Origin: an uncultured Flavobacteriaceae bacterium
Lineage (GTDB): Bacteria; Bacteroidota; Bacteroidia; Flavobacteriales; Flavobacteriaceae
DNA length: 47,506 nt
Direction: 5' to 3'
NCBI GenBank assembly: GCA_905479745.1
Contig: CAJQNO010000055.1
Span: forward strand, 1 to 47,506
The position numbers were made by a program, and so were the translations under genes. Within the stretch, counting starts at the first letter, position 1. Each line of letters opens with the position of its first letter. Of this stretch, positions 1-47,506 are shown piece by piece. Below the pieces are notes generated by a model. That model searched no databases. It worked only from the letters and a program-made list of their open reading frames with translations, and had not been told where the DNA came from.

Positions 1-383
1 CACATAAACGTATGTTAAGCTCCATGACCCCAACTATTGTTGAGAAAGATGGAAAGCTGTGGATGGTAGTAGGCACACCGGGAGGAGCTACTATCATCAC
101 TTCTGTGCTTCAAACTATCCTGAACGTGAAAGAATTCGGGATGAGCATGCAGCAGGCGGTTTCTGTCCCCAGATTCCATCATCAGTGGCTTCCGGACGCA
201 ATTCGCTACGAGAAAGGGGAATTTCCAAAGGTCCTAATAAAAGAGCTGGAAAAGCTGGGATACATCGAAAACACTGAGGTGGACCCTATAATTGGCAAAG
301 TAGATGCGATCTTGATACGTCCGGATGGTATTTTGGAGGGTGGAGCCGACCCGCGAGGAGACGATACAGCGGTAGGTTATTAG
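1..383 (+). CDS. ggt: Gamma-glutamyltransferase (glutathione hydrolase), C-terminal part, 5' truncated by the window
   Basis: The reading frame is open from the window edge, so this is the 3' end of a longer gene; about 126 residues are present. The fragment reads LSSMTPTIV, then a GTPGGATIITSV segment, then PRFHHQWLPD, which matches the end of the small (catalytic) subunit of gamma-glutamyltransferases: the GxPGG loop that lines the active site, then the C-terminal strands ending in GGADPRGDDTA. The autoprocessing Thr nucleophile lies upstream and is not in the window. Family members are exported and hydrolyse glutathione or transfer its gamma-glutamyl group. The assignment is firm at family level; signal peptide and processing site cannot be judged. 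Confidence 0.93.
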   Translation, partial: HKRMLSSMTPTIVEKDGKLWMVVGTPGGATIITSVLQTILNVKEFGMSMQQAVSVPRFHHQWLPDAIRYEKGEFPKVLIKELEKLGYIENTEVDPIIGKVDAILIRPDGILEGGADPRGDDTAVGY

Positions 384-614
384 TAAAATGTAAGAAAAAT
401 CCTTCCGTTAATCGATGTTCTTATCCCACTTATCGAATTGTAGGTAATTTACTACATTCTGCCGATTAAATGGCTATTTTTGGTATAGTTATTAATGCTA
501 ATAAATAACATCGCAAACCTCATAGCGCATAGGGAGTTGTAAACCGACAGGCGCTTAAAATTCCTTATTGATGGCTGTAGCCCCCGCTATACCGCCCCAT
601 TGCGATACTTATGT

Positions 615-1628
615 ATGAGAAAAAAATCTTTCTTTAAGGATTTGTATGCGATAATTCCACTTATTTTCAGTGGTCTGCTTTGTATTGCCTTGATTTTTCT
701 CCTGCAACAAAAGGTACAAGCTGTTCCTACCTTTGTACAAGATCTTAAAGATTTCTCTACTATTTTCATCAGTATTAGCGGGTTTCTATCGGCAATTATC
801 ATGGTATATCTGGCCTCGGCAGCTGTTTCCATGAAAAACACAAAAGAGGTCGTAGTAGATCAGCTAAGTAAGATCACACAGCAGATGCATAACTTCAGGA
901 GTATTATTGAGATACTATTACGCTCCAAGTTGTGGCTACCGGGTTTAAAAGAGTACATCGATGATGAATTTGAAGGCCTCAATTTCTTCGAGGTAAAAGA
1001 GTTTTATAAGGGAAAATCTAAATTAGCCATAGAATTTCTCCAGGAAAATCACAATTACCAGGATACCGAGAATCTTTACCTGGAGATGAAATCGTTGTTG
1101 ATGACCAGCCCCAGAGATAAAAAAATTCCCGAAACTATAAGTTATCCCCGGGTTTATGACCAGGAAATCGTGAAAAAATGGCTGGAGCATAAATGCGGTT
1201 CGGGCCTGTGGTATTATTTCGGGTATAAATACGGCGTTTTCAAGGAAGCACTGGACTATAATGCCGTATTCGAGCGGCATCAGGAAAAGATCATGACCCT
1301 GGCGAATGCTATCGATAGTGAACATTTTGAAGATTCTTCATTTAATGAGGTGTTTTTTTCCAAACTGGGTGAATACATGACCAAGGAAGTGATCCCCAAA
1401 TTATTCCAGTTCCAGGAAAAATCGACCCAGAATTTACCCTCGATCATACGGTATCTTTATGTCATTTTCCTTTTACTGGTAATGTTTGGCCTCTTGCTAC
1501 CCCTCGCCTATTTACTATTCAGCCTTCCGGTTATACTGTTAATTGGCAGCTACGCTTTTGTGATTGGTGTGATCTTCTTTATTGCCACTACTTTTTACCA
1601 GTTCTTGTTCAGGGACATTAATAACTAG
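615..1628 (+). CDS. Uncharacterised multi-pass membrane protein
   Basis: This is a 337-residue protein I do not recognise. Two hydrophobic segments lie near the N-terminus (about residues 7-30 and 43-68), then a soluble, charged and mostly helical stretch of about 200 residues, then two more hydrophobic segments in the last 60 residues ending in a short basic/acidic tail. The frame continues upstream to a TTG at 600, but the ATG at 615 is chosen because it starts a typical basic N-terminus (MRKKSFF) ahead of the first membrane segment. It stands alone: 231 bases separate it from ggt, with no clear promoter or hairpin seen there. It could be a membrane sensor or envelope protein; no motif decides. 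Confidence 0.75.
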   Translation: MRKKSFFKDLYAIIPLIFSGLLCIALIFLLQQKVQAVPTFVQDLKDFSTIFISISGFLSAIIMVYLASAAVSMKNTKEVVVDQLSKITQQMHNFRSIIEILLRSKLWLPGLKEYIDDEFEGLNFFEVKEFYKGKSKLAIEFLQENHNYQDTENLYLEMKSLLMTSPRDKKIPETISYPRVYDQEIVKKWLEHKCGSGLWYYFGYKYGVFKEALDYNAVFERHQEKIMTLANAIDSEHFEDSSFNEVFFSKLGEYMTKEVIPKLFQFQEKSTQNLPSIIRYLYVIFLLLVMFGLLLPLAYLLFSLPVILLIGSYAFVIGVIFFIATTFYQFLFRDINN

Positions 1629-1691
1629 CATCCTATAATATTCCCTTGAAATACATCATAACTTTGACTTCAATTTTCCGTTCCAAATGAG

Positions 1692-1699
1692 TACCTTTG
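1692..1699 (+). promoter_or_regulatory. Perfect -7 promoter element for uvrA
   Basis: TACCTTTG matches the Bacteroidota -7 consensus TAnnTTTG exactly and ends six bases before the uvrA ATG. A TTTG lies upstream at 1663-1666, but the spacing (about 25 bases) is longer than the usual 19-21, so the -33 element is uncertain. If used, the transcript would be leaderless or nearly so. Confidence 0.55.
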
Positions 1700-1705
1700 C
1701 AAATT

Positions 1706-4537
1706 ATGCTGAAAACGGACGAATTTATTGAAGTTTTAGGGGCCAGAGTCCACAATTTAAAGGACATAGATGTAAGAATTCCCCGCGAAAACCTGGTGGT
1801 TATCACCGGTCTTTCAGGGAGCGGAAAATCATCACTTGCCTTCGATACTATCTATGCAGAGGGTCAGCGCAGATATATAGAAACCTTCTCGGCATACGCC
1901 CGTCAGTTTCTGGGCAACCTGGAGCGTCCGGATGTGGATAAAATTGACGGCCTCTCCCCGGTTATCGCCATCGAGCAAAAAACCACTTCCAGAAGTCCGA
2001 GATCCACCGTTGGAACGATCACCGAGATTTACGATTTTCTCCGTTTGTTCTACGCCAGGGCTAGTGATGCCTACAGCTTCAATACAGGAGAAAAAATGGT
2101 GAGTTACAGTGATGAGCAGATCAAACAGCTTATCATTAAAGATTTTAAAGACCGAAAGGTAAGTATCCTCGCCCCTGTGGTGCGCTCACGAAAGGGGCAT
2201 TATCGCGAACTATTCGAGCAGATCGCCAAGCAGGGATTTTTAAAAGTACGCGTTGACGGAGAGATCATCGATATAGTAAAAGGGATGCGGATAGACCGCT
2301 ATAAGACGCATGATATAGAAATCGTGATAGACCGTTTGAAGATCTCTGAAGAAAGCGATAAAGACAAACGTCTTACCGAAACCATATTGACCGCGATGTA
2401 CCATGGGGATGACGTCCTCATGGTATTGGATAACGAAACCGAAGAGGTACGGTACTTTAGCAGGTCCCTGATGTGCCCTACTTCCGGGATCTCTTACCCT
2501 AATCCCGAACCCAACAATTTTTCTTTTAACTCCCCCAAAGGTATGTGCCCTACCTGTAAAGGCCTTGGAGAACTTCATAAAGTGAATACTTCCAAGATAG
2601 TACCGGACCCGCGCTTATCCATCAAACAAGGAGCCTTAGCACCTCACGGGCCTCAGAAAAACAATTGGGTGTTCAAACAGCTGGAATTAATCGCAGAACG
2701 CTTCAAGTTTAAACTAAGCGACCCTTTCGAATCTATTCCTGAAGAGGCCAGGGAAATGATCTTTTACGGGGGGAACGAGAAATTCGAGGTAGAATCTAAA
2801 ACCCTGGGTATTACCCGTAGCTATAAGATCGACTTCGAAGGTGTGGCCACTTTTCTTCAGAATACTTTCGAAGCAAACGAATCTAAATCCTTACGCCGGT
2901 GGGCCAAGGAATACATGGATAAGATACCATGTCCGGACTGTGAAGGTAGCCGACTAAGAAAGGAATCGCTTTATTTTAAAGTAAATGGTAAAAATATAGC
3001 CGAATTGGCGCATATGGACGTGGTGGAGCTGGCCGAATGGTTCTCCGATCTTGAGCAGCACCTCGGCGAAACCCAGCTTCAGATCGCTACCGAAATAATC
3101 AAGGAAGTGCGAAGCCGCCTGCAATTCCTGTTAGACGTTGGTCTAACGTACCTGGCACTCGACCGTAGCTCGAAATCCCTATCGGGAGGAGAAGCGCAGC
3201 GCATTCGTTTGGCGACACAGATTGGTTCACAATTGGTGGGAGTACTTTACATCCTTGATGAACCCAGTATAGGACTTCACCAGCGGGATAACGAAAAACT
3301 GATCCATTCGCTTATCTCCTTAAAAAATATCGGGAATTCGGTGATCGTGGTTGAACACGATAAGGATATGATCAGGCATGCAGATTATGTGATCGACATT
3401 GGTCCGGCAGCTGGCAGACACGGTGGAGAGATCGTTTCGGAAGGTTCCCCTGAAGAAATTCAAAGGCATCATACCCTAACTTCAGATTACCTGAATGGAA
3501 CCAAGGAGATCGAAATTCCGAAGAAAAGAAGGAAGGGCAATGGCAAGACCCTGAAACTTGAAGGAGCAACCGGAAATAATCTCAAGAATGTTTCGGTAAC
3601 CTTTCCTCTGGGAACTATGATAGGTATTACCGGAGTTTCGGGATCGGGTAAATCCACCCTGGTAAATGAAACCCTGTATCCTATTCTCAATGCTCATTTT
3701 TTCAATGGGGTGAAAAAGCCCATGCCGTATAAAAAGATCAGTGGCCTAAAGCATATCGACAAGGTGATCGATATCAACCAGTCCCCAATTGGCCGTACAC
3801 CTCGTTCTAACCCGGCTACCTATACCGGGGTGTTTTCGGAAATACGCTCCCTGTTTGCTAAGATCCCGGAAGCTCAAATTCGTGGTTATAAACCGGGGCG
3901 ATTTAGTTTTAACGTTGCGGGTGGACGATGTGAAACATGCAAAGGTGGTGGTTTAAGGGTGATTGAAATGAATTTTCTGCCCGATGTATATGTAGAATGT
4001 GAAACCTGCCAGGGAAAGCGTTTCAACCGTGAGACTCTGGAAATTCGTTATAAAGGACATTCGATCTACGATGTGCTGGAAATGACCATCAACGAAGCTT
4101 GCGAATTCTTCGAACATATTCCGAAGATATATAGAAAACTAAAAACGATAAGGGATGTGGGGCTAGGATATATCACCTTGGGACAGCAATCCACCACCTT
4201 ATCCGGAGGAGAGGCACAGCGCATCAAACTAGCAACCGAGTTGTCTAAAAGAGATACAGGTAACACCTTTTATATTCTGGATGAACCTACTACCGGCTTG
4301 CATTTTGAAGACATTAGAGTGCTATTGCTAGTGCTGAATAAATTGGTCGAAAAAGGGAATACAGTAGTAATTATCGAACATAATCTTGACGTGATAAAAA
4401 CCGTAGATCATATCATCGATATTGGTCCGGAAGGAGGCAAGAAGGGTGGTAAGATCATTACATGCGGAACCCCTGAAGAGATCATCCAACACGAAAACAG
4501 CCACACAGCGCATTTCCTTAAAAAAGAATTACATTAG
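1706..4537 (+). CDS. uvrA: Excinuclease ABC subunit A (UvrA)
   Basis: This is the DNA damage-recognition ATPase of nucleotide excision repair, acting with UvrB and UvrC. It has 943 residues, the usual length. The first Walker A motif GLSGSGKS is at residues 35-42 and a second, GVSGSGKST, lies in the C-terminal half. Two ABC signatures ([13 protein letters not shown] and [13 protein letters not shown]) are each followed by an ILDEP Walker B. Zinc-binding CxxC pairs are visible (CPTCKG, CPDCEG, CETCKG, CETCQG). The ATG at 1706 is preferred to a TTG three codons upstream because that TTG lies inside the -7 box. The LOG-family gene follows after 16 bases and is probably cotranscribed. Confidence 0.99.
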
Positions 4538-4553
4538 CTACTGAATATTTGCA

Positions 4554-5243
4554 ATGAGAAGTGAAAGTAAACATAAGAATTGGAATGAGGTAAAAACAAA
4601 CGATTCCTGGGCGATCTTCAAGATCATGGGAGAATTTGTAAACGGGTATGAAAAATTAAGCAGGATAGGACCTTGTGTGTCGATATTCGGATCTGCCCGC
4701 ACCAAACCGGACAACCCCTACTATAAATTAGCAGAAAGTATTGCTAAAAAGATCACCGAACATGGTTATGGCGTGATTACCGGCGGTGGCCCGGGTATCA
4801 TGGAAGCTGGTAACAAGGGAGCGCACCTGGCAGGTGGAACATCGGTAGGACTGAACATTACCTTGCCATTCGAACAACACGACAACCCTTATATAGACAG
4901 CGATAAAAGTATAGACTTCGATTATTTCTTTGTGCGTAAGGTTATGTTCGTAAAGTATTCGCAGGGATTTGTGGTTATGCCGGGAGGATTTGGGACGCTG
5001 GATGAGTTCTTCGAAGCATTCACCTTAATTCAAACGCATAAGATCGAACGATTCCCTCTCATCCTGGTTGGTTCCGAGTTCTGGAATGGCCTGATGGACT
5101 GGATTAAGAACACACTGTTAGAGCAGAATAACAATATTAGCCCAGAAGACCTGGACCTGGTTCACGTTGTAGATACAGAAGATGAAGTACTCAATATTCT
5201 GAACGAATTCTATAACAAGTTTAATTTAAGTCCGAACTTCTAA
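4554..5243 (+). CDS. LOG-family (TIGR00730) nucleoside 5'-monophosphate phosphoribohydrolase-like protein
   Basis: This 229-residue Rossmann-fold protein carries both family motifs: GGGPG at residues 77-81 followed by GIMEAGNKGA, and PGGFGTLDE at 143-151 (the PGGxGTxxE signature). LOG enzymes cleave the N-glycosidic bond of cytokinin or purine nucleoside monophosphates; in bacteria they are often annotated as cytokinin riboside phosphoribohydrolase or nucleotide 5'-monophosphate nucleosidase. It begins with about 20 residues (KNWNEVKTNDSWAIFKIMGEF) typical of the longer bacterial subgroup. It follows uvrA closely and is likely in its transcript. The true substrate cannot be read from the sequence. 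Confidence 0.92.
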   Translation: MRSESKHKNWNEVKTNDSWAIFKIMGEFVNGYEKLSRIGPCVSIFGSARTKPDNPYYKLAESIAKKITEHGYGVITGGGPGIMEAGNKGAHLAGGTSVGLNITLPFEQHDNPYIDSDKSIDFDYFFVRKVMFVKYSQGFVVMPGGFGTLDEFFEAFTLIQTHKIERFPLILVGSEFWNGLMDWIKNTLLEQNNNISPEDLDLVHVVDTEDEVLNILNEFYNKFNLSPNF

Positions 5244-5345
5244 AATTACTTTCCCGCTATGACCATACAAATTTTCCCCAGGCCTGAGATCGTTATGTTA
5301 ACTTTTTTAGGCATCGAATTTGTGGGCATACGTAAAAAATTGTAT

Positions 5346-5369
5346 TCGAGTGGGGTATTCAACCCCCGA
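5346..5369 (+). other. Hairpin upstream of the M1-like gene
   Basis: TCG plus GGGGT can pair with ACCCC plus CGA around a five-base loop, with a three-base bulge. No T-run follows, so it is not a clear intrinsic terminator. It sits about 30 bases ahead of the TTG start of the next gene and could be a weak terminator for the LOG gene or part of the next gene's leader. Confidence 0.3.
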
Positions 5370-5398
5370 GTTGTTCTATTGAAAAGCTTATTTGCCAA

Positions 5399-8218
5399 TT
5401 GAGGTTCAGGAATTTTATATATATAATTGTTATTTGCTTCGGAATTACTCCGTTGGCCGGGCAGCACAAAATTTCTATCGACGCAAGTCTGGAAACATCA
5501 GAGAACAAGCTCAATAACAGTCAAGAGGTTGTGTATAAGAACACTTCCGAAGACATACTCACAGAGATTTATTTCAACGACTGGGCCAATAGTTTTGCCA
5601 CCAAAACCACTCCGTTAGCCAGGCGATTTGGTGAGAATTACGATAGTTCCTTTCACTTTGAAAAAGATAAGGACCGAGGTCGTACTAAAATATTTGGAAT
5701 TACCAACGAAGCAGGACAAGCCCTGGAATGGGAGCGCGGAGAAGAGATCGATTTCTTTAAGGTACAATTGGACAAACCCCTTGCCCCTGGTGAATCTTAT
5801 ACCTTGAATTTATTGTATTCGATTAAACTTCCAAGTGACAAATTTACCCGATACGGATATACCAAGGAAGGTAATTACAACTTGAGATACTGGTATATTG
5901 CTCCGGCTGTCTACGACGGTAAATGGCATGCGTATAGTAATAAGAATACAGACGATCTATATCAATACCCTTCAGAATTTAAAATTACCTTAACTACCCC
6001 ATCGGCCTACAAGCTAACTACAGACCTGAAAGTATTAACCCAAGGTATTTCCGGGAATAAGCGGATCTCTGTATTACACGGCAGCGATCGTATGAGTGTT
6101 GATCTTTTCCTGGAGAAACGGTTAAACTACGAGACTGTGATCACCGATAAATTTGAGGTGGTTACCGATATGAAAGACAGGAAGGTAAATCCTGCCTTAC
6201 GAGCGCTTACCATGGATAGAATTGTTCATTTTCTTGATGAGAATCTGGGCCCGTATCCCTTTGATAAGATGGTAGTTAGTGAGATAGAATATCGAAATAA
6301 TCCGGTGTATGGGTTAAATCAATTACCCGATTTTATTAGTCCGTTTCCAGATGGTTTCGAATACGACATGGAGATGCTAAAGACTGCTACGGCGAACTAC
6401 CTTGAGAATACCCTGGTGTTACATCCTCGGGAAGATTACTGGTTGTACGGGGCCATACAGATCTATCTCATGAAGGAATACGTGAATAAGTACTATCCCA
6501 ACATGAAGATCATAGGGAGCTTGAGTAATTTTTGGGTGATCCGCTGGTCACACGCTTCCGAACTTGAATTCAATGATCAGTACCCGCTACTCTATCTCAA
6601 TATGGCTCGCAATAATTTGCATCAGCCGTTAAGTACTCCTAAGGACTTGTTAACCAAGTACAATAAGAACATTGCAAACAGTTACTATGGAGGAGAAGGC
6701 CTTTACTACCTGGCCGATTATCTTGGAAAACAGCCTCTGTCTGATGCGTTAAAGGAATTTTATTCTGAAAAGCTTCTAACGCCGGCCACTTCAGAAGATT
6801 TCAGGAACATATTGAATTCGAAAACAGAATTACCCATAGATTGGTTCTTCGATAATTATGTGGATAAACGCAGCACCATAGATTTTAAGATCACTAAAGT
6901 TGAAAAGATAGACGACTCTCTGGATGTGTTTGTAAGAAACCGAAGAAAGTACCCTATGCCGGTATCACTATACGGAATCAATAAGGATAGTACCATCTTT
7001 AAAAAATGGATCCCACCAATAGATAGTATGGCAGTAGTTAGGGTTCCTTCTGAAAATGTAAAAAAGCTGGTTCTGAACAAGGAAGCATCGATACCCGAAT
7101 TCAACCAGCGAAATAATTATAAAACTCTTACCGGTCTACTAAACAGACCTATCCAGTTTCGTTTATTCCAGGATGTTGAAGACCCAAAATACAACCAGCT
7201 GTTCTTTATGCCGGTTTTCGAATACAACCTTTACGATGGTTTCACCGTTGGGCCAAAATTGTATAACAAAACAGTCCTTCCAAAAGGGATTCATTACAAA
7301 CTGGAACCTCAGTACGGGTTTAGATCCAAGACCTTAGTAGGAAACGGATCATTGATCTATACCCAACGCTACAACGGAAGTCTGTATGCGCTTCGATTTG
7401 GTATTTCGGGAAGCTCATTTTCCTATAACGACGGACTTTTTTACCGCAGGATCACCCCATATATGACGATGGCCTTTCGGCAAAAAGACCTTCGGAATAA
7501 TGAGAAACAGTATATCAACCTGAGGAACGTAAATGTATACAGGGACGATAATCCCTTAGATCCGGATCAAGAACCCAATTACAGTGTGGTAAACCTACAG
7601 TATGTGTATTCGAACCCAAATTTAATTCACTATTTCCGTAGCGTACTCGATTACCAGATATCAACTAATTTCTCGAAGATATCCGCCACCCTCGAATATC
7701 GAAAGCTCTTTCTTAATAACCGCCAACTGAATATTAGGTTCTTCGCAGGGACCTTCCTATACAACAACACTCCAAAGGAAGATGATTATTTCAGTTTCGC
7801 CCTAGACCGGCCAACCGATTATCTTTTCGACTATAATTATTACGGCCGAAGTGAGGACACAGGGCTGTTCAGTCAGCAGATCATCATCGCAGAAGGAGGA
7901 TTTAAATCGAAATTACAGCCGGCCTTTGCCAACAGCTGGATCACGACAGTAAATGCAAGCACCAATATCTGGAAATGGATATATGCTTATGGTGACGCTG
8001 GTCTTGTTCATAATAGAGGAATTGGTGGAGGTACCGAAGCTGTTTTCGACACGGGGGTGCGCTTGAGTCTGGTGGCAGATTATTTCGAATTGTATTTTCC
8101 ACTTTACTCTAACCTGGGTTGGGAACCCGGACTTGGAAACTACGATCAGCGAATAAGGTTTATCGTTACCCTAAGTCCAAAGACGCTTCTAGGTCTCTTT
8201 ACCAGGGAATGGTATTAA
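5399..8218 (+). CDS. M1 aminopeptidase-like exported protein fused to an outer-membrane beta-barrel; zinc motif absent
   Basis: This is a 939-residue protein with a signal peptide ending about residue 21 (ITPLAGQ). Residues roughly 25-560 follow the layout of M1 (gluzincin) metallopeptidases: an N-terminal beta-sandwich, then a stretch where the HExxH zinc motif belongs but reads TLVLHPREDYWLYGAIQIYL, then a helical part ending in a M1-like ELPIDWFFDNYVDKRS. No HExxH occurs anywhere. From about residue 590 to the end the sequence has alternating Tyr/Asn-rich beta strands and ends in TREWY, an aromatic terminus typical of beta-barrels. The start must be TTG, since no ATG lies upstream of the signal peptide in frame. 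Probably an outer-membrane protein that is not a classical zinc peptidase; function unknown. Confidence 0.85.
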   Translation: MRFRNFIYIIVICFGITPLAGQHKISIDASLETSENKLNNSQEVVYKNTSEDILTEIYFNDWANSFATKTTPLARRFGENYDSSFHFEKDKDRGRTKIFGITNEAGQALEWERGEEIDFFKVQLDKPLAPGESYTLNLLYSIKLPSDKFTRYGYTKEGNYNLRYWYIAPAVYDGKWHAYSNKNTDDLYQYPSEFKITLTTPSAYKLTTDLKVLTQGISGNKRISVLHGSDRMSVDLFLEKRLNYETVITDKFEVVTDMKDRKVNPALRALTMDRIVHFLDENLGPYPFDKMVVSEIEYRNNPVYGLNQLPDFISPFPDGFEYDMEMLKTATANYLENTLVLHPREDYWLYGAIQIYLMKEYVNKYYPNMKIIGSLSNFWVIRWSHASELEFNDQYPLLYLNMARNNLHQPLSTPKDLLTKYNKNIANSYYGGEGLYYLADYLGKQPLSDALKEFYSEKLLTPATSEDFRNILNSKTELPIDWFFDNYVDKRSTIDFKITKVEKIDDSLDVFVRNRRKYPMPVSLYGINKDSTIFKKWIPPIDSMAVVRVPSENVKKLVLNKEASIPEFNQRNNYKTLTGLLNRPIQFRLFQDVEDPKYNQLFFMPVFEYNLYDGFTVGPKLYNKTVLPKGIHYKLEPQYGFRSKTLVGNGSLIYTQRYNGSLYALRFGISGSSFSYNDGLFYRRITPYMTMAFRQKDLRNNEKQYINLRNVNVYRDDNPLDPDQEPNYSVVNLQYVYSNPNLIHYFRSVLDYQISTNFSKISATLEYRKLFLNNRQLNIRFFAGTFLYNNTPKEDDYFSFALDRPTDYLFDYNYYGRSEDTGLFSQQIIIAEGGFKSKLQPAFANSWITTVNASTNIWKWIYAYGDAGLVHNRGIGGGTEAVFDTGVRLSLVADYFELYFPLYSNLGWEPGLGNYDQRIRFIVTLSPKTLLGLFTREWY

Positions 8219-8233
8219 TTTAAACGATCGATA

Positions 8234-8449
8234 ATGACATTTTTTAACGACTGGCGAATTATAATCCTGCTATGCCTAACTTTAGGCCTGGCTCCCTTCT
8301 ATCCCGAACCCCATTTGTGGGGAAAAATAAAGTGGATCGCCGGAGGAGCCAATGGAATGGAAGGCATGGATTGGTTCGATACTTTATGGCATTTATTGCC
8401 GTTTTTGTTGCTAGTGAGACTCATTTTTGTAAAATTCATAAAAAAGTAG
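8234..8449 (+). CDS. Small conserved membrane protein (71 residues)
   Basis: The protein has two hydrophobic segments: residues about 9-22, followed by the motif PEPHLWGKIKWIAGGA, and about 52-66 before a basic tail. In my recollection this short form with PEPHLWGK is widespread in flavobacteria, often labelled RND transporter, although it is far too short to be one. It begins 15 bases after the M1-like/barrel gene, so the two are probably cotranscribed. Role unknown; a small subunit or partner of an envelope complex is possible. Confidence 0.8.
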   Translation: MTFFNDWRIIILLCLTLGLAPFYPEPHLWGKIKWIAGGANGMEGMDWFDTLWHLLPFLLLVRLIFVKFIKK

Positions 8450-8502
8450 GCTTTTACTGTAATTTAATTAAGAAATTCATAATGTATTGCTGAATTTGCA
8501 AA

Positions 8503-8533
8503 TTGTGTAATCCCCTGCTTTTTACTACTTTTG
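8503..8533 (+). promoter_or_regulatory. Promoter for the fused E1 dehydrogenase gene
   Basis: A TTG at 8503-8505 and a perfect TAnnTTTG (TACTTTTG) at 8526-8533 are separated by 20 bases, the expected Bacteroidota -33/-7 arrangement. The start codon lies 20 bases downstream of the -7 box, giving a short leader. Confidence 0.65.
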
Positions 8534-8553
8534 TTGAGCCAAATCCCTATTGA

Positions 8554-10968
8554 ATGAACACAAATCCACAAACAGATAAAAACCTTTCTTTCGACGACTT
8601 TAAAGCCGAAGTCCTTAACGATTATAAGATCGCTGTTACCAGCAGGGAGTGTAGTTTGTTAGGGCGACGTGAAGTGCTAACAGGAAAGGCGAAATTTGGG
8701 ATTTTTGGCGATGGCAAAGAAGTACCTCAGCTAGCCTGGGCAAAGGCATTTAAGAATGGCGACTGGCGGAGTGGGTACTACCGCGACCAAACCTTTATGA
8801 TGGCCATAGGCGAATTAACTATCGAGCAGTTCTTCGCCGGACTATATGCGCACACCGATATAGATGCCGACCCAATGAGTGCCGGCCGGCAAATGGGAGG
8901 GCATTTTGCTACTCACAGCCTGAATGAGGATGGCAGTTGGAAAAATCTAACAGAGCAAAAGAACAGTAGTGCCGATATCTCCCCTACTGCTGGTCAAATG
9001 CCACGACTACTCGGTTTGGCACAAGCTTCGAAGATCTTCAGAAATGTAAAAGAGGTAAAAGGCCTTACACAGTTCTCCATCAATGGAAATGAAGTTGCCT
9101 GGGGAACGATTGGGAATGCAAGTACAAGTGAAGGGTTATTCTGGGAAACCATCAATGCTGCCGGAGTACTTCAGGTGCCCATGGTTATAAGTATATGGGA
9201 CGACGAATACGGTATTTCGGTACACGCGAAACACCAGACCACCAAAGAGAATATCTCCGAGATACTAAAAGGATTCCAGCGAACCGACACCGAAAATGGT
9301 TATGAGATACTTAGGGTAAACGGCTGGGATTATGCGGCACTTATAGATGTTTATCAAAAAGCCGGCGTTATCGCTAGAGACGAACATGTCCCTGTACTTA
9401 TCCATGTCCAGGAATTAACGCAACCACAAGGTCATTCAACCAGTGGGTCTCACGAACGATACAAAAGTGAAGAACGTTTGCAATGGGAGCGGGAATTCGA
9501 CTGTAACGTGAAGATGCGGGAGTGGATGATCGACAATGATATGGCTACGGAAGAAGAATTAGCAGCCATAGAAAAAGATATTAAGAAAGAAGTAAGGGAC
9601 GGTAAAAAAGCAGCCTGGCAGGCCTTTATTGCGCCTCAGCAGAAAGAGCAGCAGGAAGCTATTACCCTTATAGGGAATCTTGCTGAAAGTTCTTCGAACA
9701 AGAATTTCATTGAAAAAATAAAGAATGATCTTGCTTCAGAGAAAGAACCTTTACGCCGCGATATCATCGCTGCTGCCCGTAAGGCGCTTCGTTATGTGAT
9801 TTCCGAAGAATCCCCGGAAAGAAGACAATTAGAAGACTGGGTAGATAACTATTTCGAGATCATCCAGCCTAAATACGCTTCTCATTTGTATTCGGAAGCA
9901 GAAAATAAAGCAACAAATATTTCAGAAATAAAACCCACTTATTCCAAAAATGCTGAAGAAGTAGACGGACGTGTGGTACTAAGAGATAATTTCGATCGTA
10001 TTTTCAATAATATTCCAGAAGCTATAGTGTTTGGTGAAGACAGTGGTAAAATTGGGGATGTAAACCAGGGACTCGAAGGGCTGCAGGAAAAACATGGCCA
10101 ATTCCGTATTGCCGATACAGGTATACGGGAGGCGACCATCCTGGGCCAGGGAATTGGTTTGGCTATGCGTGGGCTGCGTCCTATTGCAGAGATCCAGTAT
10201 CTGGACTATATTCTTTATTGCCTGCAGATCATGAGTGATGATCTTGCAACGGTTAGATACCGAACTCTTGGAAAGCAAAAAGCTCCGCTTATTGTAAGAA
10301 CACGCGGGCATCGCCTGGAAGGGATCTGGCACTCCGGATCGCAGATGGGGGGGCTTATACATTTACTTAGAGGATTGTACCTACTGGTACCCCGAAATAT
10401 GACCAAGGCCGCCGGTTTTTACAATACCTTGCTGGAAAGTGACGAACCAGCGGTGATCGTGGAATGCCTTAATGGGTATCGCCTAAAAGAAAAGATGCCG
10501 AATAACCTCGGGCAATTCAGGACTCCTATTGGAGTTGTGGAAACTGTAAAAGAAGGAACCGATATCACGCTGGTATCTTATGGAAGTACCTTGCGAATTG
10601 TAGAATTAGCCGCTAAAGAACTACAGCAGGTTGGTATCGATGCCGAGATCATTGATGTGCAGAGCCTGCTTCCTCTCGATCTAAATCACGATATCGTTAA
10701 GAGTCTTGGTAAGACCAATCGCCTTTTAGTGATCGATGAGGACGTACCTGGAGGAGCTTCGGCTTATATACTACAACATATCCTGGATGAGCAGAACGGT
10801 TACAGGCATTTGGATAGTAAGCCGCAAACCCTTACGGCAAAACCTCATCGCCCCGCCTATGGTACCGACGGTGATTATTTTTCGAAACCTTCAGCAGAGG
10901 ATATTTTTGAAAAGGTGTATGCCATTATGCATGAAGCAAATCCTTCCGATTATCCTCGATTGCGATAA
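8554..10968 (+). CDS. Fused alpha/beta E1 component of a 2-oxoacid (branched-chain type) dehydrogenase, thiamine diphosphate-dependent
   Basis: This 804-residue protein joins an E1-alpha-like half (about 1-400) to an E1-beta-like half (about 470-804). The alpha half holds the thiamine-diphosphate region: IGNASTSEG at about 186-194, then WDDEYGIS starting at 215, where canonical enzymes have GDG and NN; Asn188 and Asp216/217 replace the usual metal ligands. As I recall, this swap is typical of the Bacteroidota fused family. TQPQGHSTSGSHERYK matches the E1 phosphorylation-loop region. The beta half carries GEDSGKIGDVNQG, DTGIREATILGQGIG and DEDVPGGASAY. It would decarboxylate a 2-oxoacid and acylate a lipoyl E2, which is not encoded nearby. 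It is monocistronic by spacing. Confidence 0.9.
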   Translation: MNTNPQTDKNLSFDDFKAEVLNDYKIAVTSRECSLLGRREVLTGKAKFGIFGDGKEVPQLAWAKAFKNGDWRSGYYRDQTFMMAIGELTIEQFFAGLYAHTDIDADPMSAGRQMGGHFATHSLNEDGSWKNLTEQKNSSADISPTAGQMPRLLGLAQASKIFRNVKEVKGLTQFSINGNEVAWGTIGNASTSEGLFWETINAAGVLQVPMVISIWDDEYGISVHAKHQTTKENISEILKGFQRTDTENGYEILRVNGWDYAALIDVYQKAGVIARDEHVPVLIHVQELTQPQGHSTSGSHERYKSEERLQWEREFDCNVKMREWMIDNDMATEEELAAIEKDIKKEVRDGKKAAWQAFIAPQQKEQQEAITLIGNLAESSSNKNFIEKIKNDLASEKEPLRRDIIAAARKALRYVISEESPERRQLEDWVDNYFEIIQPKYASHLYSEAENKATNISEIKPTYSKNAEEVDGRVVLRDNFDRIFNNIPEAIVFGEDSGKIGDVNQGLEGLQEKHGQFRIADTGIREATILGQGIGLAMRGLRPIAEIQYLDYILYCLQIMSDDLATVRYRTLGKQKAPLIVRTRGHRLEGIWHSGSQMGGLIHLLRGLYLLVPRNMTKAAGFYNTLLESDEPAVIVECLNGYRLKEKMPNNLGQFRTPIGVVETVKEGTDITLVSYGSTLRIVELAAKELQQVGIDAEIIDVQSLLPLDLNHDIVKSLGKTNRLLVIDEDVPGGASAYILQHILDEQNGYRHLDSKPQTLTAKPHRPAYGTDGDYFSKPSAEDIFEKVYAIMHEANPSDYPRLR

Positions 10969-11016
10969 AAATTCAGAAAAAACAATGAGAAAATTTCTTT
11001 TGTTCAGAAATTATTA

Positions 11017-11024
11017 GATATTTG
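11017..11024 (+). promoter_or_regulatory. Possible -7 element for the asnB leader transcript
   Basis: GATATTTG differs from TAnnTTTG only at the first base. It lies 26 bases before the leader ATG and would start transcription near 11030, so that the leader ORF and the terminator are both in the mRNA. No well-spaced -33 TTG is visible. Confidence 0.35.
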
Positions 11025-11050
11025 ATGAACCAAAAGACAATCACAAGCTG

Positions 11051-11095
11051 ATGTTACTTAATAACAACAATAATAATAACAATAGAATGCCGTAG
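11051..11095 (+). CDS. Asn-rich leader peptide of asnB (putative attenuator peptide)
   Basis: The frame ATG ... TAG encodes 14 residues, MLLNNNNNNNNRMP, with eight consecutive Asn codons (11060-11083). The eight codons are a mixture of five AAT and three AAC: they vary only at the synonymous third position, as expected if Asn decoding is what is selected rather than a pure trinucleotide repeat. The peptide ends 23 bases before an intrinsic terminator, and the next gene is asparagine synthetase. This is the architecture of classical amino-acid attenuators: scarcity of charged Asn-tRNA would stall the ribosome on the Asn run and alter folding so that RNA polymerase reads through. The antiterminator pairing is not convincingly identified. 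There is no Shine-Dalgarno sequence, which is normal for this phylum. Confidence 0.8.
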   Translation: MLLNNNNNNNNRMP

Positions 11096-11118
11096 CAAAA
11101 GCTTGTCGCGATATAACG

Positions 11119-11151
11119 CCCGTCAGGTTTTTGAATCTGACGGGTTTTTTT
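11119..11151 (+). terminator. Intrinsic terminator/attenuator in the asnB leader
   Basis: CCCGTCAG (11119-11126) pairs perfectly with CTGACGGG (11137-11144) around a ten-base loop, and seven T residues follow. It lies between the Asn leader ORF and asnB, 73 bases before the asnB ATG. ACAAGCT (11043-11049) and AGCTTGT (11100-11106) are a perfect 7-bp pair enclosing the leader ORF, and could form an upstream hairpin. A weaker, wobble-rich pairing of 11100-11108 with 11138-11146 could compete with the terminator. Confidence 0.85.
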
Positions 11152-11224
11152 GTGTTTACGATCAATAGTTTGAACTTAATTATAAGTTGCTTATTAACCA
11201 TAAATAAAATTAATTCGATCAACC

Positions 11225-12889
11225 ATGTGTGGAATTGTATGTGCCTTCGACCTCAAGCAACCTTCGGAAGAGTTGCGACCTCAATTATTAACCATGGCGA
11301 AATGTATTCGCCACCGCGGACCCGACTGGAGTGGAATTTACGATCATGATAAAGCGATATTAGCGCATGAGCGTCTGGCTATAGTAGACCCAACCTCGGG
11401 AAAACAACCCCTGTTTTCAGAAGACAAAAAATTAATCCTGGCGGCTAATGGGGAGATCTACAATCATCGTGAACTACGGAAACCTTATGAAGGCAACTAC
11501 AATTTCCAAACTCAGTCAGACTGCGAAGTGATCCTCGCACTATATAAAGATAAAGGAGAAAAATTCCTGGACGACCTTAATGGTATCTTCGGATTTGCCC
11601 TGTACGACGCAGAAAACGATGCTTATTTAATAGCACGAGACCACATGGGAATTATACCGCTTTACATGGGCTGGGATAAACACGGTACCTTTTATGTTGC
11701 TTCCGAATTAAAGGCGCTTGAAGGTGTTTGTACCAAAATAGAATTGTTCCCCCCGGGGCATTATCTGTACAGTAAGGATGGCGAGTTAAAAAGATGGTAT
11801 AGTCGCGATTGGATGGATTATGAAAATGTAAAAGATAACGAGTCTTCTATAGACGAATTACGCGCGGCGCTCGATGCTGCAGTTCACAGACAATTAATGA
11901 GTGATGTGCCGTATGGTGTGTTATTGTCAGGAGGATTGGACTCCTCTGTTACTTCTGCCCTGGCTAAAAAATACGCCGATAAGCGCATCGAGACCGACGA
12001 TACTGCCCAAGCCTGGTGGCCTCAATTGCACTCCTTTGCAACTGGTCTTGAAGGATCACCAGACCTCGCTGCTGCACGAGTTGTGGCAGACTACCTTGGG
12101 ACCGTGCATCACGAGGTAAAATTCACCATTCAGGAAGGCATAGACGCCATACGTGATGTGATCTATCACCTGGAAACGTACGATATAACTACGGTGCGGG
12201 CATCTACCCCCATGTACTTAATGGCCAGAGCGATAAAAGCAATGGGGATTAAAATGGTACTTAGTGGAGAAGGTAGTGATGAGATCTTTGGAGGCTATCT
12301 ATATTTCCATAAGGCTCCCAATGCCGAAGAATTTCACAAAGAAACGGTTCGTAAACTCGATAAGCTACATCAGTACGATTGTTTACGGGCTAACAAATCA
12401 CTGGCAGCCTGGGGAATAGAAGGCCGGGTACCGTTCCTCGATAAAGAGTTTATGGATGTAGCAATGAGGCTTAATCCGAAAGACAAAATGATCACAGAAG
12501 GCCGAATGGAAAAATGGGTGCTGCGAAAAGCTTTCGAAGATATGTTACCGGAGAGTGTTGCCTGGAGGCAGAAAGAACAATTTAGTGATGGTGTGGGATA
12601 CAGCTGGATAGACACTCTTAAAGAAATGGTGAATGCCGAAATTACGGATGAGCAGATGAAAAATGCGCATCACCGCTTCCCTATTCAAACACCAACCAGT
12701 AAAGAAGAATTCTATTATCGTACTATATTCGAAGAACATTTCCCAAGTGACACCGCAGCCTTAAGCGTACCTTCTGTGCCCTCTGTAGCCTGTAGTAGTC
12801 CGGTAGCGTTAGAATGGGATGAAAGTTTTAAGAATATGAACGATCCCTCGGGCCGTGCTGTGAAGAATGTTCATGACGAGGCGTATTAA
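11225..12889 (+). CDS. asnB: Asparagine synthetase B (glutamine-hydrolysing)
   Basis: The enzyme makes asparagine from aspartate, ATP and glutamine. It has 554 residues, the usual length for the bacterial AsnB group. Cys2 of the N-terminal MCGIVC is the glutaminase nucleophile after Met removal; RHRGPDWSG and the NGEIYNH motif belong to the class II glutaminase domain. The ATP-pyrophosphatase loop SGGLDSS is at residues 235-241, and the synthetase domain continues to GRVPFLDKEFMD and the C-terminal region. The sequence is complete with no frameshift. Its leader holds an Asn-codon-rich peptide and a terminator, so transcription is probably controlled by Asn-tRNA charging. The next gene is convergent, so asnB appears monocistronic. 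Confidence 0.98.
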   Translation: MCGIVCAFDLKQPSEELRPQLLTMAKCIRHRGPDWSGIYDHDKAILAHERLAIVDPTSGKQPLFSEDKKLILAANGEIYNHRELRKPYEGNYNFQTQSDCEVILALYKDKGEKFLDDLNGIFGFALYDAENDAYLIARDHMGIIPLYMGWDKHGTFYVASELKALEGVCTKIELFPPGHYLYSKDGELKRWYSRDWMDYENVKDNESSIDELRAALDAAVHRQLMSDVPYGVLLSGGLDSSVTSALAKKYADKRIETDDTAQAWWPQLHSFATGLEGSPDLAAARVVADYLGTVHHEVKFTIQEGIDAIRDVIYHLETYDITTVRASTPMYLMARAIKAMGIKMVLSGEGSDEIFGGYLYFHKAPNAEEFHKETVRKLDKLHQYDCLRANKSLAAWGIEGRVPFLDKEFMDVAMRLNPKDKMITEGRMEKWVLRKAFEDMLPESVAWRQKEQFSDGVGYSWIDTLKEMVNAEITDEQMKNAHHRFPIQTPTSKEEFYYRTIFEEHFPSDTAALSVPSVPSVACSSPVALEWDESFKNMNDPSGRAVKNVHDEAY

Positions 12890-12919
12890 TGTAATCGGGT
12901 TTATGGATTTATATTGGGG

Positions 12920-13366
12920 TTAACCGAACTTCTTCTGCAAATAGTTTTTAAGTCGGTCCTTAATAAAAAAGTTCCAGCCATCAATACAGCTTTGTCTTTT
13001 AAATTCCGGGACATCCCGCGGGAAGTCTTTTACCACTATGTTGGTAAGCCTAAGTTTTACCGCATCTCCATTGTCTAATATTTCGAAGCTAACCTTCCCC
13101 TCGCCAGGATATTCGGTGTAGGTCCAGTGATAGGTTATTAGCTGTCGGGGGACCAATTTGGTGACATTCCAAATATGCGTGAAGGTGCGACTTTCAGAAT
13201 GCACAGGAAACTGTGTATTAAATCCCACCTTGGGTTCGAAAGCAGGAATATTATCAAAATACCATTCGATCATCTTATCATGAACGGTTATTGCCTCCCA
13301 AACCTGCTGCCTGGTACCGGATAGTTGAGTTTCTACTACAATTGGCGGATCTGTTGTTTTCATCAT
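12920..13366 (-). CDS. SRPBCC (AHSA1/START-like) domain protein
   Basis: This 148-residue protein has the form of a single SRPBCC/AHSA1 domain: an N-terminal strand (PPIVVETQLSGTRQQVWEAIT), a DKMIEWYF segment, a central GFNTQF...WTYTEYPGEGKVSFEI beta sheet and a long C-terminal helix (CIDGWNFFIKDRLKNYL). Such domains bind hydrophobic ligands in a deep cavity, or act as Aha1-like cofactors; the ligand cannot be predicted. The first of two tandem ATG codons is taken as start. It is convergent with asnB, with no strong terminator between them. Confidence 0.85.
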   Translation of the reverse strand: MMKTTDPPIVVETQLSGTRQQVWEAITVHDKMIEWYFDNIPAFEPKVGFNTQFPVHSESRTFTHIWNVTKLVPRQLITYHWTYTEYPGEGKVSFEILDNGDAVKLRLTNIVVKDFPRDVPEFKRQSCIDGWNFFIKDRLKNYLQKKFG

Positions 13367-13496
13367 GTACAGGTTTTAATCCTCCGGAAGTTACATATAA
13401 ATGCAGAAAAAAATAAACGCGGGAACTTCGCCTTAAATTAATCAGTTATATAAAACTTAGCCTGCTCAAGATAAAATTGGAATACCCTTGCCGCCG

Positions 13497-13925
13497 CTAA
13501 TACATATATAAGATCTGTGCATCAGAATTAGCGATATTGAGGAAGATCTCATTGGTTTCCGGAAGCTGTAACTGGGTAAGGTCGAAAGTAATTTCTCTGG
13601 TAAACACTGCCAGGCAGGCCTCATTATTGAGAAGTGAAACCCGTAATAACCTGATAGGAGGCGAGGCTTCCAATACAACTCCTTTATCGATAAGTTCTAC
13701 CACCCAGCTTTCCCCGGAACAACCGCTGGCCGAAAATTTTACCCGTAGGCAATCTTCCTCTATACTCATCTCGATAATGGTAAGCGGTGCATTTGGACCA
13801 TTCTCAAATTGTTCCGCGCTTATAATAGTTGCCTGATCGCAATCACTGACCGAAGAATCATCATCATTTTTTTTACATGAGAGAAAAAGAATAGTTAGAA
13901 TGAGAAAGAAGTACTTAAGGTGCAT
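13497..13925 (-). CDS. Small lipoprotein of unknown function
   Basis: A 142-residue protein begins with MHLKYFFLILTILFLSCKK, a lipoprotein signal with lipobox LFLSC, followed by an acidic/Ser linker (NDDDSSVSD). The mature part has three Cys residues beyond the lipid-bearing one and looks beta-rich; no domain is recognised. The frame extends nine codons upstream, but the ATG at 13925 places the lipobox at the normal distance. It lies downstream of menB on the same strand, separated by 128 bases. Surface or periplasmic location is inferred from the lipobox and the acidic +2 region. Confidence 0.75.
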   Translation of the reverse strand: MHLKYFFLILTILFLSCKKNDDDSSVSDCDQATIISAEQFENGPNAPLTIIEMSIEEDCLRVKFSASGCSGESWVVELIDKGVVLEASPPIRLLRVSLLNNEACLAVFTREITFDLTQLQLPETNEIFLNIANSDAQILYMY

Positions 13926-14053
13926 AAGTTTTCGATTACTCCCGTTCCGCATAAACTGAACAGTAGATTAGGCTTCTAATCAACGGAAATTTAAAGCTGT
14001 TTATTGCTGAAGATCTGATGAGATCAAAAGTTGGATAGCGCAGTAAGTGCTTT

Positions 14054-14893
14054 CTAAGGCAGCCACTTTTTCTCGAAGTTGGGCTTTCTTTTTTCAAGAA
14101 AAGCGTCCCTTCCTTCCTTGGCTTCGTCTGTCATATAAGCAAGTCTGGTGGCCTCACCTGCAAAAACCTGCTGCCCCACCATACCATCGTCTGTAAGATT
14201 CATGGCAAATTTCAGCATTTTTATCGATGTTGGTGATTTTGCCAGGACCTCCTGTGCCCATTCGAAGGCCGTAGATTCCAGTTTGTCGTGCGGAATTACA
14301 GCATTTACCATACCCATTTCATATGCTTCCCGCGCCGAATAATTCCTTCCCAGGAAAAAGATCTCCCTGGCCTTTTTCTGCCCAACCATCTTAGCCAGAT
14401 AAGCACTGCCATAGCCACCGTCAAAACTGGTTACATCGGCATCGGTTTGTTTAAAGATAGCATGCTCTTCACTGGCGAGGGTGATATCGCACACCACATG
14501 AAGGCTATGTCCTCCTCCTACCGCCCATCCGGGAACTACAGCTATAACGGCTTTGGGCATAAATCTAATGAGTCGTTGCACTTCCAGGATGTTAAGCCGG
14601 TGGTACCCATCTTCTCCCACATACCCCTGATGACCACGTACAGATTGGTCTCCCCCACTGCAAAAACTGTAAACTCCGTCTTTGGGCGAAGGCCCTTCAG
14701 CAGAAAGCAGCACCACACCAATACTGGTATCCTCCTGGGCATCGTGAAAGGCATCAAGCAACTCTGAAGTGGTCTTTGGCCGGAACGCATTCCTAACTTC
14801 GGGTCTGTTAAACGCTATCCGGGCGACCCCGTCGCACTTTTTATACGTGATATCGGTATATTCTTTGGCCGTTTTCCAGTTCGGTGTGCTCAT
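14054..14893 (-). CDS. menB: 1,4-dihydroxy-2-naphthoyl-CoA synthase (MenB)
   Basis: MenB closes the second ring of the naphthoquinone nucleus from o-succinylbenzoyl-CoA in menaquinone synthesis. The 279-residue protein carries the crotonase-fold signatures of MenB: NRPEVRNAFRP, FCSGGDQSVRG, PGWAVGGGHSLHVVCDLT-like (here CDITLAS), and DADVTSFDGGYGSAYLAK, which contains the conserved MenB active-site Ser/Asp region. The ATG at 14893 is chosen over one 18 bases upstream because a perfect -7 box overlaps the upstream ATG. menD, menF and a thioesterase lie 7-10 kb away on the same strand, so the pathway genes are near each other but interrupted. Confidence 0.97.
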   Translation of the reverse strand: MSTPNWKTAKEYTDITYKKCDGVARIAFNRPEVRNAFRPKTTSELLDAFHDAQEDTSIGVVLLSAEGPSPKDGVYSFCSGGDQSVRGHQGYVGEDGYHRLNILEVQRLIRFMPKAVIAVVPGWAVGGGHSLHVVCDITLASEEHAIFKQTDADVTSFDGGYGSAYLAKMVGQKKAREIFFLGRNYSAREAYEMGMVNAVIPHDKLESTAFEWAQEVLAKSPTSIKMLKFAMNLTDDGMVGQQVFAGEATRLAYMTDEAKEGRDAFLEKRKPNFEKKWLP

Positions 14894-14908
14894 ATTTTTT
14901 ATTTTTAC

Positions 14909-14916
14909 CAAAGATA
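14909..14916 (-). promoter_or_regulatory. Perfect -7 element for menB
   Basis: On the minus strand TATCTTTG matches TAnnTTTG and ends 15 bases before the menB ATG at 14893. It overlaps an upstream in-frame ATG, which argues against that codon as the start. No well-spaced -33 element is evident. Confidence 0.55.
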
Positions 14917-14996
14917 AAATTAATTCTCTTTAATTGTCTTTAGACAAGGTCTCTACTTTTTATCAAAGAACCCTGTAACAACTAAAATATTAAACC

Positions 14997-16115
14997 ATGC
15001 GATACCTAATTTTTTTCTTCGGAATCTTATTCACAATAAATGCCCATGCGCAGCAGCCGTATAAGTTTACAACCGAAATTGACCTGGAGACCACGCCTGT
15101 CATCAGCCAGGGGCGCACCGGTACCTGCTGGAGTTTTTCCAGTACGTCTTTTTTAGAATCGGAGATCATCAGGCTTACAGGGAAGGAGATCGATCTTTCC
15201 GAAATGTATACCGTGCGAAACACCTACCCGAAAAAAGCCGAGAATTATGTGATGCGACAAGGAAAAGCGCAATTTAGTGAAGGTGGGCTGGCTCACGATG
15301 TGATGAACTCTGTGAGGGATTACGGACTCGTCCCGCAATCGGCTTACAGTGGGATATTTAAAGGTGAGACCGGGCATAATCATGCCGAAATGGCCGCTGT
15401 CTTAACGGCCATGGTAGAAACCTATGTGGACAACCCCGGCAGAAAACTCAGCAAGAAGTGGGACGATGCCATAGAAGCGGTACTGGATGTTTATATGGGG
15501 CAAAATCCAAATATTTTCACTTACGAAGGAAAACAGTACTCACCCATGTCGTTTCTTGAAATGACTAAGATTGTACCCGAGGATTATATAACTATAACGT
15601 CATTTACTCACGCTCCGTTCTATTCAGAATTTATTTTGAACATTCCCGACAACTGGAGTTATGGAAGTATGTATAACGTACCTCTGGACGAGATGATCGC
15701 AACCCTGGATAATGCTCTTAAGAATGGTTTCACTGTCGAACTGGACTGTGATGTAAGCGAACGTACCTTTTCATCTAAGGACGGGGTAGCTGTAATTCCG
15801 AAGGATGCCGATAATAATGTAAAAGCCTTACAGGGAGTGTATCCTGAAATGAGTATTAGTCAGGAATATCGCCAGGATGAATTTGAGAATTTCACAACAA
15901 CCGACGATCATTTAATGCATATTACAGGGATACTGCGCGATCAAAACGGAACCAAGTACTATAAGGTGAAGAACAGCTGGGGAACCGATGAGAGCAGAAA
16001 TGCCAATGGTGGCTACGTTTATTTTAGTGAAGCCTATATGAAACTTAAAGCCATTAGCATTACAATTCATAAGGATGCCATACCACAGACCACAGCGAAA
16101 AAGTTAAATTTATAA
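14997..16115 (+). CDS. Exported C1-family cysteine peptidase (bleomycin hydrolase/PepC-like)
   Basis: The 372-residue protein has a signal peptide (cut near NAHA-QQ, residue 18), unlike the cytoplasmic PepC. The papain-like active site is complete: Gln38 and Cys44 in SQGRTGTCWSFSS, His305 in DDHLMHITGI, and Asn326 in KVKNSWGT. Length and the helical insert after the Cys motif resemble bleomycin hydrolases (aminopeptidase C). The C-terminus is TAKKLNL rather than the short self-processing tail of classical PepC, so exo- or endopeptidase behaviour is open. It is divergent from menB and begins a run of three genes for exported proteins on the plus strand. Confidence 0.92.
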   Translation: MRYLIFFFGILFTINAHAQQPYKFTTEIDLETTPVISQGRTGTCWSFSSTSFLESEIIRLTGKEIDLSEMYTVRNTYPKKAENYVMRQGKAQFSEGGLAHDVMNSVRDYGLVPQSAYSGIFKGETGHNHAEMAAVLTAMVETYVDNPGRKLSKKWDDAIEAVLDVYMGQNPNIFTYEGKQYSPMSFLEMTKIVPEDYITITSFTHAPFYSEFILNIPDNWSYGSMYNVPLDEMIATLDNALKNGFTVELDCDVSERTFSSKDGVAVIPKDADNNVKALQGVYPEMSISQEYRQDEFENFTTTDDHLMHITGILRDQNGTKYYKVKNSWGTDESRNANGGYVYFSEAYMKLKAISITIHKDAIPQTTAKKLNL

Positions 16116-16134
16116 CTTTCGGAATCATTTTTGA

Positions 16135-16142
16135 TATATTTG
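16135..16142 (+). promoter_or_regulatory. Perfect -7 element before the 147-residue exported protein gene
   Basis: TATATTTG matches TAnnTTTG and ends six bases before the ATG at 16149. Its position after the peptidase stop codon suggests that the small gene has its own near-leaderless transcript. Confidence 0.45.
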
Positions 16143-16148
16143 GAATCG

Positions 16149-16592
16149 ATGAAAACCTGGTATATCATACTTTTTTGTCTTCCGATTTCGCTGATGAGTC
16201 AGAACGATTTCAGCACGCGATATTTTACCATCAATTCCAATTCATTACCGCAGTTGGAAGAATTGACCATTTATAGTTTTAAGGCAGAAGCATCTTTTAA
16301 GAAGATCGGTTTGAACGATTTTCAGATGAACGTGGATAATTACCGTGCCAATGTGGATATGGTTAGCGCTATCCAAACCGAACAAGCATACGTTCCGGCC
16401 AATGTAAATGTAAAGGAAATCCAGTCTGAATTCTATGGTTTTGGCGGCAGTTCCAACTATTTATCCGATGGCAAAACCCGGGTCACTAATTCGGTCTATA
16501 AAGAAATGCGAGGCCTCGACCTTATGGATCCCTGCCCGCCTTTTGGTATTTGTGCGCGTTGCGCGCCATACAGAGTTGGCAGAGGATTTTAA
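16149..16592 (+). CDS. Unknown exported protein, Cys-containing C-terminus
   Basis: The protein has 147 residues and a signal peptide (MKTWYIILFCLPISLMSQ). The mature part is polar, with no recognised domain; it ends in a Cys/Pro-rich segment, LMDPCPPFGICARCAPYRVG, with three closely spaced cysteines that could form disulfides or hold a metal. The frame is open six codons upstream to a TTG, but the ATG at 16149 starts the signal peptide and follows a -7 box. It sits between the cysteine peptidase and the TPR gene; a functional link among these three exported proteins is only suggested by order. Confidence 0.75.
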   Translation: MKTWYIILFCLPISLMSQNDFSTRYFTINSNSLPQLEELTIYSFKAEASFKKIGLNDFQMNVDNYRANVDMVSAIQTEQAYVPANVNVKEIQSEFYGFGGSSNYLSDGKTRVTNSVYKEMRGLDLMDPCPPFGICARCAPYRVGRGF

Positions 16593-16661
16593 ATTAAACA
16601 AGCGTACGTACAGCAATTATAAAGTAGGTAACGCAATTATCATTAATAGAAACGCACACCT

Positions 16662-17678
16662 ATGATCCGTAGCTTTTTCCTGGTATTTTTTTTACTGAAT
16701 TTATCTCCGATATTTTCTCAAAACGATGTAGTTAGTATAGTGGAAGAGGGTATCGTTTATCACGACCGTGGGGAATTCGACAAAGCTATTGCTACCTACG
16801 AAACCGCACTTGAGATCGACCCGAAATCGGCTATGGTTCTGTATGAGATCGGCCTGAGTTATTATCACAAAGGTGATTATAAAACGGCAATAAAATATTA
16901 CGACAAGGTACTGGATCTAAACAACGAACACCTGCTACCGGCAACGATAAATAAAGGCCTTAGTCTCGATAATATGGGTAAATCCAAAGCGGCGTATAAA
17001 CTCTTTAAAAAGGCCGTGAACGAATTTAAGAACGAGCCTACTCTTCATTATAATCTAGCCTATCAACTATATAAAAAAGGAGAACCCGAGACCGCAATCG
17101 AAGAATTAACTACCGCTATAAAACTCGATCCTGTATACCCTACCTCTCATTTACTAATGGGTTTCCTGCAGTTTGAAACCAACAACCGGGTACAGGCATT
17201 ACTATCTTATCATTATTTTCTATTTCTAAACCCCGGTTCGGATAGGGCTAGGGATGTTTTTGTAGACATCAATAGCATTATGGGAGGAAATGTAACCATA
17301 GAAGACGGAAATACGAAATCCATAAACATTAGTCTATCCGCCGATCTGAACAGCGAATTTTCGGCCTCCGAATTATTACTGGCTTTACTGGCTTCAGGTA
17401 TTTCGAACGAAGAGAATAAAGACCTATCTCGGGAAGATCTTTTTATTAAGAACACCACCCGATTCTTTAAACATCTTGGTGAAATGAGAGAGAACCACGG
17501 AAACTCCGAAAGTATATATTGGAATTTCTATATCCCTTTCTTCGAAAAATTGGCTAAATCAGATCATATGGAAGCATACTTCTATCATATCACCGAGAAC
17601 ATCAATGAGAGTTCAGCCAAATGGATCGAGGAACACACCCTCGAAATGTTCGCTTTCGAAAAATGGATAGGCCAGTAA
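16662..17678 (+). CDS. Exported tetratricopeptide-repeat protein
   Basis: The 338-residue protein starts with a signal peptide (FLLNLSPIFSQ). Residues about 25-200 form at least four to five TPR units, for example GIVYHDRGEFDKAIATYETA, IGLSYYHKGDYKTAIKYYDK, and YNLAYQLYKKGEPETAIEEL. The last 120 residues are not TPR and contain many acidic residues and aromatics. TPR domains mediate protein-protein contacts, so a periplasmic scaffold is likely. It follows the small exported protein by 69 bases and is convergent with the esterase, their stop codons being one base apart. Confidence 0.88.
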   Translation: MIRSFFLVFFLLNLSPIFSQNDVVSIVEEGIVYHDRGEFDKAIATYETALEIDPKSAMVLYEIGLSYYHKGDYKTAIKYYDKVLDLNNEHLLPATINKGLSLDNMGKSKAAYKLFKKAVNEFKNEPTLHYNLAYQLYKKGEPETAIEELTTAIKLDPVYPTSHLLMGFLQFETNNRVQALLSYHYFLFLNPGSDRARDVFVDINSIMGGNVTIEDGNTKSINISLSADLNSEFSASELLLALLASGISNEENKDLSREDLFIKNTTRFFKHLGEMRENHGNSESIYWNFYIPFFEKLAKSDHMEAYFYHITENINESSAKWIEEHTLEMFAFEKWIGQ

Positions 17679-17679
17679 A

Positions 17680-19407
17680 TTATTTGTATCGCCAGCTGGT
17701 AAGATCTGCCCCCGGAGGTGCGCTCTCCAAAATTCTCTTCATGATCTTAGGTACGTACATACTATTGTAGCGCAGGCGCGAGAGATGATTGGGTAATTCG
17801 GGGTCCCCGTTCCAGCAGTGTTCTGCACGATCTCCATAAGCTACTTCCCCATCGTAAAACGGATCTGTGGTACTTTCCAGAAAATCTTCCATGAGATAGA
17901 CCGCATTATTGAGGTAGTAGTTGTCCATATCGCCACAATATATGTGGATCTTTCCTCGTAATTCCGGCCCTAATTTTTCCCAATCGCGTTCAAGGATGTA
18001 ACGAAGATCGTAATTCTCTTGCCAGTATTTAGCTACTTCATGGTCTATATCCCCCGTGTATTTATCCCAAAGACGTTTCGGATACCCATCCTCTCCCAAA
18101 GGCGAATAGGTAGCTTCCCATATATCCCATTGCTGGCCCGATCTCGATTTGTCACCCAACACAAGTTCCAGGCGGTTGTAGTCTTTTATGGTTGTATTTA
18201 TTTGACCCAGGTAATCTCTGTGCCCTGGTCTCTCAAGAGTGCGGAATTCACTATCGTAGAAATACGCATTCTCGTCTTCATAAATATTGACCAGGCAATA
18301 AGCTCTAAAATCTATCGGGTCCGGACAGGCGGCAAAGCAACCGTTATATTCTTCTGGGTATTTAACCTGTACCGCTAGTGCTTCCCATCCACCGGTAGAT
18401 CCACCATAGAGGAAGCGGGCCCAGCCCTCTCCTATTCCCCTGAATTTCTGCTCAATATGTGGTATCAGCTCGTAGGTAATAGCATCGCCATAAGGGCCCT
18501 GGGCAGCCGAGTTAACCGCGTAACTATCGTCGTAATAAGGGGTTGGATGCTGAATTTCGATAATAATAAAACGAGGAAAATCTTCACTGTTCCAACGTTT
18601 GTAAAAATTGTAGGCCTCTTGTTGCTGAATAACATTATAGCCTTCTACCCCAAATCGCTCCGAATATTCCGGCTCCAGGTTGGGATCGGGAGGCGTGGTC
18701 CTCCAATCTCCGAAGTCACTGGGGAAATGGCCATGGAAGATCATGAGAGGATATCTGGCTTCCGGGTGCTCGTCGAACCCCTTAGGTAACAGTACATGAG
18801 CCCCCAGGTACATATCCCTGCCCCAAAATTCGGATAGTTTTTCAGATTTAAATTTTATGTGCTTTACCCATTCGGTATCTTCTGGCTCTTCGATGGGTGG
18901 GATCACAGTATCGATCACCAGATCGATATTGGAAAAATTTCCGCCGATGGAAACTTCAACAGGGATATTGTAGATGTTTCCCGGAGAACGATTCCACTGT
19001 TGTCCTTCGCCATTGTCCATAGGTAATTTTACCGTATGACCGGTGGATAGGTTAAAGGTTTCGTATACGTGTAACAAGGCCTGAGCCTGGTATGTGCCTT
19101 CCGGTATCTCATTTAAGTTTTCAATAGGGTAACCAAGCTCTTCAGAAGTAAAAGAGACAGACTCACCTTTCTTCCAACCTTCTACATTCTTCCCGAAGAT
19201 CAACTGAGTATTTAGACCATTATTTATCTGAAACCTGGGTTCGGCCTCCTTGTTAGTGGATAGCATGAGTAGGAGCCTTCCGTCTATAGCATCTACGTTA
19301 AGCGAATCTGAAAAATGTACGGTAAAACGTATTTGGTTGGAAGATTCAGAAGTACAAGCACCTAATAAAAGTGATAAAACGGCAAGTAGAAAGTAGATTT
19401 TTTTCAT
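17680..19407 (-). CDS. Lipoprotein alpha/beta-hydrolase of the putative esterase (enterochelin esterase-like) family
   Basis: A 575-residue protein has a lipoprotein signal (LLAVLSLLLGACTS, lipobox LGAC). Residues about 20-170 look like an immunoglobulin-like N-terminal domain; the rest is an alpha/beta hydrolase of the putative esterase superfamily. The nucleophile elbow is GGSTGG with Ser337, preceded by YPLMIFHGHFPSDFG. A His in RAEHCWNGDPELPNH is a plausible catalytic base. The long insertions and the substrate are unknown; related proteins act on polysaccharide acyl groups or peptides. It is a cell-surface or periplasmic lipoprotein, transcribed alone on the minus strand. Confidence 0.85.
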   Translation of the reverse strand: MKKIYFLLAVLSLLLGACTSESSNQIRFTVHFSDSLNVDAIDGRLLLMLSTNKEAEPRFQINNGLNTQLIFGKNVEGWKKGESVSFTSEELGYPIENLNEIPEGTYQAQALLHVYETFNLSTGHTVKLPMDNGEGQQWNRSPGNIYNIPVEVSIGGNFSNIDLVIDTVIPPIEEPEDTEWVKHIKFKSEKLSEFWGRDMYLGAHVLLPKGFDEHPEARYPLMIFHGHFPSDFGDWRTTPPDPNLEPEYSERFGVEGYNVIQQQEAYNFYKRWNSEDFPRFIIIEIQHPTPYYDDSYAVNSAAQGPYGDAITYELIPHIEQKFRGIGEGWARFLYGGSTGGWEALAVQVKYPEEYNGCFAACPDPIDFRAYCLVNIYEDENAYFYDSEFRTLERPGHRDYLGQINTTIKDYNRLELVLGDKSRSGQQWDIWEATYSPLGEDGYPKRLWDKYTGDIDHEVAKYWQENYDLRYILERDWEKLGPELRGKIHIYCGDMDNYYLNNAVYLMEDFLESTTDPFYDGEVAYGDRAEHCWNGDPELPNHLSRLRYNSMYVPKIMKRILESAPPGADLTSWRYK

Positions 19408-19480
19408 GAGAAGTTTGGTTAGTTCCCATAAAAATACAAAACACTAAAGATTAATTGGATAAATTATCAAGGATCCGGGA

Positions 19481-20311
19481 TCAGATCAGCTCAATTCCAT
19501 CTTCTTTTATCACGATCTGTTTGTCCTTATACAAACTACCAATGGCCTTCTTAAAACTTTTCTTACTTAGGCCAAGTTCGTTTTTAATCGTTTCCGGATC
19601 AGATTTATCGTGTAAAGGAATAAAGCCACCTGCCGCCTTGAGTTCGTCCAGTACATAATTTGCATTTGGCTCGATACTCTTATAACCCGGAGTTTGCAGG
19701 ACTATGTCCAACTTATTGTCGTGTCGTATTTTCTTCACAAAAGCTTTCATACGATCACCTGTTCTAATATCCTCGAATATATCTTCAGAATAAATAAGCC
19801 CTTTATGGATCCCGTTAACAATCACGTTCGCTCCTTTATCGGTGAGATGTGTTACCAGTATATCTACTTCGTCGAATTTGGCAACGGTAAGATTCTCATT
19901 ACTCAGAAATTTATTGGTCTTACTCGATCCGGTTAGCCTGTTGGTCTGTTCATCGAGGTAAAGTCGGACTATATACCAATTGCCGGGTTTCATTGGGCGT
20001 GCCTGTTCTTTAAAGGGAACAAAGAGTTGTTTCTCTAGACCCCAGTCCATGAAAGCGCCGTATTTATTTACATCGCTGCAATGCAGGTATCCAAATTCAT
20101 TCAATAGCACATACGGCTCCAGAGTGGTAGCCACAGGACGTTCTTCGTGGTCCAGGTAGATAAAGACGTTTAATTCGTCTCCCAGCTCGAAGGATTCGGG
20201 CTTATATTTATGCGGCAGCAATACTTCATCACCTTCCGAATTCCCCAAGTATAAACCCGGATCGGTTTCTCGCAGTATCCTAAGTAGTTGGTATTCTCCA
20301 AGTTGTAACAT
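19481..20311 (-). CDS. cvfB: CvfB-family S1-domain RNA-binding protein
   Basis: This 276-residue protein has the CvfB (YitL) layout: an N-terminal S1-like half with GLYLGNSEGDEVLLPHKY and VATTLEPYVLLNEFGYL, an S1 domain with KYGAFMDWGLEKQLFVPFKEQ, a further S1-like domain (VTHLTDKGANVIVNGIHKGL), and a C-terminal winged helix (LGLSKKSFKKAIGSLYKDKQI). CvfB binds RNA and affects virulence factors in Staphylococcus; in Bacteroidota its role is untested. Genes of this family are often miscalled GntR regulators. It sits within the scattered menaquinone neighbourhood between menB and menD. Confidence 0.92.
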   Translation of the reverse strand: MLQLGEYQLLRILRETDPGLYLGNSEGDEVLLPHKYKPESFELGDELNVFIYLDHEERPVATTLEPYVLLNEFGYLHCSDVNKYGAFMDWGLEKQLFVPFKEQARPMKPGNWYIVRLYLDEQTNRLTGSSKTNKFLSNENLTVAKFDEVDILVTHLTDKGANVIVNGIHKGLIYSEDIFEDIRTGDRMKAFVKKIRHDNKLDIVLQTPGYKSIEPNANYVLDELKAAGGFIPLHDKSDPETIKNELGLSKKSFKKAIGSLYKDKQIVIKEDGIELI

Positions 20312-20316
20312 GGCAG

Positions 20317-20324
20317 CAAAGTTA
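20317..20324 (-). promoter_or_regulatory. Perfect -7 element for cvfB
   Basis: On the minus strand TAACTTTG matches TAnnTTTG and ends five bases before the ATG at 20311, so the predicted mRNA is leaderless or nearly so. No -33 TTG is seen at the usual distance. Confidence 0.5.
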
Positions 20325-20385
20325 GTTATTTAATCGCCATGAATCCTATTGATTTTTTAAAGATATTCCGTAATTTCACGTGCAA

Positions 20386-20796
20386 ATGGAAATGGCCGAT
20401 CCCCACAAATTAACCGTAGAAGCGGAACTAGAGCATGTGTTAAGAACCGATCTTGTAACCGTTTATTTCTACAAAGATATTGTTATCGTTGAAGCCAAAG
20501 AAGGTGTTACCTTATCGTATAAAACCGCATTTTCCATTCTGGTGATGGGGCTCAAATATGTAGGAAGCAGACCATTTGTATATATCGCCAACCGGGTAAA
20601 TTCGTATTCGGTGAATCCTAATGACTATGTTTATCTTGAAAAAGTACCTACACTTAAGGGAATTGCGATCGTTACTCCAACCGAACTAGGAAAAAAGAAC
20701 GCAGAACTCGAACTTAACTTCTTCAGAAAACCTATGGAAATCTTCGATAACGTTTCGGAGGCATATCTCTGGGGAAAACAATTACTTCATAGCTAA
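20386..20796 (+). CDS. SpoIIAA/STAS-like protein, first of a tandem pair
   Basis: This 136-residue protein has no signal peptide or membrane segment. It shares clear similarity with the next gene: VGSRPFVYIANRVNSYSVNP versus VGFRPVVYISNRINAYSVDP, then LKGIAIVT in both, and NFFRKPMEIF versus NFVRKPFRVF. The alternating beta-alpha pattern and size resemble the SpoIIAA-like (STAS) fold, but the phosphorylatable Ser of anti-anti-sigma factors cannot be assigned. The frame is open to a GTG two codons upstream; the ATG at 20386 is preferred, although another ATG follows at 20392. It is divergent from cvfB. Confidence 0.82.
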   Translation: MEMADPHKLTVEAELEHVLRTDLVTVYFYKDIVIVEAKEGVTLSYKTAFSILVMGLKYVGSRPFVYIANRVNSYSVNPNDYVYLEKVPTLKGIAIVTPTELGKKNAELELNFFRKPMEIFDNVSEAYLWGKQLLHS

Positions 20797-20987
20797 TTAG
20801 GTAATCTTACCTATCAAAATCTTGTTTTTACTGAATATTAATTTATCTAACCGGTACCAAAATCAACGGATGGTCGAAACATTTTTGTATTTCATCGAAA
20901 ATATATGCCCCTAACCCAATTAATATTTTGATGCTAGTAGTATTTTCCTACATTTAACTTGATTTATAATTAAATAGCCCCCTACTT

Positions 20988-21413
20988 ATGATGACAATTG
21001 CCCCTGAAAATGTCACCAGAACACCGGAAATGCCAAGGAAGGTTCTAAACACCGAAATTGGTAAAATTTCGATCTATGATCATATAGTGATCATGGAAGG
21101 AAAAGCGAACGTTAATATCTCTATCCGAAATGGTATGTCGGTCCTGATCGATGTTGCGAAAGCGGTTGGGTTTAGGCCGGTGGTCTATATCTCAAACAGA
21201 ATAAATGCATATTCGGTAGATCCCAACGATTATAAATACCTGGAAATGATCCCGAATCTTAAGGGAATCGCCATTGTAACTTATAACCAATTTTCGTATA
21301 ATACGGCCAGTATGGAAGAGAATTTCGTCAGGAAACCCTTCCGGGTCTTTAACAACCTGCACGCGGCTAAGAGCTGGGCAAAGTATGTTATCGAAGGAAA
21401 GGTTATCGTATAA
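20988..21413 (+). CDS. SpoIIAA/STAS-like protein, second of a tandem pair
   Basis: This 141-residue paralogue of the preceding gene shares its conserved centre (RPVVYISNRINAYSVDPNDY, LKGIAIVTYNQF) and end (KPFRVFNNLHAAKSWAKYV). The pair arose by tandem duplication, with roughly half the residues conserved in the core. The 191-base gap between them suggests separate promoters. The 3' end overlaps the end of the convergent menD gene by 11 bases. A regulatory role, or a link to the menaquinone genes, is only inferred from position. Confidence 0.82.
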   Translation: MMTIAPENVTRTPEMPRKVLNTEIGKISIYDHIVIMEGKANVNISIRNGMSVLIDVAKAVGFRPVVYISNRINAYSVDPNDYKYLEMIPNLKGIAIVTYNQFSYNTASMEENFVRKPFRVFNNLHAAKSWAKYVIEGKVIV

Positions 21414-23064
21414 ATTCGAAATAATCTAGCAACACCTTATCATTCACTTCCTGAGGTGTGAATATCTCCAATAGCCTGGGGCGATGCGATTCAGAATAAA
21501 AAGAAGACAACTCATTCTTCAGGCCTAATTCATCCGAAACGGCCGCATATTCAATATCGTACATTTCACATAAATGAGCCGCGTCAAGATTATGTGAAGT
21601 TTCAAAGTAAGTTTTAAAATGTACAGCATTCTTAGCTCCGGGCAGGATCCTAAAAATACCACCCCCCGAATTGTTGATGATAATAATTCTCAGGTTGTTT
21701 GGCAAGTACTGGTTCCACAGCGCATTACTGTCATAGAAAAAACTGAGGTCACCACTTACATAAACGGTTTGTTTTTCCGAGGCTACCGCAGCTCCTATGG
21801 CCGTACTCGTACTTCCGTCAATACCACTCGTTCCGCGATTACAAAAAACTTCTGGCTTATTTTTAAGTTCGAATAATTGCGCGTAGCGAACCGTAGCGCT
21901 ATTGGCCAGTTGTAACTGGCAACCACTCGGGAGCGAATTAAAAACCAAGCTATACGCTCTAAGATCCGAATATGTTACCGCATCCAGATATTTGGCGTGT
22001 TTATCTAGCCGATATTGTCTCTTTTGTAACCAGAAACTCTGGTAATTTGAGTCATCAGGCTGAAATAATGGTAATAATTTTCTGAAAAAGGTATTAGGAT
22101 CCATCCGAACGTGCTCACTTAAGGAAAAATAGGTGTCGTATGCTTTCTTCTTATTGATATGCCAATGATGTTTTGGCTTATATTTCCTCAGAAAAGCCTT
22201 TACGCGTTTAGAGATCACCATGCCTCCAAAAGTGATGAGCAATTCGGGTTGTAGGGCTTCGAATTCTTCCGAATCTAACGGAGTTATCAATTGATCGATC
22301 GCAGGAATGAAATTAGGATGGTGCCAGTTTGAAGTGGCTTCAGTAAAAACAACCAGATCACCATAATCCGCCAATTGAGCAGTGACCTGATCATCTATAG
22401 ACAAAGGCGGTAAAGTTCCTGTTAATATGAGTTTCCTTGACGAGTTATTCCAGATTCCTACTAACTTATTAAAATCCGGCTCGATCGTCTCCATCGTGCG
22501 GGCCGGCACATGCTGAGGCCTAACCAGCAGGTCATCGGTTTTGTGGTACAACGGCTCGTCGAAGGGCGCATTAATATGTACCGGACCCTGTAATTCGATA
22601 GCAGTGTTAAGAGCTATGTTGATCTCGGTCTCATTTTTTAGTTGGAATTCATCCCCGGCCTTGCAATTTCCACTATAAAGGATGTGGTTGGCATAGACAT
22701 TCTCCTGCCGAATAGTTTGCCCATCCCCTATTTCAACCAGCTTTTCCGGCCTGTCTGCACTAATCACCACCAATGGAATGTCACTATAAAAAGCTTCTGC
22801 TACAGCAGGATAATAATTTAATAAAGCAGACCCGGAAGTACATATTAACGCCACCGGCCTATTTATTTGTTGGGCAATTCCCAATGCAAAGAATGCCGCA
22901 CAACGTTCGTCTACTATGCTATAGCATGTAAAGGATGGATGCTCTGTAAATCCAATGGTTAAAGGAGCGTTTCTGGAACCCGGAGATATTACAATATGAT
23001 CGATCTCCTTTATGAGGCACAACTGAGTGATGGTTTGCGAGAGGCGCTTACTGGAGAATTTCAT
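21403..23064 (-). CDS. menD: 2-succinyl-5-enolpyruvyl-6-hydroxy-3-cyclohexene-1-carboxylate synthase (MenD)
   Basis: MenD is the thiamine-diphosphate enzyme that joins isochorismate and 2-oxoglutarate in menaquinone synthesis. The 553-residue protein has the expected three-domain layout: ISPGSRNAPLTIGF and DERCAAFFALG near the N-terminus, ICTSGSALLNYYPAVAEA and PLVVISADRPEKL in the pyrimidine-binding domain, and NRGTSGIDGSTSTAIGAA plus ISGDLSFFYD-like (VSGDLSFFYDSNALW) with NNSGGGIFRILPG in the cofactor-binding domain. It follows menF after 31 bases and has its own perfect -7 box. The 3' end overlaps the convergent SpoIIAA-like gene slightly. Confidence 0.98.
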   Translation of the reverse strand: MKFSSKRLSQTITQLCLIKEIDHIVISPGSRNAPLTIGFTEHPSFTCYSIVDERCAAFFALGIAQQINRPVALICTSGSALLNYYPAVAEAFYSDIPLVVISADRPEKLVEIGDGQTIRQENVYANHILYSGNCKAGDEFQLKNETEINIALNTAIELQGPVHINAPFDEPLYHKTDDLLVRPQHVPARTMETIEPDFNKLVGIWNNSSRKLILTGTLPPLSIDDQVTAQLADYGDLVVFTEATSNWHHPNFIPAIDQLITPLDSEEFEALQPELLITFGGMVISKRVKAFLRKYKPKHHWHINKKKAYDTYFSLSEHVRMDPNTFFRKLLPLFQPDDSNYQSFWLQKRQYRLDKHAKYLDAVTYSDLRAYSLVFNSLPSGCQLQLANSATVRYAQLFELKNKPEVFCNRGTSGIDGSTSTAIGAAVASEKQTVYVSGDLSFFYDSNALWNQYLPNNLRIIIINNSGGGIFRILPGAKNAVHFKTYFETSHNLDAAHLCEMYDIEYAAVSDELGLKNELSSFYSESHRPRLLEIFTPQEVNDKVLLDYFEFIR

Positions 23065-23069
23065 TAATG

Positions 23070-23077
23070 CAAAGGTA
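23070..23077 (-). promoter_or_regulatory. Perfect -7 element for menD
   Basis: TACCTTTG on the minus strand, identical to the uvrA box, ends five bases before the menD ATG at 23064. It lies in the short gap between menF and menD, implying an internal promoter in the men operon giving a near-leaderless mRNA. Confidence 0.5.
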
Positions 23078-23095
23078 CGAAGCCCACTTAATTAT

Positions 23096-24160
23096 TTAAA
23101 GAAACTCCCCTAGTAGTTTTAACATGGTTCGTTGTTTATTACAACTCTCTTTCCATTCTGAAAGAGGATCGGAAAGTACTGTGATCCCGCCACCGGTATA
23201 AATGGAAGCTACCTTATTAGATAAACGCATACATCGAAGGTTTACAAACAGATTACTAGTAGAAGAATCCAGATTTACAGGCCCTACATAGCCTGTGTAA
23301 TATGAACGATCATAACCTTCATAAGATCCGATAAATTCCAGGGCATTTTTAGTGGGAGTTCCGCAAACCGCCGGCGTGGGGTGTAATGTATCGACAACCT
23401 TCTTAATATTGACGCTGGAAGCTAAGACCCCACTAATATCGGTTCGAAGGTGTTCCAGTGTCGCTGCAGAGCTGGTATAGGTCTCAGAAATTTCGATAGC
23501 AGTAGTAATTGGCTTCAAATCACGGAGTATCGCTTGGGTCACCAGTTCTTGTTCTTCAATTTCTTTATTTGTCCATTGTTGATCCCCGTGCTTTACTTTT
23601 GAACGAGTTCCTGCCAGGGACATCGTTTTAAATGTTTTGTCTGCAACCGAAAGTAGTAATTCCGGGGTAGCTGCACACCACAGCCCTGTTCTTGGATGAA
23701 ACCACAAATACCTGAAAGCATCCGTATTTTCAGAAAAAAGTAAACTAGTAAACGTAATAATATCGAAACTTCGTAACGGCAGGTCTTGCTTTCGGCTCAC
23801 CACTACTTTTTTCAATTCTGAATTAAAAAGAGTTTCAATAGCTGTAGAGACCAATGCAATATGTCTGGTTCTCGAATCCTCATCTTCCGCGATCTCTATA
23901 GGTACTACTTTTGTTCGGAGAGGGTGCAAGTCTGCTTTTATTTGTTCACTCTGGTTAACAGGGATTAGGGGCACAGAAGATGATTTATGAAAAGGGGCCA
24001 TTACAAATCCTCTTTCCGATAAAGTGGTTGTGCTGTGTAGTTCCTTGGTATGCTGAAAAAGACCTGTCGCCGTCATACTTCCGGGTAGCGCATAGATAAC
24101 GAAGGGTAACTGTTGTCTAAAATGTTGTTCCAATGTACCAAGCAAGGGATCTGCTCTCAT
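23096..24160 (-). CDS. menF: Isochorismate synthase (chorismate-binding protein, MenF)
   Basis: The 354-residue protein is a chorismate-binding enzyme, here most likely isochorismate synthase because it lies directly before menD. Family motifs include SLAGTRSKV, a TPAVCGTPT segment, GSYEGYDRSYYTGYVGPV, YTGGGITVLSDPLSEWKE and the C-terminal KQRTMLKLL. It is a little shorter than enterobacterial MenF/EntC, as in other Bacteroidota. It starts four bases after the thioesterase stop, so the two are certainly cotranscribed and likely coupled. Salicylate or anthranilate synthase is less likely given the neighbours. Confidence 0.94.
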   Translation of the reverse strand: MRADPLLGTLEQHFRQQLPFVIYALPGSMTATGLFQHTKELHSTTTLSERGFVMAPFHKSSSVPLIPVNQSEQIKADLHPLRTKVVPIEIAEDEDSRTRHIALVSTAIETLFNSELKKVVVSRKQDLPLRSFDIITFTSLLFSENTDAFRYLWFHPRTGLWCAATPELLLSVADKTFKTMSLAGTRSKVKHGDQQWTNKEIEEQELVTQAILRDLKPITTAIEISETYTSSAATLEHLRTDISGVLASSVNIKKVVDTLHPTPAVCGTPTKNALEFIGSYEGYDRSYYTGYVGPVNLDSSTSNLFVNLRCMRLSNKVASIYTGGGITVLSDPLSEWKESCNKQRTMLKLLGEFL

Positions 24161-24164
24161 CCGG

Positions 24165-24584
24165 TTACTTTTTCAGGGTGATGGTTGTAAGTTTTACCAT
24201 AGAGATCAATTCATCCTTTTCGTTTACTATCGGAATTGACCATAATTGGATAGTTCTGCCCTTATGCAGGATTTTCGCCTTTGCATATACATAACCTTCG
24301 CTTACGCTTTTTACATGATTGGCCGATATCTCAATACCGCGAATGTTTACTTCTTGCCCTTTCATAAACAAAACAGAAGCCATGCTGCCCACGCTTTCAG
24401 CCAGGGCGACCGAGGCACCGCCGTGTAAGACCCCATCGGGCTGATGAACAGTTGAATTTACCGGCATACGTGCTACCACCGTCTCATCGGTAACATCGAT
24501 GAATTCGATACCCAGGGTTTCTATTAAGGTGTTTTTACACATGGCCGCGCATGCCGCAAGTATTTCTTCTTTTGAGTTGTTCAT
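24165..24584 (-). CDS. menI: PaaI-type hotdog thioesterase, probable DHNA-CoA thioesterase
   Basis: The 139-residue protein has a single hotdog fold with the PaaI/YbgC-like motif HQPDGVLHGGASVALAESVGS; the Glu in ALAESVGS is the expected catalytic residue. It is the first gene of a tight operon with menF and menD. Menaquinone synthesis needs a thioesterase to release 1,4-dihydroxy-2-naphthoate from its CoA ester, and this family supplies it in other bacteria, so that role is inferred from context. General acyl-CoA thioesterase activity remains possible. Confidence 0.85.
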   Translation of the reverse strand: MNNSKEEILAACAAMCKNTLIETLGIEFIDVTDETVVARMPVNSTVHQPDGVLHGGASVALAESVGSMASVLFMKGQEVNIRGIEISANHVKSVSEGYVYAKAKILHKGRTIQLWSIPIVNEKDELISMVKLTTITLKK

Positions 24585-24602
24585 AGGATTCGTTTACATT
24601 TG
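24571..24602 (+). promoter_or_regulatory. Promoter for the plus-strand carboxylesterase gene
   Basis: TTTG at 24571-24574 and a perfect TACATTTG at 24595-24602 are spaced by 20 bases, a full Bacteroidota -33/-7 pair. It overlaps the first codons of the divergent thioesterase gene and ends 24 bases before the esterase ATG. Confidence 0.6.
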
Positions 24603-24626
24603 TAAAAATACAAAACGAACTGAAGA

Positions 24627-25271
24627 ATGGCCTTAGAAAAAAGGGTAACTTATAAGGCATCAGCCTCCTATTCCACACTAAATAATTATAACCATAAAAC
24701 CTTGAATGTGTGGATGGTATTTCATGGCATGGGCCATTTAAGTCGTTACTTTGCCAGGTTTTTCTCCACTCTTGATCCGGAAACCAATTACATTATCGCC
24801 CCCCAGGCACCTTCTAAATACTACTTGAAATCCGATTCCAAACATGTTGGGGCTTCATGGTTAACCCGAGAGGATACTCTGGCCGAGACGAAAAATGTTC
24901 TGGCCTATGTGGATGCGGTTTGGGAAGCCGAAAATATCACCAATCCCTCTTCCCTATTCATCCTTGGATATTCACAAGGTGTTTCTATAGCTACACGATG
25001 GATCGCGAGTAGGAAAATTCAATGTAAACAACTGGTATTGCATTCGGGTGGAATTCCGAAGGAACTAAAACCGGAAGATTTCAATTATATGGACGCATCC
25101 ACCAAAGTATTGTTTATGCATGGCGATCAGGATCCTTATATCACTCCCACCCGTCTTTCCGAAGAAATAGAAAGAGGTTCAAGGTTATTTGGGAGTAGAA
25201 TGGATGTACGTTCCTTTGAAGGCGGGCACGAAGTAAACATAGATTTCCTACAAAATATCCTACAATTGTAG
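24627..25271 (+). CDS. Phospholipase/carboxylesterase-family alpha/beta hydrolase
   Basis: A 214-residue cytoplasmic-looking protein has the alpha/beta-hydrolase layout of the carboxylesterase/phospholipase (YpfH/EstB-like) family: VWMVFHGMGH around the oxyanion strand, the nucleophile elbow LGYSQGVS, the acid in MHGDQDPYITP and the base in FEGGHEV. All three triad residues (Ser, Asp, His) are present. Substrates of this family are short-chain esters, lysophospholipids or acyl-proteins; the actual one is unknown. It is divergent from the men operon. Confidence 0.9.
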   Translation: MALEKRVTYKASASYSTLNNYNHKTLNVWMVFHGMGHLSRYFARFFSTLDPETNYIIAPQAPSKYYLKSDSKHVGASWLTREDTLAETKNVLAYVDAVWEAENITNPSSLFILGYSQGVSIATRWIASRKIQCKQLVLHSGGIPKELKPEDFNYMDASTKVLFMHGDQDPYITPTRLSEEIERGSRLFGSRMDVRSFEGGHEVNIDFLQNILQL

Positions 25272-25365
25272 AAATAAATAGTGCATTTCATCGATTTTTT
25301 TTGTCTGTTAGCGAGAATATGACTTTATTTACACATTATTGTAAGTAAAATCTGAACCTCAACCA

Positions 25366-26070
25366 ATGAAAAAGTCTCTATCTACCTTGCTTATGCTACT
25401 ACTCACAGTGGTTCTTAGTGCGCAGGTTGCCCCGGCAGAAAGACAAGCTCTACTTGAGTTTTATTATTCAACCAATGGAGAAAACTGGAACCAGTCATGG
25501 GATATTTCTACTCCTGTAGCCGACTGGCAGGGTGTTACTGTCGAAAATAACACTGTTACCGGCCTTTCCTTACTATTCAACAATATTAGTGGTACCCTAC
25601 CCGAATCGATTGGTGAACTTAAAAACCTAAGAGTCTTAGAATTATCCTTCAACCGAATCTCCGGCCAATTACCCGCTTCGCTTGGTAATTTAAGCAAACT
25701 GGAAATGCTTGCCTTTAACGGCAACGCACTTACCGGCAATGTTCCCGAGTCACTTGGAGGGCTTAACAAACTTAAACAACTACATCTAAGTAGCAACTTC
25801 TTGACGGGATCGTTACCCGGATCGCTTAAAAATTTGAAAAATTTAGAGGTTTTCAACGTTTTTGATAATAAATTATCCGGGGAACTTCCGTCAGAGATCT
25901 CAAAAATCAAAACTTTAAAAGAAGTGATCATAGCCGAAAATGATTTCACCAACACCGAACATTTCTCTGTGATCCTTATGTCGAACTCCGCAAGCCTCGA
26001 TTTCAATGATACGGGGGTTGTACCGGCGGCTAAGTCGGTTATCGCCATCGAAACCAGCGACGATCATTAA
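25366..26070 (+). CDS. Exported leucine-rich-repeat protein of the plant-like type
   Basis: The 234-residue protein has a signal peptide (LLTVVLSAQ) and an N-terminal cap resembling plant LRR proteins: ERQALLEFYYSTNGENWNQS, then DWQGVTVENN. Five to six LRRs of about 24 residues follow, with the plant-like IxGxLPxSLGNLxxL pattern (LPESIGELKNLRVLELS, LPASLGNLSKLEMLAFN, VPESLGGLNKLKQLHLS, LPGSLKNLKNLEVFNVF). No type IX C-terminal sorting domain is visible. Such proteins act in adhesion or protein binding outside the cell. The repeat structure creates a long shadow frame on the opposite strand. Confidence 0.9.
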   Translation: MKKSLSTLLMLLLTVVLSAQVAPAERQALLEFYYSTNGENWNQSWDISTPVADWQGVTVENNTVTGLSLLFNNISGTLPESIGELKNLRVLELSFNRISGQLPASLGNLSKLEMLAFNGNALTGNVPESLGGLNKLKQLHLSSNFLTGSLPGSLKNLKNLEVFNVFDNKLSGELPSEISKIKTLKEVIIAENDFTNTEHFSVILMSNSASLDFNDTGVVPAAKSVIAIETSDDH

Positions 26071-26098
26071 TACGTATTACTCCTAACAGTTTAAAGTT

Positions 26099-26128
26099 AA
26101 GGCGGCCGCATTGCGAGCCGCTTTTTTT
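26099..26128 (+). terminator. Intrinsic terminator after the LRR gene
   Basis: GCGGC (26102-26106) pairs with GCCGC (26117-26121); flanking AAG/CTT bases extend the stem, and seven T residues follow directly. It lies 29 bases after the LRR stop codon. Confidence 0.8.
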
Positions 26129-26175
26129 ATGGGTTTTTTTGAATTATCTTTATAAGAACCAAAAAAAATCCTTTG

Positions 26176-27588
26176 ATGAAATATCTAACTACATTAGTAT
26201 CCCTTTTTCTTTCCTCTTCTTTCCTACTAGCCCAAATTACATTTAGCCCTAACATTATAGACAATACCCAATCTACTGCGAACGCTGCGAACACTGTTAC
26301 GACAGGAGATTTCGACGGCGATGGCGATATAGATGTGATAGGAGGTGCGTACCAATCGGACTATTTCTCTATATATAGAAATGACGGCAATGGAAATTTC
26401 ACCAGAAGCACCATCGATAATGGCGCCACAGCCGATGGAGCGCGTTTTGCAACCACCTTCGATCTCGACGAGGATGGTGATCTGGATATTCTGGCTACCT
26501 CCTCCAATGCCGATGCATACCTATGGTATGAAAACGATGGCAGCGGTCTTTTTACACCTCACGTTATAGATAATTCGTCTTTCGCCAACGAGGCATATAG
26601 CATAGGAGCAGCAGATTTCGACGATGATGGTGATATGGATATAGTTGGGGGAGCCAATGCAGGCGACGCCCTGGTTGTCTATGCTAACGATGGAAACGAA
26701 AATTTCTTAATTCTTAATGTCTTAAGTGTAGGTGATAACCGTACTAACGGGGTGAGAGTGGCAAAAGTAGCCGATGTAAATGAGGATACCTACCCGGACA
26801 TAGTGGTTGCGGCATTTGCCGGCGACACCTTTTCCTGGTACGAAAATGACGGGAATGGAGTATTCACGCCACATACCATAGATGATTCAGTAAATGCTAA
26901 TGGTGCTACCGCAATAGACGTGGCCGATCTGGATGGTGATGGCGATATGGATATAGCGGCCGGTAGTAATAATGCAGATCAGTTCTTGTGGTACGAAAAT
27001 GACGGTAGTGAGAATTTTACAACGCATATTATCGATAATACAAGTAGCTTTTCTATTGGTCCGCGTGGATTATCACTGGTAGACCTGGAACAGGACGGAG
27101 ATATGGATATTATCACAGCAGCCATCACCGGCGATGCTTTTGCCTGGTATGAAAATGATGGAAGTGGTGTGTTTACCGGAGCAGTAATAAATAATGACCT
27201 AACCTATAGTGACGGCGCTTTTGCGATAACTTCGGCAGATATTGATGGAGACCTGGTAGCAGATATCGTTACGGCCGCCAACATCAGTGATGCCTTTTCG
27301 TGGTTCAAGACTGAAGGGGTTATAATCCTAGAAGTAGGAGCCAACACCCTTGAAGGCATAAAGGTCTATCCAAATCCGGTCTATGATACATTAAATGTAA
27401 AACTACCTGCGGATCTTTCGGAAGTTGAGATTTCAATTTTTGATAACTTCGGAAAAATATTATGGCAGTACCAAAGCGATAGGCTTGGAACGCTACGTGT
27501 GGATTTGTCCCACTTCGCCTCGGGTATCTATTATATGAAAGTATCCTCTTCCGAAGGAATTATTACCAAAAAGATCATTAAAAAATAG
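26176..27588 (+). CDS. Seven-bladed FG-GAP/VCBS beta-propeller protein with type IX secretion sorting domain
   Basis: The 470-residue protein has a signal peptide (FLSSSFLLAQ) followed by seven repeats of about 48 residues. Each has an Asp-rich calcium loop, such as DFDGDGDID, DLDEDGDLD, DFDDDGDMD, DLDGDGDMD and DLEQDGDMD, and most have a WYENDGSGxFTPH strand; repeats 4 and 7 have degenerate loops. This fits a seven-bladed integrin-like propeller. Residues about 390-470 are a Por/type IX C-terminal domain (VYPNPVYDTLNV ... GIYYMKV ... KKIIKK). It should be exported through the outer membrane and attached or released at the surface. The ATG at 26176 is preferred to a TTG one codon upstream. 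Confidence 0.93.
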   Translation: MKYLTTLVSLFLSSSFLLAQITFSPNIIDNTQSTANAANTVTTGDFDGDGDIDVIGGAYQSDYFSIYRNDGNGNFTRSTIDNGATADGARFATTFDLDEDGDLDILATSSNADAYLWYENDGSGLFTPHVIDNSSFANEAYSIGAADFDDDGDMDIVGGANAGDALVVYANDGNENFLILNVLSVGDNRTNGVRVAKVADVNEDTYPDIVVAAFAGDTFSWYENDGNGVFTPHTIDDSVNANGATAIDVADLDGDGDMDIAAGSNNADQFLWYENDGSENFTTHIIDNTSSFSIGPRGLSLVDLEQDGDMDIITAAITGDAFAWYENDGSGVFTGAVINNDLTYSDGAFAITSADIDGDLVADIVTAANISDAFSWFKTEGVIILEVGANTLEGIKVYPNPVYDTLNVKLPADLSEVEISIFDNFGKILWQYQSDRLGTLRVDLSHFASGIYYMKVSSSEGIITKKIIKK

Positions 27589-27742
27589 CCGAATTACAGT
27601 TATTAATCAAATGAAATTGCAGGCATAGGCTACACAAGTTGCACGAACGGTTAATACTCTAACGTTGTAGTAAGTTTTACCCTCGTCCAAACCTAAAATA
27701 GCCTATGTTTCATAACTTTACGGCCTGAAAAATCAACGAATT

Positions 27743-29683
27743 ATGTATAGCCAATCCAGGGTTATTATCGAAAATATCACTCCGCTTATCAATAACGGAG
27801 AATATCCCGTGAAATCTGTTGTAAACGAAACAGTACCGGTGACAGCAGATATCTTTGCGGACGGACATGACATCATAGCTGCTTCGGTTCGATATAAGCA
27901 TGCTAAGGAGAATAAATGGAAAGAGGTACGCATGCAACCCAATGTTAATGATAGCTGGTCTGCTGCGTTCACGGTTTCAAAGCAAGGCGTGTACAAATAC
28001 AAGATCGAAGCCTGGGTTGATCACGGCCTCAATTGGCAACATGGGATTACCCGTAAACTGGAAGATGGACAAACAGTTACCTCCGAACTTCTTGAAGGAG
28101 CGCTCTACCTGGAAAGTATTATGAAAGATGCCGCGGCAACTGAGGCTACTTTCCTAAAAGATTGTGTGGCTTCATTCAGGCATCCCGGAGCCTATCCGAA
28201 AGCCGTAGAAATGGCTATGTCGCACAAACTTCACCAGCTCCTCACCAAATATCCCGCAAAAGGGATCTTAAGTGAAAGTGACGAATACTCTACCTACGTA
28301 GACAGATTAAAGGCGCGCTTTAGTACCTGGTACGAATTCTTCCCTCGCTCTGCTTCCCAGGAAGAAGGTCGGCATGGGACTTTCAAGGATTGCGAACAAC
28401 TTTTACCGAGAGTAGCGAACATGGGCTTCGATACACTTTACTTCCCTCCTATCCATCCCATAGGCGAAGTAAACCGAAAGGGTAAGAATAATACAACAAA
28501 AGCCAATAATGACGATGTAGGCTCCACCTGGGGTATTGGTTCGGAAAAAGGTGGTCATAAGGACATTCATCCAGAGCTCGGTTCCCTTGCAGATTTTAAA
28601 GCCTTGGTCAAACTGGCCGAAAAACATGGGATAGAGATCGCTATGGACTTTGCATTACAGGCAGCTCCGGATCACCCCTGGGTTAAGCAACATCCCGAAT
28701 GGTTTAAATGGAGGCCGGACGGTACGGTACAATATGCCGAGAATCCGCCGAAGAAATACCAGGATATACTTCCAATCTACTTTGAGAGCAAGGACTGGAA
28801 GAACCTTTGGAAGGAAATGCTCGAAACTGCCCTGTATTGGGTAGAGACCTGTGGAATAAAGGTCTTCCGGGTGGATAATCCTCACACCAAACCTTTTTAT
28901 TTCTGGGGCTGGCTTATTGGCGAAGTGAAGAAAAAACACCCCGATGTACTTTTTCTTTCTGAAGCTTTTACACGCCCGAAGGTGATGCATCAATTGGCAA
29001 AGCAGGGCTTTACACAGTCCTATACGTATTTCACATGGCGAAATACAAAACAGGAATTGATCGAGTATATGGAAGAACTTACCAAAACCGATCAACGCTA
29101 TTTTTTCCGTCCGAATTTTTGGCCTAATACTCCGGACATCAATCCCTGGTCTTTACAGGGAGGCAATGAGGCAGTTCATCTGAAAAGATACTTTTTAGCT
29201 GCTACACTTAGCTCTAATACAGGCATTTACGGTCCTGTATTTGAACAAATGGTTAGTGATGCTTTGCCGGGTAAGGAAGAATATCTGGATTCGGAAAAAT
29301 TTCAACTTCGGCACTGGGACTGGAAGAAAGAAAACAAGCTTACCACATTGATTTCGAAGATCAATAAAATACGAAAAGAGCAGGCATCCCTTCAGCAAAC
29401 TAACAATATAAAATTCCTGGCTGTAGAGAATGACCAGTTACTGGCCTATTATAAATATAGTGACGATCGTGAAAACGAAACGATCATGATCGTTAATCTC
29501 GATCCATATTACGGTCAGAAAGGCTGGATCCAACTCCCAATGAGCGATCTGGGGATACACGAAGGACAGCAGGTTAACGTAACAGACCAGATAACAGGAA
29601 GCAGTTATATCTGGGATAAGGAATGGAATTTTGTGGAATTACACCCTGCCCTACCGTTTCATTTATTTAAAATTAAAAAGTAA
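27743..29683 (+). CDS. glgE: Alpha-1,4-glucan:maltose-1-phosphate maltosyltransferase (GlgE)
   Basis: GlgE transfers maltose from alpha-maltose-1-phosphate to the non-reducing end of an alpha-1,4-glucan. The 646-residue protein has the GH13_3 layout: an N-terminal beta domain (about 1-100), a helical domain, then the catalytic barrel with YFPPIHPIGEVNRKGKNN, the nucleophile Asp378 in FRVDNPHTKP and the acid Glu407 in LSEAFTRP, and YFTWRNTK after it. It starts the alpha-glucan operon; its TAA stop overlaps the next ATG by one base (TAATG), so translation is coupled to maltokinase. A -7-like TAACTTTA (27713-27720) lies 22 bases upstream. Confidence 0.97.
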   Translation: MYSQSRVIIENITPLINNGEYPVKSVVNETVPVTADIFADGHDIIAASVRYKHAKENKWKEVRMQPNVNDSWSAAFTVSKQGVYKYKIEAWVDHGLNWQHGITRKLEDGQTVTSELLEGALYLESIMKDAAATEATFLKDCVASFRHPGAYPKAVEMAMSHKLHQLLTKYPAKGILSESDEYSTYVDRLKARFSTWYEFFPRSASQEEGRHGTFKDCEQLLPRVANMGFDTLYFPPIHPIGEVNRKGKNNTTKANNDDVGSTWGIGSEKGGHKDIHPELGSLADFKALVKLAEKHGIEIAMDFALQAAPDHPWVKQHPEWFKWRPDGTVQYAENPPKKYQDILPIYFESKDWKNLWKEMLETALYWVETCGIKVFRVDNPHTKPFYFWGWLIGEVKKKHPDVLFLSEAFTRPKVMHQLAKQGFTQSYTYFTWRNTKQELIEYMEELTKTDQRYFFRPNFWPNTPDINPWSLQGGNEAVHLKRYFLAATLSSNTGIYGPVFEQMVSDALPGKEEYLDSEKFQLRHWDWKKENKLTTLISKINKIRKEQASLQQTNNIKFLAVENDQLLAYYKYSDDRENETIMIVNLDPYYGQKGWIQLPMSDLGIHEGQQVNVTDQITGSSYIWDKEWNFVELHPALPFHLFKIKK

Positions 29684-31320
29684 TGGCTAAGCTGGAAACA
29701 TCCAAGGCTAAGAAACCATCGAATTTCGATGATTCCTGGGAGGAATTAATGGATAACACAGATTTTGTCCAGATGTTCCTTTCGGAAGTGCTGGAAGATT
29801 ATATACAGAAACAGCGATGGTACGGTGGCAAATCAAGTAAACTTAAGTACATCGAACTCACCGAATATTTTAGAATTCAGAAAGATGAAGAAATGTACTA
29901 CGGCCTTATCCTCGAAGTCAATTTCGTGGAGGCGTTCTTTCAACATTACTTTATTCCTATTGCCTTTGTAACCGACGAAGACTACGCCAAAAACGACAAA
30001 ATACTACCCATAAGCATACAGGGCACCGAAGGATATATAATAGATGCCATAAACCTGGATGCCTTTCGTAAAGTAGTATTCGAACGCATCCTGAACGCCA
30101 GGCCTAACGATTCCACACGAGTGCAATATCACAAGGGGGAACGTCTAACAGAGACCGAATACAAGTCCTCCCGGAATATGGGAATGGAACAAAGTAACAC
30201 TTCGGTGATCATAAACGATAATTGTGTTATCAAATTCTTCAGAAGGATCTATGCAAACAAGAACCCCGATTATGAGATGTCGCTTTTCCTTTCAGATAAA
30301 AAAGGATTTAGAAATACCCCGGCCTATTTAGGCAGTTTAAATATCATAGACACGGATAACCTGATGATTACCATTGCCTTGATGCAGGAAATGGTTGAGA
30401 ATCAGGGTGACGCTTGGGAATATATGCTGGACAAACTTGATACGATATTTGATAACCTCAGTAAAAAGAATATTAACATAGAGTCGTTGCCACATACCGA
30501 GTTGTTCGCTCGCCTACCAATTAAAGATGTGCCACACGAGATCATAGATTGGGCAGGACTGGATATATTTCAGAAGTTACAAAAACTTGCCCAACGTACC
30601 GCCGAAATGCATATCGTACTCGGTTCGGAATTCGAGGATACCAATTTTACACCTCAGCGCTTCAATATGGATTACGAGGTATGGCTGAAAAACCGACTTC
30701 TGTACCAGTTTCAAAATAGGCTGAATACCGTGGAAAATAACCTGCATAAACTGAAGGACGACACCTTAAGACTTGCAAATCAGTTCCTCGAGCAGAAAAA
30801 TAAGATCCGTAAACGATTCCTTGCTTACGACTGGACGAAAATGAAGGGTGAGAGAATTAGGGTTCATGGTGATTATCACCTGGGACAGGTTCTTGTAACC
30901 GACGACGATTTCTATATTCTCGATTTTGAGGGAGAACCGGAAAGCACCATCCGCGACAGGGTAGTAAAACAGCCCCCTTTAAAGGATGTGGCCGGTATGT
31001 TCCGCTCCTTCCATTATGCGGTGTACGCAACCATATTCAATAATGGCGACAAATATCCTTTTCAACAAGATATGTTATACCGCGCAGGGGAATGTCTATA
31101 CCGCTACTTTATCGGGGTATTCCTGGAGACCTATACAAAAATGGTTCAGGATGCCAATCTTAATATCGGTTATAACCAGGAACGAATTTTTATGCTGAAA
31201 TACACCATGCTCGAAAAAGCAGTATACGAGCTAGGCTACGAAATGAATGCACGTCCGCTATGGGCTATCATTCCACTGGAGGGTATTGCCTCTATTATGA
31301 ACGAAGAACAAAATTTATGA
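29683..31320 (+). CDS. Maltokinase (Pep2/Mak type)
   Basis: The enzyme phosphorylates maltose to maltose-1-phosphate, the GlgE donor. The 545-residue protein belongs to the aminoglycoside phosphotransferase-like superfamily: the N-terminal cap has QKQRWYGGKSSKL, typical of maltokinases, and the catalytic loop is HGDYHLGQ (His395, Asp397, Gln402) with the metal-binding DFEGEP from Asp414. In some actinobacteria the same domain is fused to trehalose synthase; here it stands alone. The gene overlaps glgE by one base and glgB by four (ATGA), a strongly coupled operon. Confidence 0.94.
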   Translation: MAKLETSKAKKPSNFDDSWEELMDNTDFVQMFLSEVLEDYIQKQRWYGGKSSKLKYIELTEYFRIQKDEEMYYGLILEVNFVEAFFQHYFIPIAFVTDEDYAKNDKILPISIQGTEGYIIDAINLDAFRKVVFERILNARPNDSTRVQYHKGERLTETEYKSSRNMGMEQSNTSVIINDNCVIKFFRRIYANKNPDYEMSLFLSDKKGFRNTPAYLGSLNIIDTDNLMITIALMQEMVENQGDAWEYMLDKLDTIFDNLSKKNINIESLPHTELFARLPIKDVPHEIIDWAGLDIFQKLQKLAQRTAEMHIVLGSEFEDTNFTPQRFNMDYEVWLKNRLLYQFQNRLNTVENNLHKLKDDTLRLANQFLEQKNKIRKRFLAYDWTKMKGERIRVHGDYHLGQVLVTDDDFYILDFEGEPESTIRDRVVKQPPLKDVAGMFRSFHYAVYATIFNNGDKYPFQQDMLYRAGECLYRYFIGVFLETYTKMVQDANLNIGYNQERIFMLKYTMLEKAVYELGYEMNARPLWAIIPLEGIASIMNEEQNL

Positions 31321-33242
31321 GCAACGTAATTCCGCATAGTTTATTTACCGATTTCGATATCGACCTCTTCAAGGCAGGAAAGCACTTTAGGCTTTACGAG
31401 AAACTAGGGGCCCATCTCACCGAAGTAGATGGAAAAAAAGGAGTGTATTTTGCCGTTTGGGCTCCTTCCGCAAAAGCAGTTTCTGTAATTGGTGATTTTA
31501 ATTTTTGGATAGAGGGTGAACATCCGCTTAATATTAGATGGGACTCATCTGGGATTTGGGAAGGATTTATTCCCAATGTGGAAAAAGGCGCAAAATATAA
31601 GTATAAGATCCACTCTCATCACGGCGATATTAAAACCGAAAAAGCAGATCCCTTTGCAGCGCGATGTGAACATCCTCCAAACACCGCCTCCATTGTCTGG
31701 GACACTACCTATACATGGAAGGACAAGAACTGGATGAAAAAGCGAAAGGATATTAATCGCCTGGATAAGCCTTTTTCTGTTTATGAAGTGCATCTAGGTT
31801 CCTGGATGCACAAAGCCGATGAGAATCGGCCGCTTAGCTACCTGGAGCTCGCCAGTGAACTAACTGCGTATGTGAAGAAAATGAATTTTACCCATGTAGA
31901 GTTCATGCCTATTATGGAATATCCCTACGATCCTTCATGGGGATACCAGCTTACGGGTTACTTTGCACCCACTTCCCGATTTGGCTATCCGGAAGATTTT
32001 ATGTTCCTGGTAGACGAGTTGCACAAAAACGATATTGGCGTGATCCTGGATTGGGTGCCTTCTCATTTTCCGGAGGATGCGCACGGACTTGGTAATTTTG
32101 ACGGATCACATTTGTACGAACATCCGGACCGGCGAAAGGGGTATCACCCCGACTGGAAGAGTTTAATCTTCAATTATGGGAGGAACGAAGTTCGCGCCTT
32201 CCTTATTAGTAACGCGATATTTTGGTTAGACCGCTATCACGCCGACGGACTTAGGGTAGATGCAGTTGCGAGTATGCTATATCTGGATTATTCTAGGGAA
32301 GACGGAGAATGGGAACCTAATCAATATGGCGGCAGGGAAAACCTGGATGCCATTTCATTTTTTAAAGAATTGAATGAAGAGATCTACGGAAGTTTTGACG
32401 GGGTACAAACCATAGCCGAAGAATCCACCTCCTTTCCTATGGTTTCCAAACCTACCTATCTGGGCGGACTGGGCTTCGGAATGAAATGGATGATGGGCTG
32501 GATGCACGATACCCTTGAATATTTTAAAAAAGAACCCATTTACCGAAAACACCACCAGAACGATATCACCTTTAGCATGACCTATGCCTTTACCGAGAAT
32601 TTTATGCTTCCTTTAAGTCACGATGAAGTTGTTTACGGTAAGCAATCGATCTTAGGACGTATGCCTGGCGATGAATGGCAGCGGTTTGCCAATCTAAGGC
32701 TGCTGTATAGTTATATGTACACGCATCCCGGAAGTAAGTTGCTTTTTATGGGAGGTGAATTTGGACAGAGTGATGAATGGAACTTTCAACAAAGCCTGGA
32801 CTGGCATTTACTGGAATACGACTATCATAAGGGGATTCAGAAATTAGTTGCTGAAGTAAATAATCTGTACCGAAGTGAGCCGGCCTTACACGAGAAGCAA
32901 TTTGTAAGCGAAGGCTTCGAATGGATAGATTATAACGATTCCGAAAATTCGGTTTTGGCCTATGTGCGGAAGGGTAAGAATGAGAAGGATGATCTCGTTC
33001 TGATAGCCAACATGACACCCGTTCCCAGGGAAGAATACCGAATTGGTTTGCCAGCCTCTGGTAGCTATAAACTAATTTTCAATAGCGATGCCCCGGAGTT
33101 TGGAGGAAGCGGTTATAAGATCGCAAAACAATATACTTCCGAAGCAGTAGAGTGGCAACACAGGGCTCAGTCTGTAGTACTCGATCTGCCTCCACTTGGC
33201 GTTATGGTCCTTAAAAAGTTTAAATCGGCCAAAAAAAGTTAA
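31317..33242 (+). CDS. glgB: 1,4-alpha-glucan branching enzyme (GlgB)
   Basis: GlgB introduces alpha-1,6 branches into linear alpha-1,4-glucans. The 641-residue protein has an N-terminal CBM48 domain (GVYFAVWAPSAKAVSVIGDFN) and a GH13 barrel with the nucleophile Asp315 in GLRVDAVASM, the acid Glu368 in IAEEST, and the SHDEVVYGK motif. The 53-residue nucleophile-acid spacing agrees with known GlgB enzymes. The ATG at 31317 overlaps the maltokinase stop (ATGA); the frame is open further upstream within maltokinase, but the N-terminus MSNVIPHSLF starts at the overlap. It completes the glgE-maltokinase-glgB set. Confidence 0.97.
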   Translation: MSNVIPHSLFTDFDIDLFKAGKHFRLYEKLGAHLTEVDGKKGVYFAVWAPSAKAVSVIGDFNFWIEGEHPLNIRWDSSGIWEGFIPNVEKGAKYKYKIHSHHGDIKTEKADPFAARCEHPPNTASIVWDTTYTWKDKNWMKKRKDINRLDKPFSVYEVHLGSWMHKADENRPLSYLELASELTAYVKKMNFTHVEFMPIMEYPYDPSWGYQLTGYFAPTSRFGYPEDFMFLVDELHKNDIGVILDWVPSHFPEDAHGLGNFDGSHLYEHPDRRKGYHPDWKSLIFNYGRNEVRAFLISNAIFWLDRYHADGLRVDAVASMLYLDYSREDGEWEPNQYGGRENLDAISFFKELNEEIYGSFDGVQTIAEESTSFPMVSKPTYLGGLGFGMKWMMGWMHDTLEYFKKEPIYRKHHQNDITFSMTYAFTENFMLPLSHDEVVYGKQSILGRMPGDEWQRFANLRLLYSYMYTHPGSKLLFMGGEFGQSDEWNFQQSLDWHLLEYDYHKGIQKLVAEVNNLYRSEPALHEKQFVSEGFEWIDYNDSENSVLAYVRKGKNEKDDLVLIANMTPVPREEYRIGLPASGSYKLIFNSDAPEFGGSGYKIAKQYTSEAVEWQHRAQSVVLDLPPLGVMVLKKFKSAKKS

Positions 33243-33243
33243 T

Positions 33244-33255
33244 GAAAACGTTTTC
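33244..33255. promoter_or_regulatory. Perfect 12-bp palindrome, LacI-family-type operator
   Basis: GAAAACGTTTTC is a perfect palindrome with the central CG that is typical of LacI-family operators. It begins two bases after the glgB stop, 95 bases ahead of the GH31 gene. Bacteroidota often control alpha-glucan genes with LacI-type regulators. No regulator gene lies in the window. Confidence 0.5.
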
Positions 33256-33350
33256 GTTTGTTGATTACTTTTTTAAAATGCCATGCCGTCCGGTATCGAT
33301 TCTCAATAGAATTATTTTCATTTGTAATACATCAAAATTAGTTTAACTAT

Positions 33351-35750
33351 ATGATCGTAAACACCGAATTAGAACAAAAAGGGAACCAGTTTCCCTCCGC
33401 TATAAATAGTTTCGTAAAAGAAAAAGATAAGTTCCTCATCACCACCGAAAACGACGTGCTCTTACAAATTACAGTGGTAAGAGATAGTGTTCTCCGATTT
33501 AGATATGCCCCTAACGGAAGCTTCCCTAAGGATTTTTCGTATGCGATCTCCGAAGATGCCGTACGCGGCTATAATCATCTGGAATATTCGGAAGAAAAAG
33601 ACCGCTACATCATTAAAACATCTAAACTCCAGCTACACCTCAACAAAGCCAACCTGCAGAAGACCATTTACGACATGGACGGGAAGCTGATAAATCAGGA
33701 TGAAGCCGGATTTCACTGGGAGTACAGCTATGAGCATGGTAGTGATATCGTAAAGATGAGTAAAGCCGAGCAAAAGATGGAATGCTACTATGGGCTTGGA
33801 GACAAACCCATGCATTTCAACCTGAAAGGAAAGCGTGTAGAAAACTGGGTGACAGATCAGTACGCCTTCGGCAAGGATCAGGATCCACTTTATAAAGCCA
33901 TTCCTTTTTACATTGGTCTTCACCATGATATATCGTATGGGATCTTTTTTGATAATACCTTCCGTACTTTTTTCGATTTTGGAGATGAACGCCGAAGCGT
34001 GATGAGTTACTGGGCTCAGGGCGGTGAAATGAACTATTACTTTATTTACGGCCCTGAAATGAATCAGGTCGTTACCAGTTATACAGACCTTACCGGTAAA
34101 CCCGAGCTACCGCCGTTATGGGCGCTGGGATACCACCAGAGTAAGTGGAGTTATTATCCCGAGAGTAATGTTCGGGAGATCGCGCAAAGATTCCGCGACC
34201 TGAAAATTCCTTGTGATGCTATTTACCTGGATATTGATTATATGGACGATTTCCGCTGTTTTACGTGGAATAAGGAATATTTTCCGGATCCTAAGGGTAT
34301 GGTAGACGATCTCACCGAACAAGGGTTTCAAACCGTTGCCATTATCGACCCGGGCATCAAGATCGATAAGGACTACAATATATACAGGGAAGCACTAGAA
34401 AAGGATTATTTCTGTAAAAGGGCCGATGGCCCTCTGATGAGAGGAAAAGTATGGCCGGGAGAGTGTAATTTCCCCGATTTTACGAATCCTGAAGTACGTA
34501 CCTGGTGGAGTGGTCTTTACAAAGAACTCATAGAAGATATTGGAGTGAAAGGCGTATGGAACGACATGAACGAGCCTGCTGTTATGGAAGTACCTACCAA
34601 AACTTTCCCATTAGATGTTCGACATAATTACGACGGCAACCCATGTAGCCATAGCAAAGCGCATAATATCTATGGAATGCAGATGGCAAAAGCTACCTAT
34701 GAGGGAGTAAAGCAATTTGTTTACCCGAAACGACCTTTTATAATCACAAGAGCTGCATATGCGGGAACTCAACGATATAGTTCTTCATGGACAGGTGATA
34801 ACGTGGCCAGCTGGGAGCATTTATGGATCGCCAATCAGCAGGTGCAACGTATGGCGATCTCGGGGATGTCCTTTATTGGAACCGATATAGGAGGATTCGC
34901 CGAACAACCAACAGGTGAACTCTTTGTGCGATGGATACAATTAGGGATCTTTCATCCTTTTTGTCGTACCCACTCTTCCGGTGATCACGGTGATCAGGAG
35001 CCCTGGGCGTTTGATGAGAATGTAACCAACATAGTTAGGAAGTTCATCGAATTGCGTTATAAGATGCTGCCTTATCTGTATACAGCCTTCTATCAATATG
35101 TAGAAGAAGGCACACCTATGGTGCAACCCTTGGTACTATTCGATCAGAAAGACCATCAAACCTATTATCGCACCGATGAATTCATGTTTGGGAAACAGAT
35201 CCTGGTATGCCCTATCCTGGAAGCTAATTCGAAGGGGCGCCGAATGTATATTCCACGAGGAAAATGGTATAACTACTGGACTCATGATGTGGTTGAAGGA
35301 GGTAAGGAAGTGTGGGTTGATGCCGATATTGACTCCATACCATTATTTGTAAAAGAAGGAGCTATAATCCCAAAATACCCGGTACAGCAGTATGTTGGCG
35401 AAAAGGAGATAGAAGAAGTAGAACTGGAAGTTTATTATAAAGAAGGAAAGGAGAGATCTGTCTTATACGAGGATGCAAACGACGGTTACGATTATAAAAA
35501 AGGCCGGTTTAGCTTTCGTACCTTTAAACTTACGGGACATAAGAACCAGCTGATCATACAACAGCATAAAGATGGGAGTTATATAACACCTTACAATAAT
35601 TTTAAACTTGATCTAAAAAGGTTACCCTTCGAGATCAAGACCATTGAAGTTGACAACCAGGTAACTTCTCTTTCCAAATTAAAAGTAAACGGAAATACCT
35701 CCCTGGTAGTCGATAAGAACTTCACCGAACTGCACTTGATTGGGAAATAG
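33351..35750 (+). CDS. GH31-family alpha-glucosidase
   Basis: The 799-residue protein has the full GH31 layout: an N-terminal beta-sandwich, the barrel with ALGYHQSKWSYYPES, AIYLDIDYMDDFRCFTW, the nucleophile Asp405 in VWNDMNEPAVME, the acid Asp483 in SSWTGDNVASWEHL, and the C-terminal beta domains (PIFLVKEGAIIP-like region SIPLFVKEGAIIPKYP). No signal peptide is seen, so it is probably cytoplasmic and acts on short alpha-glucosides or glycogen-derived oligosaccharides. It follows glgB by 108 bases with a LacI-like palindrome in the gap, and ends before a strong terminator, so it may be an independently controlled last gene of the alpha-glucan locus. Confidence 0.95.
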   Translation: MIVNTELEQKGNQFPSAINSFVKEKDKFLITTENDVLLQITVVRDSVLRFRYAPNGSFPKDFSYAISEDAVRGYNHLEYSEEKDRYIIKTSKLQLHLNKANLQKTIYDMDGKLINQDEAGFHWEYSYEHGSDIVKMSKAEQKMECYYGLGDKPMHFNLKGKRVENWVTDQYAFGKDQDPLYKAIPFYIGLHHDISYGIFFDNTFRTFFDFGDERRSVMSYWAQGGEMNYYFIYGPEMNQVVTSYTDLTGKPELPPLWALGYHQSKWSYYPESNVREIAQRFRDLKIPCDAIYLDIDYMDDFRCFTWNKEYFPDPKGMVDDLTEQGFQTVAIIDPGIKIDKDYNIYREALEKDYFCKRADGPLMRGKVWPGECNFPDFTNPEVRTWWSGLYKELIEDIGVKGVWNDMNEPAVMEVPTKTFPLDVRHNYDGNPCSHSKAHNIYGMQMAKATYEGVKQFVYPKRPFIITRAAYAGTQRYSSSWTGDNVASWEHLWIANQQVQRMAISGMSFIGTDIGGFAEQPTGELFVRWIQLGIFHPFCRTHSSGDHGDQEPWAFDENVTNIVRKFIELRYKMLPYLYTAFYQYVEEGTPMVQPLVLFDQKDHQTYYRTDEFMFGKQILVCPILEANSKGRRMYIPRGKWYNYWTHDVVEGGKEVWVDADIDSIPLFVKEGAIIPKYPVQQYVGEKEIEEVELEVYYKEGKERSVLYEDANDGYDYKKGRFSFRTFKLTGHKNQLIIQQHKDGSYITPYNNFKLDLKRLPFEIKTIEVDNQVTSLSKLKVNGNTSLVVDKNFTELHLIGK

Positions 35751-35770
35751 ATTAAGAATAATCATAATTA

Positions 35771-35808
35771 AAAAATACGGCTTCCTCAAGGGGCCGTATT
35801 TTTTTTGC
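35771..35808 (+). terminator. Intrinsic terminator of the alpha-glucan locus
   Basis: AATACGGC (35774-35781) pairs perfectly with GCCGTATT (35793-35800), extended by A/T pairs, and a run of T follows. It lies 20 bases after the GH31 stop codon. Confidence 0.9.
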
Positions 35809-35845
35809 GAAATTCCGTAGCTTTATGAGAAATTAAAACCATTTC

Positions 35846-38800
35846 ATGAAAACTATCCAATTACTGCTTGCGACCTTCCTTTTATTTACCTTCCAACTAC
35901 ATTCTCAGCAAAAAAAAAGACGACAGCCCGCCAACGGCCGATAAAGAATATCACAACCTGAAATGGCGCAATATCGGGCCCTTTCGAGGTGGTAGGAGTG
36001 TAGCCTCAAGTGGCGTGGTGAAACAGGACGGAGTGTGGTATATGGGTGGCACCGGAGGTGGTGTATACAAAAGTACCGACGACGGTATAAGTTGGAAGAA
36101 TATATCGGATGGATTCTTTAAAACCGGAACTGTTGGAGCTATCGCCGTTTCGGAAAGTAATCCGAACGTCGTGGTGGTTGGCATGGGCGAACATGCGGCC
36201 AGGGGTGTAATGACCTCTATGGGAGACGGAGTTTACAAATCTACAGACGCCGGGAAAACATGGACCCATATCGGGCTGGACTATACCCGCCATATTTCCG
36301 ATGTGATCATACATCCCACTAATCCGGAGATCATCTTTGTTGCGGCGCAGGGTGCACAATATGGCCCCTCACCAGACCGCGGAGTATACAGATCGAAAGA
36401 TGGAGGGAAAAGCTGGGAGAAGGTGTTATATGTCGATGAAAATACCGGGGCCTCTTCCCTATCCATGGACATGAACAACCCCTTGATATTATATGCTGCC
36501 ATGTGGCAGCACAGACGTTTTCCCTGGACTATGGAAAGTGGTGGAAAATCGTCGGGATTACACAAATCTACCGATGGTGGAACCACCTGGGAACCAATAA
36601 AGTCGGGACTGCCCGAAGAATTTGGAAAGTCTGGAATCTCTGTCTCCAGGGCCAATTCGGACAGGGTGTTTGCGGTGATCGAGGCAGAAGGAGAAAAAGG
36701 AGGCGTTTACCGCAGTGATAATGCAGGGAAATCATGGAAGCAGATCAACAAAGACCGAATAAATATAGCACGATCCTGGTATTATATGGAGATCTTCGCA
36801 GATACCCAAAACGAAAACATAGTTTATGTACTAAACGCACCTGTAATGAAATCGATAGATGGAGGGAAGACGTTTACTCCCCTACCCACGCCACATGGTG
36901 ATAATCACCACTTGTGGATCCATCCAAACGATAATAAGATCATGATCAATTCTAACGATGGTGGTGCGAATGTTTCCAATAATGGAGGAGAATCATGGAG
37001 TACTCAACAAAATCAGCCTACGGCTCAATTTTACCGTGTGATCACAGACAATCAGTTTCCGTACCATGTGTATGGGGGACAGCAGGATAATTCGGCCATA
37101 GCCATTGCCAGCCGTACACGAAACGGAGGTATAGACTGGAAGGACTGGTACTCGGTTGCAGGCTGTGAAAGTGCCTTCCTCGCCTTCGATCCGGATAATC
37201 CGGTAGAAGTATACGGAGGTTGCTACCAAGGGATCATTGAGCGATGGATGAAGGAAACGGGTATTGGTAAAGCCATTAACGAGTACCCGGAACAAGGCTT
37301 GAGTAAACCACCTAGTGAGGCGAAATACCGATTTAACTGGAATGCTCCCATTATTAGTTCTCCTCACGACCGGAAAACAATTTATCATGCCGGCAACAGG
37401 GTTTTTAAAACCACTGATGGTGGATTGAGCTGGGAAGCAATAAGTCCGGACCTCACACGTAATGAAAAGGACAAACACGGGCCGGGTGGTGGTCCCTATA
37501 CCAATGAAGCCGCGGGTGGTGAAAACTACAATACCATCATGTCGCTGGTGGAGTCGCCCCATGAAAAGGGAGTGTTATATGCCGGTACCGATGACGGCCT
37601 TGTGCAGCTAACCCGAAATGGCGGAGCTACATGGAGCAACGTAACTCCCAAAGACCTAAGAGAAGGGATCATTAATAGTATTGAGGTTTCTCCTCATGAT
37701 CCTGGCACTGCTTATATTACGGTAATGCGGTATAAATCCATGGATCTGAAACCTTACATCTACAAAACCAACGATTACGGTACCAGCTGGACCGCGATCA
37801 CTAATGGTATCAAAGGAGAGCATACTTTCGTTCGTGTAGTTAGAGAAGACCCCAAACGAAAAGGACTGCTTTATGCCGGTACCGAAACAGGACTCTATAT
37901 TTCCTGGAATGATGGTCGCGACTGGCAGGCTTTTCAGCTTAATTTACCGATAGTACCCATCAATGACCTGGTAATCCATAATAACGATCTGGTGGCTGCA
38001 ACTGCGGGACGCTCTTTCTGGATCCTGGACGACCTGGGAGCTATTCAGAATAAGCAAAATAATACAGATGCCTTAAAGATCTTCAAGCCCCGGGATACGC
38101 CTTTGTTCTTCGGAGGGCAGAGCAGCAATCCTACCATTGGGCATAATCCACCTTCGGGCGTGATATTCGATTACTATATCAAGGAGGTAGCAGACTCTAT
38201 TCCTATTACTCTTGAGGTGCTGCAAAATGGTAAAGTGATTCGAACGATCTGTAGTGAAAAGGACGAGAAATTTAAGTCATGGCCAGGCGGACCTCCTACT
38301 CCCGCCGTGCTTCCGGCTAAGGCGGGCTTTAACAGATACTATTGGAATTTTAGAAGAGAATCCCTTCCGGCGGTTTCGGAGGTATTTGTCTTCGGAAACC
38401 TATCCGGGTCGCATGTTGGTCCCGGCACTTATACTCTCAGACTCAAGCAAGGCGATGCGGTTTCAGAAACAACAGTAACTATAACTGCAGATCCGAACAT
38501 CAATGCAACACAAGCCGATTTCAACGAGCAGCAGCGTATGTTGGTGGAGATCGAAGCGATGGTAAAGGATATACACGAATCTGTGAATTCGATGCGTTCG
38601 GCGGGTAATCAGCTTAAATCCTATGCTAAATTGCTAAAACATAACGACAAGGCAAAGGACCTCCTTACCAAAGGAGATTCACTACACAAAAGGATCACCT
38701 CCTGGGAGGAGAATCTTATTCAGGCGAAGCAAAAAACCTTTCAGGATGTGATCAATTACAATAACAAGCTTAATTCGGAGCTTTTATTTCTGAAGAGTTT

Positions 38801-38984
38801 TATTGAAGGCCCAATGCCAAATGTTACACGAGGATCCAGGCAAAGACTTGCAGATCTGAAGGAGGACTGGAAAACCTACGAGCAGGAACGGAACGCTATT
38901 ATCAACACCGAAATGGCCGAATATAACCGAATGTTCAGAGAACTAGATATCCCGGCTATTATAATAGAAGCGAAAAACGAGTAA
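35846..38984 (+). CDS. Exported VPS10/sortilin-like BNR-repeat protein, frameshifted at a poly-A tract
   Basis: A signal peptide ([17 protein letters not shown] ... HSQ) starts at ATG 35846 but its frame stops soon after a run of nine A (35910-35918). The long frame that follows continues from the same tract as [19 protein letters not shown] and runs about 1,020 residues. One A fewer would join them exactly. The body has sortilin/BNR repeats with the S-x-D-x-G-x-x-W pattern: [54 protein letters not shown]; these form beta-propellers. The last 250 residues include an Ig-like domain (YYWNFRRES) and a helical coiled end. Often annotated as glycosyl hydrolase, but catalysis is unproved. The frameshift may be a sequencing error, phase variation, or a real defect. 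Confidence 0.85.
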
Positions 38985-38994
38985 CCTGGCGATA

Positions 38995-39006
38995 TAACGG
39001 GTTAGC
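38995..39006 (+). repeat. Left copy of an imperfect direct repeat flanking the DUF6090 gene
   Basis: TAACGGGTTAGC here and TAACGGCTTAGC at 39874-39885 differ at one base and lie on either side of the A+T-rich gene. Similarity continues weakly beyond (TTC and GAATC further on). Confidence 0.4.
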
Positions 39007-39031
39007 CTTCATTATCAGAATCGAATAACCA

Positions 39032-39787
39032 ATGATAAAATTCTTTAGAAAAATTAGACATAGGCTACTCTCTGAAAATAAATTTAGTAAGTATCTAATT
39101 TATGCTATTGGAGAAATTATTCTTGTCGTTATAGGTATTTTAATTGCGCTTTATATTAATAATCTCAATACGGAGAAACAAGATGCTATTACTTTGAATG
39201 GCTATTTAAATAACATCGCAGAAAATATCAAATCTGACCAAATAAATCTTGAAAAAATTTCAGTTTTTCGTGACAGCTCAATAATTGGCTCAATGTATTT
39301 TATGACAATGATCGAACAAGAATCCAAAGATCAATACAAAATTTATTTTTCCAAATATTTTAATTATAATCCATGGCTTGACGAATCCTTTCAATCTAAT
39401 CAAAGTGGATTTGAGGCTTTAAAGAATTCTGGTTATTTAAATAAAATTCATCAAACGGATTTGGAAACTCAATTGTATAAATATTACAGTTTAGTGCAAA
39501 AAATTAAAGATGAAGAACAAAGTCTCAACAATTTTATGGAAGAAATGGAGTATGATATGTACAAAAATAATATCGTACAGAAAACGAAACTAATAATTAG
39601 GAAACTCTTCAAGAATATAGAAACGCCAGCTGATATAACTCAATTACAACAAATTTTAAATTACCCAGCTTTCGTAGGCAGTCATTCAAGGAATTCTGGA
39701 ACAAAATATATGAATGATCTCTATAAGGAACTTATGATAGTTAATGAAAATCTCATGGCTGAAATTGAAGAAATAACGAAAGGCTAA
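39032..39787 (+). CDS. DUF6090-type membrane-anchored protein
   Basis: The 251-residue protein has the conserved start KFFRKIRHRLLSENKFSKYLIYAIGEIILVVIGILIALYINN (quoted in part: KYLIYAIGEIILVVIGILI), one membrane helix at about residues 24-44, then a polar, helical, Lys/Glu/Asn-rich domain outside or in the cytoplasm. Function unknown; many paralogues exist in flavobacteria, in my recollection. Base composition is visibly more A+T-rich than the genes on both sides, and codon use leans to A/T third positions, suggesting transfer. Imperfect direct repeats and an inverted repeat flank it, giving a cassette-like appearance. Confidence 0.85.
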   Translation: MIKFFRKIRHRLLSENKFSKYLIYAIGEIILVVIGILIALYINNLNTEKQDAITLNGYLNNIAENIKSDQINLEKISVFRDSSIIGSMYFMTMIEQESKDQYKIYFSKYFNYNPWLDESFQSNQSGFEALKNSGYLNKIHQTDLETQLYKYYSLVQKIKDEEQSLNNFMEEMEYDMYKNNIVQKTKLIIRKLFKNIETPADITQLQQILNYPAFVGSHSRNSGTKYMNDLYKELMIVNENLMAEIEEITKG

Positions 39788-39798
39788 CAGCGCATAAC

Positions 39799-39835
39799 TC
39801 AAATGGCTATGTTTATAAGTAGTTTGGCCATTTGA
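39799..39835 (+). repeat. Inverted repeat after the DUF6090 gene
   Basis: TCAAATGGC (39799-39807) is a perfect reverse complement of GCCATTTGA (39827-39835), separated by 19 bases. There is no T-run, so it is not a standard terminator. It lies directly after CTAACAGCGCATAA, an arrangement common after accessory genes in this phylum. Confidence 0.5.
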
Positions 39836-39873
39836 ATCTATAAAATTGATATCTTTAACTAAACAAATTAACC

Positions 39874-39885
39874 TAACGGCTTAGC
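39874..39885 (+). repeat. Right copy of the imperfect direct repeat
   Basis: TAACGGCTTAGC matches the left copy at 11 of 12 positions. The 148-base gap between the DUF6090 gene and the convergent CarboxypepD_reg-like gene holds this copy, the inverted repeat and an AGCTGTTCAGCT near-palindrome, and no gene. Confidence 0.4.
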
Positions 39886-39935
39886 TGTTCAGCTGAATCA
39901 CAGCCGCCAACCGCCGCTAGCGTAATATAGGAACG

Positions 39936-41207
39936 TTAACTGTTATCTCGTCTTAATTTACGCTGTATCTTATTGATTGCAGATTCTATCGACTTCTCCG
40001 GTTCTATCACATTGTAGGGCCCCCAGAAGTCCGGGTCGCTGAAACCGGAAACGGCATCGGTCATAATAACCGTAGGTTTAAGTCGGTCCTTCCCTTTAAG
40101 TCGCGCCCCTGTGGTATTAGGCTCCCAATCGGTAACCGCCATTTCGCTGGATAAGGTGTACACAGAATTGAACAACCTGTGTCTCTTTTTTACCTTAAAC
40201 GAAAGGTCCACACTTCCGTATCCATAATACCACTGTCCGTTCTTTTCACGATAGTCTACACGATAGGACGCACTAAGCGGCGTTACATCGATATCCCGGG
40301 GTTTCTTTTTAACAAACATGGTGTTCGCCGCTTCTTTAAAACCGGTGAGATTTAGGCTGTAAATGGCACTACTTAGTGCCAAAGTTTCAGAATCTATGAA
40401 CAGACTACCATAATACCGGGGAAGGTCAATGATCGCTTTCTGCTTGAAATTTACTACATACACCGCTTTATCATTAACAGTAGTGGGAGCGCCAAAACTA
40501 AATTGGTACTCATCCATGGTAGCAGGTGTGAAAATATACTCCGGGTATTTCATGATATCTAGGTACAAGGTTGAAAAAGGGCCGCCCTGTAACTTGAGGG
40601 CGACGGTATCCAACCGGCGATAATCTGTACTTTTCCGCGCTTTATGGAGCCCTACCATGTCTTTTTCGGCTGAGGTATAAGGTTGTTTATAAACATTCAC
40701 CACAGCCTCTGTAAGCGAAACATTCCTATTTCGCTTTTTTATAGTTTCCCTGTAAAAGGCCGTCATAACGGTAGACTGTTTCATATTATTCTCGGCTTTT
40801 TTGGCAAAAACAGCCTTCACAAGGGCTTCTGCACTTTTAAAGGTTGCAATATTGATCTGCGTTAATTCTGTGACCTTAGGTGTAAGCTTGATTCGGTTTT
40901 TACTGTTAGATAGTTGAGAAATAGGAAGCGACAAAGACTCGTAACCCAGCAACGAAAACTCTACAGCATCTATCCCCCGGCCATCCGGCACTTTGATAGA
41001 AAAGACACCCTCATCGTTGGTAATGCTTCCCAGATTACTGTTGGATAATTTAATACTAACAGAGATCAACGGATCGTTGGTGATCGCGTCTACCACCGTA
41101 CCGTTATACTCTTTATAATCGATTATCTGGGCATATCCGGAAGGCAGTAAACCAGCTCCGGAAATTAGTAAAAACAAAGTAACTAAGTAAGATAGAATCG
41201 TTTTCAT
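39936..41207 (-). CDS. CarboxypepD_reg-like domain exported protein
   Basis: The 423-residue protein has a signal peptide (ending near PSGYAQ) and an N-terminal carboxypeptidase regulatory-like domain (about 30-115): YNGTVVDAITNDPLISVSI ... NLGSITNDEGVFSIKVP ... LLGYESLSLPI, as found at the start of TonB-dependent receptors and surface proteins of Bacteroidota. The rest (LVKAVFAKKAENN ... TAFYRE ... YVVNFKQK ... IDSETLALSSAIYS) matches the DUF5686-like or outer-membrane-associated region that follows this domain in non-receptor proteins; no barrel is seen. Probable periplasmic or outer-membrane-associated protein of unknown role. The gene lies convergent to the DUF6090 cassette. Confidence 0.85.
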   Translation of the reverse strand: MKTILSYLVTLFLLISGAGLLPSGYAQIIDYKEYNGTVVDAITNDPLISVSIKLSNSNLGSITNDEGVFSIKVPDGRGIDAVEFSLLGYESLSLPISQLSNSKNRIKLTPKVTELTQINIATFKSAEALVKAVFAKKAENNMKQSTVMTAFYRETIKKRNRNVSLTEAVVNVYKQPYTSAEKDMVGLHKARKSTDYRRLDTVALKLQGGPFSTLYLDIMKYPEYIFTPATMDEYQFSFGAPTTVNDKAVYVVNFKQKAIIDLPRYYGSLFIDSETLALSSAIYSLNLTGFKEAANTMFVKKKPRDIDVTPLSASYRVDYREKNGQWYYGYGSVDLSFKVKKRHRLFNSVYTLSSEMAVTDWEPNTTGARLKGKDRLKPTVIMTDAVSGFSDPDFWGPYNVIEPEKSIESAINKIQRKLRRDNS

Positions 41208-41317
41208 AGCGATAGAATTGAAGTTGGCCGGAATTTATTTCCCACCCTGACAATGAACAATTTAACTATTAAATTTACGAAAAATTAGCACGATCTTCCC
41301 TTTTAATCTTACAATTT

Positions 41318-42391
41318 CTATTGCCTATTATTACGGTTAACTAAATGATCTTTTCGATACCTGGAAGGGGTTACCTTCATGAACTTTGTAAACGCCTTAT
41401 AAAAGGTTACTTTGTTATTAAAACCAGATTCCTGTGCAATAGCCTCTATCTTAAATTGTTGATAATTTGGGTCCTTCAGCAGGCCTTTGGCATAGATCAC
41501 CCTGTGTTTATTTACATAGTCGTTAAAATTGATCTGTATCTTTTCTGAAAATGTCTGGGACACATGATATGGTTTTTCTTCAAGTTCCCTGCCCAGCATT
41601 CGTATGTTAAGACTGTTTCTAAGAAAGATCATGTCCTGGTTGAACGCTTTTTCGATCTTCTCACTAATTTCCGTCATTGTCGATTCATCCAGGGAGGAGC
41701 TAAAATATTTCTTCCGAAGTGCTTTGTAAAACTGTGGGTCGAAATAGACAACGTACCCTACAGCGAATATTAGCAAACTTATGAGTAAATAGTATATGGC
41801 AAAATCCCGCCAGCCATCGGCAAACCATGTTAGCCAGGTAATAACCGCAGTAGCGATAAGATAGAACAATACCAGTACTACAGCATAAATATATTTTCGT
41901 TTAGCGATCGAATGTCGGCTTTTAACAACAAGGACAAGATTGGCCAGTCCGTAGGCACACATCTGAATGGCAAGCGTATAATTCCAGGTCATGGTCCGGG
42001 TGAGGAAATTAGCATGAATATAAGCCAGCCTCTCTTCCGAAGGAATAAAAAGTACATCCCCGTAAAACAACCAATAAGCGACTATAGGCAACAGGTGAAT
42101 AAGATCGCACCATTTCAATTTGCGTTTGTCCAGGAGGAAGGACTGTAGATGAATAAAAAGAACCGGACCAAATAAAAACCCGATCTCGAAATAAAACCAG
42201 CCCTCGAACACGGGATAAATATTAGCAAGTTCACTCGAACCATAGACAAAGATCAGCATGTGAACCCCGAACATTGCCATTAAAAGTGAAATAGTTCGAC
42301 TCTTCAAATTAGCTTCTTTAAAGAACAAGCCTCCCGCAAGGAACATAGCTAGCAAAGCTTCCAGAAAAATGAAATATCGAATCCATTCCAT
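41318..42391 (-). CDS. Membrane-anchored AraC-family transcriptional regulator
   Basis: The 357-residue protein has about seven membrane helices in the first 235 residues (for example FLEALLAMFLAGGLFF, FYFEIGFLFGPVLFIHL, YAVVLVLFYLIATAVITWL, FAIYYLLISLLIFAVGYVVY) and then an AraC-type double helix-turn-helix: LNIRMLGRELEEKPYHVSQTF and IEAIAQESGFNNKVTFYKAF, ending KVTPSRYRK. This seven-helix-plus-AraC layout is common in flavobacteria. It presumably senses a membrane or periplasmic cue and binds DNA near the membrane. It is divergent from the OmpH-like gene across a 140-base gap, so that promoter region is a candidate target. Confidence 0.92.
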   Translation of the reverse strand: MEWIRYFIFLEALLAMFLAGGLFFKEANLKSRTISLLMAMFGVHMLIFVYGSSELANIYPVFEGWFYFEIGFLFGPVLFIHLQSFLLDKRKLKWCDLIHLLPIVAYWLFYGDVLFIPSEERLAYIHANFLTRTMTWNYTLAIQMCAYGLANLVLVVKSRHSIAKRKYIYAVVLVLFYLIATAVITWLTWFADGWRDFAIYYLLISLLIFAVGYVVYFDPQFYKALRKKYFSSSLDESTMTEISEKIEKAFNQDMIFLRNSLNIRMLGRELEEKPYHVSQTFSEKIQINFNDYVNKHRVIYAKGLLKDPNYQQFKIEAIAQESGFNNKVTFYKAFTKFMKVTPSRYRKDHLVNRNNRQ

Positions 42392-42531
42392 ATAGTACTA
42401 AGTTATAAAAACCATAATTGTGAACCTTATTCATATAAAGAGAAGTGTAAACAATAATAATTATTTATAGGAGTAGCAGACTTTTTGGTAATAATTGAAT
42501 AACTTATATCCCTCTAATCAATTTATACGTT

Positions 42532-43041
42532 ATGACTCTCTTAAAAAAATTAGCTCTAACCGGTTTAATCGTACTATTTGCAGCCTTTCAGGGTGCCAGT
42601 CAGGAAGTGGCCTATGTAAACTCCCTGGTGGTTATTAATTCCATGCCGGAAACAAAGGTTGCCCAGCAACAACTAGATCAGTATCGCCAGGTGCTCAACC
42701 AAGAGTATGACGCAAAGGTTAATGCCTTTCAAACCAAACTCACCCAGGCGCAGCAAAAAGCGAAAAGTGGAGGCTATACAGTAGAACAACAGAAAGAAGT
42801 AGAAGCCACCCTTGGAAAGGAAGAACAACAATTAAGGGATCTCGAGACTAGTTCGGTTAAGAAGATCAAGGATAAGGAAAACAGCCTGTATCAGCCTATT
42901 TATAATAAAGCGAACACCGCCATTGCCGATGTTGCCAAGGCCTCGGGATTTAAGATCGTACTGGATTCCAGCGCGGGTATAGTGCTTTATGCTGAAGCTT
43001 CTACCGATATTACCCAGCGTGTTATAGATAAACTTAAATAA
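42532..43041 (+). CDS. OmpH/Skp-family periplasmic chaperone
   Basis: The 169-residue protein has a signal peptide (LFAAFQGASQ) and the OmpH layout: EVAYVNSLVVINSMPETKVAQ near the start, a Gln/Lys/Glu-rich coiled-coil middle (about 40-115), and a C-terminal strand region ADVAKASGFKIVLDSSAGIVLYAE. Skp-like chaperones form trimers that carry unfolded outer-membrane proteins across the periplasm. It is followed seven bases later by the dienelactone hydrolase gene, so the two are cotranscribed. It is a single copy here without bamA beside it. Confidence 0.93.
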   Translation: MTLLKKLALTGLIVLFAAFQGASQEVAYVNSLVVINSMPETKVAQQQLDQYRQVLNQEYDAKVNAFQTKLTQAQQKAKSGGYTVEQQKEVEATLGKEEQQLRDLETSSVKKIKDKENSLYQPIYNKANTAIADVAKASGFKIVLDSSAGIVLYAEASTDITQRVIDKLK

Positions 43042-43048
43042 TACCGAA

Positions 43049-43936
43049 ATGAAAAAACTGAGGAAAGAGGATATTTCACAGGAGGTATTCGATCTTTATG
43101 ATGACTATGCGCATAATAAGCTGGAGCGAAGACAATTTATTGAAAAGCTGTCCCTGTATGCGATAGGAGGTATTACCATTCCATCGTTGTTGAGTTTTGT
43201 GATGCCCGACTATGTGAATACCTTACTAGTAAAACCGGATGACCCTCGATTAATTTCAGATTATGTTACTTACAATTCACCACAAGGAGGAGGCAAGATC
43301 AGGGGATTATTGAGCTATCCGGCTGAGCAATCAACAAAATTACCGGGAATAGTAGTAGTACACGAGAACAGGGGCCTTAATCCCTATATAGAAGATGTAG
43401 GCCGCAGAGCAGCCCTGGAAGGTTTTATTAGTATTGCTCCGGATGCACTGTCCCCTCTGGGTGGTTACCCTGGCAACGACGACGATGGTAGGGCCATGCA
43501 GAGGCAACGCGACCGTGATGAGATGCTGGAAGATTTTATTGCAGCATTCAGGTATTTGCAAGATCATGAAAAGTGCAACGGGAAAATAGGGGTGGTTGGA
43601 TTCTGTTTTGGAGGTTATATCTCGAACATGATGGCCGTGAAACTACCCGATCTTAAAGCGGCTGTACCTTATTATGGAAGACAACCTTCAGAAGAGGACG
43701 TTCCAAAGATCAATGCACCCTTGCTGCTTCAGTATGCCGGACTGGATACCCGGGTAAACGAAGGCTGGCCGGCCTATGAGAAAGCACTTCAGAAGCACAA
43801 CAAAAAATACGAAGCTCATTTCTACCCGGAAGTAAATCACGGTTTTCACAATAATACAACCCCAAGATACGATGAAGCGGCCGCTAAGCTGTCCTGGGAA
43901 CGAACCATTGCATTTTTTAGGGAAAATCTTAAGTAA
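43049..43936 (+). CDS. Dienelactone hydrolase-family protein with N-terminal Tat-like segment
   Basis: The 295-residue protein has a dienelactone-hydrolase domain with a complete Cys-Asp-His triad: Cys186 in GFCFGG, Asp233 in AGLDTRVN and His264 in VNHGFHN. Before it is an N-terminal region of about 65 residues with LERRQFIEKLSLYAIGG and a hydrophobic stretch ending FVMPDYV, resembling a Tat signal or membrane anchor; the motif RRQFIEK fits the twin-arginine pattern. Substrates of the wider family range from lactones to esters and peptides. Seven bases separate it from the OmpH-like gene. Confidence 0.92.
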   Translation: MKKLRKEDISQEVFDLYDDYAHNKLERRQFIEKLSLYAIGGITIPSLLSFVMPDYVNTLLVKPDDPRLISDYVTYNSPQGGGKIRGLLSYPAEQSTKLPGIVVVHENRGLNPYIEDVGRRAALEGFISIAPDALSPLGGYPGNDDDGRAMQRQRDRDEMLEDFIAAFRYLQDHEKCNGKIGVVGFCFGGYISNMMAVKLPDLKAAVPYYGRQPSEEDVPKINAPLLLQYAGLDTRVNEGWPAYEKALQKHNKKYEAHFYPEVNHGFHNNTTPRYDEAAAKLSWERTIAFFRENLK

Positions 43937-43946
43937 TTTCCGGCCA

Positions 43947-44015
43947 ATGAAGTATAGACTCTTAATATTTCTGGGAGTAACATTACTTTTTCTTAGCTGA
44001 AATAACGAAAAGCCA
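43947..44015 (+). pseudogene. Stranded lipoprotein signal peptide of the GDPD gene; lipobox Cys codon is TGA
   Basis: ATG at 43947 starts MKYRLLIFLGVTLLFLS, then TGA (43998-44000), then NNEKP and directly the ATG at 44016 in the same frame. A lipobox would read LFLSC with the Cys exactly at the TGA; TGT or TGC differ from TGA by one base. The segment thus looks like the original 5' end of the phosphodiesterase gene, cut by a single nonsense change. Sequencing error is the main alternative. Confidence 0.75.
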
Positions 44016-44897
44016 ATGAGCAGAACGATCGACCTTCAGGGCCATAGGGGTTGCCGTGGCCTGATGCCGGAGAATACCATTCCGGGATTTCTAAAAGCCC
44101 TGGAATTTGGAGTTTCAACGCTGGAGATGGATCTTGCGATTTCGGCCGACTTTCAGGTGGTAGTCTCCCATGAGCCTTATTTTTCGCATGAGATAGCCAC
44201 AGACCAGCAAGGAAATTACATTTCCGAAGAAAATGAACTGGAGCACAACATTTTTAAAATGCCCTATTCCGAGGTTAGGAAATACGATGTTGGACTGAGG
44301 CCACACGCTCGCTTCCCCAAACAGAAAAAAATAGCCACTTTCAAACCCCTTCTCTACGATGTGGTAGTGCAAGTGGAACACGAGGTATTACAGCACGGCT
44401 ACCCTAAACCCTTCTACAATATCGAAATTAAACGCAATCCTCTGAGCGACGAAATGTTTCACCCAAATGCACAAGATTTTGCCAGAATTGTGAGTGATTT
44501 GATCGATAGAATGAGCAACAGCGGTACGGAGGATCTAAAAGAGCGGATCATCATACAATCGTTCGACCCGGAATCATTAAGGGCGTTTCGAGAGATCGAT
44601 CCTCAAATAAAACTCGCCTTACTTGTGGAAAATGACGCCGCGGCTCGACAAAACCTGGATGTTCTGGGTTTTACCCCCGAAATTTACAGCCCGGCCTATA
44701 AATTGGTAGATAAAGAACTGGTAGAATTTTGTAAAGAAAATTCGATGGAACTCATTCCCTGGACCGTAAATTTGAAACAGGATATGGTGCACATGATCGA
44801 AATGGGGGTAGATGGGATCATCACAGACTACCCCAATATTTTGAAAGATCTGTTGGATTCGATGAAAATTGAGATCAAACATTATAACAAACTATAA
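44016..44897 (+). CDS. Glycerophosphodiester phosphodiesterase family protein (signal peptide lost to TGA)
   Basis: The enzyme hydrolyses glycerophosphodiesters to glycerol-3-phosphate and an alcohol. From the ATG at 44016 it has 293 residues with the GDPD signatures: GHRGCRGLMPENT (His10, Glu19), LEMDLAISADFQVVVSHEP (metal-binding Glu/Asp and catalytic His), NIEIKRNP, IIQSFDPESLRAF and the C-terminal VDGIITDYPNIL. In frame upstream is a lipoprotein signal interrupted by TGA at the Cys position. As read, the protein would lack export and be made only if translation restarts at 44016; with readthrough or a corrected base it would be a lipoprotein. The GH130-like gene follows after 22 bases. 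Confidence 0.9.
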   Translation: MSRTIDLQGHRGCRGLMPENTIPGFLKALEFGVSTLEMDLAISADFQVVVSHEPYFSHEIATDQQGNYISEENELEHNIFKMPYSEVRKYDVGLRPHARFPKQKKIATFKPLLYDVVVQVEHEVLQHGYPKPFYNIEIKRNPLSDEMFHPNAQDFARIVSDLIDRMSNSGTEDLKERIIIQSFDPESLRAFREIDPQIKLALLVENDAAARQNLDVLGFTPEIYSPAYKLVDKELVEFCKENSMELIPWTVNLKQDMVHMIEMGVDGIITDYPNILKDLLDSMKIEIKHYNKL

Positions 44898-44919
44898 ATA
44901 TTTAAAAACAGAAGAACTT

Positions 44920-46071
44920 ATGAGATTAGTTTTTGCTTTGTTACTGGGAGTGTTGATAACAGGCTGCAATGATCCAGTTACGGTAGATCAACCCAAGGAA
45001 CCTAATTGGGCCTTCCCTTATTTCAAAAAAGTGGACAGCCTCAATCCTATCCTCAAACCTTCTCCCGAGTTGAGATTTACAGACCCAATTACCAATTCTG
45101 ACGTGAATTGGGAAGAGCGAAATGTACTCAATCCAACTGCTGTTGTTAGAAACGATACGGTTTTCCTATTATACCGTGCACAGGATTTGCAAGGTACCTC
45201 CCGCATAGGAATGGCGGTGAGCACCGATGGCCTCAATTTCGAAAAGTTACCCCAACCGGTCTTCTATCCGGATAATGACAATATGAAGGTATACGAATGG
45301 AACTACAAGAAGGATGGTTCGCCACAGGAAAATACCGAAGACTGCTATTTCTGCTATTTCGACGGAGTGGAAGATCCCAGGATTGTAAAAGATGAGGCAG
45401 GTGTATATTATATGACCTACACCTCGTACGACGGCAAAACTGCTCGCTTGAGCATTGCTTCTTCCCCGGATCTTAAACGCTGGACCAAGCACGGACTTGT
45501 AATGAAAGATTCCACTTACAGGGATACCTGGTCTAAGGCGGGAGCTATCATAGCCGAACAAAAGGGAAATGATATCATTGCCAAAAAAATTGGAGGAAAG
45601 TACTGGATGTACTTCGGAGATACTAGCCTATTTATGGCTACTTCTAACGATCTCATTAATTGGGAAGTTGCAATAAACGAAGAGTCTGGGAAACGCATTT
45701 CTGTATTACACCCACGAATGGGGTATTTCGATAGTAGGCTGGTGGAACCCGGTCCCTATGCCCTATACCGGGAAGAAGGTGTGTCTCTTATTTATAACGC
45801 CAGTAACGCCGCCAATTATAACGATCCGGAACTTCCTAAATTTACATACGCCGCCGGACAAGCCTTGTTTAATGGCGACCAACCCTATAAGCTGATAGAC
45901 AGGACAGATAGCTACTTTATCTATCCCGATAAGGACTATGAGAAAATTGGTGAGGTAAACGAAGTTTGCTTTGTAGAAGGCCTTGTGTTTTTCAAGGGTA
46001 AATGGTTTTTATACTATGGAACGGCCGACTCGAAGATCGCAGTGGCTGTTTACAACCCTTCTTCCGAATAA
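44920..46071 (+). CDS. GH130-like (beta-mannoside phosphorylase family) lipoprotein
   Basis: The 383-residue protein has a lipoprotein signal (MRLVFALLLGVLITGCND, lipobox ITGC) followed by a five-bladed-propeller glycosidase fold. The motifs NPTAVVRNDTVFLLYRAQ, SRIGMAVSTDGLNFEK, FDGVEDPRIVK, YYMTYTSYDG, RLSIASSPDLKRW, and KYWMYFGD match GH130, whose members act on beta-mannosides by phosphorolysis or hydrolysis. A lipoprotein location would favour hydrolysis, since free phosphate-dependent cleavage is usually cytoplasmic. The frame extends 17 codons upstream, but the lipobox fixes the start at 44920. It is followed by a tiny membrane protein and a sugar transporter. Confidence 0.88.
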   Translation: MRLVFALLLGVLITGCNDPVTVDQPKEPNWAFPYFKKVDSLNPILKPSPELRFTDPITNSDVNWEERNVLNPTAVVRNDTVFLLYRAQDLQGTSRIGMAVSTDGLNFEKLPQPVFYPDNDNMKVYEWNYKKDGSPQENTEDCYFCYFDGVEDPRIVKDEAGVYYMTYTSYDGKTARLSIASSPDLKRWTKHGLVMKDSTYRDTWSKAGAIIAEQKGNDIIAKKIGGKYWMYFGDTSLFMATSNDLINWEVAINEESGKRISVLHPRMGYFDSRLVEPGPYALYREEGVSLIYNASNAANYNDPELPKFTYAAGQALFNGDQPYKLIDRTDSYFIYPDKDYEKIGEVNEVCFVEGLVFFKGKWFLYYGTADSKIAVAVYNPSSE

Positions 46072-46132
46072 TACTTTGCTAACTTGAAGTAACATTTCAG
46101 AAGAAAGTATACCAATAGCTAAAAAGTAATAA

Positions 46133-46309
46133 ATGAATAATAAATACCTCGCATACGGAATTTCATTGGGAATAGGAATGGGAGTAGCATTTGGAGTAGC
46201 CATGGATAATATGGGATTGGGAATAGGAGTTGGAATTGCCATTGGTGCTGCCCTGGGAACTGCTTTTGGAGCCTCTAAAAACAAAAAGAAAGATAATGAT
46301 GAATTATAG
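46133..46309 (+). CDS. Small glycine-rich membrane protein (58 residues)
   Basis: The frame ATG 46133 to TAG 46309 encodes a 58-residue peptide with almost continuous small and aliphatic residues (GISLGIGMGVAFGVAMDNMG, then GIGVGIAIGAALGTAFGASK) and a charged tail KNKKKDNDEL. The GxxxG-type spacing suggests two tightly packed helices or a glycine-zipper oligomer in the membrane. No homology is recognised. It lies between the GH130-like gene and the transporter gene. The balanced start, stop and charged tail argue for a real gene. Confidence 0.65.
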   Translation: MNNKYLAYGISLGIGMGVAFGVAMDNMGLGIGVGIAIGAALGTAFGASKNKKKDNDEL

Positions 46310-46375
46310 CTAAGCCACTAAACAAATTCTTTTAGTACTTTTAGGTATACCTTTAAGGGAAATAGTTTAAGTTTT

Positions 46376-47506
46376 ATGGCCAATTCTTCCTCCACCAAGA
46401 AGTACTACCACATTGTGGTGCTGGTAATGGTGGTATTCTTCGCCATATCGTTTATCACAAATATTCTCAATTCCATCATTGTAGATGTAAAGGAAAGCTT
46501 CGATCTAAGTCTAAGTCTTGCCGGCCTCCTACCCTTTTCATTCTTTATTGCTTACGGCGTAATGTCGATACCCGCTGGTTTTCTGTCTGAAAAATACAGC
46601 GATCGTATGTTACTTTCGGTTTCCTTTGCAGCCATAATATTTGCCTGCCTGGTCTTTGTGATCTTTCCCGGATATATTGTATTTAGCCTAAGCCTGTTCT
46701 TCCTTGGCTGTAGCATGGCAGTATTACAAGTGATCATAAACCCCATGCTTCGAGCGGCAGGGGGCGAAGAACATTTTGCGTTCAATTCGGTGCTGGCTCA
46801 ACTGGTCTTTGGCCTGGCTTCTTTTGCAAGTCCCTACCTCTATATTTATTTAGTGAATAAAGACTCTTCCGGTATGGCCGTCACACTACGCAGCCTGGTT
46901 CCGGAGGAACTTCCATGGGTATCGCTTTATATTGTTTTTGCCATGATCGCGCTCTTGTTATACCTTGTTGTACGTTTCACACATTACCCCACTTATGCAA
47001 AGAAAGCGTCGGAAAAATCGGGAGACAAACAATCGTACCTTCACTTATTAAAGAATAAATGGACCCTGTTGTATTTCTTCGGAATATTCTGCTACGTGGG
47101 CACCGAACAGGGAATTGGAAACTGGATCTCCCAGTTTCTGAACGATTATCACGGAATGGACCCGCAAACAACCGGTGCGAATACAGTGTCTTATTTCTGG
47201 GCCATGCTTACGGTAGGATGTGTATTGGGTCTTTTATTACTGAAGATCATGGATAGTCGTAAATTACTTATTGCCGCGAGTTTGGTTACAATTGGCTGTC
47301 TTATCATTGCTATTTTTGGTTCTTCTGAAGTGGCTCTGCTAGCCTTCCCAATGCTTGGTTTTTTTATATCGGTGATGTGGTCGATCATTTTTTCACTGGG
47401 ATTGAACTCGGTGAAATCACACCATGGTTCCTTGTCGGGCATTCTTTGTACAGGCATTGCCGGGGGCGCCATCATGCCCCTCATTGTGGGTTTTATTGGT
47501 GATTTA
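46376..47506 (+). CDS. FHS-type sugar MFS transporter, 3' truncated by the window
   Basis: The open frame starts at ATG 46376 and runs 377 codons to the window edge without a stop. At least ten hydrophobic helices are present, for example HIVVLVMVVFFAISFITNIL, LAGLLPFSFFIAYGVMSIPA, LSLFFLGCSMAVLQVIINPM, LLYFFGIFCYVGTEQGIGNW and LAFPMLGFFISVMWSIIFS. The FFIAYGVMSIPAGFLSEKY segment and the GxE(Q)GIGNW motif are characteristic of the fucose:H+ symporter (FucP/GluP) family, which carries hexoses or sugar alcohols with protons across the inner membrane. It follows GH130-like and small genes; import of a mannose-containing sugar is a context guess. Confidence 0.9.
   Translation, partial: MANSSSTKKYYHIVVLVMVVFFAISFITNILNSIIVDVKESFDLSLSLAGLLPFSFFIAYGVMSIPAGFLSEKYSDRMLLSVSFAAIIFACLVFVIFPGYIVFSLSLFFLGCSMAVLQVIINPMLRAAGGEEHFAFNSVLAQLVFGLASFASPYLYIYLVNKDSSGMAVTLRSLVPEELPWVSLYIVFAMIALLLYLVVRFTHYPTYAKKASEKSGDKQSYLHLLKNKWTLLYFFGIFCYVGTEQGIGNWISQFLNDYHGMDPQTTGANTVSYFWAMLTVGCVLGLLLLKIMDSRKLLIAASLVTIGCLIIAIFGSSEVALLAFPMLGFFISVMWSIIFSLGLNSVKSHHGSLSGILCTGIAGGAIMPLIVGFIGDL

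Follow-up and report, generated by a model that had tools for sequence, protein, structure and literature searches.

Transcription of asnB in this uncultured Flavobacteriaceae bacterium is very probably governed by ribosome-mediated attenuation in the region upstream of the gene, with charged Asn-tRNA as the sensed signal, as judged from comparative sequence analysis and RNA folding predictions. Comparison of related sequences brought out the leader with its Asn content, three stems that exclude one another, and the association with asnB. An earlier sequence-only reading of the window (the whole analysed stretch of 47,506 nucleotides) had already interpreted the region as attenuation in response to Asn starvation, and this interpretation gained support from the Asn-rich leaders in relatives and from the predicted antiterminator and pre-emptor stem. 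The elements described in that reading were reproduced exactly: a 14-codon ORF with eight Asn codons in a row, a perfect 8-bp GC-rich hairpin located 23 bases past the leader stop and followed by seven T, and a 7-bp pair that encloses the leader ORF. All features of the window reported below are given on the forward strand.

The leader ORF (11051–11095) encodes MLLNNNNNNNNRMP in 14 codons and reads ATG TTA CTT AAT AAC AAC AAT AAT AAT AAC AAT AGA ATG CCG TAG, with the eight consecutive control codons for Asn (AAT/AAC) at positions 11060–11083. An ORF of this kind, with eight or more AAY codons in a row at most 8 codons from the ATG, occurred once in the window and in 0 of 200 Markov-simulated windows. 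Genome-wide, an ATG followed by (AAY)5 within 30 bases was found at three places, including C44 and C158; at the C44 place, an in-frame TAA is located two codons past the ATG. Across 51 distinct asnB leaders, the Asn-rich ORF was kept at a length of 11–19 codons, of which Asn accounted for 48%, and some of these leaders had short Asn runs. The AAN codons of the 51 leaders comprised 345 AAT/AAC vs. 13 AAA/AAG, which upheld the earlier view that the synonymous variation between AAT and AAC reflects conservation of the peptide. In bacteria, one tRNA reads both Asn codons, and the free exchange of AAT and AAC fits with this. The ORF with its run of cognate codons is predicted to be translated.

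Additional observations were made at both ends of the leader ORF. The last codon before the leader stop encoded Pro in 38/51 and Thr in 12/51 leaders (alignment A2). A G, pairing with the C of YTAC in the start region, precedes the stop codon in most leaders (NCG-TAR); RNA pairing or slow termination at Pro-stop may account for the conserved last residue. A further small ORF, MNQKTITS (window positions 11025–11051; ATG AAC CAA AAG ACA ATC ACA AGC TGA), begins near the inferred transcription start and ends in a TGA that overlaps with the leader ATG. Relatives such as L083 (TGAAGAACC) lack the ATG of this small ORF, which is probably incidental.

Downstream of the leader stop, the intrinsic terminator (stem 3:4) consists of a 5′ arm (region 3; CCCGTCAG, 11119–11126), a 3′ arm (region 4; CTGACGGG, 11137–11144) and a T-run of seven T (11145–11151). 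A hairpin followed by a T-run was present in 51/51 leaders. In an alignment that was itself fitted to stem 3:4, 98.3% of the cells of this stem were paired, and five of its pairs had changes in both arms. An intrinsic terminator with a covarying stem was thereby located between the leader and the structural gene in every one of the 51 leaders, at distances from asnB of 22–165 nt. Terminator-like sites were found at 51/51 leader-bearing asnB genes vs. 1/63 leaderless asnB genes of relatives. The next gene in the window, asnB (11225–12889), encodes a glutamine-hydrolysing asparagine synthase B; the identity assigned in the first reading was confirmed by a match to the NCBIfam equivalog 'asparagine synthase B' (NF006949) with 945.7 bits (E 7e-285, cut-off 499). 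The product of the gene after the leader thus synthesizes the control amino acid. The genome also encodes AsnRS.

A second stem (2:3), which excludes the terminator, was identified as the putative antiterminator. Region 2 (GTAGCAAAAGCTTGT, 11092–11106) has a conserved core (AAAACTTG) that has either region 1 or region 3 as its partner; its positions 11096–11105 form the antiterminator 5′ arm and pair with the 3′ arm (CAGGTTTTTG, 11124–11133). A ribosome at the leader stop codon could cover this 5′ arm. Stem 2:3 comprised eight core pairs with 99.3% of cells paired and, unlike stem 3:4, was absent from the alignment model. At one of its pairs, 31 sequences had A-U, 13 had G-C and five had G-U. 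The observed values for paired cells, double changes and covariation score were unmatched by any shuffle, and the true register outperformed every slid version of the stem (at most 69% of cells paired). The double changes sit on few independent branches, and a phylogeny-aware sign test had too few pairs for significance. The sequence-only reading had not settled on an antiterminator and had named 11100–11108 with 11138–11146 as the best option; that pairing was rejected, and the conserved, covarying antiterminator was instead found at 11096–11105 with 11124–11133.

The most unusual feature of the switch is its pre-emptor stem (1:2), a predicted pairing that ties the leader start codon to the stop codon. 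In the lower part of the stem, region 1a (ACAAGCT, 11043–11049), supplied by a CAAG-type sequence just 5′ of the leader ATG, pairs over 7 bp with 11100–11106; the 7-bp pair noted at the outset therefore belongs to a longer stem. Region 1b (TGTTAC, 11052–11057) lies over the start codon and pairs with 11092–11097 (GTAGCA) across the stop codon. The pairing energy of region 1a with its own partner was −6.25 kcal/mol vs. −5.83 ± 0.15 kcal/mol with permuted partners (reached in 6/2000), and for the whole 1:2 stem, partner swaps reached the own pairing in 0/5000 permutations. Tested one by one, 40/51 sequences had a stronger own stem than with shuffled flanks (p < 0.05 each), although kinship among the sequences inflates the counts for 1:2 as well as those for covariation. 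A C in the second codon occurred only together with a TAG stop (6/6 leaders; Fisher p 0.006), a pattern that pairing between this C and the G of TAG would produce. In L125, the stem is shifted in register, with GCACAAG pairing with CTTGTGC, and L029, L124 and L007 were without an obvious region 1. A pre-emptor stem that would free region 3 was thus a feature of the set, with a few sequences in which it was weak or missing.

The competition between the stems was reproduced in RNA folding predictions. With a ribosome mask on the first codon of the Asn run and before synthesis of region 4, the median P(2:3) was about 1.0, and with the mask at the stop codon, P(2:3) exceeded 0.5 in 0/51 sequences (median 0.00) and only the terminator formed. 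Equilibrium folding of the full-length RNA always preferred the terminator, and antitermination must therefore be kinetic, decided while the polymerase moves, which is also the case in known attenuators. When folded at equilibrium without a ribosome, stem 2:3 was predicted to outcompete stem 1:2 in most sequences (median 0.92 vs. 0.05); stem 1:2 is complete earlier and may win kinetically.

From this anatomy we infer translation, stalling, timing and a regulatory response of the asnB leader as follows. When Asn-tRNA is charged, the ribosome would reach the leader stop codon and cover region 2, upon which region 3 would pair with region 4 and transcription would terminate at about position 11151. 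When Asn is short, the ribosome would stall within the Asn run, 5′ of region 2, leaving region 2 to pair with the emerging region 3. The terminator would then come too late, and with the terminator blocked, the polymerase would continue into asnB. On a leader free of ribosomes, region 2 could, on emerging, be captured by region 1 at the start codon; this would favour termination and may hinder new initiation.

To follow the leader among relatives, asnB homologues were collected and their upstream regions were read. The nearest relatives carried Asn-rich leaders before asnB with the parts in the same order, and among genomes of the same genus, both asnB and the leader were present in 7/7. Culturable relatives that carry the leader include Aequorivita and Luteirhabdus. 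The first reading had suggested that upstream regions of related asnB genes should carry AAY runs with a conserved hairpin and that the competing stems should be inspected for covariation; the relatives did carry AAY-run ORFs together with a covarying hairpin, with stem 3:4 covarying and stem 2:3 having A-U/G-C double changes. A covariance model built from 20 leaders was run over 397 Flavobacteriaceae genomes and returned strong matches in 40 of the 397, one in each (E ≤ 5e-9; the next match at 7e-6). All of these were located directly upstream of asnB (40/40 genomes), as compared to 0/10 for the ten next-best matches. Weaker matches (E ≥ 7e-6; 16 inspected) were dismissed as generic terminators away from asnB and with no Asn ORF. 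Model scans of a sample of genomes at the order and phylum level gave no strong match outside the family. A single change on a 115-row asnB tree sufficed to explain the 51 rows with a leader, at weak branch support (78), so that a single origin of the leader in its branch is likely, albeit not proven. The range of the candidate attenuator, first proposed for Bacteroidota, is one branch of marine Flavobacteriaceae and not Bacteroidota generally.

Among 27 class-level asnB upstream regions that were read, one contained an unrelated Asn leader with a terminator (L166). In this genome (G1042, of another Bacteroidia family), the Asn leader (MKTQTHNNNRFFALASR), its terminator and an antiterminator that is strongly predicted occupy roughly the stretch from 160 to 50 nt before asnB. 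L166 resembles the leader of the window in its Asn triplet leader, terminator, predicted antiterminator and asnB target, but it is unrelated in sequence. No leader of this type was found in G983, the only other genome of this small family with a closely related asnB. This single case hints at independent invention of an Asn leader.

Leaders for other amino acids were also observed in the genome of the window. A His leader (MNYQQQHHHHIIFHAHAR; L155, G000:C42) with a terminator (ACCCGTTTGAG...CTCAAACGGGT) and a T-run is located upstream of hisG (7057–7599), and a Phe-rich leader (MNNNSTYFNFWFFYFLGRHRVDM; L156, G000:C157) with the terminator CCCGGAACGTATTTCCGGGTTTTTTT is located upstream of pheA (15494–16033). 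Since hisG and pheA also have leaders and terminators, leader attenuation is probably general in this genome.

Upstream of the asnB leader, a −7-like element (GATATTTG, 11017–11024) of the Bacteroidota TAnnTTTG type, matching 5/6 consensus letters, is located ~34 nt before the leader ATG. Elements matching at least 5/6 letters were present in 32/51 leaders, compared to a shuffle mean of 3.9, mostly 31–38 nt upstream of the ATG. We assign 11017–11024 with moderate confidence as a putative promoter element before the leaders, from which transcription would start near 11030, ~20 nt upstream of the leader ATG.

Other explanations of the region were weighed against attenuation. An E1-type gene (8554–10968) lies upstream on the same strand and stops about 150 nt before the hairpin, and an E1 homologue is found in the vicinity of asnB in 40 of the 42 leader loci searched. 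This arrangement would agree with a hairpin that serves as the 3′ terminator of the E1-type gene, the Asn ORF being a chance AT-rich repeat. However, the distance from the end of E1 to asnB ranges from 200 to 2407 nt across loci, yet leader and terminator remain before asnB; moreover, an E1 terminator would need neither an AAY-only leader ORF nor stems 1:2 and 2:3. Because the spacing of the neighbourhood varies while the leader stays, the E1-terminator explanation was rejected as highly improbable. Slightly more credible, though still very unlikely, is an action of the leader on asnB translation or mRNA stability through the stalled ribosome, rather than on termination. The position of the leader start codon inside stem 1:2 would suit such an effect, as would the situation in F. 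johnsoniae, in which structure around the start codon tunes initiation (PMC6847099). Nevertheless, the intrinsic terminator was kept with the leader in 51/51 cases, 22–165 nt before asnB and exclusive with a conserved antiterminator, and among the stems examined none sequesters the asnB start.

The least probable explanation, to which we give hardly any credence, is a T-box-like tRNA-binding, riboswitch-like or protein-bound antiterminator, with the ORF being secondary. A conserved TTGTCGCGATAT-type stretch between leader and terminator would suit this explanation, but it is explained by regions 2 and 3 and, in one subgroup, the inner 2:3 hairpin, and it varies in other subgroups. The conserved sensor is instead the Asn-codon run. 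A search of Rfam with E values of up to 10 gave only sub-threshold chance matches, with no T-box and no other relevant family among them.

As a ribosome-mediated attenuator, the asnB leader shares with the enterobacterial attenuators (trp, his, pheA, thr, leu, ilv) a short ORF rich in cognate codons, four regions with the alternative pairings 1:2/3:4 or 2:3, and an intrinsic terminator before the biosynthetic gene. It differs from them in its control amino acid (Asn), its target (asnB) and its occurrence in an SD-less phylum. In the E. coli trp leader, stem 1:2 has its 5′ strand within the coding sequence, where the Trp codons lie, whereas the pre-emptor stem of the asnB leader joins the start codon to the stop codon. 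The Asn-specific T-boxes of Firmicutes likewise respond to tRNA-Asn charging, but they bind the tRNA directly and have no leader ORF, and no T-box match was obtained in the window. Within the same family, indications that leader peptides attenuate amino-acid operons from upstream positions were reported for F. psychrophilum, with conserved 5′ elements named at pheA and hisG (PMC9723704). The same general mechanism was proposed for these candidates, and the genome of the window has hisG and pheA leaders too; the main text of that paper contains no mention of asnB or Asn and presents no stems or antiterminators. Ribosome-mediated attenuators for other amino acids have been described (PMC2965389, PMC1262725, PMC1183508), and in a word search of the main texts of these papers, asparagine and asnB were absent. 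No Asn or asnB leader was found in the open-access literature, and the initial statement that no Asn leader has been described for asnB provisionally holds for open papers.

Until now, Asn has been known to be served by T-boxes or DNA-binding regulators, and with the asnB leader it would be added to those amino acids whose supply is sensed through stalled ribosomes. We consider the chances about even that this is the first leader-peptide attenuator for Asn, that its start-to-stop stem makes initiation part of the switch, and that such leaders possibly evolved repeatedly (L166). The asnB leader would provide a worked-out attenuation anatomy for Bacteroidota, for which the literature found gives brief mentions only. 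The combination of a start-stop stem with SD-less initiation would make it a good test of transcription-translation coupling in Bacteroidota.
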